DNA of 64,000 nt from Sphingopyxis chilensis (GTDB lineage: Bacteria; Pseudomonadota; Alphaproteobacteria; Sphingomonadales; Sphingomonadaceae), in contig NZ_CP142394.1 in NCBI RefSeq assembly GCF_035930445.1, positions 2,017,501 through 2,081,500 of the forward strand. Reading direction: 5' to 3'. The stretch's first letter is position 1; each line of letters opens with the position of its first letter. This document shows, piece after piece, positions 1 through 64,000 of this stretch. The notes beneath the pieces are model-generated. The model was not told where the DNA came from. It did no database searches and worked only from the letters and a program-made list of their open reading frames with translations. The position numbers were made by a program, and so were the translations under genes.

Positions 1-225
1 GATGATGAAAAGGATGGCGACGAGGTAGAAACGCACGTCGAACTGGCTGCGCGCATCTTCAAAAGCGGGAAAACCGCATTCATATTCGGTCAGCTTCGCC
101 GGATCGGGCTTGTGCGCCCCGGTCAACCGCGCGACGCCCATCGGAAGGAACACGAAGGCGGAGGACAGGCCGACGGCGACGACAAGAAAGATCAGAATCG
201 GCAAATATTGCGTCAGATCGACCAT
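1..225 (-). CDS. nuoA: NADH-quinone oxidoreductase subunit A (3' part outside window)
   Basis: Reading the minus strand from ATG at 225 gives 75 residues before the window edge. They start with a hydrophobic helix and run into the NuoA signature [15 protein letters not shown] followed by [13 protein letters not shown]. NuoA is a small membrane subunit (about 120 residues) of respiratory complex I, in the proton-pumping arm. The C-terminal third lies beyond position 1. Other nuo genes would be expected further out on the minus strand. Identification is firm from the cysteine-containing loop motif; only completeness is unknown. Confidence 0.93.
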
Positions 226-460
226 GGGAGCTCGCAGTTCTGTTGTTTTGGGGTGTCTCGCACCCGTTTATGGGGGGCGCTTTAGGCCACCAAGCCGCGT
301 GTCGCAAGCACCGCGGGCAGGATTTTCGTTTCGCGCGTGACCAAAAGCATAATGCGCGCTGGCGAGCGCCCCTATCGCTGTGATACGCAAGCGAAAAAGG
401 GTCGCTGTGCCGCGCTTTTCGGGGCGGTACGGACCCTGAATATCGACCAAGGGAGCTTAT

Positions 461-943
461 ATGGGACCAATCACCGCTCGCGCCGCCGCCGCCTTTGCCC
501 CGCTGGCGCTTTTGCTGGCGACTCCGGCGCATGCCGAACTGGTCAACGCGGCGAATCCGGAGACGATCAAGGCGATCGTCGAGTCGCAGGGCTGGCCCGC
601 GACGATCGTCGTCAAGGAGGGCGACGATCCCTATATCGAAAGCAACCGGGCCGGCCTGAAATTCCTCGTCCTCTTCATGAATTGCGATGCGGGCCAGCGG
701 TGCAAGACGCTGCAATATTATATGGGATTCAGCGACGCCAAGGACGTCACGCTCGAACGGCTCAACCAGTGGAACAAGGAAAAGCGTTTCGCGCGCGCCT
801 ATAAGGACGACGCCGGCGACCCGGTGCTGGAAATGGACGTCGACCTCGATTTCGCGGGCATCCCGCGCGAAAATGTCGGCGAGACCTTCAACACCTGGGC
901 CTCGCTGATGGACAGCTTCCGGGCTTATGTTTTCGAGAAATAG
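461..943 (+). CDS. secreted YbjN-domain protein 1
   Basis: A 160-residue protein with a signal peptide ending near THAHA-like APAHA (about residue 26) and one YbjN-type domain. It resembles the family of short proteins annotated as putative sensory transduction regulators, whose biochemical role is not established. Conserved features here are a pair of cysteines in FMNCDAGQRCKTLQYY and the stretch LNQWNKEKRFARAY. The start at 461 has AAGGGAG just upstream. It is followed 41 bases later by a paralogue with the same layout, so the two probably form one transcript. The signal peptide places it in the periplasm. Confidence 0.75.
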   Translation: MGPITARAAAAFAPLALLLATPAHAELVNAANPETIKAIVESQGWPATIVVKEGDDPYIESNRAGLKFLVLFMNCDAGQRCKTLQYYMGFSDAKDVTLERLNQWNKEKRFARAYKDDAGDPVLEMDVDLDFAGIPRENVGETFNTWASLMDSFRAYVFEK

Positions 944-983
944 GGACAGCCGGCCCGGATGATGGGTGAACAAGGGGGAATTC

Positions 984-1523
984 GTGAAGACAATTTTAGT
1001 CGCGGCGATGCTTGCAGTATCGCCTGCCGCACCAGCGCAGGGTGCCATAGAAAATACGACGGCGCTTCAGGAGGCGACAACCGCGGATATTCCGATCAAG
1101 GCAGACGCCGGGCAAATCGCCAAGCTGCTGTCCGACGAGGGCTATCGCGCCAAGGTTGAGGCCGACAAGGACGGCACCACCTATATCAAATCCGCCAGTG
1201 GCGGGCGCAATTTCACCATCTATTTTCTCGGCTGCGACGGCGGGGTAAAGCTGGGGCCCTGCAGTTCCATCGAATTCTATACGGGCTTCACGATCGGCAA
1301 GCCCTTCCCCGTCGAACGGACGAACGAGTGGAACGCCAAGAACCGCTACGGCCGCACCTATGTCGATAAAGAGAATGACCCGGTCATCGAGATGGATATC
1401 TATCTCGATGCCGGAGGCATGCCGCGCGCGCAGTTCATCGAAAACCTACAAATTTGGACCGACGTTATGGCCAATTTCGATACCTTCGTCTTTAACGACG
1501 GGAACGACGTCAAAAAGAAATAA
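984..1523 (+). CDS. secreted YbjN-domain protein 2
   Basis: A 179-residue paralogue of the preceding gene. The GTG at 984 is preferred over the in-frame GTG at 966 because AAGGGGGAA sits just before it and the signal peptide MKTILVAAMLAVSPA then starts cleanly. The core repeats the neighbour's pattern: a two-cysteine segment (FLGCDGGVKLGPCSSIEFYTG), then NEWNAKNRYGRTYVD and a conserved VIEMDIYLDAGGMPR. Function unknown. The tail is lysine-rich (NDVKKK). Tandem duplication followed by divergence is the likely origin. Confidence 0.73.
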   Translation: MKTILVAAMLAVSPAAPAQGAIENTTALQEATTADIPIKADAGQIAKLLSDEGYRAKVEADKDGTTYIKSASGGRNFTIYFLGCDGGVKLGPCSSIEFYTGFTIGKPFPVERTNEWNAKNRYGRTYVDKENDPVIEMDIYLDAGGMPRAQFIENLQIWTDVMANFDTFVFNDGNDVKKK

Positions 1524-1529
1524 GCGCTC

Positions 1530-2348
1530 TCACGCGTTCCGCAGCGCGCCCGCGACCAGCTTCTGCAGCTTCGAGTGCACCGCGGCGCTGCCCGCGATGA
1601 ACTCGCTGCGATCGATCGCGCGGTCGCCGCCGCGGAAATCGCTGACGAAACCGCCGGCTTCGCGCACGAGCAGCATGCCCGCCGCGACGTCCCAGACCTG
1701 CAGGTCGCTTTCCCAGAAGCCGTCGTAACGGCCCGCCGCGATCCATGCGAGGTCAAGACTGGCGGCGCCGAAGCGGCGGATACCGGCGACTTCGGGCGCA
1801 ACCGCACCGAAAATGCGGCTCCACTGCGCCATATTGCCATGGCCCATATATGGGATGCCCGTCGCGATCAGGCATTCGTTGAGGTGGCGGCGCGACGCCA
1901 CACGCAAACGCCGGTCGTGCAGCCACGCGCCGCGGCCGCGCTCGGCCCAATAGCTTTCGTCGGTAACGGGCTGGTAGACGAGTGCCGCCGTGACGTCGCC
2001 CCAGCCGCCGCCGGGCTTGGGTTCCTGTACCGCGATCGAGATCGCGAAATGCGGGATCGCGTGCAGGAAGTTCGAGGTGCCGTCGAGCGGGTCGATGATG
2101 AAGCGCGGCTTGCCGGGATCGCCCTCGATCTCGCCCGCCTCTTCCATCTTGAAGCCCCAGCCCGGACGCGCATGGGTCAGCTCGTCATACAGCGTGCGCT
2201 CGGCGGCCTGGTCGGCCTTCGAAACGAAATCCGCGGGCCCCTTTTGCGAAACCTGCAAATGCTCGATCTCGCCGAAGTCGCGGCGCAGCTTCGTGCCGGC
2301 CTTGCGCGCGGCGCGTTCCATGACGGTGATGATGCCAGATACGGCCAT
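1530..2348 (-). CDS. suhB: inositol monophosphatase family protein
   Basis: A 272-residue Mg-dependent phosphatase of the inositol monophosphatase/SuhB family. The metal-binding signature FIIDPLDGTSNFLHAIPHF is present near residue 85, preceded by the EEAGE segment, and the second motif WDVAAGMLLVREAGG is near the C-terminus. Family members dephosphorylate myo-inositol-1-phosphate; SuhB of enterobacteria also acts on transcription antitermination, which cannot be read from sequence. It lies 39 bases downstream of efp on the same strand, with a perfect hairpin in the gap overlapping its probable ribosome-binding region. Confidence 0.9.
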   Translation of the reverse strand: MAVSGIITVMERAARKAGTKLRRDFGEIEHLQVSQKGPADFVSKADQAAERTLYDELTHARPGWGFKMEEAGEIEGDPGKPRFIIDPLDGTSNFLHAIPHFAISIAVQEPKPGGGWGDVTAALVYQPVTDESYWAERGRGAWLHDRRLRVASRRHLNECLIATGIPYMGHGNMAQWSRIFGAVAPEVAGIRRFGAASLDLAWIAAGRYDGFWESDLQVWDVAAGMLLVREAGGFVSDFRGGDRAIDRSEFIAGSAAVHSKLQKLVAGALRNA

Positions 2349-2360
2349 AATTTTTCTCCG

Positions 2361-2380
2361 CCCTCCCGCAAGCGGGAGGG
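2361..2380. repeat. 9-bp-arm palindrome between efp and suhB
   Basis: Arms CCCTCCCGC (2361-2369) and GCGGGAGGG (2372-2380) around a two-base loop. Read on the minus strand it lies 12 bases before the suhB start, and its GGGAGGG arm is a plausible ribosome-binding site that the stem would hide. The same 20-base core occurs twice inside the E2 gene at 24415 and 24494, so it is a dispersed repeat rather than a unique terminator; no T-run follows it. Confidence 0.7.
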
Positions 2381-2387
2381 GAACTAA

Positions 2388-2951
2388 TCAGTCCGCGCGG
2401 CGGACATATTCGCGGTCGTAGACATGCACGACGATGCGGGTACCGCTGGTGATATGCGGCGGCACCATCACGCGCACCCCATTGTCGAGGATCGCGGGCT
2501 TGTACGACGACGACGCCGTCTGCCCCTTCACCACCGCGTCGGCCTCGACGATCGTCGCTTCGATCGTTTCGGGCAGCTCGACCGAGATCGGGCGCTCTTC
2601 CCAAAGCTCGAGCACGACGTCCATGCCGTCCTGCAGGAATTCATGCGCCTCGCCGACGACATCCTTCGAGATGTTGATCTGTTCGAAGCTGTCCTTGTCC
2701 ATGAACACCAGGTCGTCGCCCTCGGCATAGAGGAACTGGAAATCCTTGGTGTCGAGGCGGACCTTTTCGACCGTGTCGGCACTGCGGAAACGGTTGTTGA
2801 GCTTGCGCCCGTCGATCAGATTCTTGGCTTCGACCTGCATATAGGCGCCGCCCTTGCCCGGCTGGGTGTGCTGGATCTTGGTGACCTTCCAGATGCCGCC
2901 TTCATATTCGATAATATTGCCGGGACGGATTTCAACGCCGGTGATCTTCAT
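2388..2951 (-). CDS. efp: translation elongation factor P
   Basis: A 187-residue EF-P, the usual family length. It has the three expected domains: the N-terminal KOW-like domain with the loop [10 protein letters not shown], whose lysine K33 is the usual site of post-translational modification, a central OB domain, and a C-terminal OB domain ending in [15 protein letters not shown] helps ribosomes pass polyproline stretches. The ATG at 2951 (MKITG) is chosen over a GTG three codons upstream because family members begin there. No modification enzyme (EpmA/EpmB type) is visible in the window. Confidence 0.95.
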
Positions 2952-3057
2952 CGCACACACTCACAGTCAAGGATGGAAAGAGCAAAGCGGTGCCCGCCGG
3001 GCACAGCTGTCAGGTGCGCGCCTTTAGCCGCGCGCGCGCCGAAGGGCAAGCCGCGTG

Positions 3058-5019
3058 TCAGGGCGTCGCGACGACCATCGCGCGCGTGCGCTTGTAGCTC
3101 AACCAGACGAGGCCCGCGAACAGGATCAGGCCGACCCACGGCGCATAGGGCGCATAGCCGTCGCCGACGACGGCCAGCGGCGCGTCGCTGCCGCTGCCTG
3201 CGACGATCCCCGCATAGAGCACGCCGAACAGGCTTTCGCCGACGATCATCCCCGTCGCGGTGAGCACGCCCATGCGGTGCGCAAAGCTCGCGTTCGGGCG
3301 CTTTGTCGCCCAGCGATCGTAGAACCATCCGCCGACCGCGCCGATCACCACCGGCAGGATCACCGCCATCGGCAGATAGATGCCGATGCCGATCGCGAGC
3401 GGGGGGAGCCTGAGCTTGCCGGCGCGGCCGAGCAACGCATCGACGATGACGAAGCCGACGCCGGCAAGCGCGCCATAGCCCAGCATCGTCCAGTTGAGGT
3501 CGCCGCCAAGCACGCCCTGCGCGAGCGACGAGATCAGCCCCGCCTGCGGCGCCGCGAGCGCGTTCGGACCAGCCCCCGGCGCGCCGACGAAGCCCAATGT
3601 CTCGTTGAGCACATTGAGCACTGGCGGGACGATGAGCGAGCCGAAGATCACGCCGATGATCAGCGCGACCTGCTGTTTCCAAGGCGTCGCGCCGACAAGC
3701 TGGCCGGTCTTCAAATCCTGGAGATTGTCGTTCGAAATCGTCGCGATACCGAACACCAGTCCCGTGACGATCAGCGCATAGGCGACCATCGCGCCGATTT
3801 CAGCCTCTCCCCCGCCGCGCCCGAGCAGGCCGAGAAGGAGCAGCGACGACGCGATGATCGCAAGGATGCCGATCCCCGACACCGGCGAGTTCGACGCGCC
3901 GATAAGCCCCGCCATATAGCCGGTGACCGAGGCGATCATCAGCCCGACGATGATGATGAACAGGATCGCCCCCGCGATCAGCGCGAACGATGCGCCCGCC
4001 AGCGGCCCGCCCGAAAGCTCGGACCAGAGCAGGATACCGATCGGCAGCATCAGGAACAGCGAGCCGCCGAACACCCAGCTGATCGACATATCCTGTTCCT
4101 CGATCGCCAGCGCCTGCCCGCCCTGCCGCGCCCGCGATGCCGCCATCGCCGAACGAATGCCGCCGAGCACCGGCTCGGCGATCCTTATCAGCGTCCAGAT
4201 CGCCGCGACCGCGATGACACCGGCGCCGAAGAAGCGCACATCGGCGCGGAAAACCGTGTTCGCCAGCGTCTCGGGGTCCCCCGCCCCGCCCTGCGTCAGG
4301 ATCGGGAGCAGCACCCACCAGCCCGTGACCAACCCGACGAGTTGCGCCATGCCGACCGACAGGCCGACGAGGTGGCCGACGCCGAACAGCGCAAAGGCGA
4401 GCCCGCCCGCGACCCCCGTCGCGCCGGCGCCGACGCTGAACCAGCGCGCGACCTCGGCCCCCGCGAGCTTCATTTGCGTGAGCAGCGTGAAGCCCGCCGC
4501 GACGAGCGAATTCCACATCAGCGCCGACAGTCCCGCCTTATTCTCTTCCGCCCCCTCGACGCTCGCCGCGCCGACCTGCAGCACTTCGGCGGCGGCGCGG
4601 CCTTCGGGATAGGGCAGATCCGAATCGACAACGAGCGCGCGGCGCAGCGGGACGGAAAAGAGCACGCCCAAAATCCCGCCGAGCATCGTGATCGCGGTGG
4701 TTTCCAGCATCGGGAAGCCCTGCCAGTAACCGACCATGACAAGCCCCGGCAGCACGAAGATGATCGCCGCCAGCGTGCCCGCGGCGCTCGCGATCGTCTG
4801 GACGATATTATTCTCGAGGATCGTCGAGCCCGCCATATAGCGCAGCAGCGCCATCGAGATCACCGCCGCGGGGATCGACGTCGCGAAGGTCAGCCCGACC
4901 TTCAGCCCGAGATAGACGTTCGCGGCCGTGAACATCAACGTCAGCAGGCCGCCGAGCAGGATCGCACGTATCGTCAGTTCGCGGCCGCGCGAGGTCGGCG
5001 CTGCGGTGGTTTCGTTCAT
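3058..5019 (-). CDS. OPT family oligopeptide transporter
   Basis: A 653-residue polytopic inner-membrane protein with roughly 14-16 hydrophobic segments. The N-terminal part reads AANVYLGLKVGLTFATSIPA, a recognisable OPT-superfamily opening (NAYLGLKVG-like), and later NDNLQDLKTGQLVGATPWKQ matches the conserved cytosolic loop. The bacterial branch is thought to move peptides or metal chelates; the substrate cannot be inferred here. A long frame on the opposite strand (about 680 codons) is a high-GC shadow. The gene stands alone, with efp downstream on the same strand. Confidence 0.9.
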   Translation of the reverse strand: MNETTAAPTSRGRELTIRAILLGGLLTLMFTAANVYLGLKVGLTFATSIPAAVISMALLRYMAGSTILENNIVQTIASAAGTLAAIIFVLPGLVMVGYWQGFPMLETTAITMLGGILGVLFSVPLRRALVVDSDLPYPEGRAAAEVLQVGAASVEGAEENKAGLSALMWNSLVAAGFTLLTQMKLAGAEVARWFSVGAGATGVAGGLAFALFGVGHLVGLSVGMAQLVGLVTGWWVLLPILTQGGAGDPETLANTVFRADVRFFGAGVIAVAAIWTLIRIAEPVLGGIRSAMAASRARQGGQALAIEEQDMSISWVFGGSLFLMLPIGILLWSELSGGPLAGASFALIAGAILFIIIVGLMIASVTGYMAGLIGASNSPVSGIGILAIIASSLLLLGLLGRGGGEAEIGAMVAYALIVTGLVFGIATISNDNLQDLKTGQLVGATPWKQQVALIIGVIFGSLIVPPVLNVLNETLGFVGAPGAGPNALAAPQAGLISSLAQGVLGGDLNWTMLGYGALAGVGFVIVDALLGRAGKLRLPPLAIGIGIYLPMAVILPVVIGAVGGWFYDRWATKRPNASFAHRMGVLTATGMIVGESLFGVLYAGIVAGSGSDAPLAVVGDGYAPYAPWVGLILFAGLVWLSYKRTRAMVVATP

Positions 5020-5144
5020 ATATTTATCTCCGGCCGCTGTCTTGCGGGCCAGAGCGCGCGGCGCAAGCGAAAAGGCGACGAACCGACGCCGATTTGACGC
5101 ATCGATCCAATATGACGTGTGGCAACGGTGCCATATCGACCGCC

Positions 5145-5315
5145 ATGATGAGTATCGAGCATCCCGAACTTACCCCGCCGCTCCCTCGCGGCACCGCAGC
5201 AAAGCCGCGCGGGGCGCCTTGCGCCGGCCTGTTTGGCTGGCGCAAGGATGCGGGGGCGCCGTCTGCGCCGAAAAAGGAACCGAAAACGCCGGGACGCGAT
5301 TATCCCGCCGGCTGA
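5145..5315 (+). CDS. possible small hypothetical protein
   Basis: A short frame, 56 codons from the ATG at 5145 (73 from 5094), in the 280-base gap between the OPT gene and thiE. The product is proline/glycine/lysine rich with an SAPKKEPKTPG tail and no domain I recognise. Its stop overlaps the 3' end of thiE by 16 bases. No strong ribosome-binding site precedes either start, so this may be noise; it is listed because it is the only coding candidate in the gap. Confidence 0.25.
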   Translation: MMSIEHPELTPPLPRGTAAKPRGAPCAGLFGWRKDAGAPSAPKKEPKTPGRDYPAG

Positions 5316-5938
5316 TTTTCGAGGATATCGGTAAAGGCGCGCACGGCCGCCGCGGGGCCTTCGGGATGCCCCCACACACCGCCCGACACGGCAAGGAAAT
5401 CGGCCCCGGCGTCGACCAGAATCTTCGCATTGGCCGTCGTGATCCCGCCGATCGCGACGCACGGCAGCTCGAACAACCCCTGCCACCAGGTCAGTATCTC
5501 GGGTTCGGGGTGATGCTCCACCGCCTTGGTGGTCGTCGGAAAAAAAGCGCCGAACGCAACATAATCGGCGCCCGCCTCGCCCGCGTCCATCGCGAGATGG
5601 CGGCTGTCGTGGCAGGTCACGCCGATCTGCGCGTCGGGACCGAGCAGGCGGCGCGCTTCCCTGGGATCGCCATCGCCCTGCCCCAGATGCACGCCGTCGG
5701 CCTTCAGCCGCTTCGCGAGCGCGACATCGTCGTTGACGATGAAGGCGACCTCCTGCGCGGCGCAGATCGCTTGCAACGGTTCCGCCAGCCGAGCCGCGTC
5801 ATGCTGGTCGACATTCTTGATGCGAAACTGGAAGGCCGCGACGGGGCCTGCGGACAGCGCCTCCTCCAGCCGGACGGGAAAATCGCCGCCGACGTCGAGC
5901 GGGGAAATGAGGTAGAGTTGGCAGGTCGGTGTTTTCAT
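5300..5938 (-). CDS. thiE: thiamine phosphate synthase
   Basis: A 212-residue TIM-barrel enzyme of the ThiE family, joining the HMP pyrophosphate and thiazole phosphate halves of thiamine phosphate. Visible motifs are FIVNDDVALAKRLKADGVHLGQGD (metal and pyrophosphate region, shown only in part by family comparison), AFGAFFPTTTK and the phosphate-binding VAIGGITTANA. Length is typical. It stands apart from other thi genes here, and no TPP riboswitch fits in the short space upstream, where a lipoprotein gene begins on the other strand. Confidence 0.92.
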   Translation of the reverse strand: MKTPTCQLYLISPLDVGGDFPVRLEEALSAGPVAAFQFRIKNVDQHDAARLAEPLQAICAAQEVAFIVNDDVALAKRLKADGVHLGQGDGDPREARRLLGPDAQIGVTCHDSRHLAMDAGEAGADYVAFGAFFPTTTKAVEHHPEPEILTWWQGLFELPCVAIGGITTANAKILVDAGADFLAVSGGVWGHPEGPAAAVRAFTDILENQPAG

Positions 5939-5973
5939 GGCTCGTTCATAGCGACCGGGCCAGACGCGGGCAA

Positions 5974-6369
5974 ATGCAGAACGTCACCCGCCTCGCGGCT
6001 CTCACCCTCCCCGCTCTCCTGCTTTCCGCCTGCGCGACGACCGCCGGCGCGCCGCTCCCCGATGGCAGCGACGTCGCGCTCGGGCAAAAAGCCTATGTCG
6101 ATGGTCCGCTCGTCCAGCCAGTCGAGGTGATCGAGGATAGCCGCTGCCCGATGAACGCCCGCTGCGTGTGGGCAGGGCGCGTGCGCGTGAAGATGCTGTG
6201 GCTTCGCGGCAATGGCGAGAAGCAGCCGTTCGAAGTCACGCTGGGCGAAGAGACGCAGCTTGCCGACGGCAAATTCGCGCTCGAATCGGTCCGCCCGGAA
6301 AAGATGACCAACGTCACGATCAAGCCGTTGGACTATCGTTTCTCGTTCCGTTTCGCGGGCGGCCTTTAG
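5974..6369 (+). CDS. outer-membrane-type lipoprotein, unknown function
   Basis: A 131-residue lipoprotein. From the ATG at 5974 the signal peptide runs MQNVTRLAALTLPALLLSAC with the lipobox LSAC at about residue 20. The mature part has DSRCPMNARCVWAGRVRV, a two-cysteine motif I know from many short exported proteins of unknown role in Sphingomonads and relatives. A longer in-frame start at 5929 would destroy the lipoprotein signal. It converges with the O-methyltransferase gene, with one base between the stop codons. Confidence 0.75.
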   Translation: MQNVTRLAALTLPALLLSACATTAGAPLPDGSDVALGQKAYVDGPLVQPVEVIEDSRCPMNARCVWAGRVRVKMLWLRGNGEKQPFEVTLGEETQLADGKFALESVRPEKMTNVTIKPLDYRFSFRFAGGL

Positions 6370-6370
6370 G

Positions 6371-7027
6371 CTAGCGCACCAACGCCAGCACAAAACCGTC
6401 CCATTTCTTTGCGCCGACGGTCTGCACCGCCGTCGCATCAAGCCTCGGATCGGCGGCGAGCATGTCGAACAGCGCGCGCGTGCCGACGACCCGTTCATCG
6501 TCGCTGTCGGCATCCAGCACGCCGCCTTCGCGCACCACATTATCGACGACGATCGTCGTGCCGGGGCGGCCAAGCCGGATCGCCTCGGCGACATAATGCG
6601 CGTTGTTCTGCTTGTCGGCGTCGATAAAGACGAAGTCGAACGGCGCCTCGCCGGTCATCGCCGCGAGGCTTTCCGCGGCCGGGCCGACGCGAAGATCCAC
6701 TCTGTCCGCGACACCAGCGCGCTCAAGATTGTCGCGCGCCACGCAGGCGTGATGCGCTTCCAGCTCCAGCGTCACCAGGGCACCGTCCGCTGGCAAGGCT
6801 CGCGCCAGCCAGATCGTCGAATAGCCGCCGAGCGTCCCGACTTCGAGGATGCGCTTCGCACCGGCCATCTGCGCCAGGAGGAACAGCATCTTGCCCTGCG
6901 CCGCCGAGACGTCGATCGGCGGCAGGCCTTGCGCCGAATTATTGGCGAGGGCGGTGGCAAGCGCGTCGTCTTCGCCCAGCAATTTGCCGGCGATATAGTC
7001 ATCGACGGCTTGCCACCTCTCTCCCAT
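6371..7027 (-). CDS. SAM-dependent O-methyltransferase (catechol-type fold)
   Basis: A 218-residue class I methyltransferase resembling the bacterial catechol/caffeoyl-CoA O-methyltransferase family. The SAM-binding motif ILEVGTLGGYSTIWLARALP is at about residues 62-80, the metal-site segment FDFVFIDADKQNN follows, and VVDNVVREGG is the second conserved metal-site segment. Substrate not predictable. It begins four bases after the fba stop and is probably the last gene of the tkt-gap-pgk-fba transcript. The ATG at 7027 was taken; a GTG at 7030 is one codon upstream. Confidence 0.85.
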   Translation of the reverse strand: MGERWQAVDDYIAGKLLGEDDALATALANNSAQGLPPIDVSAAQGKMLFLLAQMAGAKRILEVGTLGGYSTIWLARALPADGALVTLELEAHHACVARDNLERAGVADRVDLRVGPAAESLAAMTGEAPFDFVFIDADKQNNAHYVAEAIRLGRPGTTIVVDNVVREGGVLDADSDDERVVGTRALFDMLAADPRLDATAVQTVGAKKWDGFVLALVR

Positions 7028-7031
7028 CACT

Positions 7032-7922
7032 TCAGGCCACGGAGGCCGTGTGAATTTCGTTGATCGCGCCGCCGAGCGAGGCGTTGAATTCCTCGTCGCT
7101 CATCTGGTGACGCAGGTCCTCCAGCAAAGCGCGGCTGAAGCTCGCGATGATACCCGGGTTTTTTGCCAGCTCCACGCACGCTTCGGGGCGCGCGAAGCCG
7201 CCCGACAGCGCGACGACGCGCAGCACCTTGGGATGATCGACGAGCGGCTGGAACAGGCCCGCTTCGGTCGGCAGCGACAGTTTCAGCATCACTGGCGCGC
7301 CCGTCCATGCGTCGAGCGCCGCGAGCAATTCCTTGAGAAGCAACCGGTCGGCCGCGTCGCGCTCGGCGCTCTTGATATTCACTTCGGGCTCGATGATCGG
7401 GACCAGGCCGTGCGCGGCGATCCGCGCGGCTTCGGCGAACTGCTGACGGGCGATCGCCTTGATCCCGACCGGATTGGCAAGGTTGACGACGCTGCGCATC
7501 TTGGTGCCGAACACGCCCTTGGCGACGGCGCGCGCGCACAGGTCATCAAGGCCAGGATTCGCCTTCATCAGCTGGACGCCGTCGGCTTCGTCCTCGAGCC
7601 CCTTGTCGACCTTCAGGAACGGCACCACGCCGCGTTCCCACAAAAGCGCCGGAACCGGCTTGCCGCCCGCTTCGCCGTCCATCGTGCGTTCGAACAGGAT
7701 CGCGCCGATCACCTTCTCGCCATTGAAGCAGGGCGCGGTGACGATCCGGCTGCGCATGTCATGGATCAGGCCGAACATTTCCTCATCGTTCGAGAAGGCG
7801 TCCGCTTCGATACCATAGCCCTTCAATGCCTTGGGGGTCGAACCGCCGCTCTGGTCGAGCGCGGCGATGAACCCCTGCCCCGATTTGATCTGGTCGAGCA
7901 TGGCGGCATTGGCGGTCGTCAT
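7032..7922 (-). CDS. fba: class I fructose-bisphosphate aldolase
   Basis: A 296-residue class I (Schiff-base) aldolase of the PF00274 type, splitting fructose-1,6-bisphosphate into two trioses. It shows FIAALDQSGGSTPKAL near the N-terminus, PFLKVDKGLE in the middle, and VMLKLSLPTEAG holding the probable Schiff-base lysine. Start ATG at 7922 has GGAG at the right distance; an in-frame start 7 codons upstream lacks one. It sits 79 bases after pgk. Use of a class I rather than class II enzyme in this cluster is a noteworthy but known alphaproteobacterial arrangement. Confidence 0.93.
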   Translation of the reverse strand: MTTANAAMLDQIKSGQGFIAALDQSGGSTPKALKGYGIEADAFSNDEEMFGLIHDMRSRIVTAPCFNGEKVIGAILFERTMDGEAGGKPVPALLWERGVVPFLKVDKGLEDEADGVQLMKANPGLDDLCARAVAKGVFGTKMRSVVNLANPVGIKAIARQQFAEAARIAAHGLVPIIEPEVNIKSAERDAADRLLLKELLAALDAWTGAPVMLKLSLPTEAGLFQPLVDHPKVLRVVALSGGFARPEACVELAKNPGIIASFSRALLEDLRHQMSDEEFNASLGGAINEIHTASVA

Positions 7923-8001
7923 AGGATCTCCGGTCATTTGCATACGTATGTGGCGGTGCGCATAGCTTCCCCTTGGTCGCGATGCAATGCGGCGGAAAGG
8001 G

Positions 8002-9198
8002 CTAGGCCTTCAGCGCGTCGACCCCGGGCAACGGCTTGCCTTCCATCCATTCGAGAAAGGCGCCGCCAGCGGTCGAGACGAAGGTGAAATCCGTGCCGAC
8101 GCCCGCATGGTTGAGCGCCGCGACGGTATCGCCGCCGCCCGCAACCGAGATCAGCGAGCCTTCGCGCGTCAGCGCAGCGGCGGTCTTGGCCAGCGCGACG
8201 GTTGCGGTATCGAACGGCGGCGTCTCGAACGCGCCCAGCGGGCCGTTCCACACCAGCGTGCGGCAATTCTTGAGCACGTCCGCCAGCGCTTCGACCGCGG
8301 CGGGACCGATATCGAGGATCATCTCGTCGGCGGCGACCTCATGGACGTTGACGGTCCGCGTCGGCGGGTTCGGCGCGAACTCCTTTGCCACCACGACGTC
8401 ATAGGGCAGATGGATCGTGCAACCCGCCGCGTCGGCGGCGTCGAAGATCGCATTCGCGGTATCGACCAGGTCATGCTCGCACAGCGATTTCCCGACATCG
8501 ACTCCGCGCGCGGCGAGGAAGGTGTTCGCCATGCCGCCGCCGATGATCAGGTGATCGACCTGGCCGACAAGGTTCTTGAGCACGTCGATCTTGCTCGACA
8601 CCTTCGCACCGCCGACGACCGCGGCGACCGGATGCGCCGGATTGCCGAGGGCGGCGTCGAGCGCCTTGAGCTCGGCTTCCATAGCGCGCCCCGCATAAGC
8701 CGGGAGGCGATGCGCGACGCCTTCGGTCGAGCCATGCGCGCGGTGCGCCGCCGAAAAGGCGTCGTTGACATAAAGATCGCCGATTTCGGCGAGACCGTCG
8801 GCAAAGGCAGGATCGTTCTTTTCCTCGCCGGGATAGAAGCGGGTATTTTCGAGCACCGCGACGTCGCCGGGCGCCAGCACCGCGATGCCCGCCTTCGCCC
8901 CCTCACCGACGGCTTCGGGGATGAACATGACCGAATGGCCCAGCACATCCTCGACGCCGCCCATGACGAGGCTCAGCGACTGGGTCGGGTTCTTCGCGCC
9001 CTTCGGCCGCCCGAAATGCGCGAGGAGCAGGACGATCGCGCCCTTGTCCGACAGTTCGCGGATCGTCGGCATCGCCGCCTGGATCCGCGTCGCATCGCTG
9101 ACCGCACCTTCGAACATCGGGACATTGAGGTCGACGCGGACCAGCACTTTCTTGCCGGTGACGTCACCGATATCGTCGAGGGTCTTGAACGCGGTCAT
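8002..9198 (-). CDS. pgk: phosphoglycerate kinase
   Basis: A 398-residue enzyme of typical length that makes ATP and 3-phosphoglycerate from 1,3-bisphosphoglycerate. It opens with [15 protein letters not shown], carries [11 protein letters not shown] (substrate arginines), [14 protein letters not shown] and the ATP-site loop [11 protein letters not shown] near the C-terminus. It is 17 bases downstream of gap and clearly in the same transcript. Confidence 0.97.
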
Positions 9199-9215
9199 CG
9201 ACGTTTCCTTTTAAA

Positions 9216-10223
9216 TCAGAGCAGCTTGGCGATCACACCTGCGGTGTCGACCATGCGGTTCGAGAAACCCCATTCATTGTCGTACCAGCTGACGACGCGG
9301 ACCAGCTTGCCTTCGAGAACCGATGTTTCGAGGCTGTCGATCGTCGAGCTCGCCGGGCAGTGGTTGTAATCGATCGAGACGAGCGGCTCGTCCGAAAAGG
9401 CGAGAACGCCCTTCAGCGCGCCTTCCGACGCGTCCTTCAGGATCTGGTTCACTTCCTCGACGCTCGTGTCGCGCTTCGGCGTGAAGGTCAGGTCGACCAG
9501 GCTGACGTTGGGCGTCGGGACGCGGATCGCCGAACCGTCGAGCTTGCCCTTGAGTTCGGGAAGCACTTCGCCGACGGCGCGCGCGGCACCGGTCGTCGTC
9601 GGGATGATCGACATGCCCGCGGCGCGCGCGCGGCGCATGTCGCTGTGGATCTGGTCGAGGATCTTCTGGTCGTTGGTATAGGCATGAACCGTGGTCATCA
9701 GTCCGCGCTCGATGCCCAGCGTGTCGTTGAGAACCTTGGCGACCGGCGCGAGGCAGTTCGTGGTGCAGCTCGCGTTCGAGACGATCTTGTGGTCGGCGGT
9801 CAGCTTGTCGTGGTTGACGCCATAAACGACGGTCAGGTCGACGCCCTTGGCGGGCGCCGAAATCAGCACGCGCTTGGCGCCGGCGGCGAGGTGCTTGCCC
9901 GCACTTTCGGCATCGGTGAAGAAGCCCGTGCATTCGAGCGCGATGTCGATGCCCAGATCGGCGTGCGGCAGGTTGGCGGGGTCGCGTTCCTTGGTGACGC
10001 GGATCGCCTTGCCGTTGACGATCATCTGGTCGCCCTCGGCCGAAACGTTGCCCGGGAAAGGTCCGTGGACGCTGTCGCGCTTGAACAGCAGGGCATTGGC
10101 TTTCGCGTCCGCCAGATCGTTGATCGCGACCAGTTCGAGCCCGCAGTCGGGGCGTTCGAGGATGGCGCGTGCCACGAGGCGGCCGATGCGTCCGAAACCG
10201 TTGATTGCAACCTTCACTGCCAT
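9216..10223 (-). CDS. gap: type I glyceraldehyde-3-phosphate dehydrogenase
   Basis: A 335-residue NAD(P)-dependent enzyme converting glyceraldehyde-3-phosphate to 1,3-bisphosphoglycerate. The N-terminal Rossmann loop is [16 protein letters not shown], and the catalytic cysteine sits in [12 protein letters not shown] at about residue 152. [12 protein letters not shown] and [12 protein letters not shown] are also intact. It is 36 bases downstream of tkt and 17 upstream of pgk, so the four genes act together in glycolysis, gluconeogenesis and pentose phosphate exchange. Confidence 0.97.
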
Positions 10224-10259
10224 GTCGAAACGTCCTTTCTGCGTGGGATAAGCCGGTCC

Positions 10260-12227
10260 TTAGTTGCCGAGCTTTGCCAGGATCTGGGGTGTGATAGCAT
10301 CGGCGGTAAGGCCGAAATGCTTGAATAGGTCTTCAATCGGCGCCGAAGCGCCGAAGCTGTCGATGCCGAAGCGCAGGCCATGGCGGCCGGTATAGCGTTC
10401 CCATCCAAAGGTCGTGCCAGCCTCGATCGATACGATCAGCGCATTTTCGGGCAGGATATCGGCCTGATAGGCGCCCGTCTGCTCGTCGAAAAGTTCGGTC
10501 GAGACCATCGACACCACGTCGGCGCCATGGCCCGCGGCCTCGAGCTTGTCGGCGACCTCCATCGCGAGCGAGACTTCGGAGCCCGTCGCGACGAGCACGA
10601 CCTTGCGGGCAGCCGAGGCCCCGCGCAGGCGATAACCGCCTTTTGCACAAAGATTTTCCGTGACGTCATGACGCAGCGGTGGAAGATTCTGGCGGGTCAG
10701 CGCGAGTAGCGACGGCCGGCTTTCCTGCGCGAGCGCGAGCGCCCAGCATTCGGCGGTTTCGACCGCGTCGGCGGGGCGCATAACCAGCAGGTTCGGCATC
10801 GCGCGCAGCGACTGGAGATGCTCGATCGGCTGGTGCGTCGGGCCATCCTCGCCCAGCCCGATGCTGTCGTGCGTCATCACATAGACGACGCGCTGCTTTT
10901 GCAGCGCCGACAGGCGGATCGCGGCGCGGCAATAATCGGCAAAGACCAGGAAGGTGCCGCCATAGGGGACGACCCCGCCGTGCAGCGCCATGCCGTTCAT
11001 CGCGGCGGACATGCCGAACTCGCGGATGCCGTAATAAATATAACGGCCCGAATAATCATTCTTCGTCAGCGGCTTGGTCGACGAGGTTTTGGTATTGTTC
11101 GAACCCGTCAGGTCGGCGCTGCCGCCGACGAGCGCGGCGATATCGGCGGTCAGCGCACCGAGCGTGTTTTCGGACGCCTTGCGCGTCGCGACCTTCGGCG
11201 GCTCGGCGACGAGGCCGTCGAGATAGGCCTTGAACGCGTCGCCGGGGACGATCTTGCCGCTCAGCCGGTCTTCAAATTCCTTTTTCTTTTCGCTATTTGC
11301 AAGTCGATCATTCCATTCGGAATGAAGTTTATTGCCCTTCTCGCCGAACGCGGCCCACGCCGCAGCGATGTCCGCCGGGATGACGAACGGCTCGGCGGTC
11401 CAGTCCAGTTCCCGGCGCGCCGCCGCGATCTCGTCTGCCCCCAGCGGCGCCCCGTGCGTCGCCGAAGTGCCCTGCTTGTTCGGTGCCCCGAAACCGATGA
11501 TCGTGCGGCACGCGACCAGCGACGGCCGCGGATCGGCCAGCGCGGCGTCGATCGCACGGCGAATATCGGCGGGATCATGCCCGTCGCAGCTTTCGACATG
11601 CCAGCCGGTCGCAGCATAGCGCGCCGCGATATCCTCGCTCGTCGACAGGTCGGTCGACCCGTCGATCGTGATCTTGTTGTCGTCCCACAGCACCATCAGC
11701 CGACCAAGCTGCAAATGTCCGGCCAAACCAATGGCTTCGTGGTTGATGCCTTCCATCAGGCACCCGTCGCCGGCGATGACATATGTGCGATGATCGACCA
11801 GATCGTCGCCATAGATCGCATTCAGATGCCGCTCGGCAATCGCCATGCCGACCGCGGTCGCAAGCCCCTGCCCCAACGGCCCCGTCGTCGTCTCGACGCC
11901 GTCGAGCTCGAAATTCTCGGGATGCCCCGCGCACGGGCTATTGAGCTGGCGGAAGTTGCGGATGTCCTCGATCGTCGGCCGCGCATAACCCGCGAGGTTG
12001 AGCGTCGCATAGGCGAGCATCGAACCGTGCCCCGCCGAAAGGACGAATCGGTCGCGATCGGGCCATTTCGGATCGCTCGGGTCGAACTTCAGATAATCGG
12101 AATAAAGCACGGTGGCGACGTCGGCCATGCCCATCGGCATCCCGGGATGGCCGCTGTTCGCGGCCTGTACGGCGTCCATCGCAAGCGCACGGATCGCGTT
12201 GGCGAGCTGACGTTCGGGCAGTGTCAT
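10260..12227 (-). CDS. tkt: transketolase
   Basis: A 655-residue thiamine-diphosphate enzyme that moves two-carbon units between sugar phosphates. It begins ALAMDAVQAANSGHPGMPMG, has the TPP/metal motif GDGCLMEGINHEA near residue 155, and the C-terminal half carries THDSIGLGEDGPTHQPIEH. First gene of the minus-strand carbon block; the start at 12227 faces the zapA region, so the 150-base gap between them should hold promoters in both directions. Confidence 0.96.
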   Translation of the reverse strand: MTLPERQLANAIRALAMDAVQAANSGHPGMPMGMADVATVLYSDYLKFDPSDPKWPDRDRFVLSAGHGSMLAYATLNLAGYARPTIEDIRNFRQLNSPCAGHPENFELDGVETTTGPLGQGLATAVGMAIAERHLNAIYGDDLVDHRTYVIAGDGCLMEGINHEAIGLAGHLQLGRLMVLWDDNKITIDGSTDLSTSEDIAARYAATGWHVESCDGHDPADIRRAIDAALADPRPSLVACRTIIGFGAPNKQGTSATHGAPLGADEIAAARRELDWTAEPFVIPADIAAAWAAFGEKGNKLHSEWNDRLANSEKKKEFEDRLSGKIVPGDAFKAYLDGLVAEPPKVATRKASENTLGALTADIAALVGGSADLTGSNNTKTSSTKPLTKNDYSGRYIYYGIREFGMSAAMNGMALHGGVVPYGGTFLVFADYCRAAIRLSALQKQRVVYVMTHDSIGLGEDGPTHQPIEHLQSLRAMPNLLVMRPADAVETAECWALALAQESRPSLLALTRQNLPPLRHDVTENLCAKGGYRLRGASAARKVVLVATGSEVSLAMEVADKLEAAGHGADVVSMVSTELFDEQTGAYQADILPENALIVSIEAGTTFGWERYTGRHGLRFGIDSFGASAPIEDLFKHFGLTADAITPQILAKLGN

Positions 12228-12383
12228 GAGTCCCCCGGGAAAGGATGTGAAGATGACCGGATTCGGTGGGACAGCCCTTTGCGGTGGCGAGGTCAGGAGT
12301 CAACCGCTCGCGGCACAAATTGTGGCGCATTTCGGGGTGGACAGCCGATTGCGCCCGCTTCCCTGCCCTGCTAACCCTTGGAC

Positions 12384-12590
12384 ATGGAACTCGATCTGGA
12401 CGAATCCAGCCTGGCCATCGGCCGTATCGAACGTGCGCTGAGCCGCATCGAAAAGGCCCTGACCGATCGGGCGAGCCGCCCCGCACTCCCGATTGCCGCC
12501 CCCGCCGCCGACCAGTCCGCGCTCAAGGCCGAGGTCGCGGCAGTGATCGGCGAACTCGACCGGCTCATTGCGGAGGCCGACCGTGGCTGA
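12384..12590 (+). CDS. small coiled-coil protein coupled to zapA
   Basis: A 68-residue acidic helical protein starting at ATG 12384 (MELDLDESSLAIGRIERALS). Its heptad-like leucines and IGELDRLIAEADRG tail suggest a short coiled coil. Its stop overlaps the zapA start by 8 bases, so the two are translationally coupled. Small helical proteins upstream of zapA are common in alphaproteobacteria, but I know of no assigned role; a partner of the division factor ZapA is the natural guess from position only. Confidence 0.72.
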   Translation: MELDLDESSLAIGRIERALSRIEKALTDRASRPALPIAAPAADQSALKAEVAAVIGELDRLIAEADRG

Positions 12591-13029
12591 CGTCAAACTG
12601 ACGATCGGCGGCCGCCCCTACGACGTGCATTGCGCCGATGGCGAGGAAGTGCAGCTGACCCAGCTTGCCTCGATCGTCGATGAAAAGGTCCGCACGATGC
12701 CGGGCGTGACCGAGATGCGACAGTTGCTCTTCGCGGCGCTGATGCTCGCCGACGAGACGCAGGAAGCGCGCGGCAAGGTGGAAAAAGCCGAACCGCAATC
12801 CGATTCGCTGCGCGCGGCGGTAGCGCTTGCCGAAAGTCGCGAGGCGGCCGCCCGCGACGAACTCAAAGCCGCGGCCGAGCGCGAGAAGGCCGCGCTGAAG
12901 GAATTGGAGGCGGCGCGGAAAAATATCGCTGCCCCGGCGCCTTCGACCAACGCATCGAACAGCCGCGCGCTGTTGCAGATTGCGGACCGCATCGAAAGCC
13001 TTGCCGCGAAAGTCGAGCAACTCCCTTGA
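12583..13029 (+). CDS. zapA: cell division protein ZapA
   Basis: A 148-residue protein from GTG 12583, preceded by GGAGG. The N-terminal 60 residues match ZapA (VKLTIGGRPYDVHCADGEE, then LASIVDEKVRTMPG). ZapA binds and bundles FtsZ at the division septum. The C-terminal half is an extended alanine/glutamate-rich coiled coil, longer than the about 110 residues of the enterobacterial protein. Followed directly by the 6S RNA gene, a widely conserved arrangement; the 6S promoter -35 box overlaps its stop codon. Confidence 0.9.
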   Translation: MADVKLTIGGRPYDVHCADGEEVQLTQLASIVDEKVRTMPGVTEMRQLLFAALMLADETQEARGKVEKAEPQSDSLRAAVALAESREAAARDELKAAAEREKAALKELEAARKNIAAPAPSTNASNSRALLQIADRIESLAAKVEQLP

Positions 13030-13054
13030 GCGAGCGGGTCCGCCCCCCTACATA
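13026..13054 (+). promoter_or_regulatory. promoter of the 6S RNA gene
   Basis: A -35 box TTGAGC (13026-13031), a 17-base spacer and a -10 box TACATA (13049-13054). The predicted start, 7 bases after the -10, is 13061, exactly where the 6S closing stem begins. The agreement between promoter spacing and RNA structure supports both calls. The boxes lie over the last bases of zapA. Confidence 0.65.
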
Positions 13055-13060
13055 GGGGAC

Positions 13061-13219
13061 GGCGGGTACTGCCCGGCACGAGCTTTTGCGAAAATCCCTG
13101 AGGCGATACATCATCCTAGGGAGCTGTCCCTGCCCGGACCCTGGTCCGACGCACATGGTTCCCACCTGACGTTACTGGCGTCAGAGGATCTTCCAGCAAA
13201 CGACCTCGGCGGTCCCGCC
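13061..13219 (+). ncRNA. ssrS: 6S RNA
   Basis: About 159 bases between zapA and the 5-formyl-THF cyclo-ligase gene, the usual genomic place for 6S RNA. The ends close: GGCGGG (13061-13066) pairs with CCCGCC (13214-13219), and ACTGCC (13068-13073) with GGCGGT (13208-13213). Inside is CCCTGAGGCGATA (from about 13098), very close to the conserved CCCTGAGCCGATA of enterobacterial 6S. 6S RNA binds the sigma-70 holoenzyme and holds down transcription in stationary phase. The cyclo-ligase gene downstream is its conserved partner and may be co-transcribed. Confidence 0.88.
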
Positions 13220-13247
13220 AACCGAACCCCCGGTGCCAGAGGAGGCG

Positions 13248-13841
13248 ATGACCAACTTGTCCGCCGATCTGGTCCAGCAAAAGCAGAAACTGCGCGAGAA
13301 GCTGCGCTTCCGGCGCCAGCATTTCGCCGCAAATCTTGACGGGATGGCGCAGCTGGCGGCGTTTCGCGTGCTCCCGGCGTCGCTTTCCGAGCTTCTCGCC
13401 ACGCACGCAACGACTGGCGCCTATGTCGCATGGCGTGACGAACCCGATATCCTGCCGATGCTTGCGGGGCTTGCCGAGGCGGGCGCGCTCGCCCTGCCCC
13501 ACCATGCCGGACGCGTCGCCGAAATGCATTTCCGTCGCTGGCGACAGGACGAGTCGCTCGTCAAAGGGCCGTGGGGTACGCAGCAACCGGCAGACGACGC
13601 ACCCATTGCAGTACCCGACATCATCTTCTGCCCGCTGGTCGGATTCGATCGCCGCGGCGGCCGGATCGGCCAGGGCGGCGGCCACTATGACCGTTATTTT
13701 GCTGCGCATCCTGGACCGCTGCGAATCGGTATCGGCTGGTCCGTGCAGGAAATCGACGCTACGCCGCGCGAATCGACCGATATCGCGCTCGACGCGATAT
13801 TGACCGAACAGGAATTCATCCTTTGCGGAGATCGTTTGTGA
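13248..13841 (+). CDS. 5-formyltetrahydrofolate cyclo-ligase
   Basis: A 197-residue enzyme that converts 5-formyl-THF to 5,10-methenyl-THF with ATP. The start ATG 13248 follows GAGGAGG. N-terminal KLREKLRFRRQHF and the signature FDRRGGRIGQGGGHYDRYF are diagnostic (YgfA/Fau family). Located just after 6S RNA, as in many proteobacteria. Confidence 0.93.
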   Translation: MTNLSADLVQQKQKLREKLRFRRQHFAANLDGMAQLAAFRVLPASLSELLATHATTGAYVAWRDEPDILPMLAGLAEAGALALPHHAGRVAEMHFRRWRQDESLVKGPWGTQQPADDAPIAVPDIIFCPLVGFDRRGGRIGQGGGHYDRYFAAHPGPLRIGIGWSVQEIDATPRESTDIALDAILTEQEFILCGDRL

Positions 13842-14068
13842 ATCAGGATCCAGCCAATCCCCAGCCCAGTTGGCGCAAGCCCGCCGGCATGTTCCTGATC
13901 CTCGCGCTGATTGGCGGCTGGACCGCGATCATCGTCAGCCTTTCGCCATGGGTCGGCGCGTGGCCGGTGCTGGTGCAGGCGCTATTCTATCTCGTCGCGG
14001 GGATCGTGTGGATCGCGCCGTTGAAGCCGCTGCTGCGCTGGATGGAATTGGGGACTTGGCGCCGCTGA
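13838..14068 (+). CDS. DUF2842 membrane protein
   Basis: A 76-residue protein with two predicted membrane helices (about residues 19-39 and 45-65) and the C-terminal PLLRWMELGTWRR typical of DUF2842, a small alphaproteobacterial family without known function. GTG 13838 overlaps the previous stop by four bases (GTGA) and has GCGGAG upstream, so it is coupled to the cyclo-ligase gene. A longer start at 13823 is less likely. Confidence 0.82.
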   Translation: MNQDPANPQPSWRKPAGMFLILALIGGWTAIIVSLSPWVGAWPVLVQALFYLVAGIVWIAPLKPLLRWMELGTWRR

Positions 14069-14146
14069 GGAGCGGCGCCAATCCATAATTTCCAGTGATG
14101 GAAAGTCCCAAGACGCGGTGACCATTCCGTCCAGAAAGACGAGGAA

Positions 14147-14223
14147 TGGCGCGAGTGACGGGGCTCGAACCCGCGACCTCCGGCGTGACAGGCCGGCACT
14201 CTAACCAACTGAGCTACACCCGC
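14147..14223 (-). tRNA. tRNA-Asp (GTC)
   Basis: 77 bases on the minus strand: acceptor GCGGGTG pairs with CACTCGC, anticodon loop CTGTCAC gives GTC, T-loop GGTTCGAGCC, and CCA is encoded (TGG at 14147-14149 on the plus strand). Confidence 0.97.
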
Positions 14224-14266
14224 GTGTGCTTGGGAGCCGCGCCAATATGGCCCTCGCCCCGACCTG

Positions 14267-15466
14267 TCAACCGTCGCTTTCATCTTGCGTGCGATTTAAT
14301 CGATCGCGTACCTCGTCAGTCGTGGTCAGCGTGCCATGCTCGAAAAGGAAACCCGCAAGATCGGGCGTTCCGGTCGACGCGAGCACCGTTTGCAGAATCA
14401 ACAGCAGCGGCACCGCGAGCAACGCGCCCGGCGTTCCCCACACCCATCCCCAGAAGCTCAGGGACACGAGAATCAGCAGCGGGTTGATCGTAAGGCGCTT
14501 GCCGAGCACGAGGGGCGTGATCAGGTTCGCCTCGACCAGATGCACGCCGATGAAGATCAGCGCCGGCAGCAGCGCGAGTCCGACCGCGTCGAAGGTCATC
14601 AACCCGCCGAGCCCGAGCAACACCGCAGCGACGATCGGCCCCAGATAGGGCACGAAATTGCAAATGCTGACGATCCCGCCCCACATGAAAGGCGACGGCA
14701 TCCCCAGCGCCCAGAGCAGCAGCGCGACAGAAAGGCCGAGAATCGCGTTGATCATCGTGATGGTCGCGAGATAGTCGGCGGTCGCATCGACGACATTCTG
14801 GATCACGCGCGCGGTCTGCATCGCGCCGTCGAAGCTCCCGCGCCGGCGGATCGTGCCCTTACGCAGCCGCGTCCAGCCCGCGAGGAAGAAGAAGATGACC
14901 AGCACGGCAAAAAAGAGCTGGATCGCCGCCGAGGGCGCCGACGAGATGAAATAATCGACGACCGAGGTCGGCGCGGTCGCGGCGACCGCTTGCGCCGTCG
15001 CTTCGGTCCCGCTGGCAACCGACGTCAATGTGCGATCGACGAAGCGTTGCAGGGTCGAATAAAAGTCGATGAGCGGCGCAAGATTGCTCTGGATGCGCGG
15101 AATCGATTCGGGAACGCGCGCAAACCAGCCCGTTGCCGGCACGACAATGATTGCGAGCGCCGCATTGATGATCGCGAGGAAGGTGGCGAGCGCAAGAAAT
15201 GCCGCAAGCGCGGAAGGGATGCCGCGTCGTTCGAGCCATTCGAGCAGCGGAACGAGCGCGATCGCGATCACGATCGCGGCGGTAAGCGGCAGGAAGAATT
15301 CCGCACCGGCTTGCAAGGCGAACGGCAATCCGAGGCAGAAGGCGGCGCCAAGGATCAGCGCGAGCGCGGCAAGCAGCCGGTCGCGGCGGAAATCGTCAAT
15401 CTCGATCTGCTGCAGTGGATTGACGCGCGGCGGACGCACATCCTTGCTGCCCCGGTCCTCCGCCAC
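14267..15466 (-). CDS. AI-2E family transporter
   Basis: A 399-residue inner-membrane protein with about eight hydrophobic segments. The C-terminal signature GVHLVEANLITPLVLGKRL followed by INPLLILVSLSFWGWVWG is diagnostic of the AI-2E transporter (PF01594, formerly UPF0118) family. Members export autoinducer-like molecules or act as Na/H antiporters; which applies here is unknown. GTG 15466 was chosen because AAGGAG lies 7 bases upstream; an earlier GTG at 15493 has none. Confidence 0.85.
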   Translation of the reverse strand: MAEDRGSKDVRPPRVNPLQQIEIDDFRRDRLLAALALILGAAFCLGLPFALQAGAEFFLPLTAAIVIAIALVPLLEWLERRGIPSALAAFLALATFLAIINAALAIIVVPATGWFARVPESIPRIQSNLAPLIDFYSTLQRFVDRTLTSVASGTEATAQAVAATAPTSVVDYFISSAPSAAIQLFFAVLVIFFFLAGWTRLRKGTIRRRGSFDGAMQTARVIQNVVDATADYLATITMINAILGLSVALLLWALGMPSPFMWGGIVSICNFVPYLGPIVAAVLLGLGGLMTFDAVGLALLPALIFIGVHLVEANLITPLVLGKRLTINPLLILVSLSFWGWVWGTPGALLAVPLLLILQTVLASTGTPDLAGFLFEHGTLTTTDEVRDRLNRTQDESDG

Positions 15467-15658
15467 CCCGCTTCTCCTTGTTAACCGCCTCACCTTACGC
15501 GTGCTTTACCTGCCGCGCCAGCCGCCCCGTTTCGTGCCGTGCAAGAACCGGGCCTGTCCCTATTTGGAGCAAAACGCGCTTTTCTACCTGCTTTTTAACC
15601 AGAAATTACCCTTTATCGGCGACTGAGGGCTCCAAGGACCAACCTTTTCGGAGTCAAA

Positions 15659-16663
15659 ATGATGATGATAGCGCCTGTGGGGGGCGCGAAGCATCGGCTT
15701 CTTCCCTCTTGTTCGACCATTGCCTTGCTGGCCGCGCTTGCGCTGCCGGTCCAGGCCCAGGCAGCCGGCACACGCGCTGGCTCGACCATCAGCAACACCG
15801 CATCGGCCAGCTTCGACACCGGCGCCGGCTCGACGACCGTCGATTCGAACCGCGTCGACCTGCTCGTCGACGAATTGCTCGACGTGACCGTCGATTCGAG
15901 CAACCCAGCCGAGGTGCCGACGACGCCGGGCGCGACGGGCCAGGTGCTCACCTTCTCGGTCACCAACAACGGCAACGGCGTCGAAGCCTTCGGCCTGACG
16001 ACGATCGCCAACGCCGGCGGCGACAATTACGATCCCGTCATCACCCAAATCTATCTCGACAATGGCGACGGCCTCTTCGATTTCGGCACCGACACGCTTT
16101 ATGCGGCGGGCGCGAACGATCCGTCGCTCGATCCCGACCAAGGGATCACCGTCTTCGTCCTTGCGACGACGCCGGGAACCGTGGTCGATGGCAATCGCGG
16201 CATCGTCAGCCTTGTCGCCGCCGCAAAGACGGGCACCGGCACGCCGGGCACCAGCTTCGTCGGCGAGGGTGAAGGCGGCGGTGACGCCGTGGTCGGATCG
16301 ACGGGAGCCGACGGCGAGGACGCCGGAACGTTCCTCGTGTCGGCTGCGACCGTGACGCTCGTCAAATCGGCGGTCATCACCAACACGCTGAACACCGCCG
16401 ACCCGATCCCCGGCGCAACGATCACCTATACGATTGTTGCCACCGTCGCGGGCAGCGGCTCGGTGAGCGGCCTCGCGATCACCGACGATATCCCGGCGGA
16501 CACCAGCTATGTTCCGGCGTCGATCAAGCTCGGCGGCAGCGCGCTTTCCGACGCGGCCGATGCCGATGCCGGCGACTATAATGGCACGCGGATCAACGTC
16601 GCGCTCGGCACCGTCGCGGGCGGCCAGACCCGCACCGTCACCTTCCAGACCATGATCGACTGA
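15659..16663 (+). CDS. exported DUF11-domain protein A
   Basis: A 334-residue secreted protein, first of the four-gene surface cluster. Signal peptide 1-35 (ends QAQA). Residues 39-75 form a short module GSTISNTASASFDTG leading to VDSNRVDLLVDE that recurs in the third and fourth cluster proteins. Then a beta-rich domain (VTNNGNGVEAFGLTT), a glycine/acidic linker (GEGEGGGDAVVGS) and a DUF11-like domain from about 230 ending VAGGQTRTVTFQTMID. Almost no cysteine in the mature part. DUF11 domains are immunoglobulin-like repeats of bacterial surface proteins. Exact role unknown; a displayed structural subunit is my inference. RBS CGGAG precedes the ATG. Confidence 0.78.
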   Translation: MMMIAPVGGAKHRLLPSCSTIALLAALALPVQAQAAGTRAGSTISNTASASFDTGAGSTTVDSNRVDLLVDELLDVTVDSSNPAEVPTTPGATGQVLTFSVTNNGNGVEAFGLTTIANAGGDNYDPVITQIYLDNGDGLFDFGTDTLYAAGANDPSLDPDQGITVFVLATTPGTVVDGNRGIVSLVAAAKTGTGTPGTSFVGEGEGGGDAVVGSTGADGEDAGTFLVSAATVTLVKSAVITNTLNTADPIPGATITYTIVATVAGSGSVSGLAITDDIPADTSYVPASIKLGGSALSDAADADAGDYNGTRINVALGTVAGGQTRTVTFQTMID

Positions 16664-16674
16664 TGGAGATGCGT

Positions 16675-17139
16675 ATGCGCACCGGCCTTTTCCTTTCGCT
16701 CGCCGCCCTGCTGCCCGGTCCCGCGCTCGCCGCGAACCAGGTCGCGCTCGACAATCATGTGTTCATCGAGCGTGTTTCGACCGACACCGAGGGCAAGCAA
16801 CGCATATTGCTCGAAGAACCGAAAGTCGTCGTTCCGGGCGACCGCCTTGTTTTCGTTCTCAACTATCGCAACGCCGGCGCGCAGCCGGCCGACAAATTCG
16901 TCGTCACCAACCCGATGCCCTCGGCGGTCCGCTTCGCGGACGCCGGCGACACGCGCCCTCTCGTCTCGGTCGATGGCGGCAAGCAGTGGGGACTGCTCGC
17001 CGACCTCAGCGTTCTGATGGAGGGCGGCATGCGCCGCGCCGCGCAGCCCGCCGACGTGACGCATCTCCGCTGGGCTTTCCAGAAGCCGATCCCGGTCGGC
17101 GGCACGGGCAAGCTCATGTTTCGGGGAGTCGTCAAATAG
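16675..17139 (+). CDS. exported single DUF11-like domain protein B
   Basis: A 154-residue secreted protein. ATG 16675 has GGAG six bases upstream and gives a clean signal peptide (MRTGLFLSLAALLPGPALAA); ATG 16663 would overlap the previous stop. The mature part is one beta-sandwich-like domain with VVPGDRLVFVLNYRN and FVVTNPMPSAVRFAD, matching the DUF11 pattern of a G-D-x-hydrophobic strand, then N-x-G, then a P-x-P-like turn. It lacks the N-terminal NTA module of its neighbours, and ends FRGVVK. Probably the smallest component of the same surface system. Confidence 0.72.
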   Translation: MRTGLFLSLAALLPGPALAANQVALDNHVFIERVSTDTEGKQRILLEEPKVVVPGDRLVFVLNYRNAGAQPADKFVVTNPMPSAVRFADAGDTRPLVSVDGGKQWGLLADLSVLMEGGMRRAAQPADVTHLRWAFQKPIPVGGTGKLMFRGVVK

Positions 17140-17213
17140 CGAAGTGACATAAACCGCTTAACGGTCGCCAGCGGTGGGGAAACGGCGGCCACATAAAGCC
17201 CAGGAGCTCAGCT

Positions 17214-18278
17214 ATGACCAGCAAGCTGACTTATATGGGTGCCATCGGTCTGACGGCGCTTTCGAGCGTCGCCGCCGTGCCGGCTTTTGCCGCCGGCACG
17301 ACCGCGGGCACCACGATCACCAATACCGCCACCGTCGACTATCAGGTCGGTGGCGTCGCGCAGGGCCAGCAGTCGGCGTCAAACAATTTCACCGTCGACC
17401 GCAAGATCAACCTGCTTGTGGAGGAAGTCGGCACCGTCACGACCAATGTCGTTCCGGGCCAGACCAACGCCGTCACGACGTTTCAGTTGACCAACAGCTC
17501 GAACGAAGTGCTCGATTTCGCGCTCGTCGCGTCGCAGATCGCTGGCGGCACCGCCGCGCATGGCGGCACCGACAGCTTCGACGCGACCAACGTCCGCATC
17601 TATCGTGACAATATTTCGTCAGGGATAGTGGGCAGCTGGGACGCGGGTGACACGCTGATCACCGGCTATGTCGATGAACTCGTCGTTGATACCGCAATCC
17701 GCCTTTTCGTCGTCGCCGATATTCCGGCGGCGCTTGCCAACAACGCCGTAGCGGGGGTCACGCTCCGCGCGACCGCGCGCGAAGGCGGGACGTCGGGCAG
17801 CCAGGGTGCGGCGATTACCGAAACCGCCGGCGCGAACACCGCGGGCAAGGACACGGTGTTCGCCGATACGGCTGGCGTGACGGGCGACGCGGCGCGCGAT
17901 GGCTCGCACAGCGACAACGACGACTATACCGTGCAGACGGCGACGCTCACGGTCACCAAGACCAGCCGCGTCATCTCCGACCCGTTCAACAACACGACGA
18001 ACCCAAAACTGATTCCCGGCGCGGTCGTCGAATATTGCATTGCCGTCGCCAATTCGGGCAGCGCCGATGCGACGTCGGTCGCCATCAACGACCCCGTTCC
18101 GGGCCAGTTGACGTTCAATGCGGGCACGATCCTGCTGAACGGCACGGCCACGGCGGGAACGTGCAATGCCGACGGCGCGGCGGGTGGCAGCTATTCGGCG
18201 CCCAACGTGTCGGGGACGATCGCAACGGTCGCCGCCGGCGCGACGCGCACGCTCGTATTCCGCGCCACGGTCAACTGA
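17214..18278 (+). CDS. exported DUF11-domain protein C (paralogue of A)
   Basis: A 354-residue secreted protein with the same architecture as protein A: signal peptide 1-26 (ends PAFA), the NTA module AGTTITNTATVDYQVGG leading to NNFTVDRKINLLVEE, a beta-rich middle (LTNSSNEVLDFALV), an acidic linker (GDAARDGSHSDNDDY), and a DUF11-like domain from about 245 ending VAAGATRTLVFRATVN. Two cysteines in the last domain (EYCIAV and GTCNAD) could form a disulfide. RBS AGGAG precedes ATG 17214. Likely a second displayed subunit; no enzymatic motif is visible. Confidence 0.78.
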   Translation: MTSKLTYMGAIGLTALSSVAAVPAFAAGTTAGTTITNTATVDYQVGGVAQGQQSASNNFTVDRKINLLVEEVGTVTTNVVPGQTNAVTTFQLTNSSNEVLDFALVASQIAGGTAAHGGTDSFDATNVRIYRDNISSGIVGSWDAGDTLITGYVDELVVDTAIRLFVVADIPAALANNAVAGVTLRATAREGGTSGSQGAAITETAGANTAGKDTVFADTAGVTGDAARDGSHSDNDDYTVQTATLTVTKTSRVISDPFNNTTNPKLIPGAVVEYCIAVANSGSADATSVAINDPVPGQLTFNAGTILLNGTATAGTCNADGAAGGSYSAPNVSGTIATVAAGATRTLVFRATVN

Positions 18279-18346
18279 CCACGTAACGGACGGGAGCAGC
18301 GCGCGCGCCGGGACAACCGGCCGCCGCTGTTCCCTTCGGGGCTGGC

Positions 18347-21300
18347 ATGGCGATCCGCGACACATCTCTTGGCCTTTTGACCGCACTGGTTGCGGCGGTG
18401 CTGCTGCCTGCGGCACCGGCGGCGCGCGCGCAGGTGATCACGAACACCGCTTCCGCCGAATGGACGCATGACGGCCATCGCGGCGAGGCGCTGTCGAACC
18501 GCGTCGACGTCACCGTCGTGCCCCGTCCGCCGGAGCCGCCGAGCATCGCGACCTATCGCCTGACGAGCGGCGGCGGCGATCGGTCGGTGCCGCTGGCGCC
18601 GACGCAATGCGGGCGGGCGGGCGGTATCGGGGCGCTCAGCACCGCGGCGGCGGCAGCGGCAGCGATCCCGCTGGCCGGTGTCTATGCCGGGATTTCGACT
18701 GCCCCGGCATCGCTGCAGCGGAGCGACAGCTTCCGCGCCGGCGAAATGCTTGTCGTCGGCGTCACCTTCGCCGCCGCAAACCGCGACCCGCAGGCGCGCG
18801 ATACGCTGCCCGTCGTCATCGAACTCGAAAATGGCGACCGCGAATCGATCACCCTTACCGAAACGGCCGCGAACAGCGGCGAATTCGTCGGCTTCATCAA
18901 TACGATCGGTGTGCCGCCAGCCGTGACGCAGGGCGATTGCCGCCTGTCGGTCGAACCCGGCGCGCCGCTGACGCTGCGCGTGTCCGATCAGGCGGACGCG
19001 AGCCTGGTCGCGCTCGCCACGATCGACTTCCTTGTCGATCCCTTCGGCATAGTGTTCGACAGCGGCGACGGAGCGCCGGTGGCGGGAAGCCGCGTGACGA
19101 TCGTCGACGCCGCAACGGGCCAGCCGGCGAAGGTGTTCGGCGACGACGGCGTCTCGGCCTACCCCTCCAGCGTCATCACCGGGCAGCGCGTCACCGATTC
19201 GGGCGGGACGGTCTATGACTTTCCGGCGGGCGACTATCGCTTTCCTTTTCTCGCACCGGGCGCCTACCGCCTGGTCGTAGAACCGCCCGCGCCGTTCACC
19301 GCCCCGTCGGCGTCGAACCCAGCCGAACTCGCCGCCTTTCGCCGCCCGGACGACGGCCAGCCGTTCACGATCAACGACGCGAGCTATGGCCGCAGTTTCA
19401 CGCTGGACAGCCCCGCCCCGGTGCGCGTCGACATTCCCGTCGACCAGCCCGGCCTGCCGCTGGTCCTGCGCAAGACGACCTCGACGCAGGTCGCGGTGCC
19501 CGGCGACGTCATCCAGTATCGCATCGAGCTCTCCAATCGCGACACCCGCCGCGCCACCGGCGCGGTGACGGTGCGCGACGTCCTGCCCGCCGGGATGCGC
19601 CTGCGCGCCGATACCGTGCGGGTCGACGGCGTTCGTGTCGATGCGGCCGTCGAGGCGAATGGCCGCGCGTTCGCCGTCACGCTGCCCGGAATCGCGGCCT
19701 CGCGCTTGGCGCTGCTCACCTATCTGGCCGAAGTCGTCGTGTCGGCGCAGCCGGGCAATGCCCTCAATCGCGCATCGGCGACGGACAACCGCGGGACGAC
19801 AAGCAACGTCGCCGAAGCGACGATTTCGATCAAACGCGACCAGCTCGGCGACCGGATGACGATCATCGGCCGGATCACCGACGGCGGCTGCAGCATCGAT
19901 CCGGGCAAGGCCGGCGGCATCATGGGCGTGCGCGTGATGCTCCAGGACGGCAGCTACACCGTCACCGACCAAGATGGCCGCTATCATTTCGAAGGCGTGC
20001 GCCCCGGCCTGCACGTCGCGCAGATCGATCCTTCAACGCTGCCGCTCGACCGCGAGGCCGTCGATTGCGCCCGCTCGACGCAAAGCGCCAGCAGCGCCAT
20101 TTCGCGCTTCGTCGAAGGACGCGGCGGCGCGCTGAAACGCGCCGATTTCCGTGCGATCGCCAGCACGCCGCGCGCCGCGCCGAACCTCACCACCATCACG
20201 GCGCCGACAGTTCTGAGCGATCCCGAAGCCGCCGGCGCCGGTCGCGACTGGCTCGCGGGTCAGGCGCCGGGCATCGCATGGCTCTTTCCCGAAATCGACC
20301 ATAACCCCCGCGCCAAGGCGATCCGCGCCGCGGTGAAGCACGCCCCCGGCCAGACAGTGTCGCTCCGCGTCAACGGCAAGGCAGCCGATCCGCTGACCTT
20401 CGAGGGCATGAGCAAATCCGCCGACGCCAGCGTTGCGGTGAGCCTGTGGCGCGGCCTCGAAATCCGCGAAGGCGAAAATCGCCTCATCGCCGAAGTGAAG
20501 GACGCGGGCGGCGTCACCGTCGAAACGCTCGAACGCACCGTCCACTATTCGATCACCCCGATGCGCGCGACGCTGATCCACGAAAAATCGGTGCTCGTCG
20601 CCGATGGCGTCACGCGCCCGGTGATCGCGGTGCACCTGACCGACCGCGACGGCAAGCCGGTTCGCGCCGGGCTGACGGGTGATTTCGTCGTTCCCGCACC
20701 CTATTATCCGGCGGTCGAAGCCGATGCGCAGCAGGCGCGCCAGCTCGCGGGCCTTGAACGCGCGCAGCCGGTGTGGAAGATCGATGGCGACGATGGCATC
20801 GCCTATATCGAACTCGAACCGACGACCGCGTCGGGCACGCTCGCGATGGATTTCAACTTCCGCGACGACAAGGTGACACGCAAGCAGACGATCGAAACCT
20901 GGCTCGATCCGGGCAACCGCCCGTGGACCGTGGTCGGCTTTGCCGCCGGAACGCTGGGCTATAACACCCTCGACGACCGGATGGAGCCGGTAGCGGAAAC
21001 GCTCGACGATCTGAACGCAGACGCGCGGCTTGCGCTCTATGCCAAGGGCCGCGTGCGCGGCAAATGGCTGATGACCCTCGCCTATGACAGCGACAAGGAC
21101 GAGGACGACGCGCGGTTCGGCGGCGTGATCGATCCGCGCGCCTATTATACGATCTACGCCGACCGCAACGAGACGCGCTACGACGCCGCCTCGGTGCGCA
21201 AGCTCTATCTGCGCCTTGAACGTCCGCAATTCTATGCGATGTTCGGCGATATCGAGACGGGGATTTCAGAGCCCGAGCTCGCCCGCTACCAGCGCGCGCT

Positions 21301-23458
21301 CAACGGCGGCAAGGCCGAGTATCGCGGGCGCAATGTCGCCGCGACCGCCTTCGTCGCCGACACGCCCTATCGTTTCCGCCGCGACGAGATCCAGGGCAAC
21401 GGCCTGACCGGTCCGTACCAGCTCGGCGCGAAGGATATTTTGCCGAACAGCGAGCGCATCGTAATCGAGACGCGCGACCGGCTGCACAGCGAGCGCATCG
21501 TCGACAGCGTCAGCCTGTCGCGCCATGTTGATTATGACATCGACTATCTGTCGGGAACGATCCGCTTCCGCGAACCCGTGCTCAGCCGCTCGCCCGCCCT
21601 CGACCCGCAGTTCATCGTCGCCGAATATGAGACGGGCGGCGTCGGCCAGCGCGTGCTCAACGCCGGCGGGCGCGTCAGCTATCAGTCTAACGACGAAAAA
21701 ATCCGCGTCGGCGCGACCTTCATCCACGACGAGGACGGCAACGCCAGGACCAACCTTGGCGGTGTCGATGCGCGCTATCGCCCCAATATCGACACCGAAG
21801 TCCGCGCCGAACTCGCGATCAGCGATGCCAAGGCCCAGAATGGCAGCCCCGTCGCGACCGCGGGCAGCGCAAAGGCGTGGCTGGTCGAGGCCGAGCATCA
21901 CAGCAGCAATATGGATATTCTCGCCTATGTCCGCGAGCGCGAGGCGGGCTTCGGCGCCGGCCAGCTCAATCGCGGCGAGGACGGCACGCGCAAGTTCGGC
22001 TTCGATGCGCGCCTCCGCGCGACGCGCACGCTGTCGCTGACCGGCAGCGCGTGGCAGGAAGATTATCTCGACACCAATGCGCGCCGCCGCGCCGCGCGGG
22101 TGCTAGCCGAATATGACAATGGCACCACCGTCGCGCGCGCCGGCCTCACCCATGCCGACGACCGCCTGACCGATGGCACGCAGAACCGCTCGAACATCGT
22201 CCAGCTCGGCGCGACGCAACGGATGTTCGGCAAGCGCCTCGAACTCGACGCGCAGACCGAATATGCCTTGGGCGGCGAGGATGCCAGCGTCGATTTTCCG
22301 ACCCGCCACCGCCTTGGCGCGCGCGTCGTGATCAACCGCGACGTCAACCTCGTCGGCAGCTATGAAATCGCCGACGGCGATACGGTCAAGGCGCGCACCG
22401 CGCGGCTCGGCTTCGACCTCGCCCCTTGGTCGGGCGCGCGCCTGCTCGCCACCGCAAACCAGCAGGAGATCGGCGAATATGGACCGCGCAGCTTCGCCGC
22501 CTATGGCCTGTCGCAGTCGCTGAAGCTTGGCGAGCGCTGGTCGGTCGATGTGTCGGTCGACGGCAACCGTACCATCGGCGGCATCCGTGCGGGCGACGTG
22601 CTTAATGTCGACCAACCTGTCGCATCAGGCGGTTTCCTCGGCACGGGCGGCACGCTCACCGAAGATTTCCTCGCGATCAGCAGCGGTGCAACCTACCGCG
22701 CCGACCGCTGGACGCTCACGGGCCGCGCCGAATATCGCGACGGCGAGCTCGCCAACCGTTATGGCCTGACGCTCGGCGGCCTCCGCCAGCTCGGCGAAGG
22801 TCGCGCGCTCGGCGCACTCTTCACTTATGCCAAAGCAAGCGGCAGCGGCACGACACCAACGACCGAGGTCATCAACTTCGAAATGAGCTGGGCCCACCGC
22901 CCCGCCGATTCGCGCGTGTCATGGCTGGGCAAGAGCGAATTCCGTTCGGACAAGGTGCGCGACGCTGTTGCGGGCCGGCCCGGCCCGATCGGCGGAACGC
23001 TGACGATCGACGGGGATGCGACAAGCCGCCGCTTGCTGGGCAGCCTGTCGGCCAACTGGACGCCGCTCGGCACGCGCGGCGAAGGCGGCATGTGGTACGA
23101 ACGCGCCGAGATCGGCCTCTTTTGGGGCACGCGCTATAATTTCGACCGCTTCGGCGCCGATGACGTCAAGGGCTGGTCGAACCTGATCGGCGCCGACTTT
23201 CGCTTCAACCTCGGCGAGCATGTCGATGTCGGCGCCTCGGGCACCGTGCGCGTCGGCACCGATGCCGACACCGTCAGCTGGGCCGGCGGCCCGACGGTGA
23301 CGCTGGCGCCGATGAAGAATGCCAATATCACCTTCGGCTATAATTTCGCGGGCTTCCACGACCGCGATTTCGAAGACGCGCGCTTCTCGCGATCGGGCGC
23401 CTATGTGACCTTCAAGCTGAAGTTCGACCAGACGAGTTTCGCAGGGTTGGGGCTTTAA
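18347..23458 (+). CDS. giant DUF11 / SdrD-like / outer-membrane barrel protein
   Basis: A 1703-residue exported protein. Signal peptide 1-28 (ends AARA), then the NTA module VITNTASAEWTHDG to SNRVDVTVV shared with proteins A and C. About 233-330 is a prealbumin-like (SdrD/CNA-B type) domain, about 371-490 a DUF11 domain (VPGDVIQYRIELSN), about 507-565 a second SdrD/carboxypeptidase-regulatory-like domain (VTDQDGRYHFEGVRPG). From about 864 the pattern changes to alternating aromatic strands typical of an outer-membrane barrel (KLYLRLERPQFYAMFGDIE near 966), ending in a terminal strand YVTFKLKF. So it is probably anchored in the outer membrane with N-terminal domains on one face. Role unknown; assembly or anchoring platform for A-C is inference from linkage and the shared module. 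Confidence 0.75.
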   Translation: MAIRDTSLGLLTALVAAVLLPAAPAARAQVITNTASAEWTHDGHRGEALSNRVDVTVVPRPPEPPSIATYRLTSGGGDRSVPLAPTQCGRAGGIGALSTAAAAAAAIPLAGVYAGISTAPASLQRSDSFRAGEMLVVGVTFAAANRDPQARDTLPVVIELENGDRESITLTETAANSGEFVGFINTIGVPPAVTQGDCRLSVEPGAPLTLRVSDQADASLVALATIDFLVDPFGIVFDSGDGAPVAGSRVTIVDAATGQPAKVFGDDGVSAYPSSVITGQRVTDSGGTVYDFPAGDYRFPFLAPGAYRLVVEPPAPFTAPSASNPAELAAFRRPDDGQPFTINDASYGRSFTLDSPAPVRVDIPVDQPGLPLVLRKTTSTQVAVPGDVIQYRIELSNRDTRRATGAVTVRDVLPAGMRLRADTVRVDGVRVDAAVEANGRAFAVTLPGIAASRLALLTYLAEVVVSAQPGNALNRASATDNRGTTSNVAEATISIKRDQLGDRMTIIGRITDGGCSIDPGKAGGIMGVRVMLQDGSYTVTDQDGRYHFEGVRPGLHVAQIDPSTLPLDREAVDCARSTQSASSAISRFVEGRGGALKRADFRAIASTPRAAPNLTTITAPTVLSDPEAAGAGRDWLAGQAPGIAWLFPEIDHNPRAKAIRAAVKHAPGQTVSLRVNGKAADPLTFEGMSKSADASVAVSLWRGLEIREGENRLIAEVKDAGGVTVETLERTVHYSITPMRATLIHEKSVLVADGVTRPVIAVHLTDRDGKPVRAGLTGDFVVPAPYYPAVEADAQQARQLAGLERAQPVWKIDGDDGIAYIELEPTTASGTLAMDFNFRDDKVTRKQTIETWLDPGNRPWTVVGFAAGTLGYNTLDDRMEPVAETLDDLNADARLALYAKGRVRGKWLMTLAYDSDKDEDDARFGGVIDPRAYYTIYADRNETRYDAASVRKLYLRLERPQFYAMFGDIETGISEPELARYQRALNGGKAEYRGRNVAATAFVADTPYRFRRDEIQGNGLTGPYQLGAKDILPNSERIVIETRDRLHSERIVDSVSLSRHVDYDIDYLSGTIRFREPVLSRSPALDPQFIVAEYETGGVGQRVLNAGGRVSYQSNDEKIRVGATFIHDEDGNARTNLGGVDARYRPNIDTEVRAELAISDAKAQNGSPVATAGSAKAWLVEAEHHSSNMDILAYVREREAGFGAGQLNRGEDGTRKFGFDARLRATRTLSLTGSAWQEDYLDTNARRRAARVLAEYDNGTTVARAGLTHADDRLTDGTQNRSNIVQLGATQRMFGKRLELDAQTEYALGGEDASVDFPTRHRLGARVVINRDVNLVGSYEIADGDTVKARTARLGFDLAPWSGARLLATANQQEIGEYGPRSFAAYGLSQSLKLGERWSVDVSVDGNRTIGGIRAGDVLNVDQPVASGGFLGTGGTLTEDFLAISSGATYRADRWTLTGRAEYRDGELANRYGLTLGGLRQLGEGRALGALFTYAKASGSGTTPTTEVINFEMSWAHRPADSRVSWLGKSEFRSDKVRDAVAGRPGPIGGTLTIDGDATSRRLLGSLSANWTPLGTRGEGGMWYERAEIGLFWGTRYNFDRFGADDVKGWSNLIGADFRFNLGEHVDVGASGTVRVGTDADTVSWAGGPTVTLAPMKNANITFGYNFAGFHDRDFEDARFSRSGAYVTFKLKFDQTSFAGLGL

Positions 23459-23463
23459 ATAGC

Positions 23464-23541
23464 TCGTCATTGCGAGCGTAGCAAAGCAATCCAGGACGGC
23501 ATCAACCGCCCTGGATTGCTTTGCTACGCTCGCAATGACGA
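23464..23541. repeat. 78-bp palindromic repeat element
   Basis: 32-base arms 23464-23495 and 23510-23541 are perfect inverted copies, extended by a C-G-G/C-C-G step after one mismatch, with a six-base loop. The arm core TCATTGCGAGCGTAGCAAAG belongs to a palindromic repeat type I recognise from intergenic regions of many proteobacteria. It fills the gap between the giant surface protein and the convergent E2 gene and may stop transcription from both sides, though no T-run follows. Confidence 0.85.
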
Positions 23542-23548
23542 AATAGGA

Positions 23549-24862
23549 TCAATCCGCGAACAGCAAAACCGGCGTTTCGATCAGCTTCTTGAGCGCCTGC
23601 ACATAGCTCGCGGCATCCCAGCCATCGACGACACGATGGTCGCAGCTGATCGAGAGGTTCATCAGCTTCGCGCGGCGGATGTCGTCGCCGTCGAACACAG
23701 GGCGCTCGACGATCTTGTTCGGGCCGATGATCGCAACCTCGGGCCGGTTGATCACCGGCGTCGTCGCGATCCCGCCAAGCGGGCCCAGCGAGGTGACGGT
23801 CAGCGTGCCGCCGGTCAGTTCCTCGACCTTCGCTTTCCCGGTGCGCGCGGCTTCGGCAAGGCGCGTGATCTCGCTTGCGAGCTGCCACACATTCATGTCC
23901 TGCGCGTCGCGGATCACCGGGACCATCAACCCGGCATCGGTCTGCGTCGCCATGCCGAGATGCACCGCGCCATAGCGCGTCACCACGCCGCCTTCGTCAT
24001 CGTAGCGCGCGTTGATCATCGGGAACTCAGGGATCGTGCGGCAGATTGCGACGATCAGGAAGGGCAGCATCGTGAGCTTCGGACGGCCGCCGCGATTGGC
24101 GTTGAGGTCGGCGCGCATCTCTTCGAGCGCGGTGACGTCCATTTCCTCGACATAGGTGAAGTGCGGGATCGCGCGCTTCGACGCCGCCATATTCTCGGCG
24201 ATCTTGCGGCGCATCCCGATGACCTTGATCGGCTCGTCGGCGCGGGCGCGGCTGGCGCCCGGCGCATGATAGCCCTGCCCGCTGCTATAGCGAAGGAAGG
24301 CGTCGAGGTCGGCGTGGCGGATGCGGTCGCCCTCGGACTGCACCTGACCCAAGTCGACGCCCAGGTCCTTGGCGCGCGCGCGGACAGCGGGCGAGGCGAG
24401 GACAGGTCTATCTCCCCTCCCGCTTGCGGGAGGGCTCGGGGGAGGGCTTGTTTCGGAAACTGCCGGAGTGGGCTCAACATGCCCTCCCCTAGCCCCTCCC
24501 GCAAGCGGGAGGGGGACTGCTTCCGCAACCGAAATCTCCTCGGCACCCGGCGTTTCCGCCTCGATCTGCTGTTCGACCGGTGTGTCCGCAGGCGGTGCTT
24601 CCACTTCGCCTTCACCGTCGCCGTCCGTCTCGATCACAGCAAGCGTCGAGCCGATCGGGATAAGATCGCCGACCTCGCCCGCCAGTTCGACCACCACGCC
24701 CGAAACGGGCGATTCCATTTCGACGGTCGCCTTGTCGGTCATCATGTCGGCAAGCTGCGCGTCCTCCTCGACGCGTTCGCCTACACGCACATGCCAGGCG
24801 ACAATCTCGGCCTCGGCAATGCCTTCGCCGATGTCGGGCAGACGGAATGAATAGCGGGCCAT
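23549..24862 (-). CDS. bkdB: branched-chain 2-oxoacid dehydrogenase E2 (dihydrolipoyl acyltransferase)
   Basis: A 437-residue E2 subunit. Lipoyl domain at 1-80 with the lipoyl-lysine K44 in MMTDKATVEME, flexible linker about 81-152, peripheral-subunit-binding domain about 153-190 (LASPAVRARAKDLGVDL), and catalytic domain from about 205 with active-site CDHRVVDGWD. It transfers acyl groups from lipoyl to CoA in branched-chain amino acid breakdown. The linker is odd: residues about 117-150 are encoded by two inverted copies of a palindromic repeat. Last gene of the E1a-E1b-E2 operon; no E3 is present here, so it must come from elsewhere. Confidence 0.9.
   Translation of the reverse strand: MARYSFRLPDIGEGIAEAEIVAWHVRVGERVEEDAQLADMMTDKATVEMESPVSGVVVELAGEVGDLIPIGSTLAVIETDGDGEGEVEAPPADTPVEQQIEAETPGAEEISVAEAVPLPLAGGARGGHVEPTPAVSETSPPPSPPASGRGDRPVLASPAVRARAKDLGVDLGQVQSEGDRIRHADLDAFLRYSSGQGYHAPGASRARADEPIKVIGMRRKIAENMAASKRAIPHFTYVEEMDVTALEEMRADLNANRGGRPKLTMLPFLIVAICRTIPEFPMINARYDDEGGVVTRYGAVHLGMATQTDAGLMVPVIRDAQDMNVWQLASEITRLAEAARTGKAKVEELTGGTLTVTSLGPLGGIATTPVINRPEVAIIGPNKIVERPVFDGDDIRRAKLMNLSISCDHRVVDGWDAASYVQALKKLIETPVLLFAD
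24415..24513. repeat. inverted pair of palindromic repeats inside the E2 gene
   Basis: Two copies of the 20-base palindrome with arms CCCTCCCGC/GCGGGAGGG (24415-24434 and 24494-24513), each followed on its inner side by a related tail (24435-24447 and 24481-24492), in opposite orientation. The pair lies wholly in frame within the linker coding region and encodes runs such as PLPLAGG and SPPPSPPASGRG. The same core occurs at 2361. Confidence 0.8.
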
Positions 24863-24866
24863 GGCG

Positions 24867-25895
24867 TCAGTCCTTCAAAATCTTGGTGAGCGCGGTCGCG
24901 ATGCGCACCGGGCCAGGGAAATAGGCCCATTCGAGGCTATGCGGATACGGCGTGTCGAAACCGGTGACGCGTTCGACCGGCGCTTCGAGATGATAGAAGC
25001 AGCGTTCCTGCACCAGCGCGGCAAGTTCGGCGCCGAAGCCCGAGGTGCGCGTCGCTTCGTGGATGATCAGGCAGCGGCCGGTCTTCTTTACCGACGCCTC
25101 GATCGCGTCGATGTCGAGCGGCAGCAAGGTGCGCAGGTCAAGGATCTCTGCGTCGATGCCCATTTCCTCGACGATTGTCTTGGTGACATGCACCATCGTG
25201 CCATAGGCGAGGATGGTCAGCGCCTCGCCTTCGCGCACTGTCGCGGCCTTGCCGAGGTCGATGCGGTAATAGCCCTCGGGCACCGCGCTCGCATCATGCT
25301 TCGACCAGGGCTCGACCGGGCGGTCGTAATAGCCGCTGAACGGACCGTTATAGATGCGCTTGGGCTCAAGGAAGACGACCGGGTCATTGTCCTCGATCGC
25401 CGCGACCAAAAGACCCTTGGCGTCATAGGGGTTCGACGGAATGACCGTCTTCACGCCGCAGATATGCGTCATGATGCTTTCAGGCGACTGGCTGTGCGTC
25501 TGACCGCCGAAGATGCCTCCCCCAAACGGGGTACGCACCGTCATCGGGCAGATAAAGTCGTTCGCCGAGCGATAGCGCAGCCGCGCCGCTTCGCTGACGA
25601 GCTGGTCAAGGCCGGGATAGATATAGTCGGCGAACTGGATCTCGGGGACCGGGCGCAGTCCGTATGCGCCCATCCCGACCGCGACCCCGATGATGCCGCA
25701 TTCGTTGATCGGCGTGTCGAACACGCGTGTCTTGCCATGCTTTTTCTGAAGACCGGCGGTCGCGCGGAACACGCCGCCGAAAAAGCCGACATCCTCGCCC
25801 ATGACGACCGTATTGGGGTCGCGTTCGAGCATGACGTCCATCGCGCTGTTGATCGCCTCGATCATGTTCATCGTTTTGGTCTCGTCCGCCATCAT
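24867..25895 (-). CDS. bkdA2: branched-chain 2-oxoacid dehydrogenase E1 beta subunit
   Basis: A 342-residue transketolase-like beta subunit. MNMIEAINSAMDVMLERDPN, VVMGEDVGFFGGVFRAT, then FDTPINECGIIGVAVGM and IHEATRTSGFGAELAA are standard E1-beta blocks. It pairs with E1 alpha to decarboxylate branched-chain 2-oxoacids with TPP. ATG 25895 overlaps the E1-alpha stop in an ATGA arrangement; a second ATG follows at 25892. Frames extending further upstream run into E1 alpha and are not credible. Confidence 0.92.
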   Translation of the reverse strand: MMADETKTMNMIEAINSAMDVMLERDPNTVVMGEDVGFFGGVFRATAGLQKKHGKTRVFDTPINECGIIGVAVGMGAYGLRPVPEIQFADYIYPGLDQLVSEAARLRYRSANDFICPMTVRTPFGGGIFGGQTHSQSPESIMTHICGVKTVIPSNPYDAKGLLVAAIEDNDPVVFLEPKRIYNGPFSGYYDRPVEPWSKHDASAVPEGYYRIDLGKAATVREGEALTILAYGTMVHVTKTIVEEMGIDAEILDLRTLLPLDIDAIEASVKKTGRCLIIHEATRTSGFGAELAALVQERCFYHLEAPVERVTGFDTPYPHSLEWAYFPGPVRIATALTKILKD

Positions 25896-27187
25896 TCGGG
25901 CTTCCAGTCGGGGCCGAACTTGGCCTCTTGTTCGGCGAGCATCTGCGCGCATTGTTCCTTGAGGTGCCAGGGCATGTCCTCGAACACATCCTCGAACATC
26001 GTCTCGAACGGCTGGTGCATGCCGTGCCCCAAGATGCCGAGCTTTTCCGATTGCTTCTGGGTCATCTTGACCAGGTCGTCGAGCTCTTTCGCCTGCGCCT
26101 CGTGACGCGCTTCATCCCATTCGCCCAGCACGATCAGATGCTGCTTGAGCCGGGCAATCGGGTCCCCGAGCGGCCAGGCGGTCGCTTCATCGGCGGCGCG
26201 ATAGGCGCTGGGGTCGTCGGAGGTGCTGTGGCCTTCGCTGCGATAGGTGAAATGCTCGATCAGCGTCGGGCCGTTGTTGGTCCGCGCCCGGTCCGCCGCC
26301 CATTGCGTCGCGGCGTAGACCGCGAGCGGGTCGTTGCCGTCGACGCGCAGTCCTGCAATGCCGTAACCGACCGCGCGCGCCGCAAAGGTCGTGCGCTCGC
26401 TGCCGGCAAAGCCCGAGAAGCTCGATATGGCCCACTGGTTGTTCACGACGTTGAAGATGACCGGCGCGTTATACACCGTCGCAAAGGTCAGCGCCGAGTG
26501 GAAGTCGCCCTCGGCCGACGACCCCTCGCCGCACCAGACCGTCGCGATCCGGCTGTCGCCCTTCGACGCCGACGCCATCGCCCAGCCGACCGCCTGCGGA
26601 TATTGCGTCGCAAGGTTCCCCGATACGCTGAAGAAACCGTGTTCGGGCGCCGAATACATGATCGGCAACTGGCGGCCGAGGAGATGGTCGCCACGATTCG
26701 AATAGATCTGGTTCATCATCTGGATCAGCGGATAATCCCGCGTAATCAGGATGCCCTGTTGGCGATAACTCGGAAAAACCATGTCGGTCCGGTCGATCGC
26801 CATCGTCGAGGCGACCGAGGTCGCTTCCTCGCCCGTGCACTTCATATAGAAGCTGGTCTTGCCCTGCCGCTGCGCCCGGAACATCCGGTCGTCGAACGCG
26901 CGGGTGAGCATCATGTTTCGCAACATCGCGCGAAGCCGCTCGGGCGAAAGCCGGGGATCCCACTGGCCTTTCGCCTGCCCGTCGAAATCGAGCACGCGAA
27001 CGAGGCCATAGCAAAGCTCGCGCATCGCGTCGGGCTTGGTCGCCTCGCCGGGGCGCGGGGTCGCATCGACGGCAGGAACCTCGATATCGCCAAAGTCCGG
27101 CGTATCGCCGGGGCGATAGCGCGGCTCCGGGATGTGAAGCGACAGCGGCGGCAAATTGCGCGCCGGACGCTGAGGCGTCTCAGGCAT
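25892..27187 (-). CDS. bkdA1: branched-chain 2-oxoacid dehydrogenase E1 alpha subunit
   Basis: A 431-residue TPP-dependent alpha subunit, first gene of the operon. The TPP motif region is GEGSSAEGDFHSALTFATVY leading to FNVVNNQWAIS; GKTSFYMKCTGEEA and the phosphorylation-loop-like YRSEGHSTSDDPSAYR (as in the eukaryotic E1) identify it as the branched-chain rather than pyruvate type. Longer N-terminal arm than pyruvate E1 alpha, as usual for BkdA1. The 93-base gap to thyA should contain the operon promoter; no regulator gene is adjacent. Confidence 0.9.
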   Translation of the reverse strand: MPETPQRPARNLPPLSLHIPEPRYRPGDTPDFGDIEVPAVDATPRPGEATKPDAMRELCYGLVRVLDFDGQAKGQWDPRLSPERLRAMLRNMMLTRAFDDRMFRAQRQGKTSFYMKCTGEEATSVASTMAIDRTDMVFPSYRQQGILITRDYPLIQMMNQIYSNRGDHLLGRQLPIMYSAPEHGFFSVSGNLATQYPQAVGWAMASASKGDSRIATVWCGEGSSAEGDFHSALTFATVYNAPVIFNVVNNQWAISSFSGFAGSERTTFAARAVGYGIAGLRVDGNDPLAVYAATQWAADRARTNNGPTLIEHFTYRSEGHSTSDDPSAYRAADEATAWPLGDPIARLKQHLIVLGEWDEARHEAQAKELDDLVKMTQKQSEKLGILGHGMHQPFETMFEDVFEDMPWHLKEQCAQMLAEQEAKFGPDWKPE

Positions 27188-27280
27188 ATCTTCTTCCCTT
27201 CGGACGCGAATCGCGCACCTAGTTATATTTCAACGTGACGACATATTATTACGGATGCCATACGAATGCAACGGCGGCCA

Positions 27281-28216
27281 TCAGACCGCGACGGGCGCAG
27301 AAATATGCGCCTGCGGCGCATAATTCTCGACCGCAAAATCCTCGAACCGGTAATCGAAAATGCTCGACGGCCGGCGAAGGATGTGCAGCTTCGGTGCGCC
27401 TTCGGGGACGCGCTGCAACTGCTGTTCGACCAGATCGGCGTGATTGAGATAGAGATGGACGTCGCCGCCGGTCCACACCACCTCATGCGCGGTGAGATCG
27501 CACACCTCGGCTATCATCCGCGTCAAGAGCGCCGCCTCGAAGATGTTGAATGCAAAGCCGAGACCGAGGTCGCATGATCGTTGGAAGAGCAGGCACGACA
27601 GCCCGCCATCGCTGCGGACGTGAAACTGATAGGTCATGTGGCACGGCGGCAGCGCCATCCGGTCGAGATCCGCGACGTTCCAGCCGGTAAAGATATGGCG
27701 GCGCGAGCCGGGATTGTTCCTGAGCGAATCGATCAGCGCCGCGATCTGATTATGCCCCTGCTCGGCGCGGCGAAAAAGCCCCTCGCCCGCCGGCTCGTAA
27801 CGCGGCCAGTTCACCCATTGGTGGCCATAGACGGGCCCGAGATCGCCCCATTTCGCGGCGAATTCTTCGTCGGCGACGATCCGCGCCTCGAAATCCTCGG
27901 CGCTGATATCCTCACCGCTCGCCTTGCGGTATTTTTCGAGCGGCCAGTCGGTCCATATCTTCACGCCCTGCGAAACCAGCGACCGGATATTGGTATCGCC
28001 GGTCAGGAACCACAGCATCTCGCGCAGCGCGGTCTTCCAATAGACGCGCTTCGTCGTGAGCAACGGGATCGCGTCGTCGGCGAGCGAGAATCGCATCGTT
28101 TCACCAAACAGCGACCGCGTGCCGACGCCAGTGCGATCGACGCGTTCGTCGCCCTCGACCCAGATGCGCCGCATCAAATCGAGATATTGAAGTTCATAAT
28201 GGATGGAATCAGGCAA
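27281..28216 (-). CDS. thyA: thymidylate synthase
   Basis: A 311-residue ThyA making dTMP from dUMP with methylene-THF. The catalytic cysteine is in ALPPCHMTYQFHV, with QRSCDLGLGFAFNI and HLYLNHADLVEQQL also conserved. Somewhat longer than the 264-residue enterobacterial enzyme because of an insert of roughly 50 residues (SAEDFEARIVADEEFAAKWG region), which is seen in many ThyA proteins. It diverges from the JAMM-domain gene. Confidence 0.96.
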   Translation of the reverse strand: MPDSIHYELQYLDLMRRIWVEGDERVDRTGVGTRSLFGETMRFSLADDAIPLLTTKRVYWKTALREMLWFLTGDTNIRSLVSQGVKIWTDWPLEKYRKASGEDISAEDFEARIVADEEFAAKWGDLGPVYGHQWVNWPRYEPAGEGLFRRAEQGHNQIAALIDSLRNNPGSRRHIFTGWNVADLDRMALPPCHMTYQFHVRSDGGLSCLLFQRSCDLGLGFAFNIFEAALLTRMIAEVCDLTAHEVVWTGGDVHLYLNHADLVEQQLQRVPEGAPKLHILRRPSSIFDYRFEDFAVENYAPQAHISAPVAV

Positions 28217-28346
28217 GACTCACTCCCGGTTTATTCCCATCGTTGCTAGGCCTCGCACCGCGAGCGGACAAGGGAGCAGCCGGCGTGACGCCGCAAAGCC
28301 TCCGTTGCGGGGCAGTCGGGCATTGGGAATCGCGCGGCCGGAGCGC

Positions 28347-28787
28347 ATGGGTCCGGAGATGACCCTTTTCGAGCCCGTAGGCAAAACCCCGGAGCCCATC
28401 GCGCCGGTCGGATTCGTTCCGTCCCGATCGGAGGATGAGGTGGCGCGCCATTTGTTACGCCCGCTGTTCGAGGATGGCCGCGAAACGCTGCTGCTTGCCG
28501 GATTCGACGCGTTCGAGCGTCTCGTCCGTCTCGAATGCGTCGATGGCGATGCAACGGGCCGCTGCGTTATCCCGACGCGAAGCTGGCGGACGTTGCTCGA
28601 TGGCGGGATCGCAACGGTGATAATGGCCCACAACCACCCGTCGGGCATCGCCCTGCCGAGCGATACCGACATTGGCACGACGCACAATGCCGCGCTTTTT
28701 CTGCGGACCTTGGGCATCGACCTGGTCGATCATCTGATTTTCGTGGCGGACGGTCATTTCAGCTTTCGGACTGCCGAAATGCTTTAG
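28347..28787 (+). CDS. stand-alone RadC-like JAMM (JAB) domain protein
   Basis: A 146-residue protein consisting of one JAMM/MPN domain, with the metal-site pattern AHNHPSGIALPSDTDI (H-x-H and S-x-x-D). It resembles the C-terminal half of RadC but lacks the helix-hairpin-helix N-terminal half, so it is a RadC-like orphan. RadC's role in repair is doubtful even in E. coli; JAMM domains elsewhere are isopeptidases. ATG 28347 has GGAG three bases upstream; the frame stays open to 28203 and the start is uncertain. Confidence 0.72.
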   Translation: MGPEMTLFEPVGKTPEPIAPVGFVPSRSEDEVARHLLRPLFEDGRETLLLAGFDAFERLVRLECVDGDATGRCVIPTRSWRTLLDGGIATVIMAHNHPSGIALPSDTDIGTTHNAALFLRTLGIDLVDHLIFVADGHFSFRTAEML

Positions 28788-28894
28788 TCACAGCAATCCT
28801 CTTCGATGTGCCGATTGGCGCTTGAAGTTCGCAGATTGCGCGTCTAGAGGACCGCCCTGCCTTCGCGGCGACCCTGGTCGGCGCGCAGATCGGT

Positions 28895-28971
28895 CGGGGA
28901 GTAGCTCAGCCTGGTAGAGCACTGTCTTCGGGAGGCAGGGGCCGGAGGTTCGAATCCTCTCTCCCCGACCA
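28895..28971 (+). tRNA. tRNA-Pro (CGG)
   Basis: 77 bases: acceptor CGGGGAG pairs with CTCCCCG; anticodon stem CTGTC/GGCAG encloses loop TTCGGGA, giving CGG; GGTTCGAATCC T-arm; CCA encoded at 28969-28971. A possible promoter TTGAAG (28822) with a 17-base spacer to TAGAGG (28845) lies upstream. Confidence 0.97.
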
Positions 28972-29007
28972 ATTTCCTGTAAATTGCAGATTCTGCATCG
29001 TCACTTC

Positions 29008-29036
29008 TTGTAAGTCGGCGAACAAGTCCCTAAATT
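29008..29036 (+). promoter_or_regulatory. candidate promoter of small RNA
   Basis: TTGTAA (29008-29013), a 17-base spacer, TAAATT (29031-29036). It would start transcription near 29043, at the foot of the first stem of the candidate RNA below. Sequence-only prediction. Confidence 0.4.
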
Positions 29037-29042
29037 CATCCT

Positions 29043-29156
29043 ACGCCGCCGTGGTTTTCCCCCTTTCCATCGCGGCGAGTGTCCCGTCAGCTTTGGCGCG
29101 GACGCGTCCTCCCTGGACCCTGGCCACCTCGTACTACGGTACGAGGTGGTTTTTTA
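29043..29156 (+). ncRNA. candidate small regulatory RNA
   Basis: About 113 bases between tRNA-Pro and the convergent N-formylglutamate amidohydrolase gene. Stem 1 pairs 29044-29054 with 29067-29077 (11 steps, one mismatch, one G-T) and presents an all-pyrimidine 12-base loop TTTTCCCCCTTT. A second pyrimidine patch CGTCCTCCCTGG follows at about 29105. It ends in a textbook intrinsic terminator. Exposed CCUCCC-like patches are typical of RNAs that pair with ribosome-binding sites. No coding frame fits. The terminator could instead belong to the tRNA transcript. Confidence 0.42.
29124..29156 (+). terminator. intrinsic terminator of the small RNA / tRNA-Pro unit
   Basis: Perfect 11-base arms CCACCTCGTAC (29124-29134) and GTACGAGGTGG (29139-29149), four-base loop TACG, then six T. 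The T-run is only on the plus-strand side, so it ends plus-strand transcription; its tail overlaps the stop of the convergent gene. Confidence 0.88.
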
Positions 29157-30029
29157 TTCGGCGGCTTGCGGGAATATTTCGTTGCCGGGCCGCGCCTGTC
29201 CCAGGTCGCCGACAAGGTCAGCGAACCAGCGCGCGAGTCGTCCGATCCGCGCCGTATCGGGCAGGCGCTCGACCGACAGGTAGAGGCTACGATCGATTTC
29301 GATCTGCACGGCATGGATCGCATCGGCCGGCTGGCCGTGCGTGCGGATGATATGCCCGCCCGAATAGGGCTGGTTGCGCGTCACGACTTCGCCCAGACGC
29401 CCCGCCGACGCTACCACCATATCGATCAGCCATGCGCCCGCGCTGCCGCCGAAGCGGTCGCCGACCACGATTCGGGCGCCATGGCCCGGCTGCCCGGCCG
29501 GGATCGAGGGCATCGAGTGCAGATCGATCAGGATCGCGTGCCCGAAGCGGTCCCGAGCCTCCACCAGAACCTCGGTGAGCGCGTCATGATAGGGCCGGTG
29601 GAAGGATTCGAGCCGCCAATGCAACGCGGCGCTGTCGATCGGCCGCTTCCACAAAGGGCCGCAATCGAACAGTCGCGTCGGGACAACGCCCAGCCCTGCC
29701 CGCTCCTTGCGCCCTGGCGCGGAAAATTGCGCGCGCAACGACATCGCGACCTCGCCGGGTGCCATCTGCCCCTCGCCGCGGTTGAGGTCGGCGACCGCGC
29801 GTGCCCACAGCGCCTCCACGACAACGGCCCCCGCACCGGTTGCCCCGGCCGCCAGCAGATCGCACCATCCATCCTCGAGCCGCTCGAGTTGCGATTGCTC
29901 GACGCGCGCCGCGGCGAGTATCTCGGGCGGATAGATGCGTCCCGCGTGCGGCACCGACACCACGACCGGCCCCATCACCCGGGGCCGGTTGACAGCGATG
30001 GCGGCAGGCGGGATGCTACGGGACTGCAT
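29154..30029 (-). CDS. N-formylglutamate amidohydrolase family protein
   Basis: A 291-residue hydrolase of the PF05013 family. Visible motifs are VVVSVPHAGRIYPPE, VADLNRGE, LIDLHSMPS (metal/active-site segment) and YSGGHIIRTHGQP. The best-known member removes formate from N-formylglutamate in histidine breakdown, but stand-alone copies may act on other N-acyl amino acids. No hut genes are next to it. Divergent from cpdR, an arrangement I recall from other alphaproteobacteria. A minus-strand terminator-like hairpin lies 15 bases before its start. Confidence 0.85.
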   Translation of the reverse strand: MQSRSIPPAAIAVNRPRVMGPVVVSVPHAGRIYPPEILAAARVEQSQLERLEDGWCDLLAAGATGAGAVVVEALWARAVADLNRGEGQMAPGEVAMSLRAQFSAPGRKERAGLGVVPTRLFDCGPLWKRPIDSAALHWRLESFHRPYHDALTEVLVEARDRFGHAILIDLHSMPSIPAGQPGHGARIVVGDRFGGSAGAWLIDMVVASAGRLGEVVTRNQPYSGGHIIRTHGQPADAIHAVQIEIDRSLYLSVERLPDTARIGRLARWFADLVGDLGQARPGNEIFPQAAE

Positions 30030-30043
30030 CGCTTACGGGTGGC

Positions 30044-30073
30044 AAAAAAAGCGCGACGAATCCAGCGTCGCGC
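30044..30073 (-). terminator. minus-strand terminator-like hairpin upstream of the amidohydrolase
   Basis: Arms GCGCGACG (30051-30058) and CGTCGCGC (30066-30073). On the minus strand the stem is followed by seven T (plus-strand A-run 30044-30050). It sits between the divergent starts of cpdR and the amidohydrolase, so it would end either an RNA antisense to cpdR or a leader of the amidohydrolase transcript. Confidence 0.6.
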
Positions 30074-30168
30074 GTCAATTTGTTAAATCTCTGACGCTAT
30101 ATCGGATATGGATTAGAAGGCGCGGCCAAGCGGAACCGGCGGCGCCGAAGACCGGGAACAGATTTCGA

Positions 30169-30546
30169 ATGATACGCATATTGCTGGCCGAAGACGACGA
30201 TGTGATGCGCGAATATCTTGCGCGCGCGCTGACGACTGGCGGTTATCACGTCACCTCGGTCGACCGCGGGACCGCGGCGGTCCCCTATATCGATTCGGGC
30301 ACCTTCGACCTCCTGCTCTCGGATATCGTCATGCCCGAAATGGACGGGATCGAACTCGCGCAGCATACGGCGAAGGTGGCCCCGCAGACGCAGGTCATGT
30401 TCATTACCGGCTTTGCCGCCGTGTCGCTGCGGGCCGAGGAAAATGTGCCGCAGGCGAAGCTGCTCTCGAAGCCCTTCCACCTCAAGGATCTGGTGCGCGA
30501 AGTCGACAATATGTTCGGCCGCGCCGACCAGTCGCACCAACAATAG
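30169..30546 (+). CDS. cpdR: single-domain response regulator, CpdR-like
   Basis: A 125-residue receiver domain with no output domain. Acidic pocket AEDDD at 7-11, phospho-acceptor D52 in LLLSDIVMPEMDG, conserved threonine in FITGFAA and lysine in LLSKPF. Length, motifs and the neighbouring amidohydrolase match CpdR, which when unphosphorylated brings ClpXP to cell-cycle substrates and is controlled by the CckA-ChpT relay. The true start is ATG 30169 (MIRILLAEDDD); the frame is open much further upstream. Confidence 0.88.
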   Translation: MIRILLAEDDDVMREYLARALTTGGYHVTSVDRGTAAVPYIDSGTFDLLLSDIVMPEMDGIELAQHTAKVAPQTQVMFITGFAAVSLRAEENVPQAKLLSKPFHLKDLVREVDNMFGRADQSHQQ

Positions 30547-30617
30547 CGTGCATCTTTTTCGCGAAGGGCTTGCCAAGCCGCGCGGAGCCGATTAGGGGGC
30601 GCGTCACCCCAAGGGAT

Positions 30618-30692
30618 GGGCGTGTAGCTCAGTGGTAGAGCACTGTGTTGACATCGCAGGGGTCGCAAGTTCAATCCTTGCCACGCCCACCA
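30618..30692 (+). tRNA. tRNA-Val (GAC)
   Basis: 75 bases: acceptor GGGCGTG pairs with CACGCCC; anticodon stem CTGTG/CGCAG with loop TTGACAT, giving GAC; CCA encoded at 30690-30692. Confidence 0.97.
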
Positions 30693-30694
30693 TT

Positions 30695-30731
30695 AAAAAC
30701 GCCGCCGCCCCAACGGGTTGGCGGCGTTTTT
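30695..30731. terminator. bidirectional intrinsic terminator
   Basis: AAAAACGCCGCC (30695-30706) pairs with GGCGGCGTTTTT (30720-30731) and an inner CCC-AAC-GGG step closes the loop. T-runs occur on both strands, so it can end the tRNA-Val transcript and the convergent SDR transcript, whose stop is at 30736. Confidence 0.9.
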
Positions 30732-30735
30732 GCGT

Positions 30736-31527
30736 TCAGGCCATGCCCTTCATCAAATCACCGCGCGACGCATCGCCGATCTGGCTGCCGCCATCGCAGT
30801 CGAGGATCGTGCCGGTAATGTAGCCCGCAGCGGGCGAGCAAAGGAACACCGCCGATTCGGCGACCTCCTCGATCTTGCCCCAGCGTTTCATCGCGATCCG
30901 GTCGTAATGCGCCTGTCGCGTCGCGGCATCGGGCGCGAGGCGTTTCATGCCCTCCGTGTCGGCGATCGGCCCCGGCGAAATGCCGTTCACCCGCACCTCG
31001 GGTCCCCATTCGAGCGCGAGCACGCGAATCAACTGGTTGATCCCTGCCTTCGCGGCGCAGGCGTGGGCCTGCAGCGCCGACGCGTTGACCGCCTGCCCCG
31101 CCGTGATCGCGATAAGCGACGCGCCCGGCCGATTGAGCAGGTCGTGACAGCCGCGGAACACGTTGAAGGTGCCGTTGAGATCGATATCGACGACCGTGCG
31201 AAACGCATTGGCCGACATGCCCAGCACCGGCGCGAGGAAATTGCCTGCGGCACCCGAAATCACGATATCCATTGGACCGAAGGCGTCCGCCACACGCTGC
31301 ATCACACCGCGGATCGCGTCATAATCGCGCACATCGCCCGACAGGCCGAGCGCGCCGCTGCCGATTTCCGCCGCCGCGCGCGCCGCCTTGTCGGGATCGC
31401 GTCCGGCCACCGCGACCTTCGCGCCGAGTTCGGCGAAGCGCTTCGCGATGCCCAGATTGATGCCGCTCGTGCCGCCTGCGACGAAGGCCGTCTTTCCCGC
31501 CAGCAGATTATCCCGAAATGTCGACAT
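30736..31527 (-). CDS. SDR-family oxidoreductase (2,4-dienoyl-CoA reductase-like)
   Basis: A 263-residue short-chain dehydrogenase/reductase. The cofactor loop is FVAGGTSGINLGIAKRFAELG; AGRDPDK after the second strand suggests NADPH. The usual tyrosine/lysine pair is altered: the region reads ITAGQAVNASALQAHACAAKAGINQL, with a lysine but histidine-alanine where Tyr is expected, as in 2,4-dienoyl-CoA reductases, which lack the Tyr. C-terminal ITGTILDCDGGSQIG is standard. Start ATG 31527 (MSTFRDNLLAGK). A role in unsaturated fatty-acid beta-oxidation is likely. Confidence 0.85.
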   Translation of the reverse strand: MSTFRDNLLAGKTAFVAGGTSGINLGIAKRFAELGAKVAVAGRDPDKAARAAAEIGSGALGLSGDVRDYDAIRGVMQRVADAFGPMDIVISGAAGNFLAPVLGMSANAFRTVVDIDLNGTFNVFRGCHDLLNRPGASLIAITAGQAVNASALQAHACAAKAGINQLIRVLALEWGPEVRVNGISPGPIADTEGMKRLAPDAATRQAHYDRIAMKRWGKIEEVAESAVFLCSPAAGYITGTILDCDGGSQIGDASRGDLMKGMA

Positions 31528-31633
31528 CGCGCTCGCCCTCTCTCTCGCTGTGGATGGCGATCCGGACGATCCGGGGTTGACGGATCGGAACCAGTCGCCT
31601 TTTGAAACTGGAACAGACAGCAAGGACGAACCG

Positions 31634-32503
31634 ATGGCAAGTGCCGGCCCCACCTCGAACAGCTTCATCTCGCAGCGGCTGAAGCTGCATTATGTCGATT
31701 GGGGCAACCGGGGCGCGCCGCCGTTACTGCTCGTCCATGGGGGGCGCGACCATTGCCGTAACTGGGACTGGGTCGCCGAAAAGCTGAAGGGCCGCTATCA
31801 TATCATCGCGCCGGATTTGCGTGGACATGGCGACAGCGCCTGGTCGCCCGACGGCAATTACGACATGGACGGTTTCGTCTATGACCTCGCGCAGCTGATC
31901 CATCAGCTTGACCTCGGCCCGATCTCGATCGTCGCGCATTCGATGGGCGGCAATATCGCATTGCGCTATACGGGCCTCTATCCGGACAATGTCCACAAGC
32001 TCGTCGCGATCGAGGGGCTCGGTCCTTCGCCCAAGGTCATCGCCGAGCGCGCGAAAACCGGCTATGCCGAGCGTTTCCGCAAATGGATCGACGACAAGCG
32101 TCAGGCCGCAGGGCGCACCCCGCGCCGCTACGCAACGCTCGACGACGCGCTGGCGCGGATGATGGGCGAGAACAGCTATCTGACCGAGGCGCAGGCGCGG
32201 CACCTCACGATCCACGGCATCAGCCGCAACGAGGACGGCACGTGGAGCTGGAAATTCGACAATTACCTCAACGTCTGGCCCGCCTTCGACATGCCGCACG
32301 CCGATATCGCCGCGTTGTGGGGTGCGATCACCTGCCCCACCCTGCTCCTATATGGCGCGAACAGCTGGGCCTCGAACCCCGAGAAGGACGGGCGGCTCGA
32401 GCATTTCAACACCGCGAAGGTGATCGAGTTCGAAAATGCCGGCCACTGGCTGCACCACGACCAGTTCGACCGGTTCATGTCCACGCTAGACGAATTCCTT
32501 TAG
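31634..32503 (+). CDS. alpha/beta hydrolase
   Basis: A 289-residue serine hydrolase. Oxyanion region LLLVHGGRDHCRNWD, nucleophile in VAHSMGGNIALRY (Ser of S-M-G), acid in a late strand (LLLYGANSW region) and catalytic His in ENAGHWLHHDQ. APDLRGHGDSAW is a typical cap-side motif. Substrate unknown. AAGGA precedes ATG 31634. It diverges from the SDR gene; both may act on acyl compounds, but that is only a guess. Confidence 0.85.
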   Translation: MASAGPTSNSFISQRLKLHYVDWGNRGAPPLLLVHGGRDHCRNWDWVAEKLKGRYHIIAPDLRGHGDSAWSPDGNYDMDGFVYDLAQLIHQLDLGPISIVAHSMGGNIALRYTGLYPDNVHKLVAIEGLGPSPKVIAERAKTGYAERFRKWIDDKRQAAGRTPRRYATLDDALARMMGENSYLTEAQARHLTIHGISRNEDGTWSWKFDNYLNVWPAFDMPHADIAALWGAITCPTLLLYGANSWASNPEKDGRLEHFNTAKVIEFENAGHWLHHDQFDRFMSTLDEFL

Positions 32504-32549
32504 ACCCGTCGCCGGTTGCGCGCTGCGGCGCGCGATGAGAGGCGGCGCG

Positions 32550-33275
32550 ATGGCGTATACGGGGAAGGTATCGACAAGGCAGCGGGCATTGGCCGGCGCA
32601 AGCGCGCTGACGATCGTCGTTGCGGTCGGTTTCGGCCTTGCGAGCGGCCTCGACCTCAGCCTCGTTCGCAAGGCGAGCGAAGCGATCACGACGATCGCGA
32701 TCCCCGCACCGCAGCAGCCGCGCTCACAGGCTCGGCCAGCGAAGACACCAAGCGAAAAGGCCAGCGGCAAGGCGTCGGCCATCAACAAGAAGGCCTCGGC
32801 CGCATCGGTTGCCGCGCCGCCGCCCAAGCTGCCACCGGTCATCCCACCCGTCGCGGCCGCGCCGAACCCCGGCGCAGGGAGCGATGCGTCGGCGGGCGCC
32901 GCACCGAACTCCGGACCGGGATCGGGAGCAGGCGGGCGCGGCGACGGCACCGGTGCCGGCGGCGCAGGAAGCGGCACCGGCGGCGGCACCAGGGCCGTGT
33001 GGCGGAGCGGCGCGATCCGTGACCGCGATTATCCGCGCGAAGCAAGCCGCGCGAGGGCGGGCGGCGAAGTCGAGGTGCGGTTCACGATTGAAGCCAGCGG
33101 CCGCGTCAGCGGCTGCCGCGTGACGCGATCAAGCGGCGATGCGTCGCTGGACCGGACGACCTGTGCCCTGATCGAGGCGCGCTTTCGCTTCAAGCCTGCG
33201 ACCGATGCCGCGGGCGACCCGATCGCGAGCCAATATGGCTGGCGGCAGACGTGGTGGCTCGAACCGCCGCGCTAG
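32550..33275 (+). CDS. TonB-family energy transducer-like protein
   Basis: A 241-residue protein with an N-terminal membrane anchor (about 14-35), a long proline/alanine/glycine linker (about 50-148, several GTGG- and GSGA-type runs) that would span the periplasm, and a C-terminal TonB-like domain (YPREASRARAGGEVEVRFTI, then GCRVTRSSGDASLD and FKPATDAAGDPI). It sits just before a siderophore receptor, its likely partner. No ExbB/ExbD genes are nearby, so it would use a pair encoded elsewhere. ATG 32550 preferred over 32535. Confidence 0.82.
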   Translation: MAYTGKVSTRQRALAGASALTIVVAVGFGLASGLDLSLVRKASEAITTIAIPAPQQPRSQARPAKTPSEKASGKASAINKKASAASVAAPPPKLPPVIPPVAAAPNPGAGSDASAGAAPNSGPGSGAGGRGDGTGAGGAGSGTGGGTRAVWRSGAIRDRDYPREASRARAGGEVEVRFTIEASGRVSGCRVTRSSGDASLDRTTCALIEARFRFKPATDAAGDPIASQYGWRQTWWLEPPR

Positions 33276-33300
33276 TTCGCGCATCCTGCAATCGCCAACT

Positions 33301-33350
33301 TATCGCGAATGCCTCGCAATATTATTTGACTCTGCGATTAACTCGCAATA
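33301..33350 (+). promoter_or_regulatory. two Fur-box-like palindromes before the siderophore receptor
   Basis: GCGA-ATGCC-TCGC (33305-33317) and TGCGA-TTAAC-TCGCA (33333-33347), 28 bases apart centre to centre, flank a candidate -35 TTGACT (33326-33331). The shape, inverted TGCGA/TCGCA with a five-base AT-rich centre, agrees with Fur sites known in alphaproteobacteria. Binding here would shut the promoter in iron-replete cells. Confidence 0.65.
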
Positions 33351-33386
33351 GCGGCGCCTCATCCATAACAAAAAGGGGTAAGAGCC

Positions 33387-35756
33387 GTGAAGCCAACGAC
33401 GTCCGCCACTTTCCTGGCGCTCTCCTGCGTCGGCAGCCTGATCAGCACTGCGGCCATGGCGGCCGATACGGGTGCCGACGCGTCTTCCGAACAGCAGTCC
33501 GAGCGCGAACGCCGCGACGAACGCGAGCAGATCATCGTCACCGGGCAGCATTATCAGACGCAGCAGGAATCGCCGAAATCGACGCGTCCGGTGCGCGACA
33601 CGCCGCAAACGGTGACCGTTATCACTGGCGAGACGATCGAGCAGCAGAATCTGCTGACGCTGCGCGACATGCTCTCGACGGTCCCCGGCATCACCTTTGG
33701 CGCAGCCGAAGGCGGCTCACCGCCCGCCGATTCGATCAACTTCCGCGGCTATTCGGCGGGCAGCGACATCACGCAGGACGGCGTGCGCGACAGCGCCGCC
33801 TATAACCGGTCGGATTCGTTCAACCTCGAACAGCTCGAAATCGTCAACGGCGCCAATTCGGTGCAGAGTGGCGCCGGATCGGTCGGCGGATCGATCAACA
33901 TCGTCACCAAGCGCCCGCTCGACGAGACGCGCGTCGTCGGCACCGCGGGCATCGGCACCGACAATTATTACCGCGGCACGGTCGACGCGAACCTCCGCGT
34001 CAACGACCTGATCGCGGTGCGGCTCAACGCGATGGCGCACAAGAATGACGTGCCAGGACGCGATGTCGATAACTACAAGCGTTGGGGCGTCGCGCCGTCG
34101 ATCAGCATCGGCATGGCGGGACCGACCAAGCTGACGCTGCAATATCTGCATCAGGAAGACGACAATATCCCGCAATATGGCGTGCCCTATTACGATGGCC
34201 TGATCCCGGGCGTCCACCGCAGCGATTATTTCGGTTACCGCAATGTCGATCGACAGGAAATCACGGTCGATCAGGCGACCGCGATCGTCGAACATGAATT
34301 CAGCGACAACTGGTCGATCCGCAATCTGGCGCGCTGGCAGAAGGTCAGCCAGCTGACCGTCGTGGGCCCGCCGCAAGGCACTTATTGCCTTTCGACCGGT
34401 GTGACGCCGCGAGGCGACAGCTGCACGATCAACGTCAACGGCTTCGGCAGCTTCACCGTGCCCGACGGCTATTATTACATCGGCGGCCCGCGCGGGACGC
34501 TCCGCGATTCGACGAACGAGCTGATGTACGACCAGGTCGACCTGCGCGGCACGTTCAACACCGGCGCGATCGAACATACGCTCGTTGTCGGCGCCTCGGC
34601 ATTGTGGGAGAAATATACGCTCAACAACGGCAATGCGCTGCGCAACGCCGACGGCACGCCCTTCTATAGCCGCTATCCGCTGGTCAACATCGCCAACCCG
34701 AACGAGGTGGTCGTCGGCCCCGCGCTCCCCGACGGCTTCTCTTATGGCAGCAATGTCTATGAAGGGCCGGTCAATTTCACCTACACCGGCCGCCAGCGCG
34801 GCGAGGTCGACAATTATTCACTCTATCTGTTCGACGCGATGAAGCTCGGCAAGTTCGAACTCAACGGCGGTGTCCGTTATGAAAAGAGCAGCGGATCGAA
34901 CCGCAACGGCTTGGGCATCACGACCCCGACCGAGTATAGCGACAACCTCTTTTCCTATCGCATCGGACTCGTTTACAAACCGGTCGAGGCCGTCACCCTC
35001 TATGCCGCCTACGGCAATTCCAAGACGCCCTCGCAGGCGTCGGTCAACGGCAGTTGTTCAGAGGCCGCAACCAACGGCAATTGCAACGTCAAACCGGAAA
35101 GCGCGAAGAATTACGAGATCGGCGTGAAGGCCGAGGTCGCGGGCGGCCGCCTGCTGCTGAGCGCCGCGGCGTTCCGCAACGAGCGCGACAGCTATCGCGT
35201 CAATTCGGGCGATCCGACGCTGCCCGATCAGGTGCTCGACGGCCATTCGCGCGTCGACGGCATCGCGCTGAGCGCCGTCGGGCAGATCCTTCCCGGCTGG
35301 TCGATCACCGCCAACTATACCTATCTCGACAGCGAGATTTTGCAGTCGGTGTCCGATTACTGCCTCGCCAATCCCGGCGAAGGCGCCTGCACCAACTCGC
35401 CCGCCTTCCCCGATCCGGTCGCCGGCGCGCGGATCCAGGACACACCCAAACATTCGGGCAGCCTGTTCACCACCTATGAACTGCCGTTCGGGCTGAAGAT
35501 CGGATATGGAGCGACCTATCAGGGCAAATTCACCTTTAACCTGCCGACGGCAACGGCCGATCCGGAGCTGTTCCAGTCGGACGATTACTGGGTTCACAAC
35601 GCCTATCTGGCCTATGATTTCACCGACCGGATTTCGGCACAGCTCAACGTGAAGAATTTCACCGACAAGCTCTATTTCACCCGCATCCGCAACAATGGCT
35701 GGGCGACCCCCGGCGACGCGCGGTCTGCGGTGCTGACCCTGACGGTCGGGCTTTAA
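33387..35756 (+). CDS. TonB-dependent siderophore receptor (catecholate type)
   Basis: A 789-residue outer-membrane receptor. Signal peptide to about residue 26, TonB-box-like REQIIVTGQ near 47-55, plug domain with [21 protein letters not shown] and [31 protein letters not shown] at the plug end, then a 22-strand barrel ending in AVLTLTVGL. The plug motifs match Fiu/FhuE-like siderophore receptors. The next gene is a PKHD hydroxylase (PiuC type), the known companion of Fiu/PiuA receptors, so a monomeric catechol or hydroxamate-iron ligand is likely. GTG start. Confidence 0.9.
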
Positions 35757-35764
35757 CGAACCTT

Positions 35765-35793
35765 GCCGGGAGCGGCCCGGCGCCGCTCCCGGC
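35765..35793. other. strong stem-loop between receptor and hydroxylase genes
   Basis: Perfect 11-base arms GCCGGGAGCGG (35765-35775) and CCGCTCCCGGC (35783-35793) with a seven-base loop and no T-run. It could stabilise the receptor mRNA or cut down read-through into the hydroxylase gene. Confidence 0.6.
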
Positions 35794-35847
35794 ATTGATC
35801 CCCGGCACAAGCTGTGGCAGCGCCGGAGGGTAAGGAACACACTACCG

Positions 35848-36531
35848 ATGCTGATTGCCGTTCCCGACCTGCTCTCCCCAGCCGAAGTGGCGGACATCCG
35901 CGCGATCATCGATGCCGCCGAATGGATCGACGGCAATGCGACGTCGGGCCACCAGTCGGCGCTCGCCAAGCAGAACGAGCAATTGCCCGAGGATGGCGAG
36001 GCCGCCAAGCAGGCGGGGCGAATGATCCTCGAAGCACTCGGCCGCTCCCCGATCTTCTTCGCCTCGGCACTTCCGCTCAAAATCTACCCGCCGCTGTTCA
36101 ATCGTTACGGGGCCGGGCAGCTATTCGACACGCATGTCGATAATGCGATCCGCCTCAAGCGCGGCAGCGATTTCCGCATCCGCAGCGACCTGTCGATCAC
36201 CGTCTTCCTCGAAGCGCCCGAGGATTACGACGGCGGCGAATTGCTGATCGAGGATCATTATGGCGTCCAGCGCGTCAAACTGTCCGCCGGTCACGCGGTC
36301 GTCTATCCCTCGTCGAGCCTGCATCGCGTCACGCCGATCACGCGCGGGCGGCGCGTCGCCTCCTTCTTCTGGCTGCAATCGATGGTCCGCGATGCCGAGA
36401 AGCGCCGGACATTGTTCGACCTCGATCGCGCAGTGCAGCGGCTGACCGGCGAACTCGGCGGCAAGGACCGCTCGGTGATCGAACTCACCGGCGTCTATCA
36501 CAATCTGCTGCGGCTCTGGGCGGACAGTTAA
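35848..36531 (+). CDS. Fe(II)/2-oxoglutarate-dependent PKHD-type hydroxylase
   Basis: A 227-residue dioxygenase of the PiuC/YbiX family. The iron-binding facial triad is H-x-D in [10 protein letters not shown] and the distal His in [13 protein letters not shown]; the 2-oxoglutarate Arg is in [15 protein letters not shown]-terminal region ends [11 protein letters not shown], as usual. The family is iron-repressed and genetically tied to catecholate siderophore receptors; the true substrate is not known. It follows the receptor by 91 bases and is probably co-regulated by Fur. Confidence 0.92.
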
Positions 36532-37475
36532 TCCAGCATCGCGCGCCACGCGCGCGAGACATATTCGCGGTCGCCCGCGACCACGCACGCGGCCAGTTCC
36601 TGCTTATCGGCCAACGCTATCGCTGCTTCGGGGCCCAGCACGGTCAACGCCGTCGCCCAGCCGTCGGCGATCATGCAGCTGCGGTGCAGTACCGTCACCG
36701 ATGCGACGCCGTTGACGATGGGGCGTCCGGTCGCGGGATCGAAGCTGTGCGAATAATGCTGACCACCCGCGCTGAAGCCCCGCCGATAATTGCCCGAGGT
36801 CGCCACCGACAGGTCGTGCAGCGCGATGCGCCACGGCGCGAGCGATGCCGTCGGCGGCATTTCGACATCGACCCACCAGGGCTGTCCGTCTGGACGGATC
36901 CCCTCCCCGCGCAGTTCGCCGCCGAGTTCGAGCAGAAAGTGGCGCACGCCGACGTCGAGCAGCCAGTCGGCGGCAAGGTCGACGGCATAGCCCTTGGCGA
37001 TCCCCGAGAGGTCGAGCGCCGCGCCTTCGCCGCGCCGGATGCGCCGCGTCGCGCGATCGAAATCGATCGTCCTTGCGGCGGACGCGCTGGTCGGGGGCGG
37101 CGCACTATCGACAGCCCCCGCGCTGCCGAAGCCCCATGCTTCGGTCAGGCGGCCGAGGCCCGCGTCGAAAGCGCCGCCACTGGCGCGCGCGATTCGAAGC
37201 GCCGCCTTCACGACATGGGCGAGTTCGTCCGGCACCTCGCGCCATACGCCGGCGCGCGCGCGATTGAAGCGCGAGAGATCGGATTCCGCTTCCCACTGGC
37301 TCATCTGTTCGACGACGAGAGCAAGCGCCGCCTCGACGCCGTGCAGGGTCGAGGCGGGCGGCGCCACCGCCTGCAGCGACCAGCTCGTCCCCATGCTCTC
37401 GCCGACGAAGCGTTCGATCCCTGCCCGCGCGTCGCACCCGGCGAAGGCGGCAAGCGTCAACGCGCGAGGGATCAA
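36528..37475 (-). CDS. apbE: FAD:protein FMN transferase, lipoprotein-like
   Basis: A 315-residue ApbE, which attaches FMN covalently to a threonine of exported proteins. [44 protein letters not shown] and [14 protein letters not shown] are diagnostic. The N-terminus LTLAAFAGC looks like a lipobox. No ATG fits; TTG 37475 is the best start available but has no good RBS, so translation may depend on the DUF4198 gene ending 11 bases upstream (37487). Its likely target, the DUF2271 protein, is two genes upstream. Overlaps the hydroxylase stop by four bases (convergent). Confidence 0.87.
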
Positions 37476-37486
37476 TATGCGGTCGG

Positions 37487-38320
37487 TCAGGGCGCGAGCA
37501 CCTCGAGCGTCGTGACATAGCTCGCACGGCGCTGCGGCCCTGCCGGTGCCGCGGCGCCTTCTTCGCGCGCCGTACGCGGCGTCGTGACGTTCAGCCAATA
37601 GAGGCCGGGGCCCGTCCAATTGATCTCGACCTTGCCGTCGCTACCCGTCTGAAGTTCCATCTGGCCGAGCTGGTCGCGATAACGGATGCCGCCGGGGATC
37701 ACCGTGACGGGCAGGCCCGCCGCGGGCTTGCCGTCGAGCACGAACTGGAACGTCGCCGCCTCGCCCGCGATCAGGTCGTTCGGATGCGTGACAGGGACCA
37801 GCTCGATCCCCTTCCCCGTCGGTTGGAACAGCGTCACGGTCGGCTCGCCGACGGTCACGAAAATCTCGTTGCGATTGTTCGCTTCGGCGGTCCGCACATT
37901 GGTCGCGCCCGCGGGGATACGCTCGGCGAGGTTCGCGGTCGTCGTGCCGCGCGGCAGGCGCTCGGTCTTGCCGTTCAGGTCATAGCTGCCCATCACGCCG
38001 TCGGATACCGACGCGATCCGCCACGTCCCCTTCTGCGTCAGATGGACGTCGAAGGTGCTGCGATAGCGCCCGGTCGCCTTGTTCTCGATCGCCGCCTCGC
38101 TGCCGTCAGGCGCCCATGCCTTCAGCGCGTCGAGGCGCATCGGATGATGTTCGAAGTAGAAAAGATCGTTCGATATCGCGGCGTCGACCGTGACCCAGAC
38201 ATCGTCGCCCGACAGAACGGTCGACGACGGCAGCATCCACTGACGGTGCGCCGATGCCGGGACGGTGGCGATCGCGGCAAGCGCCGCCCCCGCTGCGAAG
38301 CCCCAAAAACCCTTGTTCAT
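37487..38320 (-). CDS. periplasmic DUF4198 protein
   Basis: A 277-residue exported protein, signal peptide ending PASA near residue 25, then AHRQWMLPSSTVLSGDDVWV, the standard DUF4198 opening. Family members are beta-rich periplasmic proteins seen next to metal-uptake genes; some are annotated as nickel-uptake substrate-binding proteins. The second half (AGLPVTVIPGGIRYR, WTGPGLYWLNVTTP) is a carboxypeptidase-regulatory-like fold. Third gene of the PepSY-DUF2271-DUF4198-ApbE run. Confidence 0.85.
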   Translation of the reverse strand: MNKGFWGFAAGAALAAIATVPASAHRQWMLPSSTVLSGDDVWVTVDAAISNDLFYFEHHPMRLDALKAWAPDGSEAAIENKATGRYRSTFDVHLTQKGTWRIASVSDGVMGSYDLNGKTERLPRGTTTANLAERIPAGATNVRTAEANNRNEIFVTVGEPTVTLFQPTGKGIELVPVTHPNDLIAGEAATFQFVLDGKPAAGLPVTVIPGGIRYRDQLGQMELQTGSDGKVEINWTGPGLYWLNVTTPRTAREEGAAAPAGPQRRASYVTTLEVLAP

Positions 38321-38338
38321 CACCCTGTCCTTTCCTGC

Positions 38339-38869
38339 TTAACGGAAGGAAACCGAGACGGCCCCCAATTCACTTTTTCCCGCGGCGCGTCCGCCCGCTC
38401 CGGCCTTTGCGGGCCAGGTAAAGGGGATACGCAGAAGTTCGCGGCCACCCACTTCGCGGGCCGCCTCGATCACCAGCATGTACTGGCCGGGCGCGGACGC
38501 GCCGAGCTGCGCGCGCGTGAAGGAGATTTTGTGCGCGCCCGGTGCGCGCGTCGCGCCGGTGATCCCGTTCGCGGGGAAAGTCATCGAACGGCCCGCGGCG
38601 CGCCACCACTGGCGCACGTCGCGAAGCCACTTCGTGCCTTCGTTCGCCTTCATGTCGTAATCGTACCAGACCGCCACGGTCCTCGGCTTCGCGCCCTCCT
38701 TCTCGACCCAGATCGCGACATAGGGCTTGTGATATTCGGCGACCTTCAGCCGCGGAATATTGACCGCGACGTCCATCGTCCCCGGCGCGGCGGCAAATAA
38801 GGGCGCGGTGAGTATGGCACCAAGGCCGATCGTCCCGCCGACGATGCGCGCTGGGGTGGTAAGCTGCAT
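38339..38869 (-). CDS. periplasmic DUF2271 protein with flavinylation-like motif
   Basis: A 176-residue exported protein with a signal peptide ending about residue 27 (PLFAAA). The mature part is DUF2271 (IPRLKVAEYHKPYVAIWVEK, WYDYDMKANEGTKWL). Residues 101-111 read NGITGATRAPG; T104-G-A-T107 matches the [S/T]-G-A-[T/S] pattern at which ApbE attaches FMN in NqrC and RnfG, making T107 the candidate FMN site. With ApbE and a PepSY membrane protein in the same run, it is probably a flavin carrier or ferric-chelate reductase in the periplasm. Confidence 0.82.
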   Translation of the reverse strand: MQLTTPARIVGGTIGLGAILTAPLFAAAPGTMDVAVNIPRLKVAEYHKPYVAIWVEKEGAKPRTVAVWYDYDMKANEGTKWLRDVRQWWRAAGRSMTFPANGITGATRAPGAHKISFTRAQLGASAPGQYMLVIEAAREVGGRELLRIPFTWPAKAGAGGRAAGKSELGAVSVSFR

Positions 38870-38880
38870 GAAGGGTCTCC

Positions 38881-39525
38881 CTAGTGGATGAAGATGGTCG
38901 CGATGGCGGCGGGAATCGCGAGCCCCAGCCCGACCAGCGGCCAGGTGCTCCGGCGCTTCGCCGAATGAAGCTGGAGCAGGAACAGGCCAGTGACCGCGAA
39001 AACGAGGCAGGCGAGCGCGAAGACGTCGATGAACAGGCTCCACGCGCCACCCGAATTGCGACCCTTGTGGAGATCGTTGAGGTAGGAAATCCAGCCGCGG
39101 CTGGTGACCTCGCTCGTCGCCTTGCCGGTCGCCAGATCGATCGCGACCCACGCGTCGCCGCCAGGACGCGGCGCGGGCAGATAGACTTCGTCGGCCGACC
39201 ATTCGGCCTCAGCGGACGCTTTGACGGGAAAGCGCTCCTCGACCCAGGCGGCAACGGCGGTCGGCAACGGCGCCTTTTCAGCCGCGGGAACGGCCGCCTT
39301 CAGCGCCGTGAGCATGGTCGGCGGCATCGTCGCCGCCGCTTCGGTGACCACCGGCGCAGCTTCGATATCCGCCGCGTGGTTGAGCGTGAAGCCGGTGATC
39401 GCGAACAGGAGCAGGCCGATCAGGCTGACGGCCGAGCTCATCCAGTGCCACATATGCAGCTGTTTCAGCCAAAAGGCGTTCCGGCTCTTCCGGGCCGCCG
39501 GGCGTTGGGATGTCGGTGCGTGCAT
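38881..39525 (-). CDS. PepSY-domain inner-membrane protein
   Basis: A 214-residue protein with an N-terminal helix (SSAVSLIGLLLFAITGFTLN), a periplasmic PepSY-type loop and a second helix (WSLFIDVFALACLVFAVTG), plus a third near the end. HMWHWMSS, GFTLNHAAD and DLHKGRNSGG supply histidines at helix ends, as in PepSY_TM siderophore reductases, where they are thought to bind haem or pass electrons. First gene of the minus-strand run, start ATG 39525, with a Fur-like box 50-65 bases upstream. Shorter than FoxB-type proteins (one PepSY pair only). Confidence 0.85.
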   Translation of the reverse strand: MHAPTSQRPAARKSRNAFWLKQLHMWHWMSSAVSLIGLLLFAITGFTLNHAADIEAAPVVTEAAATMPPTMLTALKAAVPAAEKAPLPTAVAAWVEERFPVKASAEAEWSADEVYLPAPRPGGDAWVAIDLATGKATSEVTSRGWISYLNDLHKGRNSGGAWSLFIDVFALACLVFAVTGLFLLQLHSAKRRSTWPLVGLGLAIPAAIATIFIH

Positions 39526-39573
39526 CGAAGGTTTCTGCGGCGGGTTCCGGAGGAGCGGGATGCGAGCGGCATT

Positions 39574-39592
39574 ATCGCGAACGATTCTCAAT
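39574..39592 (-). promoter_or_regulatory. Fur-box-like site before the PepSY operon
   Basis: On the minus strand the site reads TTGAGAATCGTTCGCGAT, an imperfect inverted repeat (GAGA-ATCGT-TCGC) close to alphaproteobacterial Fur sites. It lies just upstream of the first gene of the PepSY-DUF2271-DUF4198-ApbE run. Confidence 0.6.
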
Positions 39593-39705
39593 TACAATAA
39601 AATTTGTGAACCACGCGAAAAATGCCGCGCGCGCGGCAGCGGCCGGGCGAACGCATGGCCGGCAGGCAGCGGCGGCCTATGGTTTTCGATCGAAAGGGAA
39701 GTAGG

Positions 39706-39798
39706 TGGCGGAGACGGAGGGATTCGAACCCTCGGTACCGGATTTACCAGTACGACGGTTTAGCAAACCGTTGGTTTCAGCCACTCACCCACGTCTCC
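39706..39798 (-). tRNA. tRNA-Ser (GCT)
   Basis: 93 bases on the minus strand, with the long variable arm of a class II tRNA. Acceptor GGAGACG pairs with CGTCTCC; loop TTGCTAA gives anticodon GCT; CCA encoded (plus-strand TGG 39706-39708). Confidence 0.97.
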
Positions 39799-39922
39799 GC
39801 ATGGTCTGCCGCGCTAACGGCAGGTTTGGCCTAGGCGGGTCGCTATAGCCATGCGCCTCGCGCCCCGCAACGGCAAAGATTGTTCAATTTTATGGGCCTT
39901 GCGCGCATTTCGTCGCTCGAAT

Positions 39923-39988
39923 GATTCGGTCCGGCGTAAATTCGACTCAGGTCATCGCCCGTTCATTGCCCCCGCGTCAAAGCGAGTC
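39923..39988. promoter_or_regulatory. three GANTC sites upstream of eipA
   Basis: GATTC (39923-39927), GACTC (39944-39948) and GAGTC (39984-39988) lie within 66 bases in the 244-base gap before eipA. GANTC is the target of the cell-cycle methylase CcrM, and clusters in alphaproteobacterial promoters often mark GcrA/CcrM control. Presence of CcrM in this organism is assumed. Confidence 0.45.
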
Positions 39989-40042
39989 ATGATTAACGTA
40001 GATTTCGGCGCAAAGGTGCCGCTCGATTTTTGGGGGTCCAAT

Positions 40043-40822
40043 ATGCGGAAGACGTTCACCAGCCTTGCTCTTGCAGCCTTGGCCTCGCTCGGACTTGCAT
40101 TGACGCCGCTGCCGGCGGCGGCGCAGATGCGCGAGATCGATCCCAGCAACACGCAAATCGACTCCGATCTCGACAGTCCCGCACCGCCTGCGACAACAAG
40201 CGATCCCTACAGCGAGCCGTCGTATGACAGCGACCTTGCGACCGGCGACCAACAGACGAGCGAAACGCCGGTCGACGGCGGCACGACGAGCGGCGACACC
40301 GCCGATATGACCGCCACCAGCGTCGCCACCGACGATGGCTCGACCTATAAGCAGGACGACCTGATCGGTGCGGCGGAAGGTGTGTTCGGCAAGGGCGCAC
40401 AGGGTCTCGCGGGATTGATCGAGGATATCCTCAAGAAGCAGGGCGAACCCAACGCCTATATCGTTGGCCGCGAAGCTGGCGGCGCGCTCGTCCTCGGCGT
40501 GCGCTACGGTTCGGGCACGCTGCACCACAAGATCGAGGGCGAGCTGCCCGCTTATTGGACCGGCCCGTCGATCGGTTTCGACGCGGGCGCGAACGCCGGC
40601 AACACCTTCGTCCTCGTTTACAATCTGTTCGACAGCGAGGATCTCTACAAACGCTATCCTGCGGGCGAAGGCGCCGCCTATCTAGTCGGAGGCTTCAACG
40701 CGAGCTACCTGCGCCGCGGCGACGTCGTGCTGATCCCGATCCGGGTCGGCGTCGGCGCACGGCTCGGCGCCAACGTCGGCTATATGAAGTTCCGCAAAAA
40801 GCAGAATTGGGTACCCTTCTGA
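40043..40822 (+). CDS. eipA: DUF1134 envelope protein, EipA-like
   Basis: A 259-residue exported protein: signal peptide to about 28 (PAAAQ), an acidic/threonine-rich spacer (about 29-105), then DUF1134 with EGVFGKGAQGLAGLIEDIL, KQGEPNAYIVGREAGGALV and VRYGSGTLHHK. In Brucella and Caulobacter EipA is a periplasmic beta-barrel-like protein important for cell-envelope integrity and division. The ATG at 40043 gives the signal peptide; the frame is open upstream to 39851 but that part is not protein-like. Confidence 0.88.
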   Translation: MRKTFTSLALAALASLGLALTPLPAAAQMREIDPSNTQIDSDLDSPAPPATTSDPYSEPSYDSDLATGDQQTSETPVDGGTTSGDTADMTATSVATDDGSTYKQDDLIGAAEGVFGKGAQGLAGLIEDILKKQGEPNAYIVGREAGGALVLGVRYGSGTLHHKIEGELPAYWTGPSIGFDAGANAGNTFVLVYNLFDSEDLYKRYPAGEGAAYLVGGFNASYLRRGDVVLIPIRVGVGARLGANVGYMKFRKKQNWVPF

Positions 40823-40850
40823 GAATTGGCCCGTTTGCCACGGGGGCGAC

Positions 40851-40880
40851 AGCCCGCGCTTCGGCGCGGGCTTTTTCTTT
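40851..40880 (+). terminator. intrinsic terminator of eipA
   Basis: AGCCCGCGC (40851-40859), TTCG loop, GCGCGGGCT (40864-40872), then TTTTCTTT. A UUCG-capped stem with a T-run, 29 bases after the eipA stop. Confidence 0.92.
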
Positions 40881-40923
40881 GTGCGGATGATATCGGGGAC
40901 CGCCCCATCCGGAGATCGACGAC

Positions 40924-41307
40924 ATGACATCGAAGCCCGCCAGTGACCCGCACTATTCGCCCTTCACGGTCGGCGGCGGCCTGATCTTCGTCTCGGGCCA
41001 GCTTCCTCTGCGGCCGGGCCGCGATTCATCGCTGGCGGATGCACCGTTCAAGGCACAGGTCGAGCAAACATTGTCGAACCTCGAAAACGTCCTGCATCAG
41101 GCCGGTGCCGACCTTTCACAGGTGATCAAGACGACCGTCTATCTCAGCAGCATTGCCGACTGGGATGAACTGGACATCCTGTACCGGCAATTCTTCGGCG
41201 AAACGCGACCCGCCCGAAGCGTTGTCCCCACCGGCCCGCTCCATTTCGGATTCCGTATCGAGATCGAGGCTATCGCGCTCTCGGCCAAGGCCCAGGCATC
41301 CGGATAA
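40924..41307 (+). CDS. RidA family protein
   Basis: A 127-residue Rid/YjgF protein. It has YSPFTVGGGLIFVSGQLPL, NVLHQAGADLSQVIKTTVYL and the C-terminal RPARSVVPTGPLHFGFRIEIEA, where the Arg of the R-P-A-R-S segment corresponds to the active-site arginine of RidA imine/enamine deaminases. It may clear reactive 2-aminoacrylate, but many Rid subfamilies have other roles. Stands alone after the eipA terminator. Confidence 0.87.
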   Translation: MTSKPASDPHYSPFTVGGGLIFVSGQLPLRPGRDSSLADAPFKAQVEQTLSNLENVLHQAGADLSQVIKTTVYLSSIADWDELDILYRQFFGETRPARSVVPTGPLHFGFRIEIEAIALSAKAQASG

Positions 41308-41397
41308 TACCCCCGGCGACGGACGCCCCTGACTGTGATATCAAGAGAGCGACTTTGACGTGCCGGCCCGCCGCACGCAACCAGTCGGGGAGGCATT

Positions 41398-41847
41398 ATG
41401 TCGGTCGAACCCTTGCATCATGACCGCCGGCTTTCGCCGTTCGAGCGGAGCCCGATCCTGACCGGGGTGGCCGTCGGCGTTGCCTCGCTGCTCCCACACG
41501 CATTCCTGTCGGCGCAGGCATCGCTCGCTTTCGCCGCGATTCTGATCGCGTTGATTGCCGGTATCTATTTCGGGTTTGCCGTCGTGAACGGATCGCCCCG
41601 CGACCAGCTTGTCGAATTCAACGTCACCGGCGCCTTCGCCATTGCGGGGCTGCTCGGCTTGCTGCACTGGCCCCTCCTGTTGCCGCTTGCCTATTTCGGC
41701 CACGCCGCGTGGGATTTCGCGCATCACCGTCGCGCGCATCTGCCGCTCGTGGCGATCCCGCAGTGGTATGTGCCTTGGTGCGTCGTCATCGACGTCATCG
41801 TCGGGACCGGCTTGCTGTTGATCTGGCGAAACCACGGCCTGATCTAA
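41398..41847 (+). CDS. small multi-spanning membrane protein (DUF6010-like)
   Basis: A 149-residue protein with four or five predicted helices. FAAILIALIAGIYFGFAVVN, LVEFNVTGAFAIAGLLG and YFGHAAWDFAHHRRAHLPL (histidine-rich) resemble DUF6010 proteins, which have no assigned function. The paired His in HHRR and the WDFAHH motif hint at metal or haem contact, but this is speculation. Convergent with apt. Confidence 0.6.
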   Translation: MSVEPLHHDRRLSPFERSPILTGVAVGVASLLPHAFLSAQASLAFAAILIALIAGIYFGFAVVNGSPRDQLVEFNVTGAFAIAGLLGLLHWPLLLPLAYFGHAAWDFAHHRRAHLPLVAIPQWYVPWCVVIDVIVGTGLLLIWRNHGLI

Positions 41848-41862
41848 AATGCGCCGAAGCGC

Positions 41863-42417
41863 CTAGTCGCCGTCGAAGGCGATCAGCGTTTCGCAAGCCA
41901 GTCCGGCTGCATCGAGCCGCTGCGACCCGCCAAGATCGGGCAGATCGATCACGAACAGCGCCGCCGCCACCTCGGCACCGACGCTGCGCATCAGCGCTGC
42001 GGTGGCGAGGATCGTGCCGCCGGTCGCGAGCAGGTCATCAACGAGGATGACGCGATGCCCCGGCAGCACCGCGCCATCATGGAGTTCGAGGCGATCGACG
42101 CCATATTCGAGTTCGTAATCCACGCCGATCGTCACGCCGGGCAGCTTGCCCGCCTTGCGTACCGGAACGACGCCAAGACCCATGGCGGTCGCCATCGCGG
42201 CGCCGAACAGAAAACCGCGCGCCTCGACCGCGACGATGAGATCGGGGCGGTAGGCCGCGGCGCGCGCGCTCAGCCGGCGCACGCTCTCGCTGAAACCGGC
42301 GGCATCGCCGATCAGCGTCGTGATATCGCGAAACTGGATGCCCGGCTTTGGAAAGTCCGGGATCGTGCGGACGAGTGACGCGAGGTCGAGGTCCGGCTGG
42401 GGCGGGAGGGCGATCAT
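41863..42417 (-). CDS. apt: adenine phosphoribosyltransferase
   Basis: A 184-residue purine-salvage enzyme making AMP from adenine and PRPP. The PRPP loop VILVDDLLATGGTILAT is intact, with ARGFLFGAAMATAMG and the N-terminal IPDFPKPGIQFRDITTL typical of Apt. It starts 28 bases after petC and is probably co-transcribed with the bc1 operon. Confidence 0.95.
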   Translation of the reverse strand: MIALPPQPDLDLASLVRTIPDFPKPGIQFRDITTLIGDAAGFSESVRRLSARAAAYRPDLIVAVEARGFLFGAAMATAMGLGVVPVRKAGKLPGVTIGVDYELEYGVDRLELHDGAVLPGHRVILVDDLLATGGTILATAALMRSVGAEVAAALFVIDLPDLGGSQRLDAAGLACETLIAFDGD

Positions 42418-42445
42418 GACGTCACAATCGCCCTGCCCCCGTTTC

Positions 42446-43258
42446 TCAATGCTTCTTGTCGGCCCAGATGTTCCGGTACGACAGATAGGTCAGTACAGTG
42501 AAGATCAGCAGGAAGAAGAACACCGCATAACCGACCTGGATGCGTTTGATCAGCTTCGGTTCGGCGGTCCAGACGAGGAATGCGGTCACGTCCTTCGACA
42601 TCTGGTCGACGGTCGCCTGGGTGCCATCGGCATAGGTGACCTGGTTCGGAGCCAGCGGCGGGGCCATCGCGAGGTTGAGGTTCGCGAAATAGGGGTTGTA
42701 GTGCAGCCCCGTGCCCGGCTTCAGCTCGGCCGGCAGGTTCGCCGGCGGGTTCTGGAACCCGGTCAGCAGCGAATAGACATAGTCCTTGCCGCCTTCGCGC
42801 GCCTTGGTGATCAGCGAAAGGTCGGGCGGCAGCGCATTGTTGTTCGCGGCGCGCGCGGCGACTTCGTTCGCGTAGGGCGACGGGAAATAATCCGACGGCA
42901 GGCCATCGCGCGTCGCCGGTTCACCCGTGTCAGGGTTGATCGACGGGACCTGGAAGCCCCTGGCGAAAGTCTTGATCTGCCCTTCGGTGTATCCGAGGTC
43001 CGCAATGTCGCGGAAGGCGACGAGGTGCAGGCCGTGGCAGGCCGAGCAGACTTCCTTGTACACCTGCATCCCGCGTTGCAGCTGCGCCTTGTCCCAATGC
43101 GGCAGCAGGATGCCATCGCTGGCGAGCTTCAGATGCTTGGGGTGCTTGTGAAACTCGTGCGCGACATTGGGTTCATTCTTGAGCGGCGTCGTGAAGATCG
43201 CGAGCACCAGCGCGGTAATGAAACCGAGACCGACGAGAAAACCGAGCGGACGAACCAT
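42446..43258 (-). CDS. petC: cytochrome c1 subunit of the bc1 complex
   Basis: A 270-residue c-type cytochrome: haem-binding VCSACHGLHLV (C-x-x-C-H) near residue 50, the distal methionine in NLAMAPPLAPNQV, and a C-terminal membrane anchor (GYAVFFFLLIFTVLTYLSY). It accepts electrons from the Rieske protein and passes them to cytochrome c. ATG 43258 (MVRPLG) gives a short N-terminal export helix. Last structural gene of petABC. Confidence 0.95.
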   Translation of the reverse strand: MVRPLGFLVGLGFITALVLAIFTTPLKNEPNVAHEFHKHPKHLKLASDGILLPHWDKAQLQRGMQVYKEVCSACHGLHLVAFRDIADLGYTEGQIKTFARGFQVPSINPDTGEPATRDGLPSDYFPSPYANEVAARAANNNALPPDLSLITKAREGGKDYVYSLLTGFQNPPANLPAELKPGTGLHYNPYFANLNLAMAPPLAPNQVTYADGTQATVDQMSKDVTAFLVWTAEPKLIKRIQVGYAVFFFLLIFTVLTYLSYRNIWADKKH

Positions 43259-43289
43259 GGCTGTATCAGCTCCTATTAAAGTCCGGCGC

Positions 43290-44576
43290 TCAGGCCGTTG
43301 CCGAAGCCGACGCGGTGTCGGTGGCGTGTTTGGCGAGGACCGCTTCGGTGATCGAATTCGGCATCGGAAGCGGGCGTTCAATCCGCGACACGATCGGCAG
43401 GATCACCAGGAAGTGCGCGAAATAATAGATCGCACCCAGCTGGCTGAGGATCACCCACGGCTGTTCGGCGGGCTGCATGCCGCACCAGCCGAGGAGCAGT
43501 ACGTCGGCGACGAGGACCCAGAAGAAGATGCGGTACAGCGGGCGATAGTTCGACGACTTGACCGGCGAGCTGTCGAGCCAGGGCAGGAAGAACAGCAGCG
43601 CGATCGAAGCGAACATCGCGATGACGCCCCACAGCTTCGCGTCGATCCACAGGAAGTTGAAGGTGAAGGCCTTCAGGATCGCGTAAAAGGGCAGGAAATA
43701 CCATTCGGGAACGATATGCGCGGGCGTCGAAAGCGAGTTTGCCGGAATATAATTGTCGGCATGGCCGAGCGTGTTCGGGCTGAAGAAGGTCAGCGCGACA
43801 AACACGAGCAGGAAGACGCCGACGCCGAAGCCGTCCTTCGCGGTGTAATAGGGGTGGAACGGGACGGTGTCCTGTTCGTCCTTCACCTCGATGCCCGTCG
43901 GGTTCGACGAACCCGGGATGTGCAGCGCCCAGATGTGCAGGATGATGACACCCAGGATCACGAACGGCAGCAGATAGTGCAGCGAGAAGAAGCGGTTGAG
44001 CGTCGCGTTGTCGGGAACGAAGCCGCCAAGCAGCCATTCGCGCACCGGCTCGCCGACGAGCGGGATCGCAGAGAAGAAGCCGGTGATCACCTGCGCGCCC
44101 CAGAAGCTCATCTGGCCCCAGGGAAGCACATAGCCCATGAAGGCGGTCGCCATCATCAGGAGGAAGATCACGACGCCGAGCAGCCACACCATTTCGCGCG
44201 GCGCCTTGTACGAACCGTAATAAAGGCCGCGGAAGATGTGGAGATACACGACGATGAAGAACATGCTCGCGCCGTTCATATGCGCGTAGCGGATGAACCA
44301 GCCGGCATTCACGTCGCGCATGATATGCTCGACCGAATTGAACGCGACGTCCGCATTGGCAGCATAGTGCATCGCCAGAACGATACCGGTGATGATCTGG
44401 ATCATCAGCGCGGCGCCGGCGAGGACGCCGAAGTTCCAGAAATAGTTGAGGTTGCGCGGAACCGGATAGCCGGGTCCCGTGGCGTTGTAGACCAGCCGAG
44501 GGATCGGCAGCTTCTCGTCCATCCACTTCATCAGCGGATGTTGCGGCTCATAGGGCTTGGCCCAGGGAAAGCTCAT
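43290..44576 (-). CDS. petB: cytochrome b subunit of the bc1 complex
   Basis: A 428-residue eight-helix membrane protein. Both haem-ligand helices are visible ([20 protein letters not shown], with [20 protein letters not shown]), and the Qo-site PEWYF motif is intact ([16 protein letters not shown]). Carries out quinol oxidation and quinone reduction in the bc1 complex. Overlaps nothing; 13 bases from petA and 31 from petC, a single transcript. Confidence 0.97.
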
Positions 44577-44589
44577 CTTATCTCGCTCC

Positions 44590-45147
44590 TCAGCCGATCG
44601 TCACGACGGTATCGCTGGTGAATTCATAGGGCGGCACGACCAGATTCTTGGGTGCCGGCCCCTTACGGATGCGCGCCGCGGTGTCATAGTGCGAACCGTG
44701 GCACGGGCAGAAATAACCGCCATAATCGCCACGATTCTCACCCTCGGCGGCGCCGAGCGGCACGCAACCGAGATGCGTGCAGACGCCGAGCGTGATCAGC
44801 CAGTTTTCCTTGCCGGGCTTGGTACGCTGGTCGATCGTTTCGGGGTCGCGCAGGTCGCCCATCGGGACGGCCTTGGCTTCGGCGATTTCCTTGGCAACGA
44901 GGTTGCGCACGAACACGGGTTGCTTGCGCCAGCTCGTCTTGATCGCCTGACCGGGTTGAATCGCCGAAATGTCGATTTCGGTCGACGACAGCGCGAGCAC
45001 GTCGGCCGACGGGTTCATCTGGTTGAGCAGCGGCAGCACCACCGCCACCGCACCGACACCAGCGAAACTCACTGCCGCAATATTGATGAAATCCCGGCGG
45101 CGTACGCCATCTTCGATACCGGCGTTGAGTTCAGTTTCACTGGCCAT
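44590..45147 (-). CDS. petA: Rieske iron-sulfur subunit of the bc1 complex
   Basis: A 185-residue Rieske protein. The 2Fe-2S ligands are [10 protein letters not shown] and CPCHGSHYD. The N-terminus has a twin-arginine-like signal [16 protein letters not shown] that also serves as membrane anchor. First gene of petABC. ATG 45147, AAGGG upstream. Divergent from trmL-hemF across a 222-base gap. Confidence 0.96.
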
Positions 45148-45369
45148 TCGATTGCCCTTGTATGGGTGAACCACAAAGATTCTCGAAGGAATGACCGCCC
45201 CTGTTGCACGCGCACGAAAGCGCACAACCCGGCGGCCCCTCCGGGAATTGCGGGCCTGATAGCCGCACTGTCCGGGCTTGCCAACAGGCAATTTCCGCTT
45301 CCGTCACCTGCCCGCCCCGACACGGACAAGTCTCTCGATTCGCGGCGCCTTCGCCTTTATGGCGGCAGC

Positions 45370-45828
45370 ATGGAAATCGCGCTGTTTCAACCCGACATCG
45401 CCGGCAATGTCGGCACCATATTACGCACCGCCGCCTGTTTCGGCGCGCCGGCGCATATTATCGAACCGTGCGGCTTCCCCTTTGGCGACGCGGCGCTGAA
45501 GCGCGCAGGCATGGATTACGCGGTGCGCGCGAATGTTCGCAGACACCCGGACTGGGACGCGTTCCGCCATTGGTCGCAGATCGGCGGACAGCGCGTCGTC
45601 CTGCTCACAACCGCGGGCGCGACGCCGCTTCCCGATTTCGAGTTCGGCCTTGGCGATGTCCTGCTGTTCGGATCGGAGAGCGCGGGCGTGCCGCACCATG
45701 TCCACGATGCGGCCGCCGCACGGATCGCGATTCCGATGCAACCCGGCTTTCGATCCTTGAATGTCGCGGTCGCGGCTGGCATCGCGCTCGCCGAGGCGCT
45801 CAGGCAAACGAAAGGCTTTCCGGCATGA
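45370..45828 (+). CDS. trmL: tRNA (cytidine/uridine-2'-O)-methyltransferase TrmL
   Basis: A 152-residue SPOUT methyltransferase. It opens MEIALFQPDIAGNVGTILRT, and the knot region is VLLFGSESAGVP with MQPGFRSLNVAVAAGIAL at the C-terminus. TrmL methylates the wobble base of some tRNA-Leu. Short, single-domain, expected length. Coupled to hemF by a four-base ATGA overlap. Confidence 0.93.
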   Translation: MEIALFQPDIAGNVGTILRTAACFGAPAHIIEPCGFPFGDAALKRAGMDYAVRANVRRHPDWDAFRHWSQIGGQRVVLLTTAGATPLPDFEFGLGDVLLFGSESAGVPHHVHDAAAARIAIPMQPGFRSLNVAVAAGIALAEALRQTKGFPA

Positions 45829-46685
45829 CCCCGCTCGACCCGCAGCAACAGACGGCACGCGACTGGTTCGAATCGCTCCGCGACCGGATCTGCGCCGAAT
45901 TCGAGGCGATCGAGGCCGAGGCGGGCAGCGACGCGCGCTTTGCCTATACCCCGTGGGATCGCGATGCCGACGGGATCGAACCGGGCGAAGGCGGCGGCGG
46001 TGTCCGCGGGGTGATGACGGGCCAGGTCTTCGAAAAGGTCGGCGTCAACGTCTCGACCGTCGGTGGCCAGTTCGCGCCCGAATTCGCCACGTCGATCCAC
46101 GGCGCGGCCGAAGATCCGAGTTTCTTTGCCACCGGGATCAGCCTTGTCGCCCATATGGCGAATCCGCACGTCCCGGCCGTCCACATGAACACGCGCTTCC
46201 TCGCGACGACGCGGCGCTGGTTCGGCGGCGGCGCCGACCTCAATCCGCCGATCCCCTATGCCGAAGACACCGACGCCTTTCACGCGCGGCTGCGCGCCGC
46301 CTGCGCGCCCTTTGGCCCCGACGTCTATGAACGCTATGCCAAATGGGCCGAGGATTATTTCTACATCCCCCACCGCGGCGTCCACCGCGGCGTCGGTGGC
46401 ATCTTCTACGACCATCTCGAATGCGGCGACGATGCCGAGTATGACCGCAATTTCCAGCTGACGCAGGCGGTCGGCGAGGCTTTCCTCGACATCTTTCCGC
46501 AGATCGTGCGCCGCCGCATGGGCCTGCCCTTCACCGAGGCCGAGCGCGACGCGCAGCTGATCTGGCGCGGCCGCTATGCCGAATTCAACCTCGTCTACGA
46601 CCGCGGAACGCTGTTCGGGCTCAAGACCGGGGGCAATATCGACGCGATCCTGATGAGCCTGCCGCCGCTCGCAAAATGGGCCTGA
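45825..46685 (+). CDS. hemF: oxygen-dependent coproporphyrinogen III oxidase
   Basis: A 286-residue HemF, which makes protoporphyrinogen IX using O2. Family blocks are NPHVPAVHMNTRF, WFGGGADLNPPIPYAEDT, KWAEDYFYIPHRGVHRGVGG and FNLVYDRGTLFGLKTGG. Placement next to the cytochrome bc1 operon links haem supply with respiration. The start ATG 45825 overlaps trmL's stop. Confidence 0.96.
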   Translation: MTPLDPQQQTARDWFESLRDRICAEFEAIEAEAGSDARFAYTPWDRDADGIEPGEGGGGVRGVMTGQVFEKVGVNVSTVGGQFAPEFATSIHGAAEDPSFFATGISLVAHMANPHVPAVHMNTRFLATTRRWFGGGADLNPPIPYAEDTDAFHARLRAACAPFGPDVYERYAKWAEDYFYIPHRGVHRGVGGIFYDHLECGDDAEYDRNFQLTQAVGEAFLDIFPQIVRRRMGLPFTEAERDAQLIWRGRYAEFNLVYDRGTLFGLKTGGNIDAILMSLPPLAKWA

Positions 46686-46689
46686 TGCG

Positions 46690-46718
46690 AAAAGGGCGCC
46701 CCGTTTCCGGAGCGCCCT
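46690..46718 (-). terminator. intrinsic terminator of the minus-strand membrane-protein gene
   Basis: On the minus strand AGGGCGCTCCG (46708-46718) pairs with CGGGGCGCCCT with one mismatch, followed by TTTT. It lies 23 bases after the stop at 46741; being near the hemF stop it may also hold hemF mRNA ends. Confidence 0.75.
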
Positions 46719-46740
46719 CTCGCCAAGTTCATACGTCCGA

Positions 46741-47622
46741 TCAGGCGAAGACGTCGCCCGATGCGCGCGGCGCGATGGCGCGATAGACGCCGACCGGCAT
46801 CGAAAAGGAGATCATGATGATCGGCAGATAGACGAGCGCCGCCATCACGATCATCGTCAGCATCGCGCCGACGACCGAACCGCCCGCGACCGCGCCGAGA
46901 ATGCCGCCGAATATCATCCCCGCGACCAGCGCGTAGACGAACAGGCCGATCGTGAAGAGCAGATAGAAGCCGACGATCACCCACTGCGAAGGGCCGGTGA
47001 GCCGCCACGATTCGCTCAGACCCGTGACCGGATTTCGCGTCAGCCGCTCGGCCATCACCGGCCCGGCGACCATGAAGCGGCCCTGCACCCACAGGAGGAA
47101 AACAATCACCGCGATATAGACGAGCACCATCAAGAGGATCGCCCCGCCGCCGATCGCGCCGGCACCGCCCGATTCCAGCGCCGCGGGAGACAAGCCACCC
47201 ATTCCGCCGAGCGCCGCGCCGAAGATCAGCGTCAGGATGAACATGACGATGAAGATGACGATATAGGCCGCGATCATGATCACGATCATGCCAAATGCCA
47301 GCGCCGGTCCGGCCTGAAACGCCCAGGCGAAATTCGGCGCCTCGCCGGGGTGCATGCCACCACGCCAGATCAGCATCGACACGCCGTAGAAGATTACCGC
47401 GGCCACCAGCGCGAACAGGCTGATCTTGCCGAATGCCCCCATGATGAGCGAAGGGTCATTGGGCGACATCGCCATCGCCGCAAAGGTCGATCCGAGGAAC
47501 AGATAGCCAAGCAGACCGACGACGACGAGCGCACCGCCCACCCACATCAGCATCTGCATCCAATTGGCCTTCAGAAACGCGAAGGTTTCGGAAAAAGCCG
47601 CTCCGATACTCATTTTCGTCAT
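46741..47622 (-). CDS. polytopic membrane protein, paralogue 1
   Basis: A 293-residue protein of about six helices, glycine-rich between them (GGLSPAALESGGAGAIGGGA). It resembles the membrane domain often named glycerophosphoryl-diester-phosphodiesterase membrane domain, but has no enzymatic part. RBS GGGGAAG precedes ATG 47622. It ends ASGDVFA and is followed in the same strand direction by nothing; the upstream neighbour 47735-48481 ends SSDVFQ and shares layout (opening sentence F/AW-DD/ETL or FAFL), so the pair are distant paralogues. Function unknown. Confidence 0.72.
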   Translation of the reverse strand: MTKMSIGAAFSETFAFLKANWMQMLMWVGGALVVVGLLGYLFLGSTFAAMAMSPNDPSLIMGAFGKISLFALVAAVIFYGVSMLIWRGGMHPGEAPNFAWAFQAGPALAFGMIVIMIAAYIVIFIVMFILTLIFGAALGGMGGLSPAALESGGAGAIGGGAILLMVLVYIAVIVFLLWVQGRFMVAGPVMAERLTRNPVTGLSESWRLTGPSQWVIVGFYLLFTIGLFVYALVAGMIFGGILGAVAGGSVVGAMLTMIVMAALVYLPIIMISFSMPVGVYRAIAPRASGDVFA

Positions 47623-47734
47623 GTCACTTCCCCCTGCTTGTCAAAACCTGCTCTTCACTCCGTCCAAGGTTGGGCGAAGGCCGACCGGCTTCGCCCCGAT
47701 TGCGACCCATTCTTTGTTGCTGCGGGTTTGCCTG

Positions 47735-48481
47735 TCACTGAAACACGTCGGACGAGGTCCGTAGCGCGAGCTGGCGATAGGCCGCGGCCGATACGGCGAT
47801 CGACACCAGACTACCGATCGCGCCGAACGCGGCTTCGACGAAGCCCCCCATCATGCGACCGATACCCGGCTCGCTGCCAAAGATCACCGCGACGATCCCG
47901 CCGACGATCAGCGCCGCGATCACGATCACGATGCCGACAAGGAACAGGAAAAAGAAGACCGCCCAGCCGTTGTCGCGGGTCAGCTCCCAACTCGTCCGGA
48001 TCGCCTCGAAAGGGTTGTAGATGCGGCGATCGGCGATCGCCGGTGTCACGAGCGCGAGCCGCCCGATCAGGTAGATACCGGGAACGATCAGCAGGACGAG
48101 ACCGAAACCGATCGCGATTCCGCACAGGATCTGGACCGCAATCATCGTCGGGAAGAGCATGAGGCCGAAGGTCAGCGCCTCGCCGACGCTGATTCCCGCC
48201 CGCGAAAGCCAGAGCCGCAGGATTGCCGCGGTTCCGATCAAGGTGCAGAGCGCGATGACCAGCTGGCCGGGGATCATCTGGCGAAAGCTTTCGCGAAATG
48301 TTGCCACGACCTGGTTGAAATCGGCGCCCGCGGGCGGCTCGATCGGTACCGGGCCGAACCAGGCGAAGGCGAGCGCCGGCAGGAAGAGGAATACGCCCGC
48401 GATCGTCCCGACGAGCGCCGTGTGCGATCTCAAAAGCTGCAACGTGTCGTCCCACGCCGCGCCCATATCGAATTTTACCAT
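47735..48481 (-). CDS. polytopic membrane protein, paralogue 2
   Basis: A 248-residue protein with about six helices. Conserved-looking segments are [20 protein letters not shown] and [22 protein letters not shown], the second very like the SESWRLTGPSQWVIVGF segment of the neighbour; such 'S-W-x-L-T' segments mark the YciC/DUF975-like membrane-protein group. C-terminus SSDVFQ. Probably an inner-membrane organising protein; function unknown. It lies 112 bases upstream of paralogue 1. Confidence 0.7.
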
Positions 48482-48614
48482 TGATACCCCGTCATTTTTT
48501 GGTTCCCCGTTGCGTCCGAAGGTGACGATCTTCGGCGCGTCTGTCCAGCCCTGTCGGTCATACGCGCCGGGGGGTCTTGCACCGAAGGCCGCGGCGCGCC
48601 AGATAGCCGGCGCA

Positions 48615-49268
48615 ATGACCTCCCTTCCCGCGCCCGAATGGACGATAAGCCCCGGCCTGACCGACTATGATACGGCGCTCGCCGACATGGAAGCGCGCGC
48701 GGCCGCGATCCAAGCCGACGCGGGCGGCGAACATATCTGGCTGCTCGAGCATCCGCCGCTCTATACGGCGGGGACGAGCGCCGATCCCGCCGAGCTGCTG
48801 AACCCGCAATTCCCCGTTTACGACGCGGGGCGCGGCGGGCGTTACACCTATCATGGCCCGGGCCAGCGCGTCGGCTATGTCCAGCTCGACCTGACGCGGC
48901 GCGGGCGCGACGTGCGCGCCTATGTCTCGGCGCTCGAAGGCTGGGTGATCGACGCGCTCGCGCTGCTGGACGTCGCGGCAAGGCGCGCCGACGGCCGCAT
49001 CGGCATCTGGACCGACGACGCAGAGGGTCGCGAGGCCAAGATCGGCGCGATCGGCGTGCGCGTGAAGCGCTGGGTGACGATGCACGGCTTTTCGCTCAAC
49101 GTCGCGCCCGACCTCGCGCATTTCGGCGGGATCGTGCCGTGCGGCATCGCCGAATTTCCGGTGACCAGCCTCGCCGCGCTCGGCAAGGCGGCGACCTTCG
49201 CCGACGTCGATGCGGCGCTCGTGCAGACGCTGCCCGCCTTTCTCGACAAGCTCGGGCCGACAGACTAG
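48615..49268 (+). CDS. lipB: octanoyl-[ACP]:protein N-octanoyltransferase
   Basis: A 217-residue LipB, which puts the octanoyl precursor of lipoate on carrier domains. It has [38 protein letters not shown], and the catalytic Cys in [16 protein letters not shown]. It supplies the lipoyl group needed by the E2 protein encoded elsewhere in this window. Stop codon 10 bases before the next lipoprotein gene. Confidence 0.95.
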
Positions 49269-49278
49269 GAACCCTGCC

Positions 49279-49623
49279 ATGACCCGCATATTCCTCGCCT
49301 CGCTCTCCCTGCTCGCCTTGACCGCCTGCGGCGGGGGCGACAGCACCGGCAAATCGACGACCAAGCTCGACGCGGTCGAGGTCCAGCCCGGATCGATCAG
49401 CGATTCGATGATCATCCTCGACGATGTGGCGAGCGACGGCACCGCGATCGACAACAGCATTCCCGACGATGGAACGAAGAAGGACGCGCCCAAGCCCGAA
49501 GAGGCTAGCGAGAGCGACGATGCCGCCGACGAAAGCGATGCCGGCGACAATCCCGAGGCGGTCGACATGCCGGCCGCGAAAAAGGCGCTGACCGCCGACG
49601 CGCCCTCAAAAAAGGGCGAATAA
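49279..49623 (+). CDS. small acidic lipoprotein
   Basis: A 114-residue lipoprotein, MTRIFLASLSLLALTACGGG with lipobox LTAC at 14-17. The mature part is acidic and low-complexity (EEASESDDAADESDAGD) with a lysine-rich end (APSKKGE). No recognised domain; probably disordered in the periplasm. Co-directional with lipB at short spacing, and its stop meets the queE stop with three bases between. Confidence 0.75.
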   Translation: MTRIFLASLSLLALTACGGGDSTGKSTTKLDAVEVQPGSISDSMIILDDVASDGTAIDNSIPDDGTKKDAPKPEEASESDDAADESDAGDNPEAVDMPAAKKALTADAPSKKGE

Positions 49624-49626
49624 GCC

Positions 49627-50259
49627 CTAACGCAAACCCAGATGCTTGTGCGTCTGGAGCGACAGGCGCCAGCGCGGATCGGCCATCACCAGATCGATGC
49701 ACGCCTGCACATTGGCGGCGGCGTCCACGTCGTCGAGCGGCTGGACGAGCAGATGCCCGAAATCGAGATCCGCGAGCCGCGCGACGTCGCTGCCCGGCTG
49801 CGGCCAGACGAGCTTCAGTTCGTCGCCGCTCAGTTGGACCAGATCGCTGCCCGCCTTCGGGCTGACGCAGATCCAGTCGATGCTGCGCGGAATCGGCAGG
49901 GTGCCGTTGCTTTCGATCGCGATGGTGAAGCCGCGATCGTGCAGCGCGCCGATCAGCGCGTCATCGACCTGCAGCATCGGCTCGCCGCCGGTCAGCACTA
50001 CATAGCGGTCTTCGCCGCCCGCACCCCAACTTTCGGCGATGGCATCGGCGAGCGTCGCAGCGGTCTTGTATTTGCCGCCCAGCGTCCCGTCGGTGCCGAC
50101 GAAATCGGTGTCGCAGAACTGGCAGATCGCCTTGGCGCGATCCTTTTCACGCCCCGTCCAGAGATTGCAGCCGGCGAAGCGGCAGAACACAGCGCGGCGC
50201 CCCGCCTGTGCCCCTTCCCCCTGCAGCGTGAGGAAAATCTCTTTGACCGCGTAGACCAT
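49627..50259 (-). CDS. queE: 7-carboxy-7-deazaguanine synthase
   Basis: A 210-residue radical SAM enzyme of queuosine and deazapurine synthesis. The cluster motif is the QueE variant C-x14-C-x2-C, visible as GCNLWTG then ICQFCDTDF. LTGGEPMLQ and AIESNGTLPIP follow. It makes CDG from CPH4. Placed four bases after queC on the same strand; queD and queF are not in the window. Confidence 0.94.
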   Translation of the reverse strand: MVYAVKEIFLTLQGEGAQAGRRAVFCRFAGCNLWTGREKDRAKAICQFCDTDFVGTDGTLGGKYKTAATLADAIAESWGAGGEDRYVVLTGGEPMLQVDDALIGALHDRGFTIAIESNGTLPIPRSIDWICVSPKAGSDLVQLSGDELKLVWPQPGSDVARLADLDFGHLLVQPLDDVDAAANVQACIDLVMADPRWRLSLQTHKHLGLR

Positions 50260-50263
50260 CGGA

Positions 50264-50947
50264 TCAGGCGTAGCACGTCGGGTCGGCGAGCCCGGCGTCG
50301 GCGAAGCCCTTGCTGCGCAGGCGGCAGCTGTCGCACGACCCGCAGTGCAGCCCTTCCGGGGTGGGGTCGTAGCACGACCAGCTCATCCCGGCGTCCATGC
50401 CCAGCCGCGCCGCTTCGGCGGCGATATCGGCCTTCGTCATATGCTGGAGCGGCGCGTGGATGCGGAACTCGACGCCCTTGTCGCCGTCGCGGGTCGCCAG
50501 CGCCGCAAGCTTTTCAAAGCCCTGGATGAATTCGGGCCGGCAGTCGGGATAGCCCGAATAATCGAGTGCATTGACCCCGATGACGATGTCCTGCGCAGCC
50601 CGTGCCTCGGCGAGCCCGAGCGTCAGCGACAGGAAGATGAGGTTGCGCGCGGGGACATAGGTGACCGGGACATCGTCGCCGACCCCGTCCTTCGGCACGT
50701 CGATATCGGCCGTCAGCGCCGAACCGCCAAAGCGGCGGAGATCGAGCGGCAGGACGATATGCTCGGCGGCACCGACATATTCGGCGATGCGCGCGGCGGA
50801 TTCGAGCTCGACGCGATGGCGCTGGTTATAGTCGATCGTCAGCGCGACGATCCGCGCGCCCGCCTCGCGCGCGAGGCCCGCGCAGACCATCGAGTCGAGC
50901 CCGCCCGACAGGAGGACGATCACGCTTTTTCCGGAAACTTGCTGCAT
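50264..50947 (-). CDS. queC: 7-cyano-7-deazaguanine synthase
   Basis: A 227-residue ATP-dependent enzyme making preQ0 from CDG and ammonia. PP-loop VLLSGGLDSMVCAGLA, VPARNLIFLSLTLGLAEA, and zinc site CGSCDSCRLRSKGF with the upstream Cys in SWSCYDPTPEGLHC. First gene of the queC-queE pair. Confidence 0.95.
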   Translation of the reverse strand: MQQVSGKSVIVLLSGGLDSMVCAGLAREAGARIVALTIDYNQRHRVELESAARIAEYVGAAEHIVLPLDLRRFGGSALTADIDVPKDGVGDDVPVTYVPARNLIFLSLTLGLAEARAAQDIVIGVNALDYSGYPDCRPEFIQGFEKLAALATRDGDKGVEFRIHAPLQHMTKADIAAEAARLGMDAGMSWSCYDPTPEGLHCGSCDSCRLRSKGFADAGLADPTCYA

Positions 50948-51121
50948 CGGCGCCAGATAGGCCCGCGCCGCCGGGGGCGCAAGGGTCGCGCCGCATCAAA
51001 GAAACGGGCCGCGAGGCGGTCGCCGCACGGCCCAGTTCGGCATGACAGCCGTTAGGGAGAATGGCACACATCGATATGCCATGGCCCTGTTGTAACGGCG
51101 GATGGTTAATATCTGGTTTGT

Positions 51122-51526
51122 TCAGCAGCCGCCCGTGCGCCGCGCCTCGATCGCCTGCGAGAAGGGCCTGCCCTCGGCAATGCCCTGCGTATCGATCTGG
51201 ACGAGCCGGTTGGTTTCGCTGCGGATCGTCGTGCGGCCATGCCCGGCACCGGGGCAAGTATAATGGACGGTCACCGAATTGGGCGTATCCTCGATCACAT
51301 AGCGCGAACAGGTCGCGCCGGGGTGATAGACCTGGATCATCCGCCGCGCGTCGCCGACGCAGATCGTCTGGACGACCGCGTCCTTGCCGCGTTCGCGCAG
51401 CTGCCAACTCCCCTTTTCGAGCCGGTCGAGCATCGCCAGCGACGGCGCCTGCGCCGGCACCGCGGTTGCGCCCGCAAGGCCGAGCGCCAGTAAGGAATAT
51501 CGAACGAAGGGAGAGAAGATCGCCAT
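51122..51526 (-). CDS. exported DUF3617-like protein
   Basis: A 134-residue secreted protein. ATG 51526 with AGG upstream gives MAIFSPFVRYSLLALGLAGA and a signal cut near residue 25. The mature part has LEKGSWQLRERG, VQTICVGDARRMIQ, TCSRYVIED and YTCPGAGHGRTTIRSETN, a four-cysteine pattern like DUF3617 proteins of Sphingomonads. Function unknown; possibly disulfide-bonded periplasmic protein. Lone gene between queC and hslO. Confidence 0.65.
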   Translation of the reverse strand: MAIFSPFVRYSLLALGLAGATAVPAQAPSLAMLDRLEKGSWQLRERGKDAVVQTICVGDARRMIQVYHPGATCSRYVIEDTPNSVTVHYTCPGAGHGRTTIRSETNRLVQIDTQGIAEGRPFSQAIEARRTGGC

Positions 51527-51654
51527 TTTCACCTGTCCACTGGCCGCCCGCGCGGTCTGGAAGCGACCCGGTCGCCTATAGCTAACAACGCCGCAGCGGC
51601 ATTTCAACCGCTTGGCGCTGGATTACCCCGTTTCGTCGTCTGTTCAGGCCGATG

Positions 51655-52578
51655 CTATTCGCTGCGATCGTGGGACGCGATCTCTTCGAGCGGGATCGGG
51701 AAGAAGCGCGAGCAAAAGGCGCAGTCGACGACGACCCGGCCGTCATCGTCGGCCATTTCGGCGCGTTCGGTCTCGGGGAATTGCGCGAGAACGCCAGCGA
51801 AATAGCCGGCGCTGCACCGGCACCCGCGCGACACCGTCACGCCCGGCTCGACACGCACCTCATCCTCGTGAAACAGCCGCCATGCCAGCGTCTCGAGCGA
51901 GGTCGCGGGATCGGTGAGTTCCTCGGCCTTGAGCGTGACCGCGATCGCCTTGGCATGTTCCCATTCGGGACTGTCATGCCGCACATGGAGGCGGTCGCGG
52001 CCGACCTCGCCTTCGGGCAGGTGCTGGAGGAGCAATCCGCCGGCAAGGCAGCCCGCTTCGGGATCGTGACGCGCCGCGAGCTTGATCAGGCTCGGAATCT
52101 GTTCCGACTGTTCGAAATAATGCTCGGCCGCCTCGCCGATCGACGTGCCTTCGAGCGGGACGATGCCCTGATAGCGTTCGCCGGTGGTGGCCTGGTCGAA
52201 GGTGATCGCAAGAAAGCCTTCGCCGAACAGCGCGAACAGCGTCGGATCGGCCCCGACCTCGGCCAGCCGCTCGGCATCGAACTTGAGATAGCCGCGCAGC
52301 TCACCGCCGCGATAGTCGCAGACGAGCAGTTCGACCGGCCCGCCGCCGGTCTGCGCCTGCAAGGTCAACTGCCCGTTCTCGTCCTTGAGCGTCGAGCCGA
52401 GCAGCACGGTGAGCACCAGCGCCTCTGCCAGCAGTTTTTCGGCGACCGGCGGATAATTGTGCGCGCCGATGATCGTCTGGAGCGTCGGCCCGAGCCGCAC
52501 CAGCCGTCCGCGCACATGGCGCTCGGCGATGGTGAACAGCAGGGGCTGGTCGAACCAGGTTTCGATGGTCTCGCTCAC
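51655..52578 (-). CDS. hslO: Hsp33 redox-regulated chaperone
   Basis: A 307-residue Hsp33. The C-terminal zinc/redox switch is C-x-C (SRGCRCSAGYF) and C-x-x-C (VVDCAFCSRFF). The N-terminal chaperone core has GRLVRLGPTLQTII and LLGSTLKDENGQLTLQ. It is activated by oxidation of the four cysteines and holds unfolded proteins. GTG 52578 chosen because it follows the argF stop by ten bases. Last gene of argD-argF-hslO. Confidence 0.94.
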   Translation of the reverse strand: MSETIETWFDQPLLFTIAERHVRGRLVRLGPTLQTIIGAHNYPPVAEKLLAEALVLTVLLGSTLKDENGQLTLQAQTGGGPVELLVCDYRGGELRGYLKFDAERLAEVGADPTLFALFGEGFLAITFDQATTGERYQGIVPLEGTSIGEAAEHYFEQSEQIPSLIKLAARHDPEAGCLAGGLLLQHLPEGEVGRDRLHVRHDSPEWEHAKAIAVTLKAEELTDPATSLETLAWRLFHEDEVRVEPGVTVSRGCRCSAGYFAGVLAQFPETERAEMADDDGRVVVDCAFCSRFFPIPLEEIASHDRSE

Positions 52579-52588
52579 GTCATAAAGC

Positions 52589-53512
52589 TCACAATTTGCC
52601 GAGCGCCCAGAGCAGGATCGACTTCTGCGCATGGACACGGTTTTCGGCCTCGTCCCACACGCGCGACTGCGCGCCGTCGATCACCGCATCGACGACCTCG
52701 TCGCCGCGGTGCGCGGGCAGGCAATGGAGGAAGATGGCGTCGGCCTTGGCGCCCGTCATCAGCCGCTCGTCGACCCGGTAGGGCGCCATCGCCGCAATCT
52801 TGTTGTGCGCATGATCCTGTCCCATCGACACCCAGGTGTCGGTGACGACCAGGTCGGCGCCCGCCACCGCCTCGCGCGCATCGCGCACGATATCGACGCG
52901 AACGCCCTTGGCGCGCGCGGCCTCGACGAAGCCCGCCTCGGGTTCATAGCCCTGCGGCACACCGGCGCGGACGTGAAAGCCGAACAGGCCCGCCGCCTCG
53001 ATCAGCGAAGCGAGGACATTGTTGCCGTCGCCGAGCCAGGCGAGCTCAAGCCCCGGCAGCGCCTTGCCGCTCTCGACCACCGTCAAGAGGTCGGCGACAA
53101 TCTGGCACGGGTGCGACAGGTCGGTGAGACCGTTGATCACCGGGACACTCGCATATTCGGCGAGTTCCTCGGCCTTCGCATGGTCGTCGGTGCGGATCAT
53201 GATCGCATCGGCATAGCGCGACAGCACGCGCGCGGTGTCGGCGATCGTCTCGCCGCGGCCGAGCTGCGTCGTTCCCGCATCGAGGATCATCGGCACGCCG
53301 CCGAGCTGGCGGATCGCGATGTCGAACGACGCGCGCGTGCGCGTCGAATTCTTCTCGAACACCATCGCGAGCACATGGTCCGCCAGCGGCGCGTCGGCGT
53401 CGGGTTTTGCCTTCGGCCAGCCCGCGCGTGCCGCCTTGCGGTCGATCGCGTCCGAGAGCATCGCCGCGACGGCGTCGCCGCCGGCGTCGGAAAGGTTCAG
53501 GAAGCGCCGCAT
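52589..53512 (-). CDS. argF: ornithine carbamoyltransferase
   Basis: A 307-residue enzyme making citrulline from ornithine and carbamoyl phosphate. Carbamoyl-phosphate loop [27 protein letters not shown], and ornithine site [17 protein letters not shown] 53512 has GGAGG at the best distance; an adjacent ATG at 53515 is too close. 31 bases after argD. Confidence 0.95.
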
Positions 53513-53543
53513 CATGCCCTCCGTTCTACAGGAACGGAAAACA

Positions 53544-54731
53544 TCAGGATTCCGCGGGCGTGTAGCTCGCCGCGCCCGCCGACAGTTTCTCGATGAATTC
53601 CGCGATGTGGCTCTCGTCGATGTTGAGCGGCGGCAGCACGCGAACGACATTTTCGCCCGCCGCGACGGTGAGCAGCCCATGATTGTCGCGCAGATGCGCG
53701 ACGAAGGCGCGGCTGTCCGACTTGAGCTTGAGCCCGAGCATCAGGCCGACGCCGCGCACGCTGTCGAACAGATGGTCGTGGTTCGGGATGAGCTGTTCGA
53801 GCGCGCCGCGCAGCCGCTCGCCGGTCGTCTTGACCTGGTCGAGAAAACCGTCTTCGAGCACGACGTCGAGCACCGCCTGCCCCGCCGCACAGGCAAGCGG
53901 GTTGCCGCCATAGGTCGACCCGTGCGTGCCGATCACCATGCCGCGCGCGGCCTTTTCGGTCGCGAGGCACGCGCCCATCGGGAAGCCGCCGCCGATGCCC
54001 TTGGCGCTCGCCATGATGTCGGGGGTGACACCATAATGTTCATAGGCATAGAGATGCCCGGTGCGTGCGACGCCGCACTGGACTTCGTCGAACACGAGCA
54101 TCAGGTCGCGCTTGTCGCAGATATCGCGCAGCGCCTGCAGGAAAGGCTGCGACGCGGGGCGGATACCGCCCTCGCCCTGAATCGGCTCGACGAGGAAACC
54201 CGCGCTATTGTCGTCGACCAGATCGAGCGCGGCGTTGATGTCGTCGAACGGTGCATAGGCGAAGCCGGGCAGCAGCGGATCGAAACCCTTGCGCAGCTTT
54301 TCCTGATTGGTCGCCGAGATGGTGCCGAGCGTGCGGCCGTGAAAGGCGTTGTTGAAGGTGATCAGATTGTGCTTTTCGGGATTGCCCGCGCTCGAATGAT
54401 AGGCGCGCGCGGTCTTGATCGCGCATTCGACCGCCTCGGCGCCCGAGTTGGTAAGGAACACCGTATCGGCGAACGTATGTTCGACGAGCCGCGCTGCATA
54501 GGCCTCACCCTGCGGGCTGCCATAGAGGTTCGAGACGTGCATCAGCGTCGCGGCCTGATCCTGGATCGCCTTGGTCAGGTGCGGGTGGCCGTGGCCGAGC
54601 AGGTTGACCGCGATGCCGCTCGCGAAGTCCAGATAGCGCTCGCCGCGCTCGCCGATCAGATAGGCGCCCTCGCCGCGCACCGGACGCACACCGCACCGGG
54701 GGTATACGGGCATCAGCGGCGTGATCGTCAT
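53544..54731 (-). CDS. argD: acetylornithine aminotransferase
   Basis: A 395-residue class III PLP aminotransferase. The PLP lysine is in [33 protein letters not shown] and [20 protein letters not shown] are conserved. Converts N-acetylglutamate semialdehyde to N-acetylornithine, may also act as SuccinylDAP aminotransferase. ATG 54731 preferred over a GTG at 54740 by RBS position. It leads the argD-argF-hslO operon. Confidence 0.94.
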
Positions 54732-54755
54732 GGCAGGCACCTTTCAAACTAAAGT

Positions 54756-54781
54756 AAAAAGGCGACCCCAAACGGGCCGCC
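54756..54781 (-). terminator. intrinsic terminator between receptor operon and argD
   Basis: On the minus strand GGCGGCCC (54774-54781) pairs with GGGGTCGCC (54761-54769, one bulge), then TTTTT. It lies 81 bases after the stop of the receptor-coupled gene and 25 before the argD start, so it probably ends the receptor transcript; an argD leader attenuator is the alternative. Confidence 0.7.
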
Positions 54782-54861
54782 CTTGGTCGGGCCGCTCCTA
54801 TACTGCCGGTGCCGGAGGCGCGTCAACACGGCGGGCCTCGCGCCGGATGACAGAAAAACGA

Positions 54862-55602
54862 TCAGAGTGCCGGAACCGCTGTCGCCCGGATTTCCTTCTT
54901 CGCGCGGTCGATCGACCATAGCAGGCGCGGCTCGACCGGGTCCCAGTCGATCGCCTGCCCCTCGGTCGGCACCGGCAGCGTCGCGACAAGGTCGAGCGTC
55001 GCGCCCGCCTTCGGCAGCCGCAGCGCATAGATTTCGGGCCGGTCGTGTCCGCTCGCATACATCAGCCCGTCGGCCCCCCAGGCGAAACCCGAACAGCTTT
55101 TGGGCGCGAAGCGCGCGAGCACGGCATCGGGGAACAGCCAGGATTCGAGGGGTCGGAACGACGCGTCCATTCGCACCAGCGTCGTGAAACGGTGGTCGCG
55201 ACCCGGCTCGCCGCCGCGGTCGTCGTAGTTGGCGAACACCGCCCACCAGTTGCCGCCGTGCCAGTCCATCGCGGTCAGCGACCCGACCATGCGGCCGAGG
55301 CTCACCGTGCGGATATGGCGGAGGGTCTTCGCGTCGAAAATCTCGACGCTGCTCGCCATCGGCACTTTCGGATAGTTGGATGCGGCGCAAACAAGGTCGG
55401 CCTTGACCACCGCGCAGCTGTTGAGATGCGGAAACAGCTTCGGATCGCCCTCCCACCCCGCAACCCGCTTGCCGCTCGCCTTGTCATATTTGCCGATCGC
55501 ATAATTATCGATGGCATAGACATGGGTCCGGTCCGCCGCGACGCCCTGATCGGCCTCGGGCGCCGCGATCGTCGAAAGCGTCAAGAGCGCGGCGGCGAGC
55601 AT
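54862..55602 (-). CDS. exported beta-propeller-like protein coupled to a TonB receptor
   Basis: A 246-residue protein, short signal peptide (MLAAALLTLSTIAAP), then repeats of about 45 residues with the pattern T/S-hydrophobic-Y-A-I/V-D/N (THVYAIDNYAIGKYDKASGK, SVEIFDAKTLRHIRTVSL, LMYASGHDRPEIYALRLP), like a beta-propeller. No catalytic motif is clear. ATG overlaps the TonB receptor stop (TGATG), so it is translationally coupled to it and likely handles the receptor's ligand in the periplasm, or binds it. Ligand unknown. Confidence 0.65.
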   Translation of the reverse strand: MLAAALLTLSTIAAPEADQGVAADRTHVYAIDNYAIGKYDKASGKRVAGWEGDPKLFPHLNSCAVVKADLVCAASNYPKVPMASSVEIFDAKTLRHIRTVSLGRMVGSLTAMDWHGGNWWAVFANYDDRGGEPGRDHRFTTLVRMDASFRPLESWLFPDAVLARFAPKSCSGFAWGADGLMYASGHDRPEIYALRLPKAGATLDLVATLPVPTEGQAIDWDPVEPRLLWSIDRAKKEIRATAVPAL

Positions 55603-58190
55603 CAGAAGCGCACCGACGCGCCGGCGTAGAAGGTCCGGCCATAGCGTTCGTTCTGGATGATCCAGTCACGACGCTCGCCCTGATATTGGCGCGTCGGCTC
55701 GTCGGTCAGATTCTGCCCCTCGACGAAGAGGCTGACATTGTCGGTGACCGCGAACGACGCCTTGGCGTCGAGCCGGCGCAGATCGTCATTATATTGATCG
55801 CCGAGCATGTCGGCGCCGAGCGAGATCAGCGCGCTGCCGGTGTTGTGATAGGCGATCGATGCCTCGACCGGCCCCTTCTGATAGAAAAGCTGCGCCCCAT
55901 AGAGCAGGTTCGACTGTTCTGGGAAGGCTGCGGCGTCGGCGCGGCCCGGCACTTTCAGCTTCGAATCGATCAGCGTCATATTCGCCTCGAGCCCGAAGCC
56001 CGAGAGAAAGCCCGGCAGGAAATCGAACTGCTGACGATAGGCGAGCTCAAGCCCGATGATGTCGGCGCTCGTCCCGTTCGCCTTTTGCGAGAAGCCGAGC
56101 ACCGCATAGTCGCGCCCGCCATAGCTGGTATCGAGCAGGGTGAAGCTTTGCGTGTAGACCGGGTTCTTGATGAACTTCGCGAAGACACCGACCGAAAACA
56201 GCCCGCCCTTCGCGAAATACCATTCGGCCGAGGCGTCGAGCGCATCGGCGATATAGGGTTCGAGGTTCGGGTTGCCGAGCGACACCGATCCATCGAACGT
56301 CCCGTCGTCATTCTGCTCATAGCCGATCTCGCCGCCGGGGGTGAGGTCCGAATAATTGGGGCGGCCGACGCTGCGCGTATAGGCAAGGCGGACGATCACC
56401 TCGTCGTTGGGCTCGATCCGCACGATCAGGCTGGGCAGCCAGTTGGTGTAGCTGCGCTTCGCGTTCACCGGGACGACGTCGGTTTCGTTCTCGAGCTGGA
56501 ACCCGCGGATCGTCAAGTCGGTGCGTTCGACGCGAATGCCCGGCGTCACGGTGATCGCCCCGAAATCGAGGTTCGCCATCGCATAGCCGGCGGCGATGTC
56601 TTCGCCGAGGTCGAGATCGTTCAACGTCGCATTGGCGAGGGTCGAGCTCTCGTCGAGCACGAAATAGGCGGCATTCGCGGGGTCGGCGGTGAACGCGTCG
56701 ATCAGGCCGGCGTCGATCACCGGGGTGATCAGATAGTCATGCCCGCCGCCGACATGGCTCACGACGTCGGCGCCCTGCAGCCCGAACTGCCCCAGCGTGA
56801 AGCGCGTCGCGGGATCGCCGCCGCGCGAAAAGATGCTGTTGTTCGAATCGAAATCCTTGTCGGTCGCGCGATATTTGCCGCCGAGTTTCAGCCAGCTGTC
56901 GTCGCCGAAGCCGAGCCGCCGCGTCACGTCGAGCCGGCCGGTCCAGATATATTCGTCGCCGCTTTCGTCCTGCACCGTATATTGCCGAAAACCGAGGCCA
57001 TCGGCGGAGAGCGGAGTGCGCGGCGCGGCGCTGAACAATTTGTCGGTGAAGTCGAAATCGACCGTCCCCGGATTGCCGCGGAACTGCCAGAGCTGGTTCG
57101 GCTCGATGACCTCATTGTGCGAGCGCGCAAGGCCATAGTCGAAGGTCCAGTCGTCGGTCTCGGTCTTACCGCCGATCATGCCGACGAGCACCGACTTTTC
57201 CTTATATTCGAGCCGCAGGTCCGACCGCTGCTCGCTCTCGGCCGCGACGCCGGTCAGCCCGTCGGGATTCAGCGTCACATTGCCGTCCTCGCGCTGGTCC
57301 TGCGTCGCGAAATCGAGGCGGAAGCGCTGGCGATATTCATTCTCGGTGAATTTGCTATAGAGGCCGCGCGCCCACAAATGCGTCGTATCGCTCGGCCGCC
57401 AGTCGAACGAGGCGATACCGCCGATGCGCTCGCGCTCGAGCTGATAATCGGTATATTTGATATTGGTCGGCAGCCCGCCGCGCGCGGCGCCCGGAAACGG
57501 CGCCCAGTCGTCGGGAAAGATGCCGAAGCTCTGGAAATCTCGCTTCGAATAGCTCGCGCCGATCAGGATGCCGAATTGTTCGTCGCTGCCGAAGCGGCCG
57601 CCAATGCTCGCGTCGCCGCGAACCGGCACCTTCTCGTTGAGCGTCTGGTAGCCCGCCTGCACATTGGCCGAAAGGACGAAAGGCTCGGCGAAGTCGAACG
57701 CGGTCTGGGTCACGAGGTTGATCGTGCCGCCGATGCCCTGCGCATCGAGGTCGGCGGTCTTCGCCTTGGTCACCTCGACACGATTGAGCAATTGCCCCGA
57801 GACGATGTCGAGCGGCAGGCGGCGGGTATTGCCGTCGGGGTTGCCGAGTTCGAAGCCGTTGACGGTATAATTGTTGAGGTCCGACGGAATGCCGCGGATC
57901 GCGACATAACGCCCTTCGCCCTGGTCGTACTGCACCCCGACGCCGGGCAGGCGCTCGATCACCTCGGCGACGTTACGATCGGGAAGCTGGCCGATCTCGT
58001 CCGCCGCAGCGACGTCCATGATGCCGACGGCATCGCGCTTGATCTCGATCGCGCGTTCCTGCTGCGCGCGCTGGCCGGTGACGACGATCGCTTCGCCCTC
58101 ATCGGCGGGCGCGGCTTCCTGTGCCAGCACGGGAGACGAAACGAGCAGCGCGATCGCGCTTGCTCCGGCGAGGGAGAGTTTGACGGACAT
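55602..58190 (-). CDS. TonB-dependent receptor
   Basis: An 862-residue outer-membrane receptor of the Caulobacter/Xanthomonas type. Signal peptide to about 23, TonB box-like EAIVVTGQ at about 34-41, plug with DRNVAEVIERLPGVGVQYDQ and YVAIRGIPSDLNNYTVNGFE, GGTINLVTQTA, then a 22-strand barrel ending RTFYAGASVRF. This subgroup often imports carbohydrates or other nutrients rather than siderophores. Co-transcribed with the coupled propeller-like gene. No local regulator. A long open frame on the other strand is a shadow. Confidence 0.92.
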   Translation of the reverse strand: MSVKLSLAGASAIALLVSSPVLAQEAAPADEGEAIVVTGQRAQQERAIEIKRDAVGIMDVAAADEIGQLPDRNVAEVIERLPGVGVQYDQGEGRYVAIRGIPSDLNNYTVNGFELGNPDGNTRRLPLDIVSGQLLNRVEVTKAKTADLDAQGIGGTINLVTQTAFDFAEPFVLSANVQAGYQTLNEKVPVRGDASIGGRFGSDEQFGILIGASYSKRDFQSFGIFPDDWAPFPGAARGGLPTNIKYTDYQLERERIGGIASFDWRPSDTTHLWARGLYSKFTENEYRQRFRLDFATQDQREDGNVTLNPDGLTGVAAESEQRSDLRLEYKEKSVLVGMIGGKTETDDWTFDYGLARSHNEVIEPNQLWQFRGNPGTVDFDFTDKLFSAAPRTPLSADGLGFRQYTVQDESGDEYIWTGRLDVTRRLGFGDDSWLKLGGKYRATDKDFDSNNSIFSRGGDPATRFTLGQFGLQGADVVSHVGGGHDYLITPVIDAGLIDAFTADPANAAYFVLDESSTLANATLNDLDLGEDIAAGYAMANLDFGAITVTPGIRVERTDLTIRGFQLENETDVVPVNAKRSYTNWLPSLIVRIEPNDEVIVRLAYTRSVGRPNYSDLTPGGEIGYEQNDDGTFDGSVSLGNPNLEPYIADALDASAEWYFAKGGLFSVGVFAKFIKNPVYTQSFTLLDTSYGGRDYAVLGFSQKANGTSADIIGLELAYRQQFDFLPGFLSGFGLEANMTLIDSKLKVPGRADAAAFPEQSNLLYGAQLFYQKGPVEASIAYHNTGSALISLGADMLGDQYNDDLRRLDAKASFAVTDNVSLFVEGQNLTDEPTRQYQGERRDWIIQNERYGRTFYAGASVRF

Positions 58191-58310
58191 GGAAGCGACC
58201 CCTTTTGGAATGACGCGCTGCGCCTAGGGGTCCGCCGCGTCGATTCGACGACGCAACCGTGACCGTTTCACGATGTTTTGATGACGCCAACCGTCACATG
58301 CGTTGACGAA

Positions 58311-59297
58311 TCAGAGGCTGCGCGCCGCCTCCATGGCAAGCGCAACCGAATGTTTGCGTGCTGCATGGTCGTACATCGACGATGCGACGATCACTTCATC
58401 GACCCCGGTGCGCGCAATAAAGGCCTTCAGCCCCGCCGCGACGTCGTCGACCGTCCCCACCGCCGAGCATTGCAGCACATGGTCGAGGATCGCGCGCGCA
58501 TTGGGCGGCAGGCTGTCCTTGTACCCCGCGAGCGGCGGCTTCATTTTGCCCGGGTTGCCGGTGCGCAGCGCGACGAAAGCCTGTTGTTGCGAGCTCGCGA
58601 GCAGTTCGGCTTCGTCGCGCGTATCGGCGGCGAAGACGTTGAACGCGGCGGCGGCATAGGGTTCGGCAAGCTGCGCCGACGGTTTGAACTGGCGGCGATA
58701 GATGTCGAGCGCCTCGTCGAGCGCGTCGGGCGCGAAGTGGCTCGCGAAGGCGTAAGGCAGCCCAAGCATCGCCGCGAGCTGCGCGCCAAAGGTACTGGAA
58801 CCAAGAATCCACAGCGGAATATGCGTGCCCGCTCCCGGCACCGCCGTGATGCCAAGTTGATCGTCGCCCGCCAGAAATGCCTGAAGCTCCAGCACATCCT
58901 GCGGAAACTGCCGCTCGTCGCTCGCGAGGGTGCGGCGCAGCGCGCGCGCGACGCGCTGGTCCGACCCCGGTGCGCGGCCCAGGCCCAGATCGACGCGTCC
59001 GGGGAACAGGGCTTCGAGCGTGCCGAACTGTTCGGCGATCACCATCGGGGCATGGTTCGGCAGCATGATGCCGGCCGAACCGATGCGAATGCTTTGGGTG
59101 GTGTGGCCGAGGTGCGCGAGCACGACCGACGTCGCCGCGCTTGCGATCCCCGCCATGCCGTGATGCTCGGCGACCCAGTAACGTTCGTAACCGAGCGCCT
59201 CGGCGTGGCGGGCGAGATCCGCAGCATTGGCGAGCGACTGGGCGATCGTACCGGTATCGGTGACGGGCACGAGGTCGAGGAAAGAGAGTTTCGTCAT
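58311..59297 (-). CDS. LLM-class flavin-dependent oxidoreductase
   Basis: A 328-residue luciferase-like monooxygenase. It opens LSFLDLVPVTDTGTIAQSL, has RYWVAEHHGMAGIASAATS and RIGSAGIMLPNHAPMVIAEQ, FPGRVDLGLGRAPGSDQ, and WILGSSTFGAQLAA, which match the MsnO8-type subfamily. Acts with reduced FMN on an unknown substrate. Sits between the TonB receptor and an Lrp-family gene, all on the minus strand. Confidence 0.88.
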   Translation of the reverse strand: MTKLSFLDLVPVTDTGTIAQSLANAADLARHAEALGYERYWVAEHHGMAGIASAATSVVLAHLGHTTQSIRIGSAGIMLPNHAPMVIAEQFGTLEALFPGRVDLGLGRAPGSDQRVARALRRTLASDERQFPQDVLELQAFLAGDDQLGITAVPGAGTHIPLWILGSSTFGAQLAAMLGLPYAFASHFAPDALDEALDIYRRQFKPSAQLAEPYAAAAFNVFAADTRDEAELLASSQQQAFVALRTGNPGKMKPPLAGYKDSLPPNARAILDHVLQCSAVGTVDDVAAGLKAFIARTGVDEVIVASSMYDHAARKHSVALAMEAARSL

Positions 59298-59364
59298 GAA
59301 ACCGATATGCGGTCGAGGAACGATGGGTTCAACCGCACAGCTTCGCGGGCATGGCGAAGAAAAA

Positions 59365-59826
59365 CTACGCCCGCTCGTCCTTGGGCGAATCCATCAGAAC
59401 ATAGGTGGTAATCGAATGGACCTGCGGCAGCACGCCCAGCACTTCGGTGTGGAAATGCTTGTACGCCGCCAGATCCTCGGTCTCGACGCGCAGCAGATAT
59501 TCGATCGTCCCGGTGATATTGTGGCATTCGCGCACTTCCGGTGCATCGGCCATCGCCGCCTCGAAATCCGCCTGCGATTTCTTGGTGTGCGACGAGAGCC
59601 CAACGGTCACATAGGCGAGGAAGGTCAGCCCGAGCTTCGTCGGATCGATTACCGCGCGATAACCCTTGATCACGCCGCTGCGCTCAAGCTCCTGCACGCG
59701 GCGCAGGCAGGCCGAAGGCGACAACCCGACGCGCTCGGCGAGTTCGAGGTTCGAGATTCGCCCGTCGTGAGACAATTCTTGCAATATCTTGCGGCCAATG
59801 GCATCGATCTTGATCATGGATTGCAT
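59365..59826 (-). CDS. Lrp/AsnC family transcriptional regulator
   Basis: A 153-residue regulator: N-terminal HTH (DAIGRKILQELSHDGRISNL, ELAERVGLSPSACLRRVQEL) and C-terminal RAM domain (TFLAYVTVGLSSHTKKSQ, VRECHNITGTIEYLLRVET). It diverges from a LysE-type exporter, which it probably controls in response to an amino acid, and itself. Two ATG starts, 59826 and 59817, are possible; the second gives MIKIDAIGRK. Confidence 0.9.
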   Translation of the reverse strand: MQSMIKIDAIGRKILQELSHDGRISNLELAERVGLSPSACLRRVQELERSGVIKGYRAVIDPTKLGLTFLAYVTVGLSSHTKKSQADFEAAMADAPEVRECHNITGTIEYLLRVETEDLAAYKHFHTEVLGVLPQVHSITTYVLMDSPKDERA

Positions 59827-59890
59827 AATCTATCGCAATCTGCATCAACTTTGCAATCTGTTGCGCAGCGAAACGCATTATATTGCGCCG
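59827..59890. promoter_or_regulatory. operator region between lrp-like and lysE-like genes
   Basis: 64 bases between divergent starts with the direct repeat GCAATCTG at 59835-59842 and 59853-59860 (18 bases apart), plus GCATAATC and GCATTATA variants at the edges. AT-richer than its surroundings. Spaced repeats in phase fit binding of an Lrp-type octamer. Confidence 0.5.
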
Positions 59891-60481
59891 ATGAACCAGA
59901 CCACGCTCGCCGCTCTCTCCGCCTTCGCGCTTGTCTCCTCGATCACGCCGGGGCCGAACAATATGATGCTGATGGCGTCGGGCGCCAATTTCGGCCTGCG
60001 CCGCACCGTGCCCCACGCGCTTGGCGTCGGCATCGGCTTCACCCTGATGATCGTGCTTGTCGGCGTCGGACTGATGGGGCTGTTCGACCTGTTTCCGGCG
60101 CTCAATATCATCCTCAAGGTGGTCAGCGTTGCTTATCTCCTCTGGCTTGCATGGAAGATCGCCAACGCCGCCGCGCCCGACACCGAAGGCAGCGCGCGCG
60201 GCAAGCCGATGAGCTTTTTCCAGGCAGTGCTGTTCCAATGGGTAAACCCGAAAGCCTGGTCGATGGCGCTGACCGCCATCGCGCTTTACGCTCCCGATCG
60301 CAATTTCGCTGCCGTGCTGCTCGTCGCGGTCGTCTTCGGGGTCATCAACCTGCCCTCGACCAGCCTGTGGGCGGTGATGGGCGTGTCGCTGCGTGGCTGG
60401 CTGTCGAGCCCGGCGCGGCTGAAGGCGTTCAACTGGACGATGGCCGCGCTGCTCGTCGGCTCGCTCGCGCTGCTGATCTGA
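59891..60481 (+). CDS. LysE/RhtB family amino-acid exporter
   Basis: A 196-residue six-helix inner-membrane protein. ALVSSITPGPNNMMLMASGA at the N-terminus and QAVLFQWVNPKAWSMALTAI in the middle are diagnostic. It exports an amino acid or analogue. Divergent from the Lrp-type gene, a common regulator-exporter pair; typical substrates are branched-chain or basic amino acids, not distinguishable here. Confidence 0.9.
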   Translation: MNQTTLAALSAFALVSSITPGPNNMMLMASGANFGLRRTVPHALGVGIGFTLMIVLVGVGLMGLFDLFPALNIILKVVSVAYLLWLAWKIANAAAPDTEGSARGKPMSFFQAVLFQWVNPKAWSMALTAIALYAPDRNFAAVLLVAVVFGVINLPSTSLWAVMGVSLRGWLSSPARLKAFNWTMAALLVGSLALLI

Positions 60482-60547
60482 TTGCCAGGTTGCGAAGCGC
60501 AACCTAAAGACGGCGCTCCCCTCCCTCGCGACCGGAGAAGATCAGCC

Positions 60548-61564
60548 ATGCCCAGCCGCCGCCTCGGCCAGAGCGCCATCCATGTGTCCGACATCTGCAT
60601 GGGAACGATGACCTTCGGCAGTCAGGCCGACGAGGCGACGGCGTTTCGAGTCCTCGACCGCTGCTTCGATGCCGGTATCAACTTTTACGACACCGCCGAG
60701 GGCTATCCGGTCCCGCCCGACGTCAAATGGGTCGGCCGCACCGAAGAGATCGTCGGGCGCTGGATGAAGACCAAGCCGCGCGACGCGATCATCATGGCGA
60801 CCAAGGTTTCGGGGCCGAGCCACGTCTGGTTCAAATCGCCGTGCCGGAACGGCATGACCGCGCTCGACCGCAAGAATATCATGCAGGCGGTGGACGACAG
60901 CCTGACGCGGCTCCAGACCGATTATATCGACCTCTACCAGACGCACTGGCCTGACCATGACGCGCCCTATGACGAGATGATGGACGCGCTCGACGAGCTC
61001 GTCCGCGCCGGCAAGGTGCGCATCCTCGGCTGCTCGAACGAGACGAGCTGGGGGCTGATGAAGTCGCTCGCCGCGTCGGAGAAGCTGGGCGGCGCGCGCT
61101 ACCACACGATCCAGAATAATTTCAGCCTCAACAACCGCCGCTTCGAGGATGAGCTGGCGCAGGTGTGCCGGCAGGAAGGCGTCAGCCTGATCCCCTATTC
61201 GCCGCTCGCGGGCGGAGTGCTGTCGGGCAAATATCAGGGCGGGGCGACCCCTGAAGGCGCACGCTTTTCACGTTATCTCCAGATGGAAGGGCGGCAAGCC
61301 GCGATGGGACGCCGTTTCGTCAACGAAAGGAGCCTCGCGGCGACCGAACGCTATCTCAAGATCGCCGAAGAGGCTGGGCTGCATCCGGTGACGATGGCGA
61401 CCGCCTGGTCGAAACAGCATGATTTCGTCGCCTCGACGATCGTCGGTGTCAGCGCCGACGACCAGCTCGATCCCATCCTCGACGCGATGGAACTGGTGCT
61501 TGCCGACGATGTGATGAAGGCGCTGCACAAGGTCAGCAAGGACATCCTCTACCCGATGGGCTGA
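60548..61564 (+). CDS. aldo/keto reductase (Tas-like)
   Basis: A 338-residue NADPH-dependent reductase with a (beta/alpha)8 barrel. Catalytic tetrad: Asp and Tyr in NFYDTAEGYP, Lys in IIMATKVSG, His in LYQTHWPDHD. GCSNETSWGLMKSL and the C-terminal cofactor segment STIVGVSADDQLD follow. It resembles E. coli Tas. RBS GGAGAAG before ATG 60548. Overlaps the next gene by 16 bases at the 3' ends. Confidence 0.9.
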   Translation: MPSRRLGQSAIHVSDICMGTMTFGSQADEATAFRVLDRCFDAGINFYDTAEGYPVPPDVKWVGRTEEIVGRWMKTKPRDAIIMATKVSGPSHVWFKSPCRNGMTALDRKNIMQAVDDSLTRLQTDYIDLYQTHWPDHDAPYDEMMDALDELVRAGKVRILGCSNETSWGLMKSLAASEKLGGARYHTIQNNFSLNNRRFEDELAQVCRQEGVSLIPYSPLAGGVLSGKYQGGATPEGARFSRYLQMEGRQAAMGRRFVNERSLAATERYLKIAEEAGLHPVTMATAWSKQHDFVASTIVGVSADDQLDPILDAMELVLADDVMKALHKVSKDILYPMG

Positions 61565-62121
61565 CCGGTCGGCCATTCCAGCACCAGCGCCTCACCCACC
61601 CGCAGCGCGCGCCATTCGGCCGCCCGCCGATCGAAATCGGCGAACACTTGGCGCCGCGCAGCGTCGATCCTCGCACGCTCGTCGGCGCTGAGCGATGCGC
61701 GCGTCCGTTCCGCCTCGCCGAGCGCGCCGCGCTGCGCGGCGCTGCCGGGTCGCGACTGACGCCGCCAGCCGATGTCGAACAGGAAGGCGGCGAGTTCGGA
61801 CAATTCGCCCTCCCGGCCCTGGCTCCGGATCAGCTTCGCGCCCTTGGCGACCTGCTTGCGCGCGGCGCGCTGGCGCTCCTTCGCCGACATCTCGCCGTCG
61901 GCGGCCTCGACGCGAAAGGAACCCGCGTCGCCACCCGCCGCGATCTGGCCGAACACCCCCGTCCTGAGCCCCAGTGCCGCCTCGACGACGAAATGCGCCA
62001 TGTCGTGCGGCAGGTCGGGATCGAAACCGGGGGCCGGATCCATGACGAGCACCGGCAAACCCTCGCGCTCGATCCGCATGCTGTAGCGGCGCTCGCCCGA
62101 ACGGATGAAATGGACTTTCAT
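61549..62121 (-). CDS. protein of unknown function with HDMAHF motif
   Basis: A 190-residue cytosolic protein. FDPDLPHDMAHFVVEAALGLRTG near residue 40 looks like a metal- or haem-binding H-x-x-x-H, followed by a positively charged region (SAKERQRAARKQVAKGAKLI) and a C-terminal VGEALVLEWPTGQP. I do not recognise the family, though similar short proteins exist in Sphingomonads. It ends inside the aldo/keto-reductase gene and diverges from the DUF411 gene. Confidence 0.6.
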   Translation of the reverse strand: MKVHFIRSGERRYSMRIEREGLPVLVMDPAPGFDPDLPHDMAHFVVEAALGLRTGVFGQIAAGGDAGSFRVEAADGEMSAKERQRAARKQVAKGAKLIRSQGREGELSELAAFLFDIGWRRQSRPGSAAQRGALGEAERTRASLSADERARIDAARRQVFADFDRRAAEWRALRVGEALVLEWPTGQPIG

Positions 62122-62168
62122 GGACCTGCCCTATAGATTCGCGGGCATCTCTTCCAAAAGGAATTGCG

Positions 62169-62636
62169 ATGACCTCTGCCCGCCGCGCGTTTTTCGCCCT
62201 CGCCGCTTTCTCTGCCGTCATCGGCACCGCGCACGCCGCGAACCCGGTGATGTTCCGCGACGCCGGCTGCGGCTGCTGCCTCAAATGGCTCGAACAGGTG
62301 AAAGCGTCGTTCGGAACGAAGGCGGTGATCGTCAACTCGCCCGACATGAGCGCGGTCAAGGACAAGCAGGGCGTGCCGCCGGCGCTGCGCAGCTGCCACA
62401 CCGTGCTCGTCGGGGGCTATGTGATCGAGGGCCATGTGCCCGCGAAGGACATCGCCCGCCTGCTCCGCGAAAAGCCGAAGGGCGTGAAGGGCCTCGCGGT
62501 CGCGGGAATGCCGATGGGCTCGCCCGGCATGGAACATGGCGACCACCGCGAGGCCTATAAGGTCATAACCTTCGGCCCCGCCGGCCAGCGCGTCTATGCA
62601 AGCTATGCCGCCGGCAGCAGCGCGCACGCGCACTGA
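62169..62636 (+). CDS. exported DUF411 (copper-related) protein
   Basis: A 155-residue protein, signal peptide ending THAHA-like TAHA about residue 23. VMFRDAGCGCCLKWLEQVKA carries the C-x-C-C motif, PPALRSCHTVLVGGYVIEGHVPA another Cys-His, both standard DUF411, a family tied to copper binding or resistance. The tail HAH (SSAHAH) could add ligands. Alone, no copA next to it. Confidence 0.82.
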   Translation: MTSARRAFFALAAFSAVIGTAHAANPVMFRDAGCGCCLKWLEQVKASFGTKAVIVNSPDMSAVKDKQGVPPALRSCHTVLVGGYVIEGHVPAKDIARLLREKPKGVKGLAVAGMPMGSPGMEHGDHREAYKVITFGPAGQRVYASYAAGSSAHAH

Positions 62637-62651
62637 CCGTGGCGGCGGGCG

Positions 62652-63524
62652 TCAGGTCAATTCGGCCTTGAACAGCTCGAGTTGGCGTCCCCACGCCTTC
62701 TCCGCCGCCGCCTCGTTGTAGGCGCGGCCGTCGGGCGGGCACCAGCCGTGCATCGCACCTTCATAGACCTCGACCTCGTGCCACTGCTTGCGCGGAACCA
62801 ACACCTCCTTCAGCAGCACCTTCTCGTTCGGGCTTTCCTTGTCGTCATTGTCGGCGATTGCGAAGAGGTAGCCGGCGCTGGTCGCGGGGATCAGCAGGTG
62901 CGGACTGTCGGGCTTGTCGGTGCCCACCCCGCCACCGTGAAAGCTCGCCGCGGCCCCGACGCGGTCGGGCTTCAATGCGGCGGTATAGATGACCATCGGC
63001 CCGCCCATGCAGTAACCGGCGGTGCCGATCTTGCGGCCCGTATCGACTTCGCCTTGCGCGTCGAGAAAGGCGAGATGCGCCTTGGCGTCGGTCTCGACGA
63101 TCGGCTTCGTAAGCTGCTTGAGATAACCGAACAGCTTTTCACGCACCTCGGGATTGCCCCAGTCATTGGCGGCATCGACCACCGGAGATTTCTGCCAGCG
63201 GTAGAAGGGATTGACCGTCAGCACCGCATAGCCCTCGCCCGCGAGCCGGTCGGCCATCTGACGGAATGCGGGGCGCAGGCCGCGAATATCGGGCCACACC
63301 AGCACGCCGGGGTGCTTGCCCTCGGCCGGCGCGACGAAATAGGCGTCGCACGTTCCGTCATCGGTCGTGATCGTGACGTCGCGCCCCTTCACCGGCTTGC
63401 CCGCCAGCGCGCGCACGGGCAGCGCCGCCATCAACGCGCCAGCGCCCGCGAGCGCCGTAAAGCTACGGCGCGCAACGGGCATCCCGGCGCGGTCGAGGTC
63501 GGCTTCGGTATTCTCGGTGCACAT
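62652..63524 (-). CDS. dienelactone hydrolase family protein, Tat-exported
   Basis: A 290-residue alpha/beta hydrolase with a twin-arginine signal (PVARRSFTALAGAGALMAAL). Nucleophile Cys in GTAGYCMGGPMVIY, the acid in FAIADNDDKESP, His in YEGAMHGWCPPDG. Typical of the cysteine-nucleophile DLH group; may cleave a dienelactone or another ester. ATG 63524 has AAGGAG upstream; a start at 63566 would lack the signal. Confidence 0.87.
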   Translation of the reverse strand: MCTENTEADLDRAGMPVARRSFTALAGAGALMAALPVRALAGKPVKGRDVTITTDDGTCDAYFVAPAEGKHPGVLVWPDIRGLRPAFRQMADRLAGEGYAVLTVNPFYRWQKSPVVDAANDWGNPEVREKLFGYLKQLTKPIVETDAKAHLAFLDAQGEVDTGRKIGTAGYCMGGPMVIYTAALKPDRVGAAASFHGGGVGTDKPDSPHLLIPATSAGYLFAIADNDDKESPNEKVLLKEVLVPRKQWHEVEVYEGAMHGWCPPDGRAYNEAAAEKAWGRQLELFKAELT

Positions 63525-63565
63525 CGTGTCTCTCCTTGCGGCGGTTCGTGATAGAATAACGACCA

Positions 63566-64000
63566 TTATCCAGCGGCGACGGTTCCCGCTTCTGTGGCGA
63601 TGCTAAGCTCGGCGAAGGTGAAAGCAACCCGGTGCACACCGATACTGCCGAGCATCTCGCCATGCGCCACGCGGTCGACGATATGCCCCGCGCCGCAGAA
63701 ACCGACGACGGTCATCCCCGCCGCAAGCGCCGCCTGCGCCCCGGTCGGCGAATCCTCGATCGCAAGGCACGAAGCTGGATCGACGCCCAGCCCCTTCGCG
63801 GCAGCAAGGTAGATATCGGGATGCGGCTTGCCGCGGTCCCAGCCGTCGGCGCTGTAGACATGCGCGCCGAAATGGTGGCCAAGCCCGAAAAGCCCAAGCG
63901 CCCAGCCGATATATTCGGCGCGGCTCGACGAGGCGATGGCGCGGGGCAATCGTCCGAGCGTGTCGAGAAAGTCGGCAACGCCGGGCACGGCGTCGAACCC
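63566..64000 (-). CDS. HAD-family phosphatase (5' part outside window)
   Basis: C-terminal 144 residues of a haloacid-dehalogenase-type hydrolase. Motif II is AIASSSRAEYIG, motif III DRGKPHPDIYLAAAKGLG, motif IV CLAIEDSPTGAQAALAAG. The N-terminal part with the nucleophile Asp motif I lies past position 64000; an in-frame GTG at 63988 is not the true start. Resembles beta-phosphoglucomutase/phosphoglycolate-phosphatase relatives; substrate unknown. Confidence 0.88.
   Translation of the reverse strand, partial: GFDAVPGVADFLDTLGRLPRAIASSSRAEYIGWALGLFGLGHHFGAHVYSADGWDRGKPHPDIYLAAAKGLGVDPASCLAIEDSPTGAQAALAAGMTVVGFCGAGHIVDRVAHGEMLGSIGVHRVAFTFAELSIATEAGTVAAG

Follow-up and report, generated by a model that had tools for sequence, protein, structure and literature searches.

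What might four adjacent genes build together when each product begins with a signal-peptide-like segment and each carries DUF11 or a domain resembling it? Genes A to D lie in the window, by which we mean the whole 64,000-nucleotide stretch of Sphingopyxis chilensis DNA that was analysed, and an ORF check confirmed all four reading frames at their coordinates on one strand, the forward strand, to which all positions below refer. Gene A (15659-16663) encodes 334 aa, comprising a signal peptide, an N-terminal donor hairpin, a middle beta-sandwich and a C-terminal truncated DUF11 that we call the acceptor. Gene B (16663-17139) encodes 158 aa, a signal peptide followed by a single truncated DUF11-like domain, while gene C (17214-18278, 354 aa) repeats the plan of A. 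Gene D (18347-23458) encodes 1703 aa with a donor hairpin, sandwich domains, one complete DUF11, an SdrD_B/CarboxypepD_reg-like domain, Ig-like domains and a C-terminal barrel. We propose, at close to even chances, that these genes specify a self-linking surface fibre, in which A and C would be joined head to tail by donor-hairpin exchange and D would serve as anchor or platform.

Composition of the locus

The initial annotation had described four co-directional genes with signal peptides, and this holds: judged by eye, all four N-termini bear a signal-peptide-like segment without a lipobox. Also by eye, A and C have nothing after their truncated DUF11, and B nothing after its own domain; an LPXTG-type C-terminal signal and a membrane tail are absent from all three. 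A Pfam scan of A-D gave no match to a known secretion family, chaperone or usher, or to a sortase signal, and a promoter and terminator scan gave only chance-level signals. Median dN/dS against 25 genus orthologues (29 genus loci, less four dropped beforehand) is 0.19 for A, 0.17 for B, 0.15 for C and 0.15 for D, and each gene is under purifying selection.

That A and C are paralogues, as first noted, is borne out by their 33% identity. The description of all four products as built of DUF11 was looser. Pfam DUF11 scores above its cut-off in A (residues 240-331), C (261-353) and D (372-492); B reaches 17.4 bits, below the cut-off of 24.6, and A and C each hold one truncated DUF11 together with another beta-sandwich.

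A split DUF11 domain in A and C

DUF11 (PF01345) is presented in excerpts of PMC12617251 as an isopeptide domain, ‘CLIPPER’, with a Lys-Asp-Asn triad and a crystal structure, 9IFR. The DUF11 match of A and C stops at profile position 82-85 of the 114 in the Pfam model, at the final residue of the protein or within three residues of it, whereas the match of D spans profile positions 2-113. The acceptor of A (16343-16660, residues 229-334, with Lys236 and Asp276) thus ends where the domain's last hairpin should come, and the acceptor of C lies at 17934-18275 (residues 241-354, with Lys249 and Asp293). The missing Asn-bearing hairpin is found instead at the N-termini of A (15764-15883, residues 36-75), C (17292-17411, residues 27-66, with Asn37) and D, where it is an orphan at the mature N-terminus (18428-18535, residues 28-63). 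Its Asn aligns on the Asn of D's own DUF11 in two alignments, those of the window's A and C.

Placing an N-terminal hairpin behind a C-terminal domain and rescoring the join with Pfam DUF11 lengthened the match to profile position 98-100 in all seven joins. The C domain, at 39.7 bits by itself, scored 45.0 with the hairpin of C, 44.0 with that of A and 47.0 with that of D; the A domain, at 35.3, scored 37.5 with the hairpin of A, 38.6 with that of C and 40.4 with that of D; and the B domain went up from 17.7 to 23.9 when joined to the hairpin of C. Under a model of D's own DUF11, a protein's own hairpin added a mean of 10.0 bits and was positive in 42/42 cases, against 2.2 bits (sd 2.6) for 420 shuffled hairpins and 1.2 bits (sd 2.1) for 420 mid-protein windows. 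The hairpin of D gained 2.5 bits under that model, no better than shuffled, yet gave the largest gain under Pfam. Against 9IFR, phmmer matched neither the permuted A or C domain nor full-length C.

Nine columns are invariant across the 42 A and C sequences, and three of these are the donor Asn, the acceptor Lys and the acceptor Asp. Among all collected orthologues the acceptor Lys and Asp are each present in 42/42 A and 42/42 C proteins, and the donor Asn in 42/42 A and 41/41 usable C proteins. Three rows in which the Asn was missed, the C of L038 and the D of L101 and L104, owe this to trimming or a misplaced start and are discounted. With these models, all 19 A/C-like proteins from another class of the phylum show an acceptor and, close to the N-terminus, a donor; the acceptor match ends at most one residue from the C-terminus in 15 of the 19 and 22-91 residues before it in the other four, the Lys is not placeable by alignment in 11/19, and one A-like protein (L257) has Ser in place of the donor Asn.

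These features would also arise if A and C were circularly permuted DUF11 proteins, each folding its own hairpin onto its own C-terminal domain with an intramolecular isopeptide bond, the resulting monomers being bound to D non-covalently. This closure in cis is the main rival of the fibre reading, though we consider it rather improbable. In every one of ten scanned A and C proteins a single donor sits at one end and a single acceptor at the other, as closure in cis would have it, and in the monomer model of C the N-terminal hairpin (blocks 31-60) is folded with a pLDDT of 93, compared with below 50 for residues 1-26; given that high confidence, the hairpin may pack in cis there. Set against this, the hairpin of C runs to about residue 60 and the middle sandwich starts at about residue 65, and with so few residues between them the hairpin would need to reach back past the sandwich. 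Closure in cis also accounts poorly for D, which has a donor and no free acceptor, and for B and the accessory proteins, which are acceptors without a donor. Acceptor-donor fusions, seen in L262, were dropped as proof of head-to-tail linkage because a complete DUF11 domain in a D protein yields that signal too.

Conservation and distribution of the four genes

The order A-B-C-D is kept in all 29 genus loci read, in 13/13 further loci of the family and in 70/71 loci of a second collection that have enough upstream DNA, so that the four genes do stay together in relatives. These three sets overlap, and both collections were built on representative genomes. The set of 13 includes one locus from the same genus (G147) and two from one genome (G062), and the 71 are what remains of 80 loci once nine without upstream DNA were set aside. 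Within the second collection, L163 shows no B, and L134 is fragmented yet scored as carrying all four genes.

A single-sequence search with D found it in the genus only (34/60 genomes). A profile search extended it to ten further genera of the family (18 genomes, one of them, G061, with a partial match only) and to distant relatives elsewhere in the phylum, which rules out a system confined to the genus. Relatives occur on an Acinetobacter plasmid as well as in another class of the phylum, and the system thus extends beyond the Sphingomonadales. B is present in 20/21 genomes with a near-full-length D barrel and in 11/327 others, and A/C in 19/21 against 7/327, counts that come mainly from two families (19 of the 21 genomes). 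Ten loci of other classes (L256-L265), whose placement is given as the same phylum, were picked for B and D matches near each other, and so give no measure of how frequently the genes are linked. In the open-licence PMC literature on DUF11 or SdrD B-like proteins, to the extent that its text was available, we recognised no publication describing this locus.

The large protein D and its predicted barrel

Among A-D, only D has the Lys-Asp-Asn triad inside one domain. Its complete DUF11 (19460-19822, residues 372-492) carries Lys376, Asp411 and Asn474, the triad being present in 21/21 orthologues listed, and matches 9IFR at E 0.028, with the Lys and Asn aligning with the crosslinked pair when counted by hand. 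A CarboxypepD_reg/SdrD_B-like stretch follows (19898-20017, residues 518-557). The Asn of the orphan hairpin, Asn33, is Asn in 21/21 family sequences listed; the count rests on this 21-sequence listing, and the wider total for D includes at least one piece that starts inside D (L067). In other classes, no donor Asn can be recognised in D at 4/11 loci (L259, L260, L263 and L264), and in the D of L262 the sole donor-like hairpin is internal, at residues 349-376.

The barrel region occupies 20924-23455 (residues 860-1703). Barrel-like strands had been seen in the last 840 or so residues of D, and the last 844 are indeed strand-rich, with 32 consecutive strands predicted at residues 1087-1691 (21605-23419). 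A structure model of residues 640-1703 predicts a membrane barrel, as the initial annotation had supposed, at a mean pLDDT of 67.7 and a pTM of 0.41. We assign residues 1087-1691 to a putative 32-strand outer-membrane barrel at low confidence. Foldseek comparison of the barrel gave TM-scores by query length of 0.07-0.19 among the 50 matches listed, and PDB sequence searches with D and with the barrel alignment gave nothing useful. Some distant relatives are annotated as TonB-dependent receptors, an identity we reject since D has no TonB plug or receptor Pfam domain at E 0.1.

D could instead be a stand-alone, autotransporter-like adhesin whose barrel displays its own N-terminal domains, A, B and C being accessory proteins on the surface in their own right, without polymerising. 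N-terminal sandwiches and a C-terminal barrel do share one chain, and D looks like a passenger-barrel fusion because in more distant relatives a giant SdrD_B/DUF11 protein precedes a barrel encoded as its own protein. We nonetheless regard this as unlikely: A, B and C constantly accompany D, the logic of the split DUF11 spans A, C and D, and no autotransporter barrel Pfam family was matched in D at E 0.1. The classical autotransporter barrel has 12 strands, and the 32 predicted here are far above that number. Least probable of the readings we weighed is that D is mainly an SprA-like protein translocon, exporting A, B, C and other DUF11 proteins rather than forming a fibre base, as it scores only 14.2 bits against the SprA/Sov family TIGR04189 (curated cut-off 200), many unrelated barrels score equally, and the donor hairpin of D would be left without a role.

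B and other acceptor-only proteins

The fibre reading, in which donors and acceptors pair between proteins, gives a place to acceptors that lack a donor. No donor was found near the start of B in 4/4 family members and 11/11 proteins from other classes tried, and the triad Asp is replaced by Asn in 41/42 family members. For these reasons B is likelier to be a cap or chaperone than a displayed subunit. By eye, the Lys position within the family is mostly Arg, with Lys in 4/17. Outside the family, the Asp position of 11 B proteins reads Asn in four, Asp in four and Leu in three, and B appears less clearly bond-dead there. The role of a dedicated cap fits B poorly, as a stand-alone B paralogue exists in this genome and B is the sole part remaining in another (G099).

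Accessory DUF11 proteins of the family have no donor near the start in 7/7 cases and retain both Lys and Asp in 7/7. Those of other classes have none there in 5/5, with Asp in 5/5 and the Lys placed in 3/5.

A proposed mechanism and its significance

We infer that A and C are subunits in which a CLIPPER domain has been cut before its last strands and the Asn-bearing final hairpin relocated to the N-terminus, so that the middle sandwich separates the two. Pairing would take place in trans, each subunit inserting its N-terminal hairpin into the C-terminal domain of its neighbour. The donor Asn would then probably enter an isopeptide bond with the acceptor's Lys and Asp, so that the subunits become covalently chained head to tail. 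At the base would stand D, with its very large outer-membrane barrel at the C-terminus and its own DUF11 complete; the free donor hairpin at its N-terminus may be offered to the first subunit, and D may export the chain, anchor it, or both. Acceptor-only proteins could terminate the chain in the manner of tip adhesins. Candidates are the accessory DUF11 proteins that other genera encode next to the locus, and also a P-domain protein of 662 aa from a different part of this genome, likewise an acceptor without a donor. B, an acceptor with Asn for the triad Asp, may act as a non-covalent cap or as a periplasmic chaperone.

The earlier interpretation, a giant anchor or assembly platform with three small displayed subunits, is thus partly supported: neither of the two checks that might have refuted it, on gene linkage and on the predicted barrel, did so, and the donor/acceptor pattern fits it and gives A and C a concrete linkage, while B fits less well. 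A broader version is conceivable but doubtful. It would make the locus a separate class of Gram-negative pilus assembled by DUF11-hairpin exchange, with spontaneous Lys-Asn bonds between subunits and without a sortase or PapD-type chaperone; the first donor would come from a barrel with more than 30 strands in one chain, acceptor-only tips would be exchangeable, and B, its triad disabled, would block early reaction of the donors, in the Sphingomonadaceae, a further class and an Acinetobacter plasmid at least.

If true, this would add a type of Gram-negative pilus that acts like chaperone-usher pili yet is unrelated to them, and that is covalently locked as in Gram-positive pili without an enzyme. 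It would provide a function for several genes of environmental bacteria annotated as ‘DUF11 domain-containing’, and a natural counterpart to engineered split-isopeptide protein ligation. The roles of base, shaft, cap and tip could then be read from the presence of donors and acceptors. The size of the D barrel also invites one to ask whether giant translocons made of a single chain occur beyond the type 9 system of Bacteroidota.

Comparison with known systems

In the Fim system (FimA, FimG, FimH and FimD), an N-terminal donor, an incomplete C-terminal Ig-like acceptor, acceptor-only tips and an outer-membrane barrel at the base are combined. The donor and incomplete-acceptor pattern of A and C is analogous, in an unrelated domain and known here from sequence. 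Unlike chaperone-usher pili, A-D have no usher, PapD-like chaperone or fimbrial Pfam family at E 0.1; the donor is a DUF11 hairpin that bears an isopeptide Asn, the barrel is predicted to be larger, and D supplies a donor of its own.

SprA and Sov of the type 9 translocon have a very large single-chain outer-membrane barrel, of 36 strands, which the predicted barrel of D would resemble, with weak profile and structure matches between them; D falls far under the family cut-off and bears DUF11/SdrD_B domains. Five split pairs (L110, L111, L112, L114 and L115) have a homologous barrel part and a giant DUF11/SdrD_B-type protein directly upstream, but in two genes rather than one; the same models find no separate short B or A/C-like gene in those stretches. 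The type 11 secretion cargo of PMC12282271 was considered and set aside, as the text matches in its excerpts, covering 12 of 14 places, are mostly longer domain names sharing the initial letters; PF01345 is named there once, as a domain partner.

CLIPPER, as the excerpts of PMC12617251 describe it, forms its bond intramolecularly, within a complete module of a stalk. A and C belong to the same domain family and keep the Lys and Asp in the domain, but the Asn-bearing hairpin is missing from the domain of A, B and C; A and C carry such a hairpin at the opposite end, and D carries one at its N-terminus.

The archaeal threads of Saci_0406 are, in the excerpts of PMC9715654, held together by head-to-tail donor-strand complementation, with proposed inter-subunit isopeptide bonds and a putative cap protein; a term search did not find the word DUF11 in the main text available from that paper. 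The bond runs from the N-terminal amine of Asp24 to Asn57 two subunits along (PMC9715654), whereas we propose Lys to Asn of adjacent subunits. No outer membrane is involved in the threads, and their cap is without an acceptor whereas B is without a donor. Head-to-tail donor complementation, isopeptide bonds between subunits and a cap are nonetheless the features that our sequence-based proposal for A, B, C and D would share with these threads.

Organization and conservation of the locus

Genes A, B, C and D are ORFs of 334, 158, 354 and 1703 aa that lie on the forward strand within positions 15659-23458, D being the giant protein with a predicted C-terminal outer-membrane barrel. A and B share one base, and spacings of 74 and 68 bases separate B from C and C from D. 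Both flanking genes lie on the opposite strand: at 14267-15493 what we take to be an AI-2E-type transporter gene, and at 23549-24862 what is presumably the lipoyl E2 gene of a 2-oxoacid dehydrogenase. Comparison with 25 genus orthologues indicates purifying selection on all four genes (median dN/dS 0.15-0.19). The B-C gap (17140-17213) ranges from 43 to 109 bases across 13 loci, in most of which A and B are nearly contiguous, and given this gap it is possible that C and D are under control separate from that of A and B.

Within the genus, D is present, in some cases partly, in 34 of 36 genomes (60 were searched overall), and the two genomes without a match are one that is 88% complete and one that is complete. 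A profile search with D gave matches in 18 of the 118 genomes of the order, each from the window's own family: 17 are near full length and one is partial. The initial annotation had proposed that these genes form one surface system, and the four families are indeed kept together in one order: A-B-C-D stands between the same two flanks in 29/29 genus loci read and recurs in 13/13 loci read from the profile search, while all four genes are present in 70 of 71 titled-genome loci with enough upstream DNA (from the best 80 of at least 570 relatives), the remaining one lacking a B match; these three sets overlap. The 13 loci, which include one of the same genus and two of one genome, reach identities as low as 38% (A), 32% (B), 43% (C) and 39% (D). 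For ten of these loci the DNA retrieved shows neither of the flanking genes, so A-D hold together even outside this neighbourhood. Among the 29 genus loci, one shows an internal gap in D and another has D spread over two frames. D in two frames in L067 (genome G032), and the locus matching in several pieces in L134 (Sphingopyxis sp. PET50), may each reflect decay or assembly error. A single genome, G062, carries two complete, diverged A-B-C-D loci (L101 and L102).

A split DUF11 domain

DUF11 is now named CLIPPER, and the available text of the paper describing it gives the triad of crystal structure 9IFR as Lys715, Asp748 and Asn806 (PMC12617251). The Pfam DUF11 match in A and C begins just after the Lys and ends at profile position 82-85 of 114, at most three residues from the protein end; that of D covers positions 2-113. 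The part absent from these truncated C-terminal domains, which we call acceptors, has the pattern 'L.N.A.......SN....V', and a hairpin of that pattern, the donor, opens A, C and D directly after the signal peptide. In the predicted structure of C it comprises strands 34-45 and 48-60 (pLDDT 93).

In each of the seven combinations tried, appending the N-terminal hairpin to the C-terminal domain gave a higher Pfam score and lengthened the match, which then reached profile position 98-100 of 114. Shuffled hairpins served as a control only with a second model, trained solely on the complete DUF11 domains of 21 D proteins. With that model, the proteins' own hairpins gained a mean of 10.0 bits, all gains being positive (42 A and C proteins), against 2.2 bits for shuffled hairpins (sd 2.6, n=420) and 1.2 bits for mid-protein windows (sd 2.1, n=420), of which 1.2% and 0.5%, respectively, reached the own-hairpin mean. 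The D hairpin gained only 2.5 bits with this model, no better than shuffles, and showed the largest gain with Pfam. The alignments of the window's own A and C place the hairpin Asn in the column of D Asn474. Counted by hand on a weak match (E 0.028), D Lys376 and Asn474 line up with the Lys and Asn that are bonded in 9IFR.

Across 42 A+C sequences nine columns are invariant, three of them the donor Asn, acceptor Lys and acceptor Asp. Among the orthologues collected, Lys and Asp are each kept in 42/42 of A and likewise of C, and the donor Asn in 42/42 of A and 41/41 usable sequences of C. All 21 D sequences listed have, by eye, the hairpin Asn and a complete triad of their own. Of the family's B proteins, 41/42 have Asn at the Asp position, and in 40/42 the alignment placed no Lys (by eye mostly Arg, with Lys in 4/17); in 11 B proteins from outside the family the Asp position is Asn in four, Asp in four and Leu in three. 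From these residues, B is a disabled acceptor in the window's family and less clearly so elsewhere.

Distribution of donors and acceptors

Donor and acceptor occur together in A and C. D, whose own DUF11 is complete, has a donor only, and B and the accessory proteins, DUF11 proteins encoded next to the locus in other genera, have an acceptor only. No donor was found in B, either in 4/4 family members or in 11/11 others tried. Seven accessory proteins of other genera all keep the Lys and Asp, and no donor lies near the start of any of them; in five more from other classes the Asp is kept in 5/5, the Lys was placed in 3/5 and a donor was not found. A further acceptor-only protein of 662 aa is encoded outside the window (genome 3106787-3108772, forward strand; 6788-8773 of locus L040). 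Its signal-peptide-like start has no donor hairpin nearby, and besides a P-domain it contains two DUF11 domains, one complete and the other, at the C-terminus, truncated.

Beyond the order, the barrel matched in 43 of 348 genomes spread over the phylum, with at least 880 of 1063 positions spanned in 21. B occurs in 20 of these 21 versus 11 of the remaining 327, and relatives of A and C in 19 versus 7; Fisher tests of this co-occurrence yield p-values that overstate the evidence, since two families contribute 19 of the 21 genomes. Ten loci from another class of the phylum, probably Gammaproteobacteria, were picked because B and D matched near each other, and in them B precedes one to three A/C-like genes plus D, with the exact A-B-C-D order in two. 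A donor-like hairpin lies near the start in 19/19 other-class A/C-like proteins, and the acceptor match ends at most one residue from the C-terminus in 15 and 22-91 residues short in four. At one other-class locus an acceptor-like stretch runs directly into a donor-like hairpin, within D and within a subunit protein; we dropped this as proof of fused subunits, as an ordinary complete DUF11 gives the same appearance. On plasmid p4 of Acinetobacter haemolyticus, typed as mobilizable, B and broken subunit genes accompany a D-like gene, one of the OmpA family and another DUF11 gene (L113, 3132-16639). A split form is seen in L110, L111, L112, L114, L115, L268 and L270, where a giant SdrD_B/DUF11-type protein directly precedes a barrel protein that is encoded separately and is related to D's C-terminal part.

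A possible fibre

The donor/acceptor pattern of D, B and the accessory proteins suggests that donor and acceptor pair in trans, and the conserved residues point to isopeptide bond formation. The simplest account, which we regard as almost evenly balanced between right and wrong, is a chain in which D would form the base, A and C the links and acceptor-only proteins the tip, with B a putative cap or chaperone. FimH is the far-end (tip) protein of type 1 pili, and an acceptor-only protein could likewise occupy no position in a chain other than its far end; the 662-aa P-domain protein, encoded far from the operon, is a candidate tip protein.

Several facts fit a chain poorly. The donor hairpin of C is confident in a monomer model, the donor Asn is missing in 4/11 D proteins of other classes, one donor has Ser, and the Asp is retained in 4/11 B proteins outside the family. 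One B paralogue stands alone elsewhere in the window's genome (1636027-1636689, reverse strand; 5028-5690 of L041), near an apparent FtsH gene, and the 10-kb stretch around it gave no match to A, C or D. Genome G099 has B alone between the old flanks, apparent AI-2E-type and E2 genes (L267, 7713-8177, reverse strand), and A/C and D matched nowhere in that genome; this B may be a remnant of the locus or a sign of an independent role.

Comparison with known fibres

Donor-strand fibres are already known from chaperone-usher pili, TasA and archaeal threads. As far as the available text goes, the inter-subunit isopeptide bonds proposed for archaeal threads differ in kind from those proposed here (PMC9715654), and the DUF11 bonds of the CLIPPER work are intramolecular (PMC12617251). 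A literature search for 'DUF11' with 'donor strand' returned only endospore-fibre work, in whose available text 'donor strand' is confined to the reference list and an anchor protein contains DUF11 as a module. It is rather doubtful that the chain, the inter-subunit bond and the giant barrel all exist and make up a separate pilus class; were all three true, a class for this system alone would be warranted. Given that such fibres are known, that the thread bonds differ and that CLIPPER bonds are intramolecular, we group the candidate with the donor-strand fibres, as a new form.
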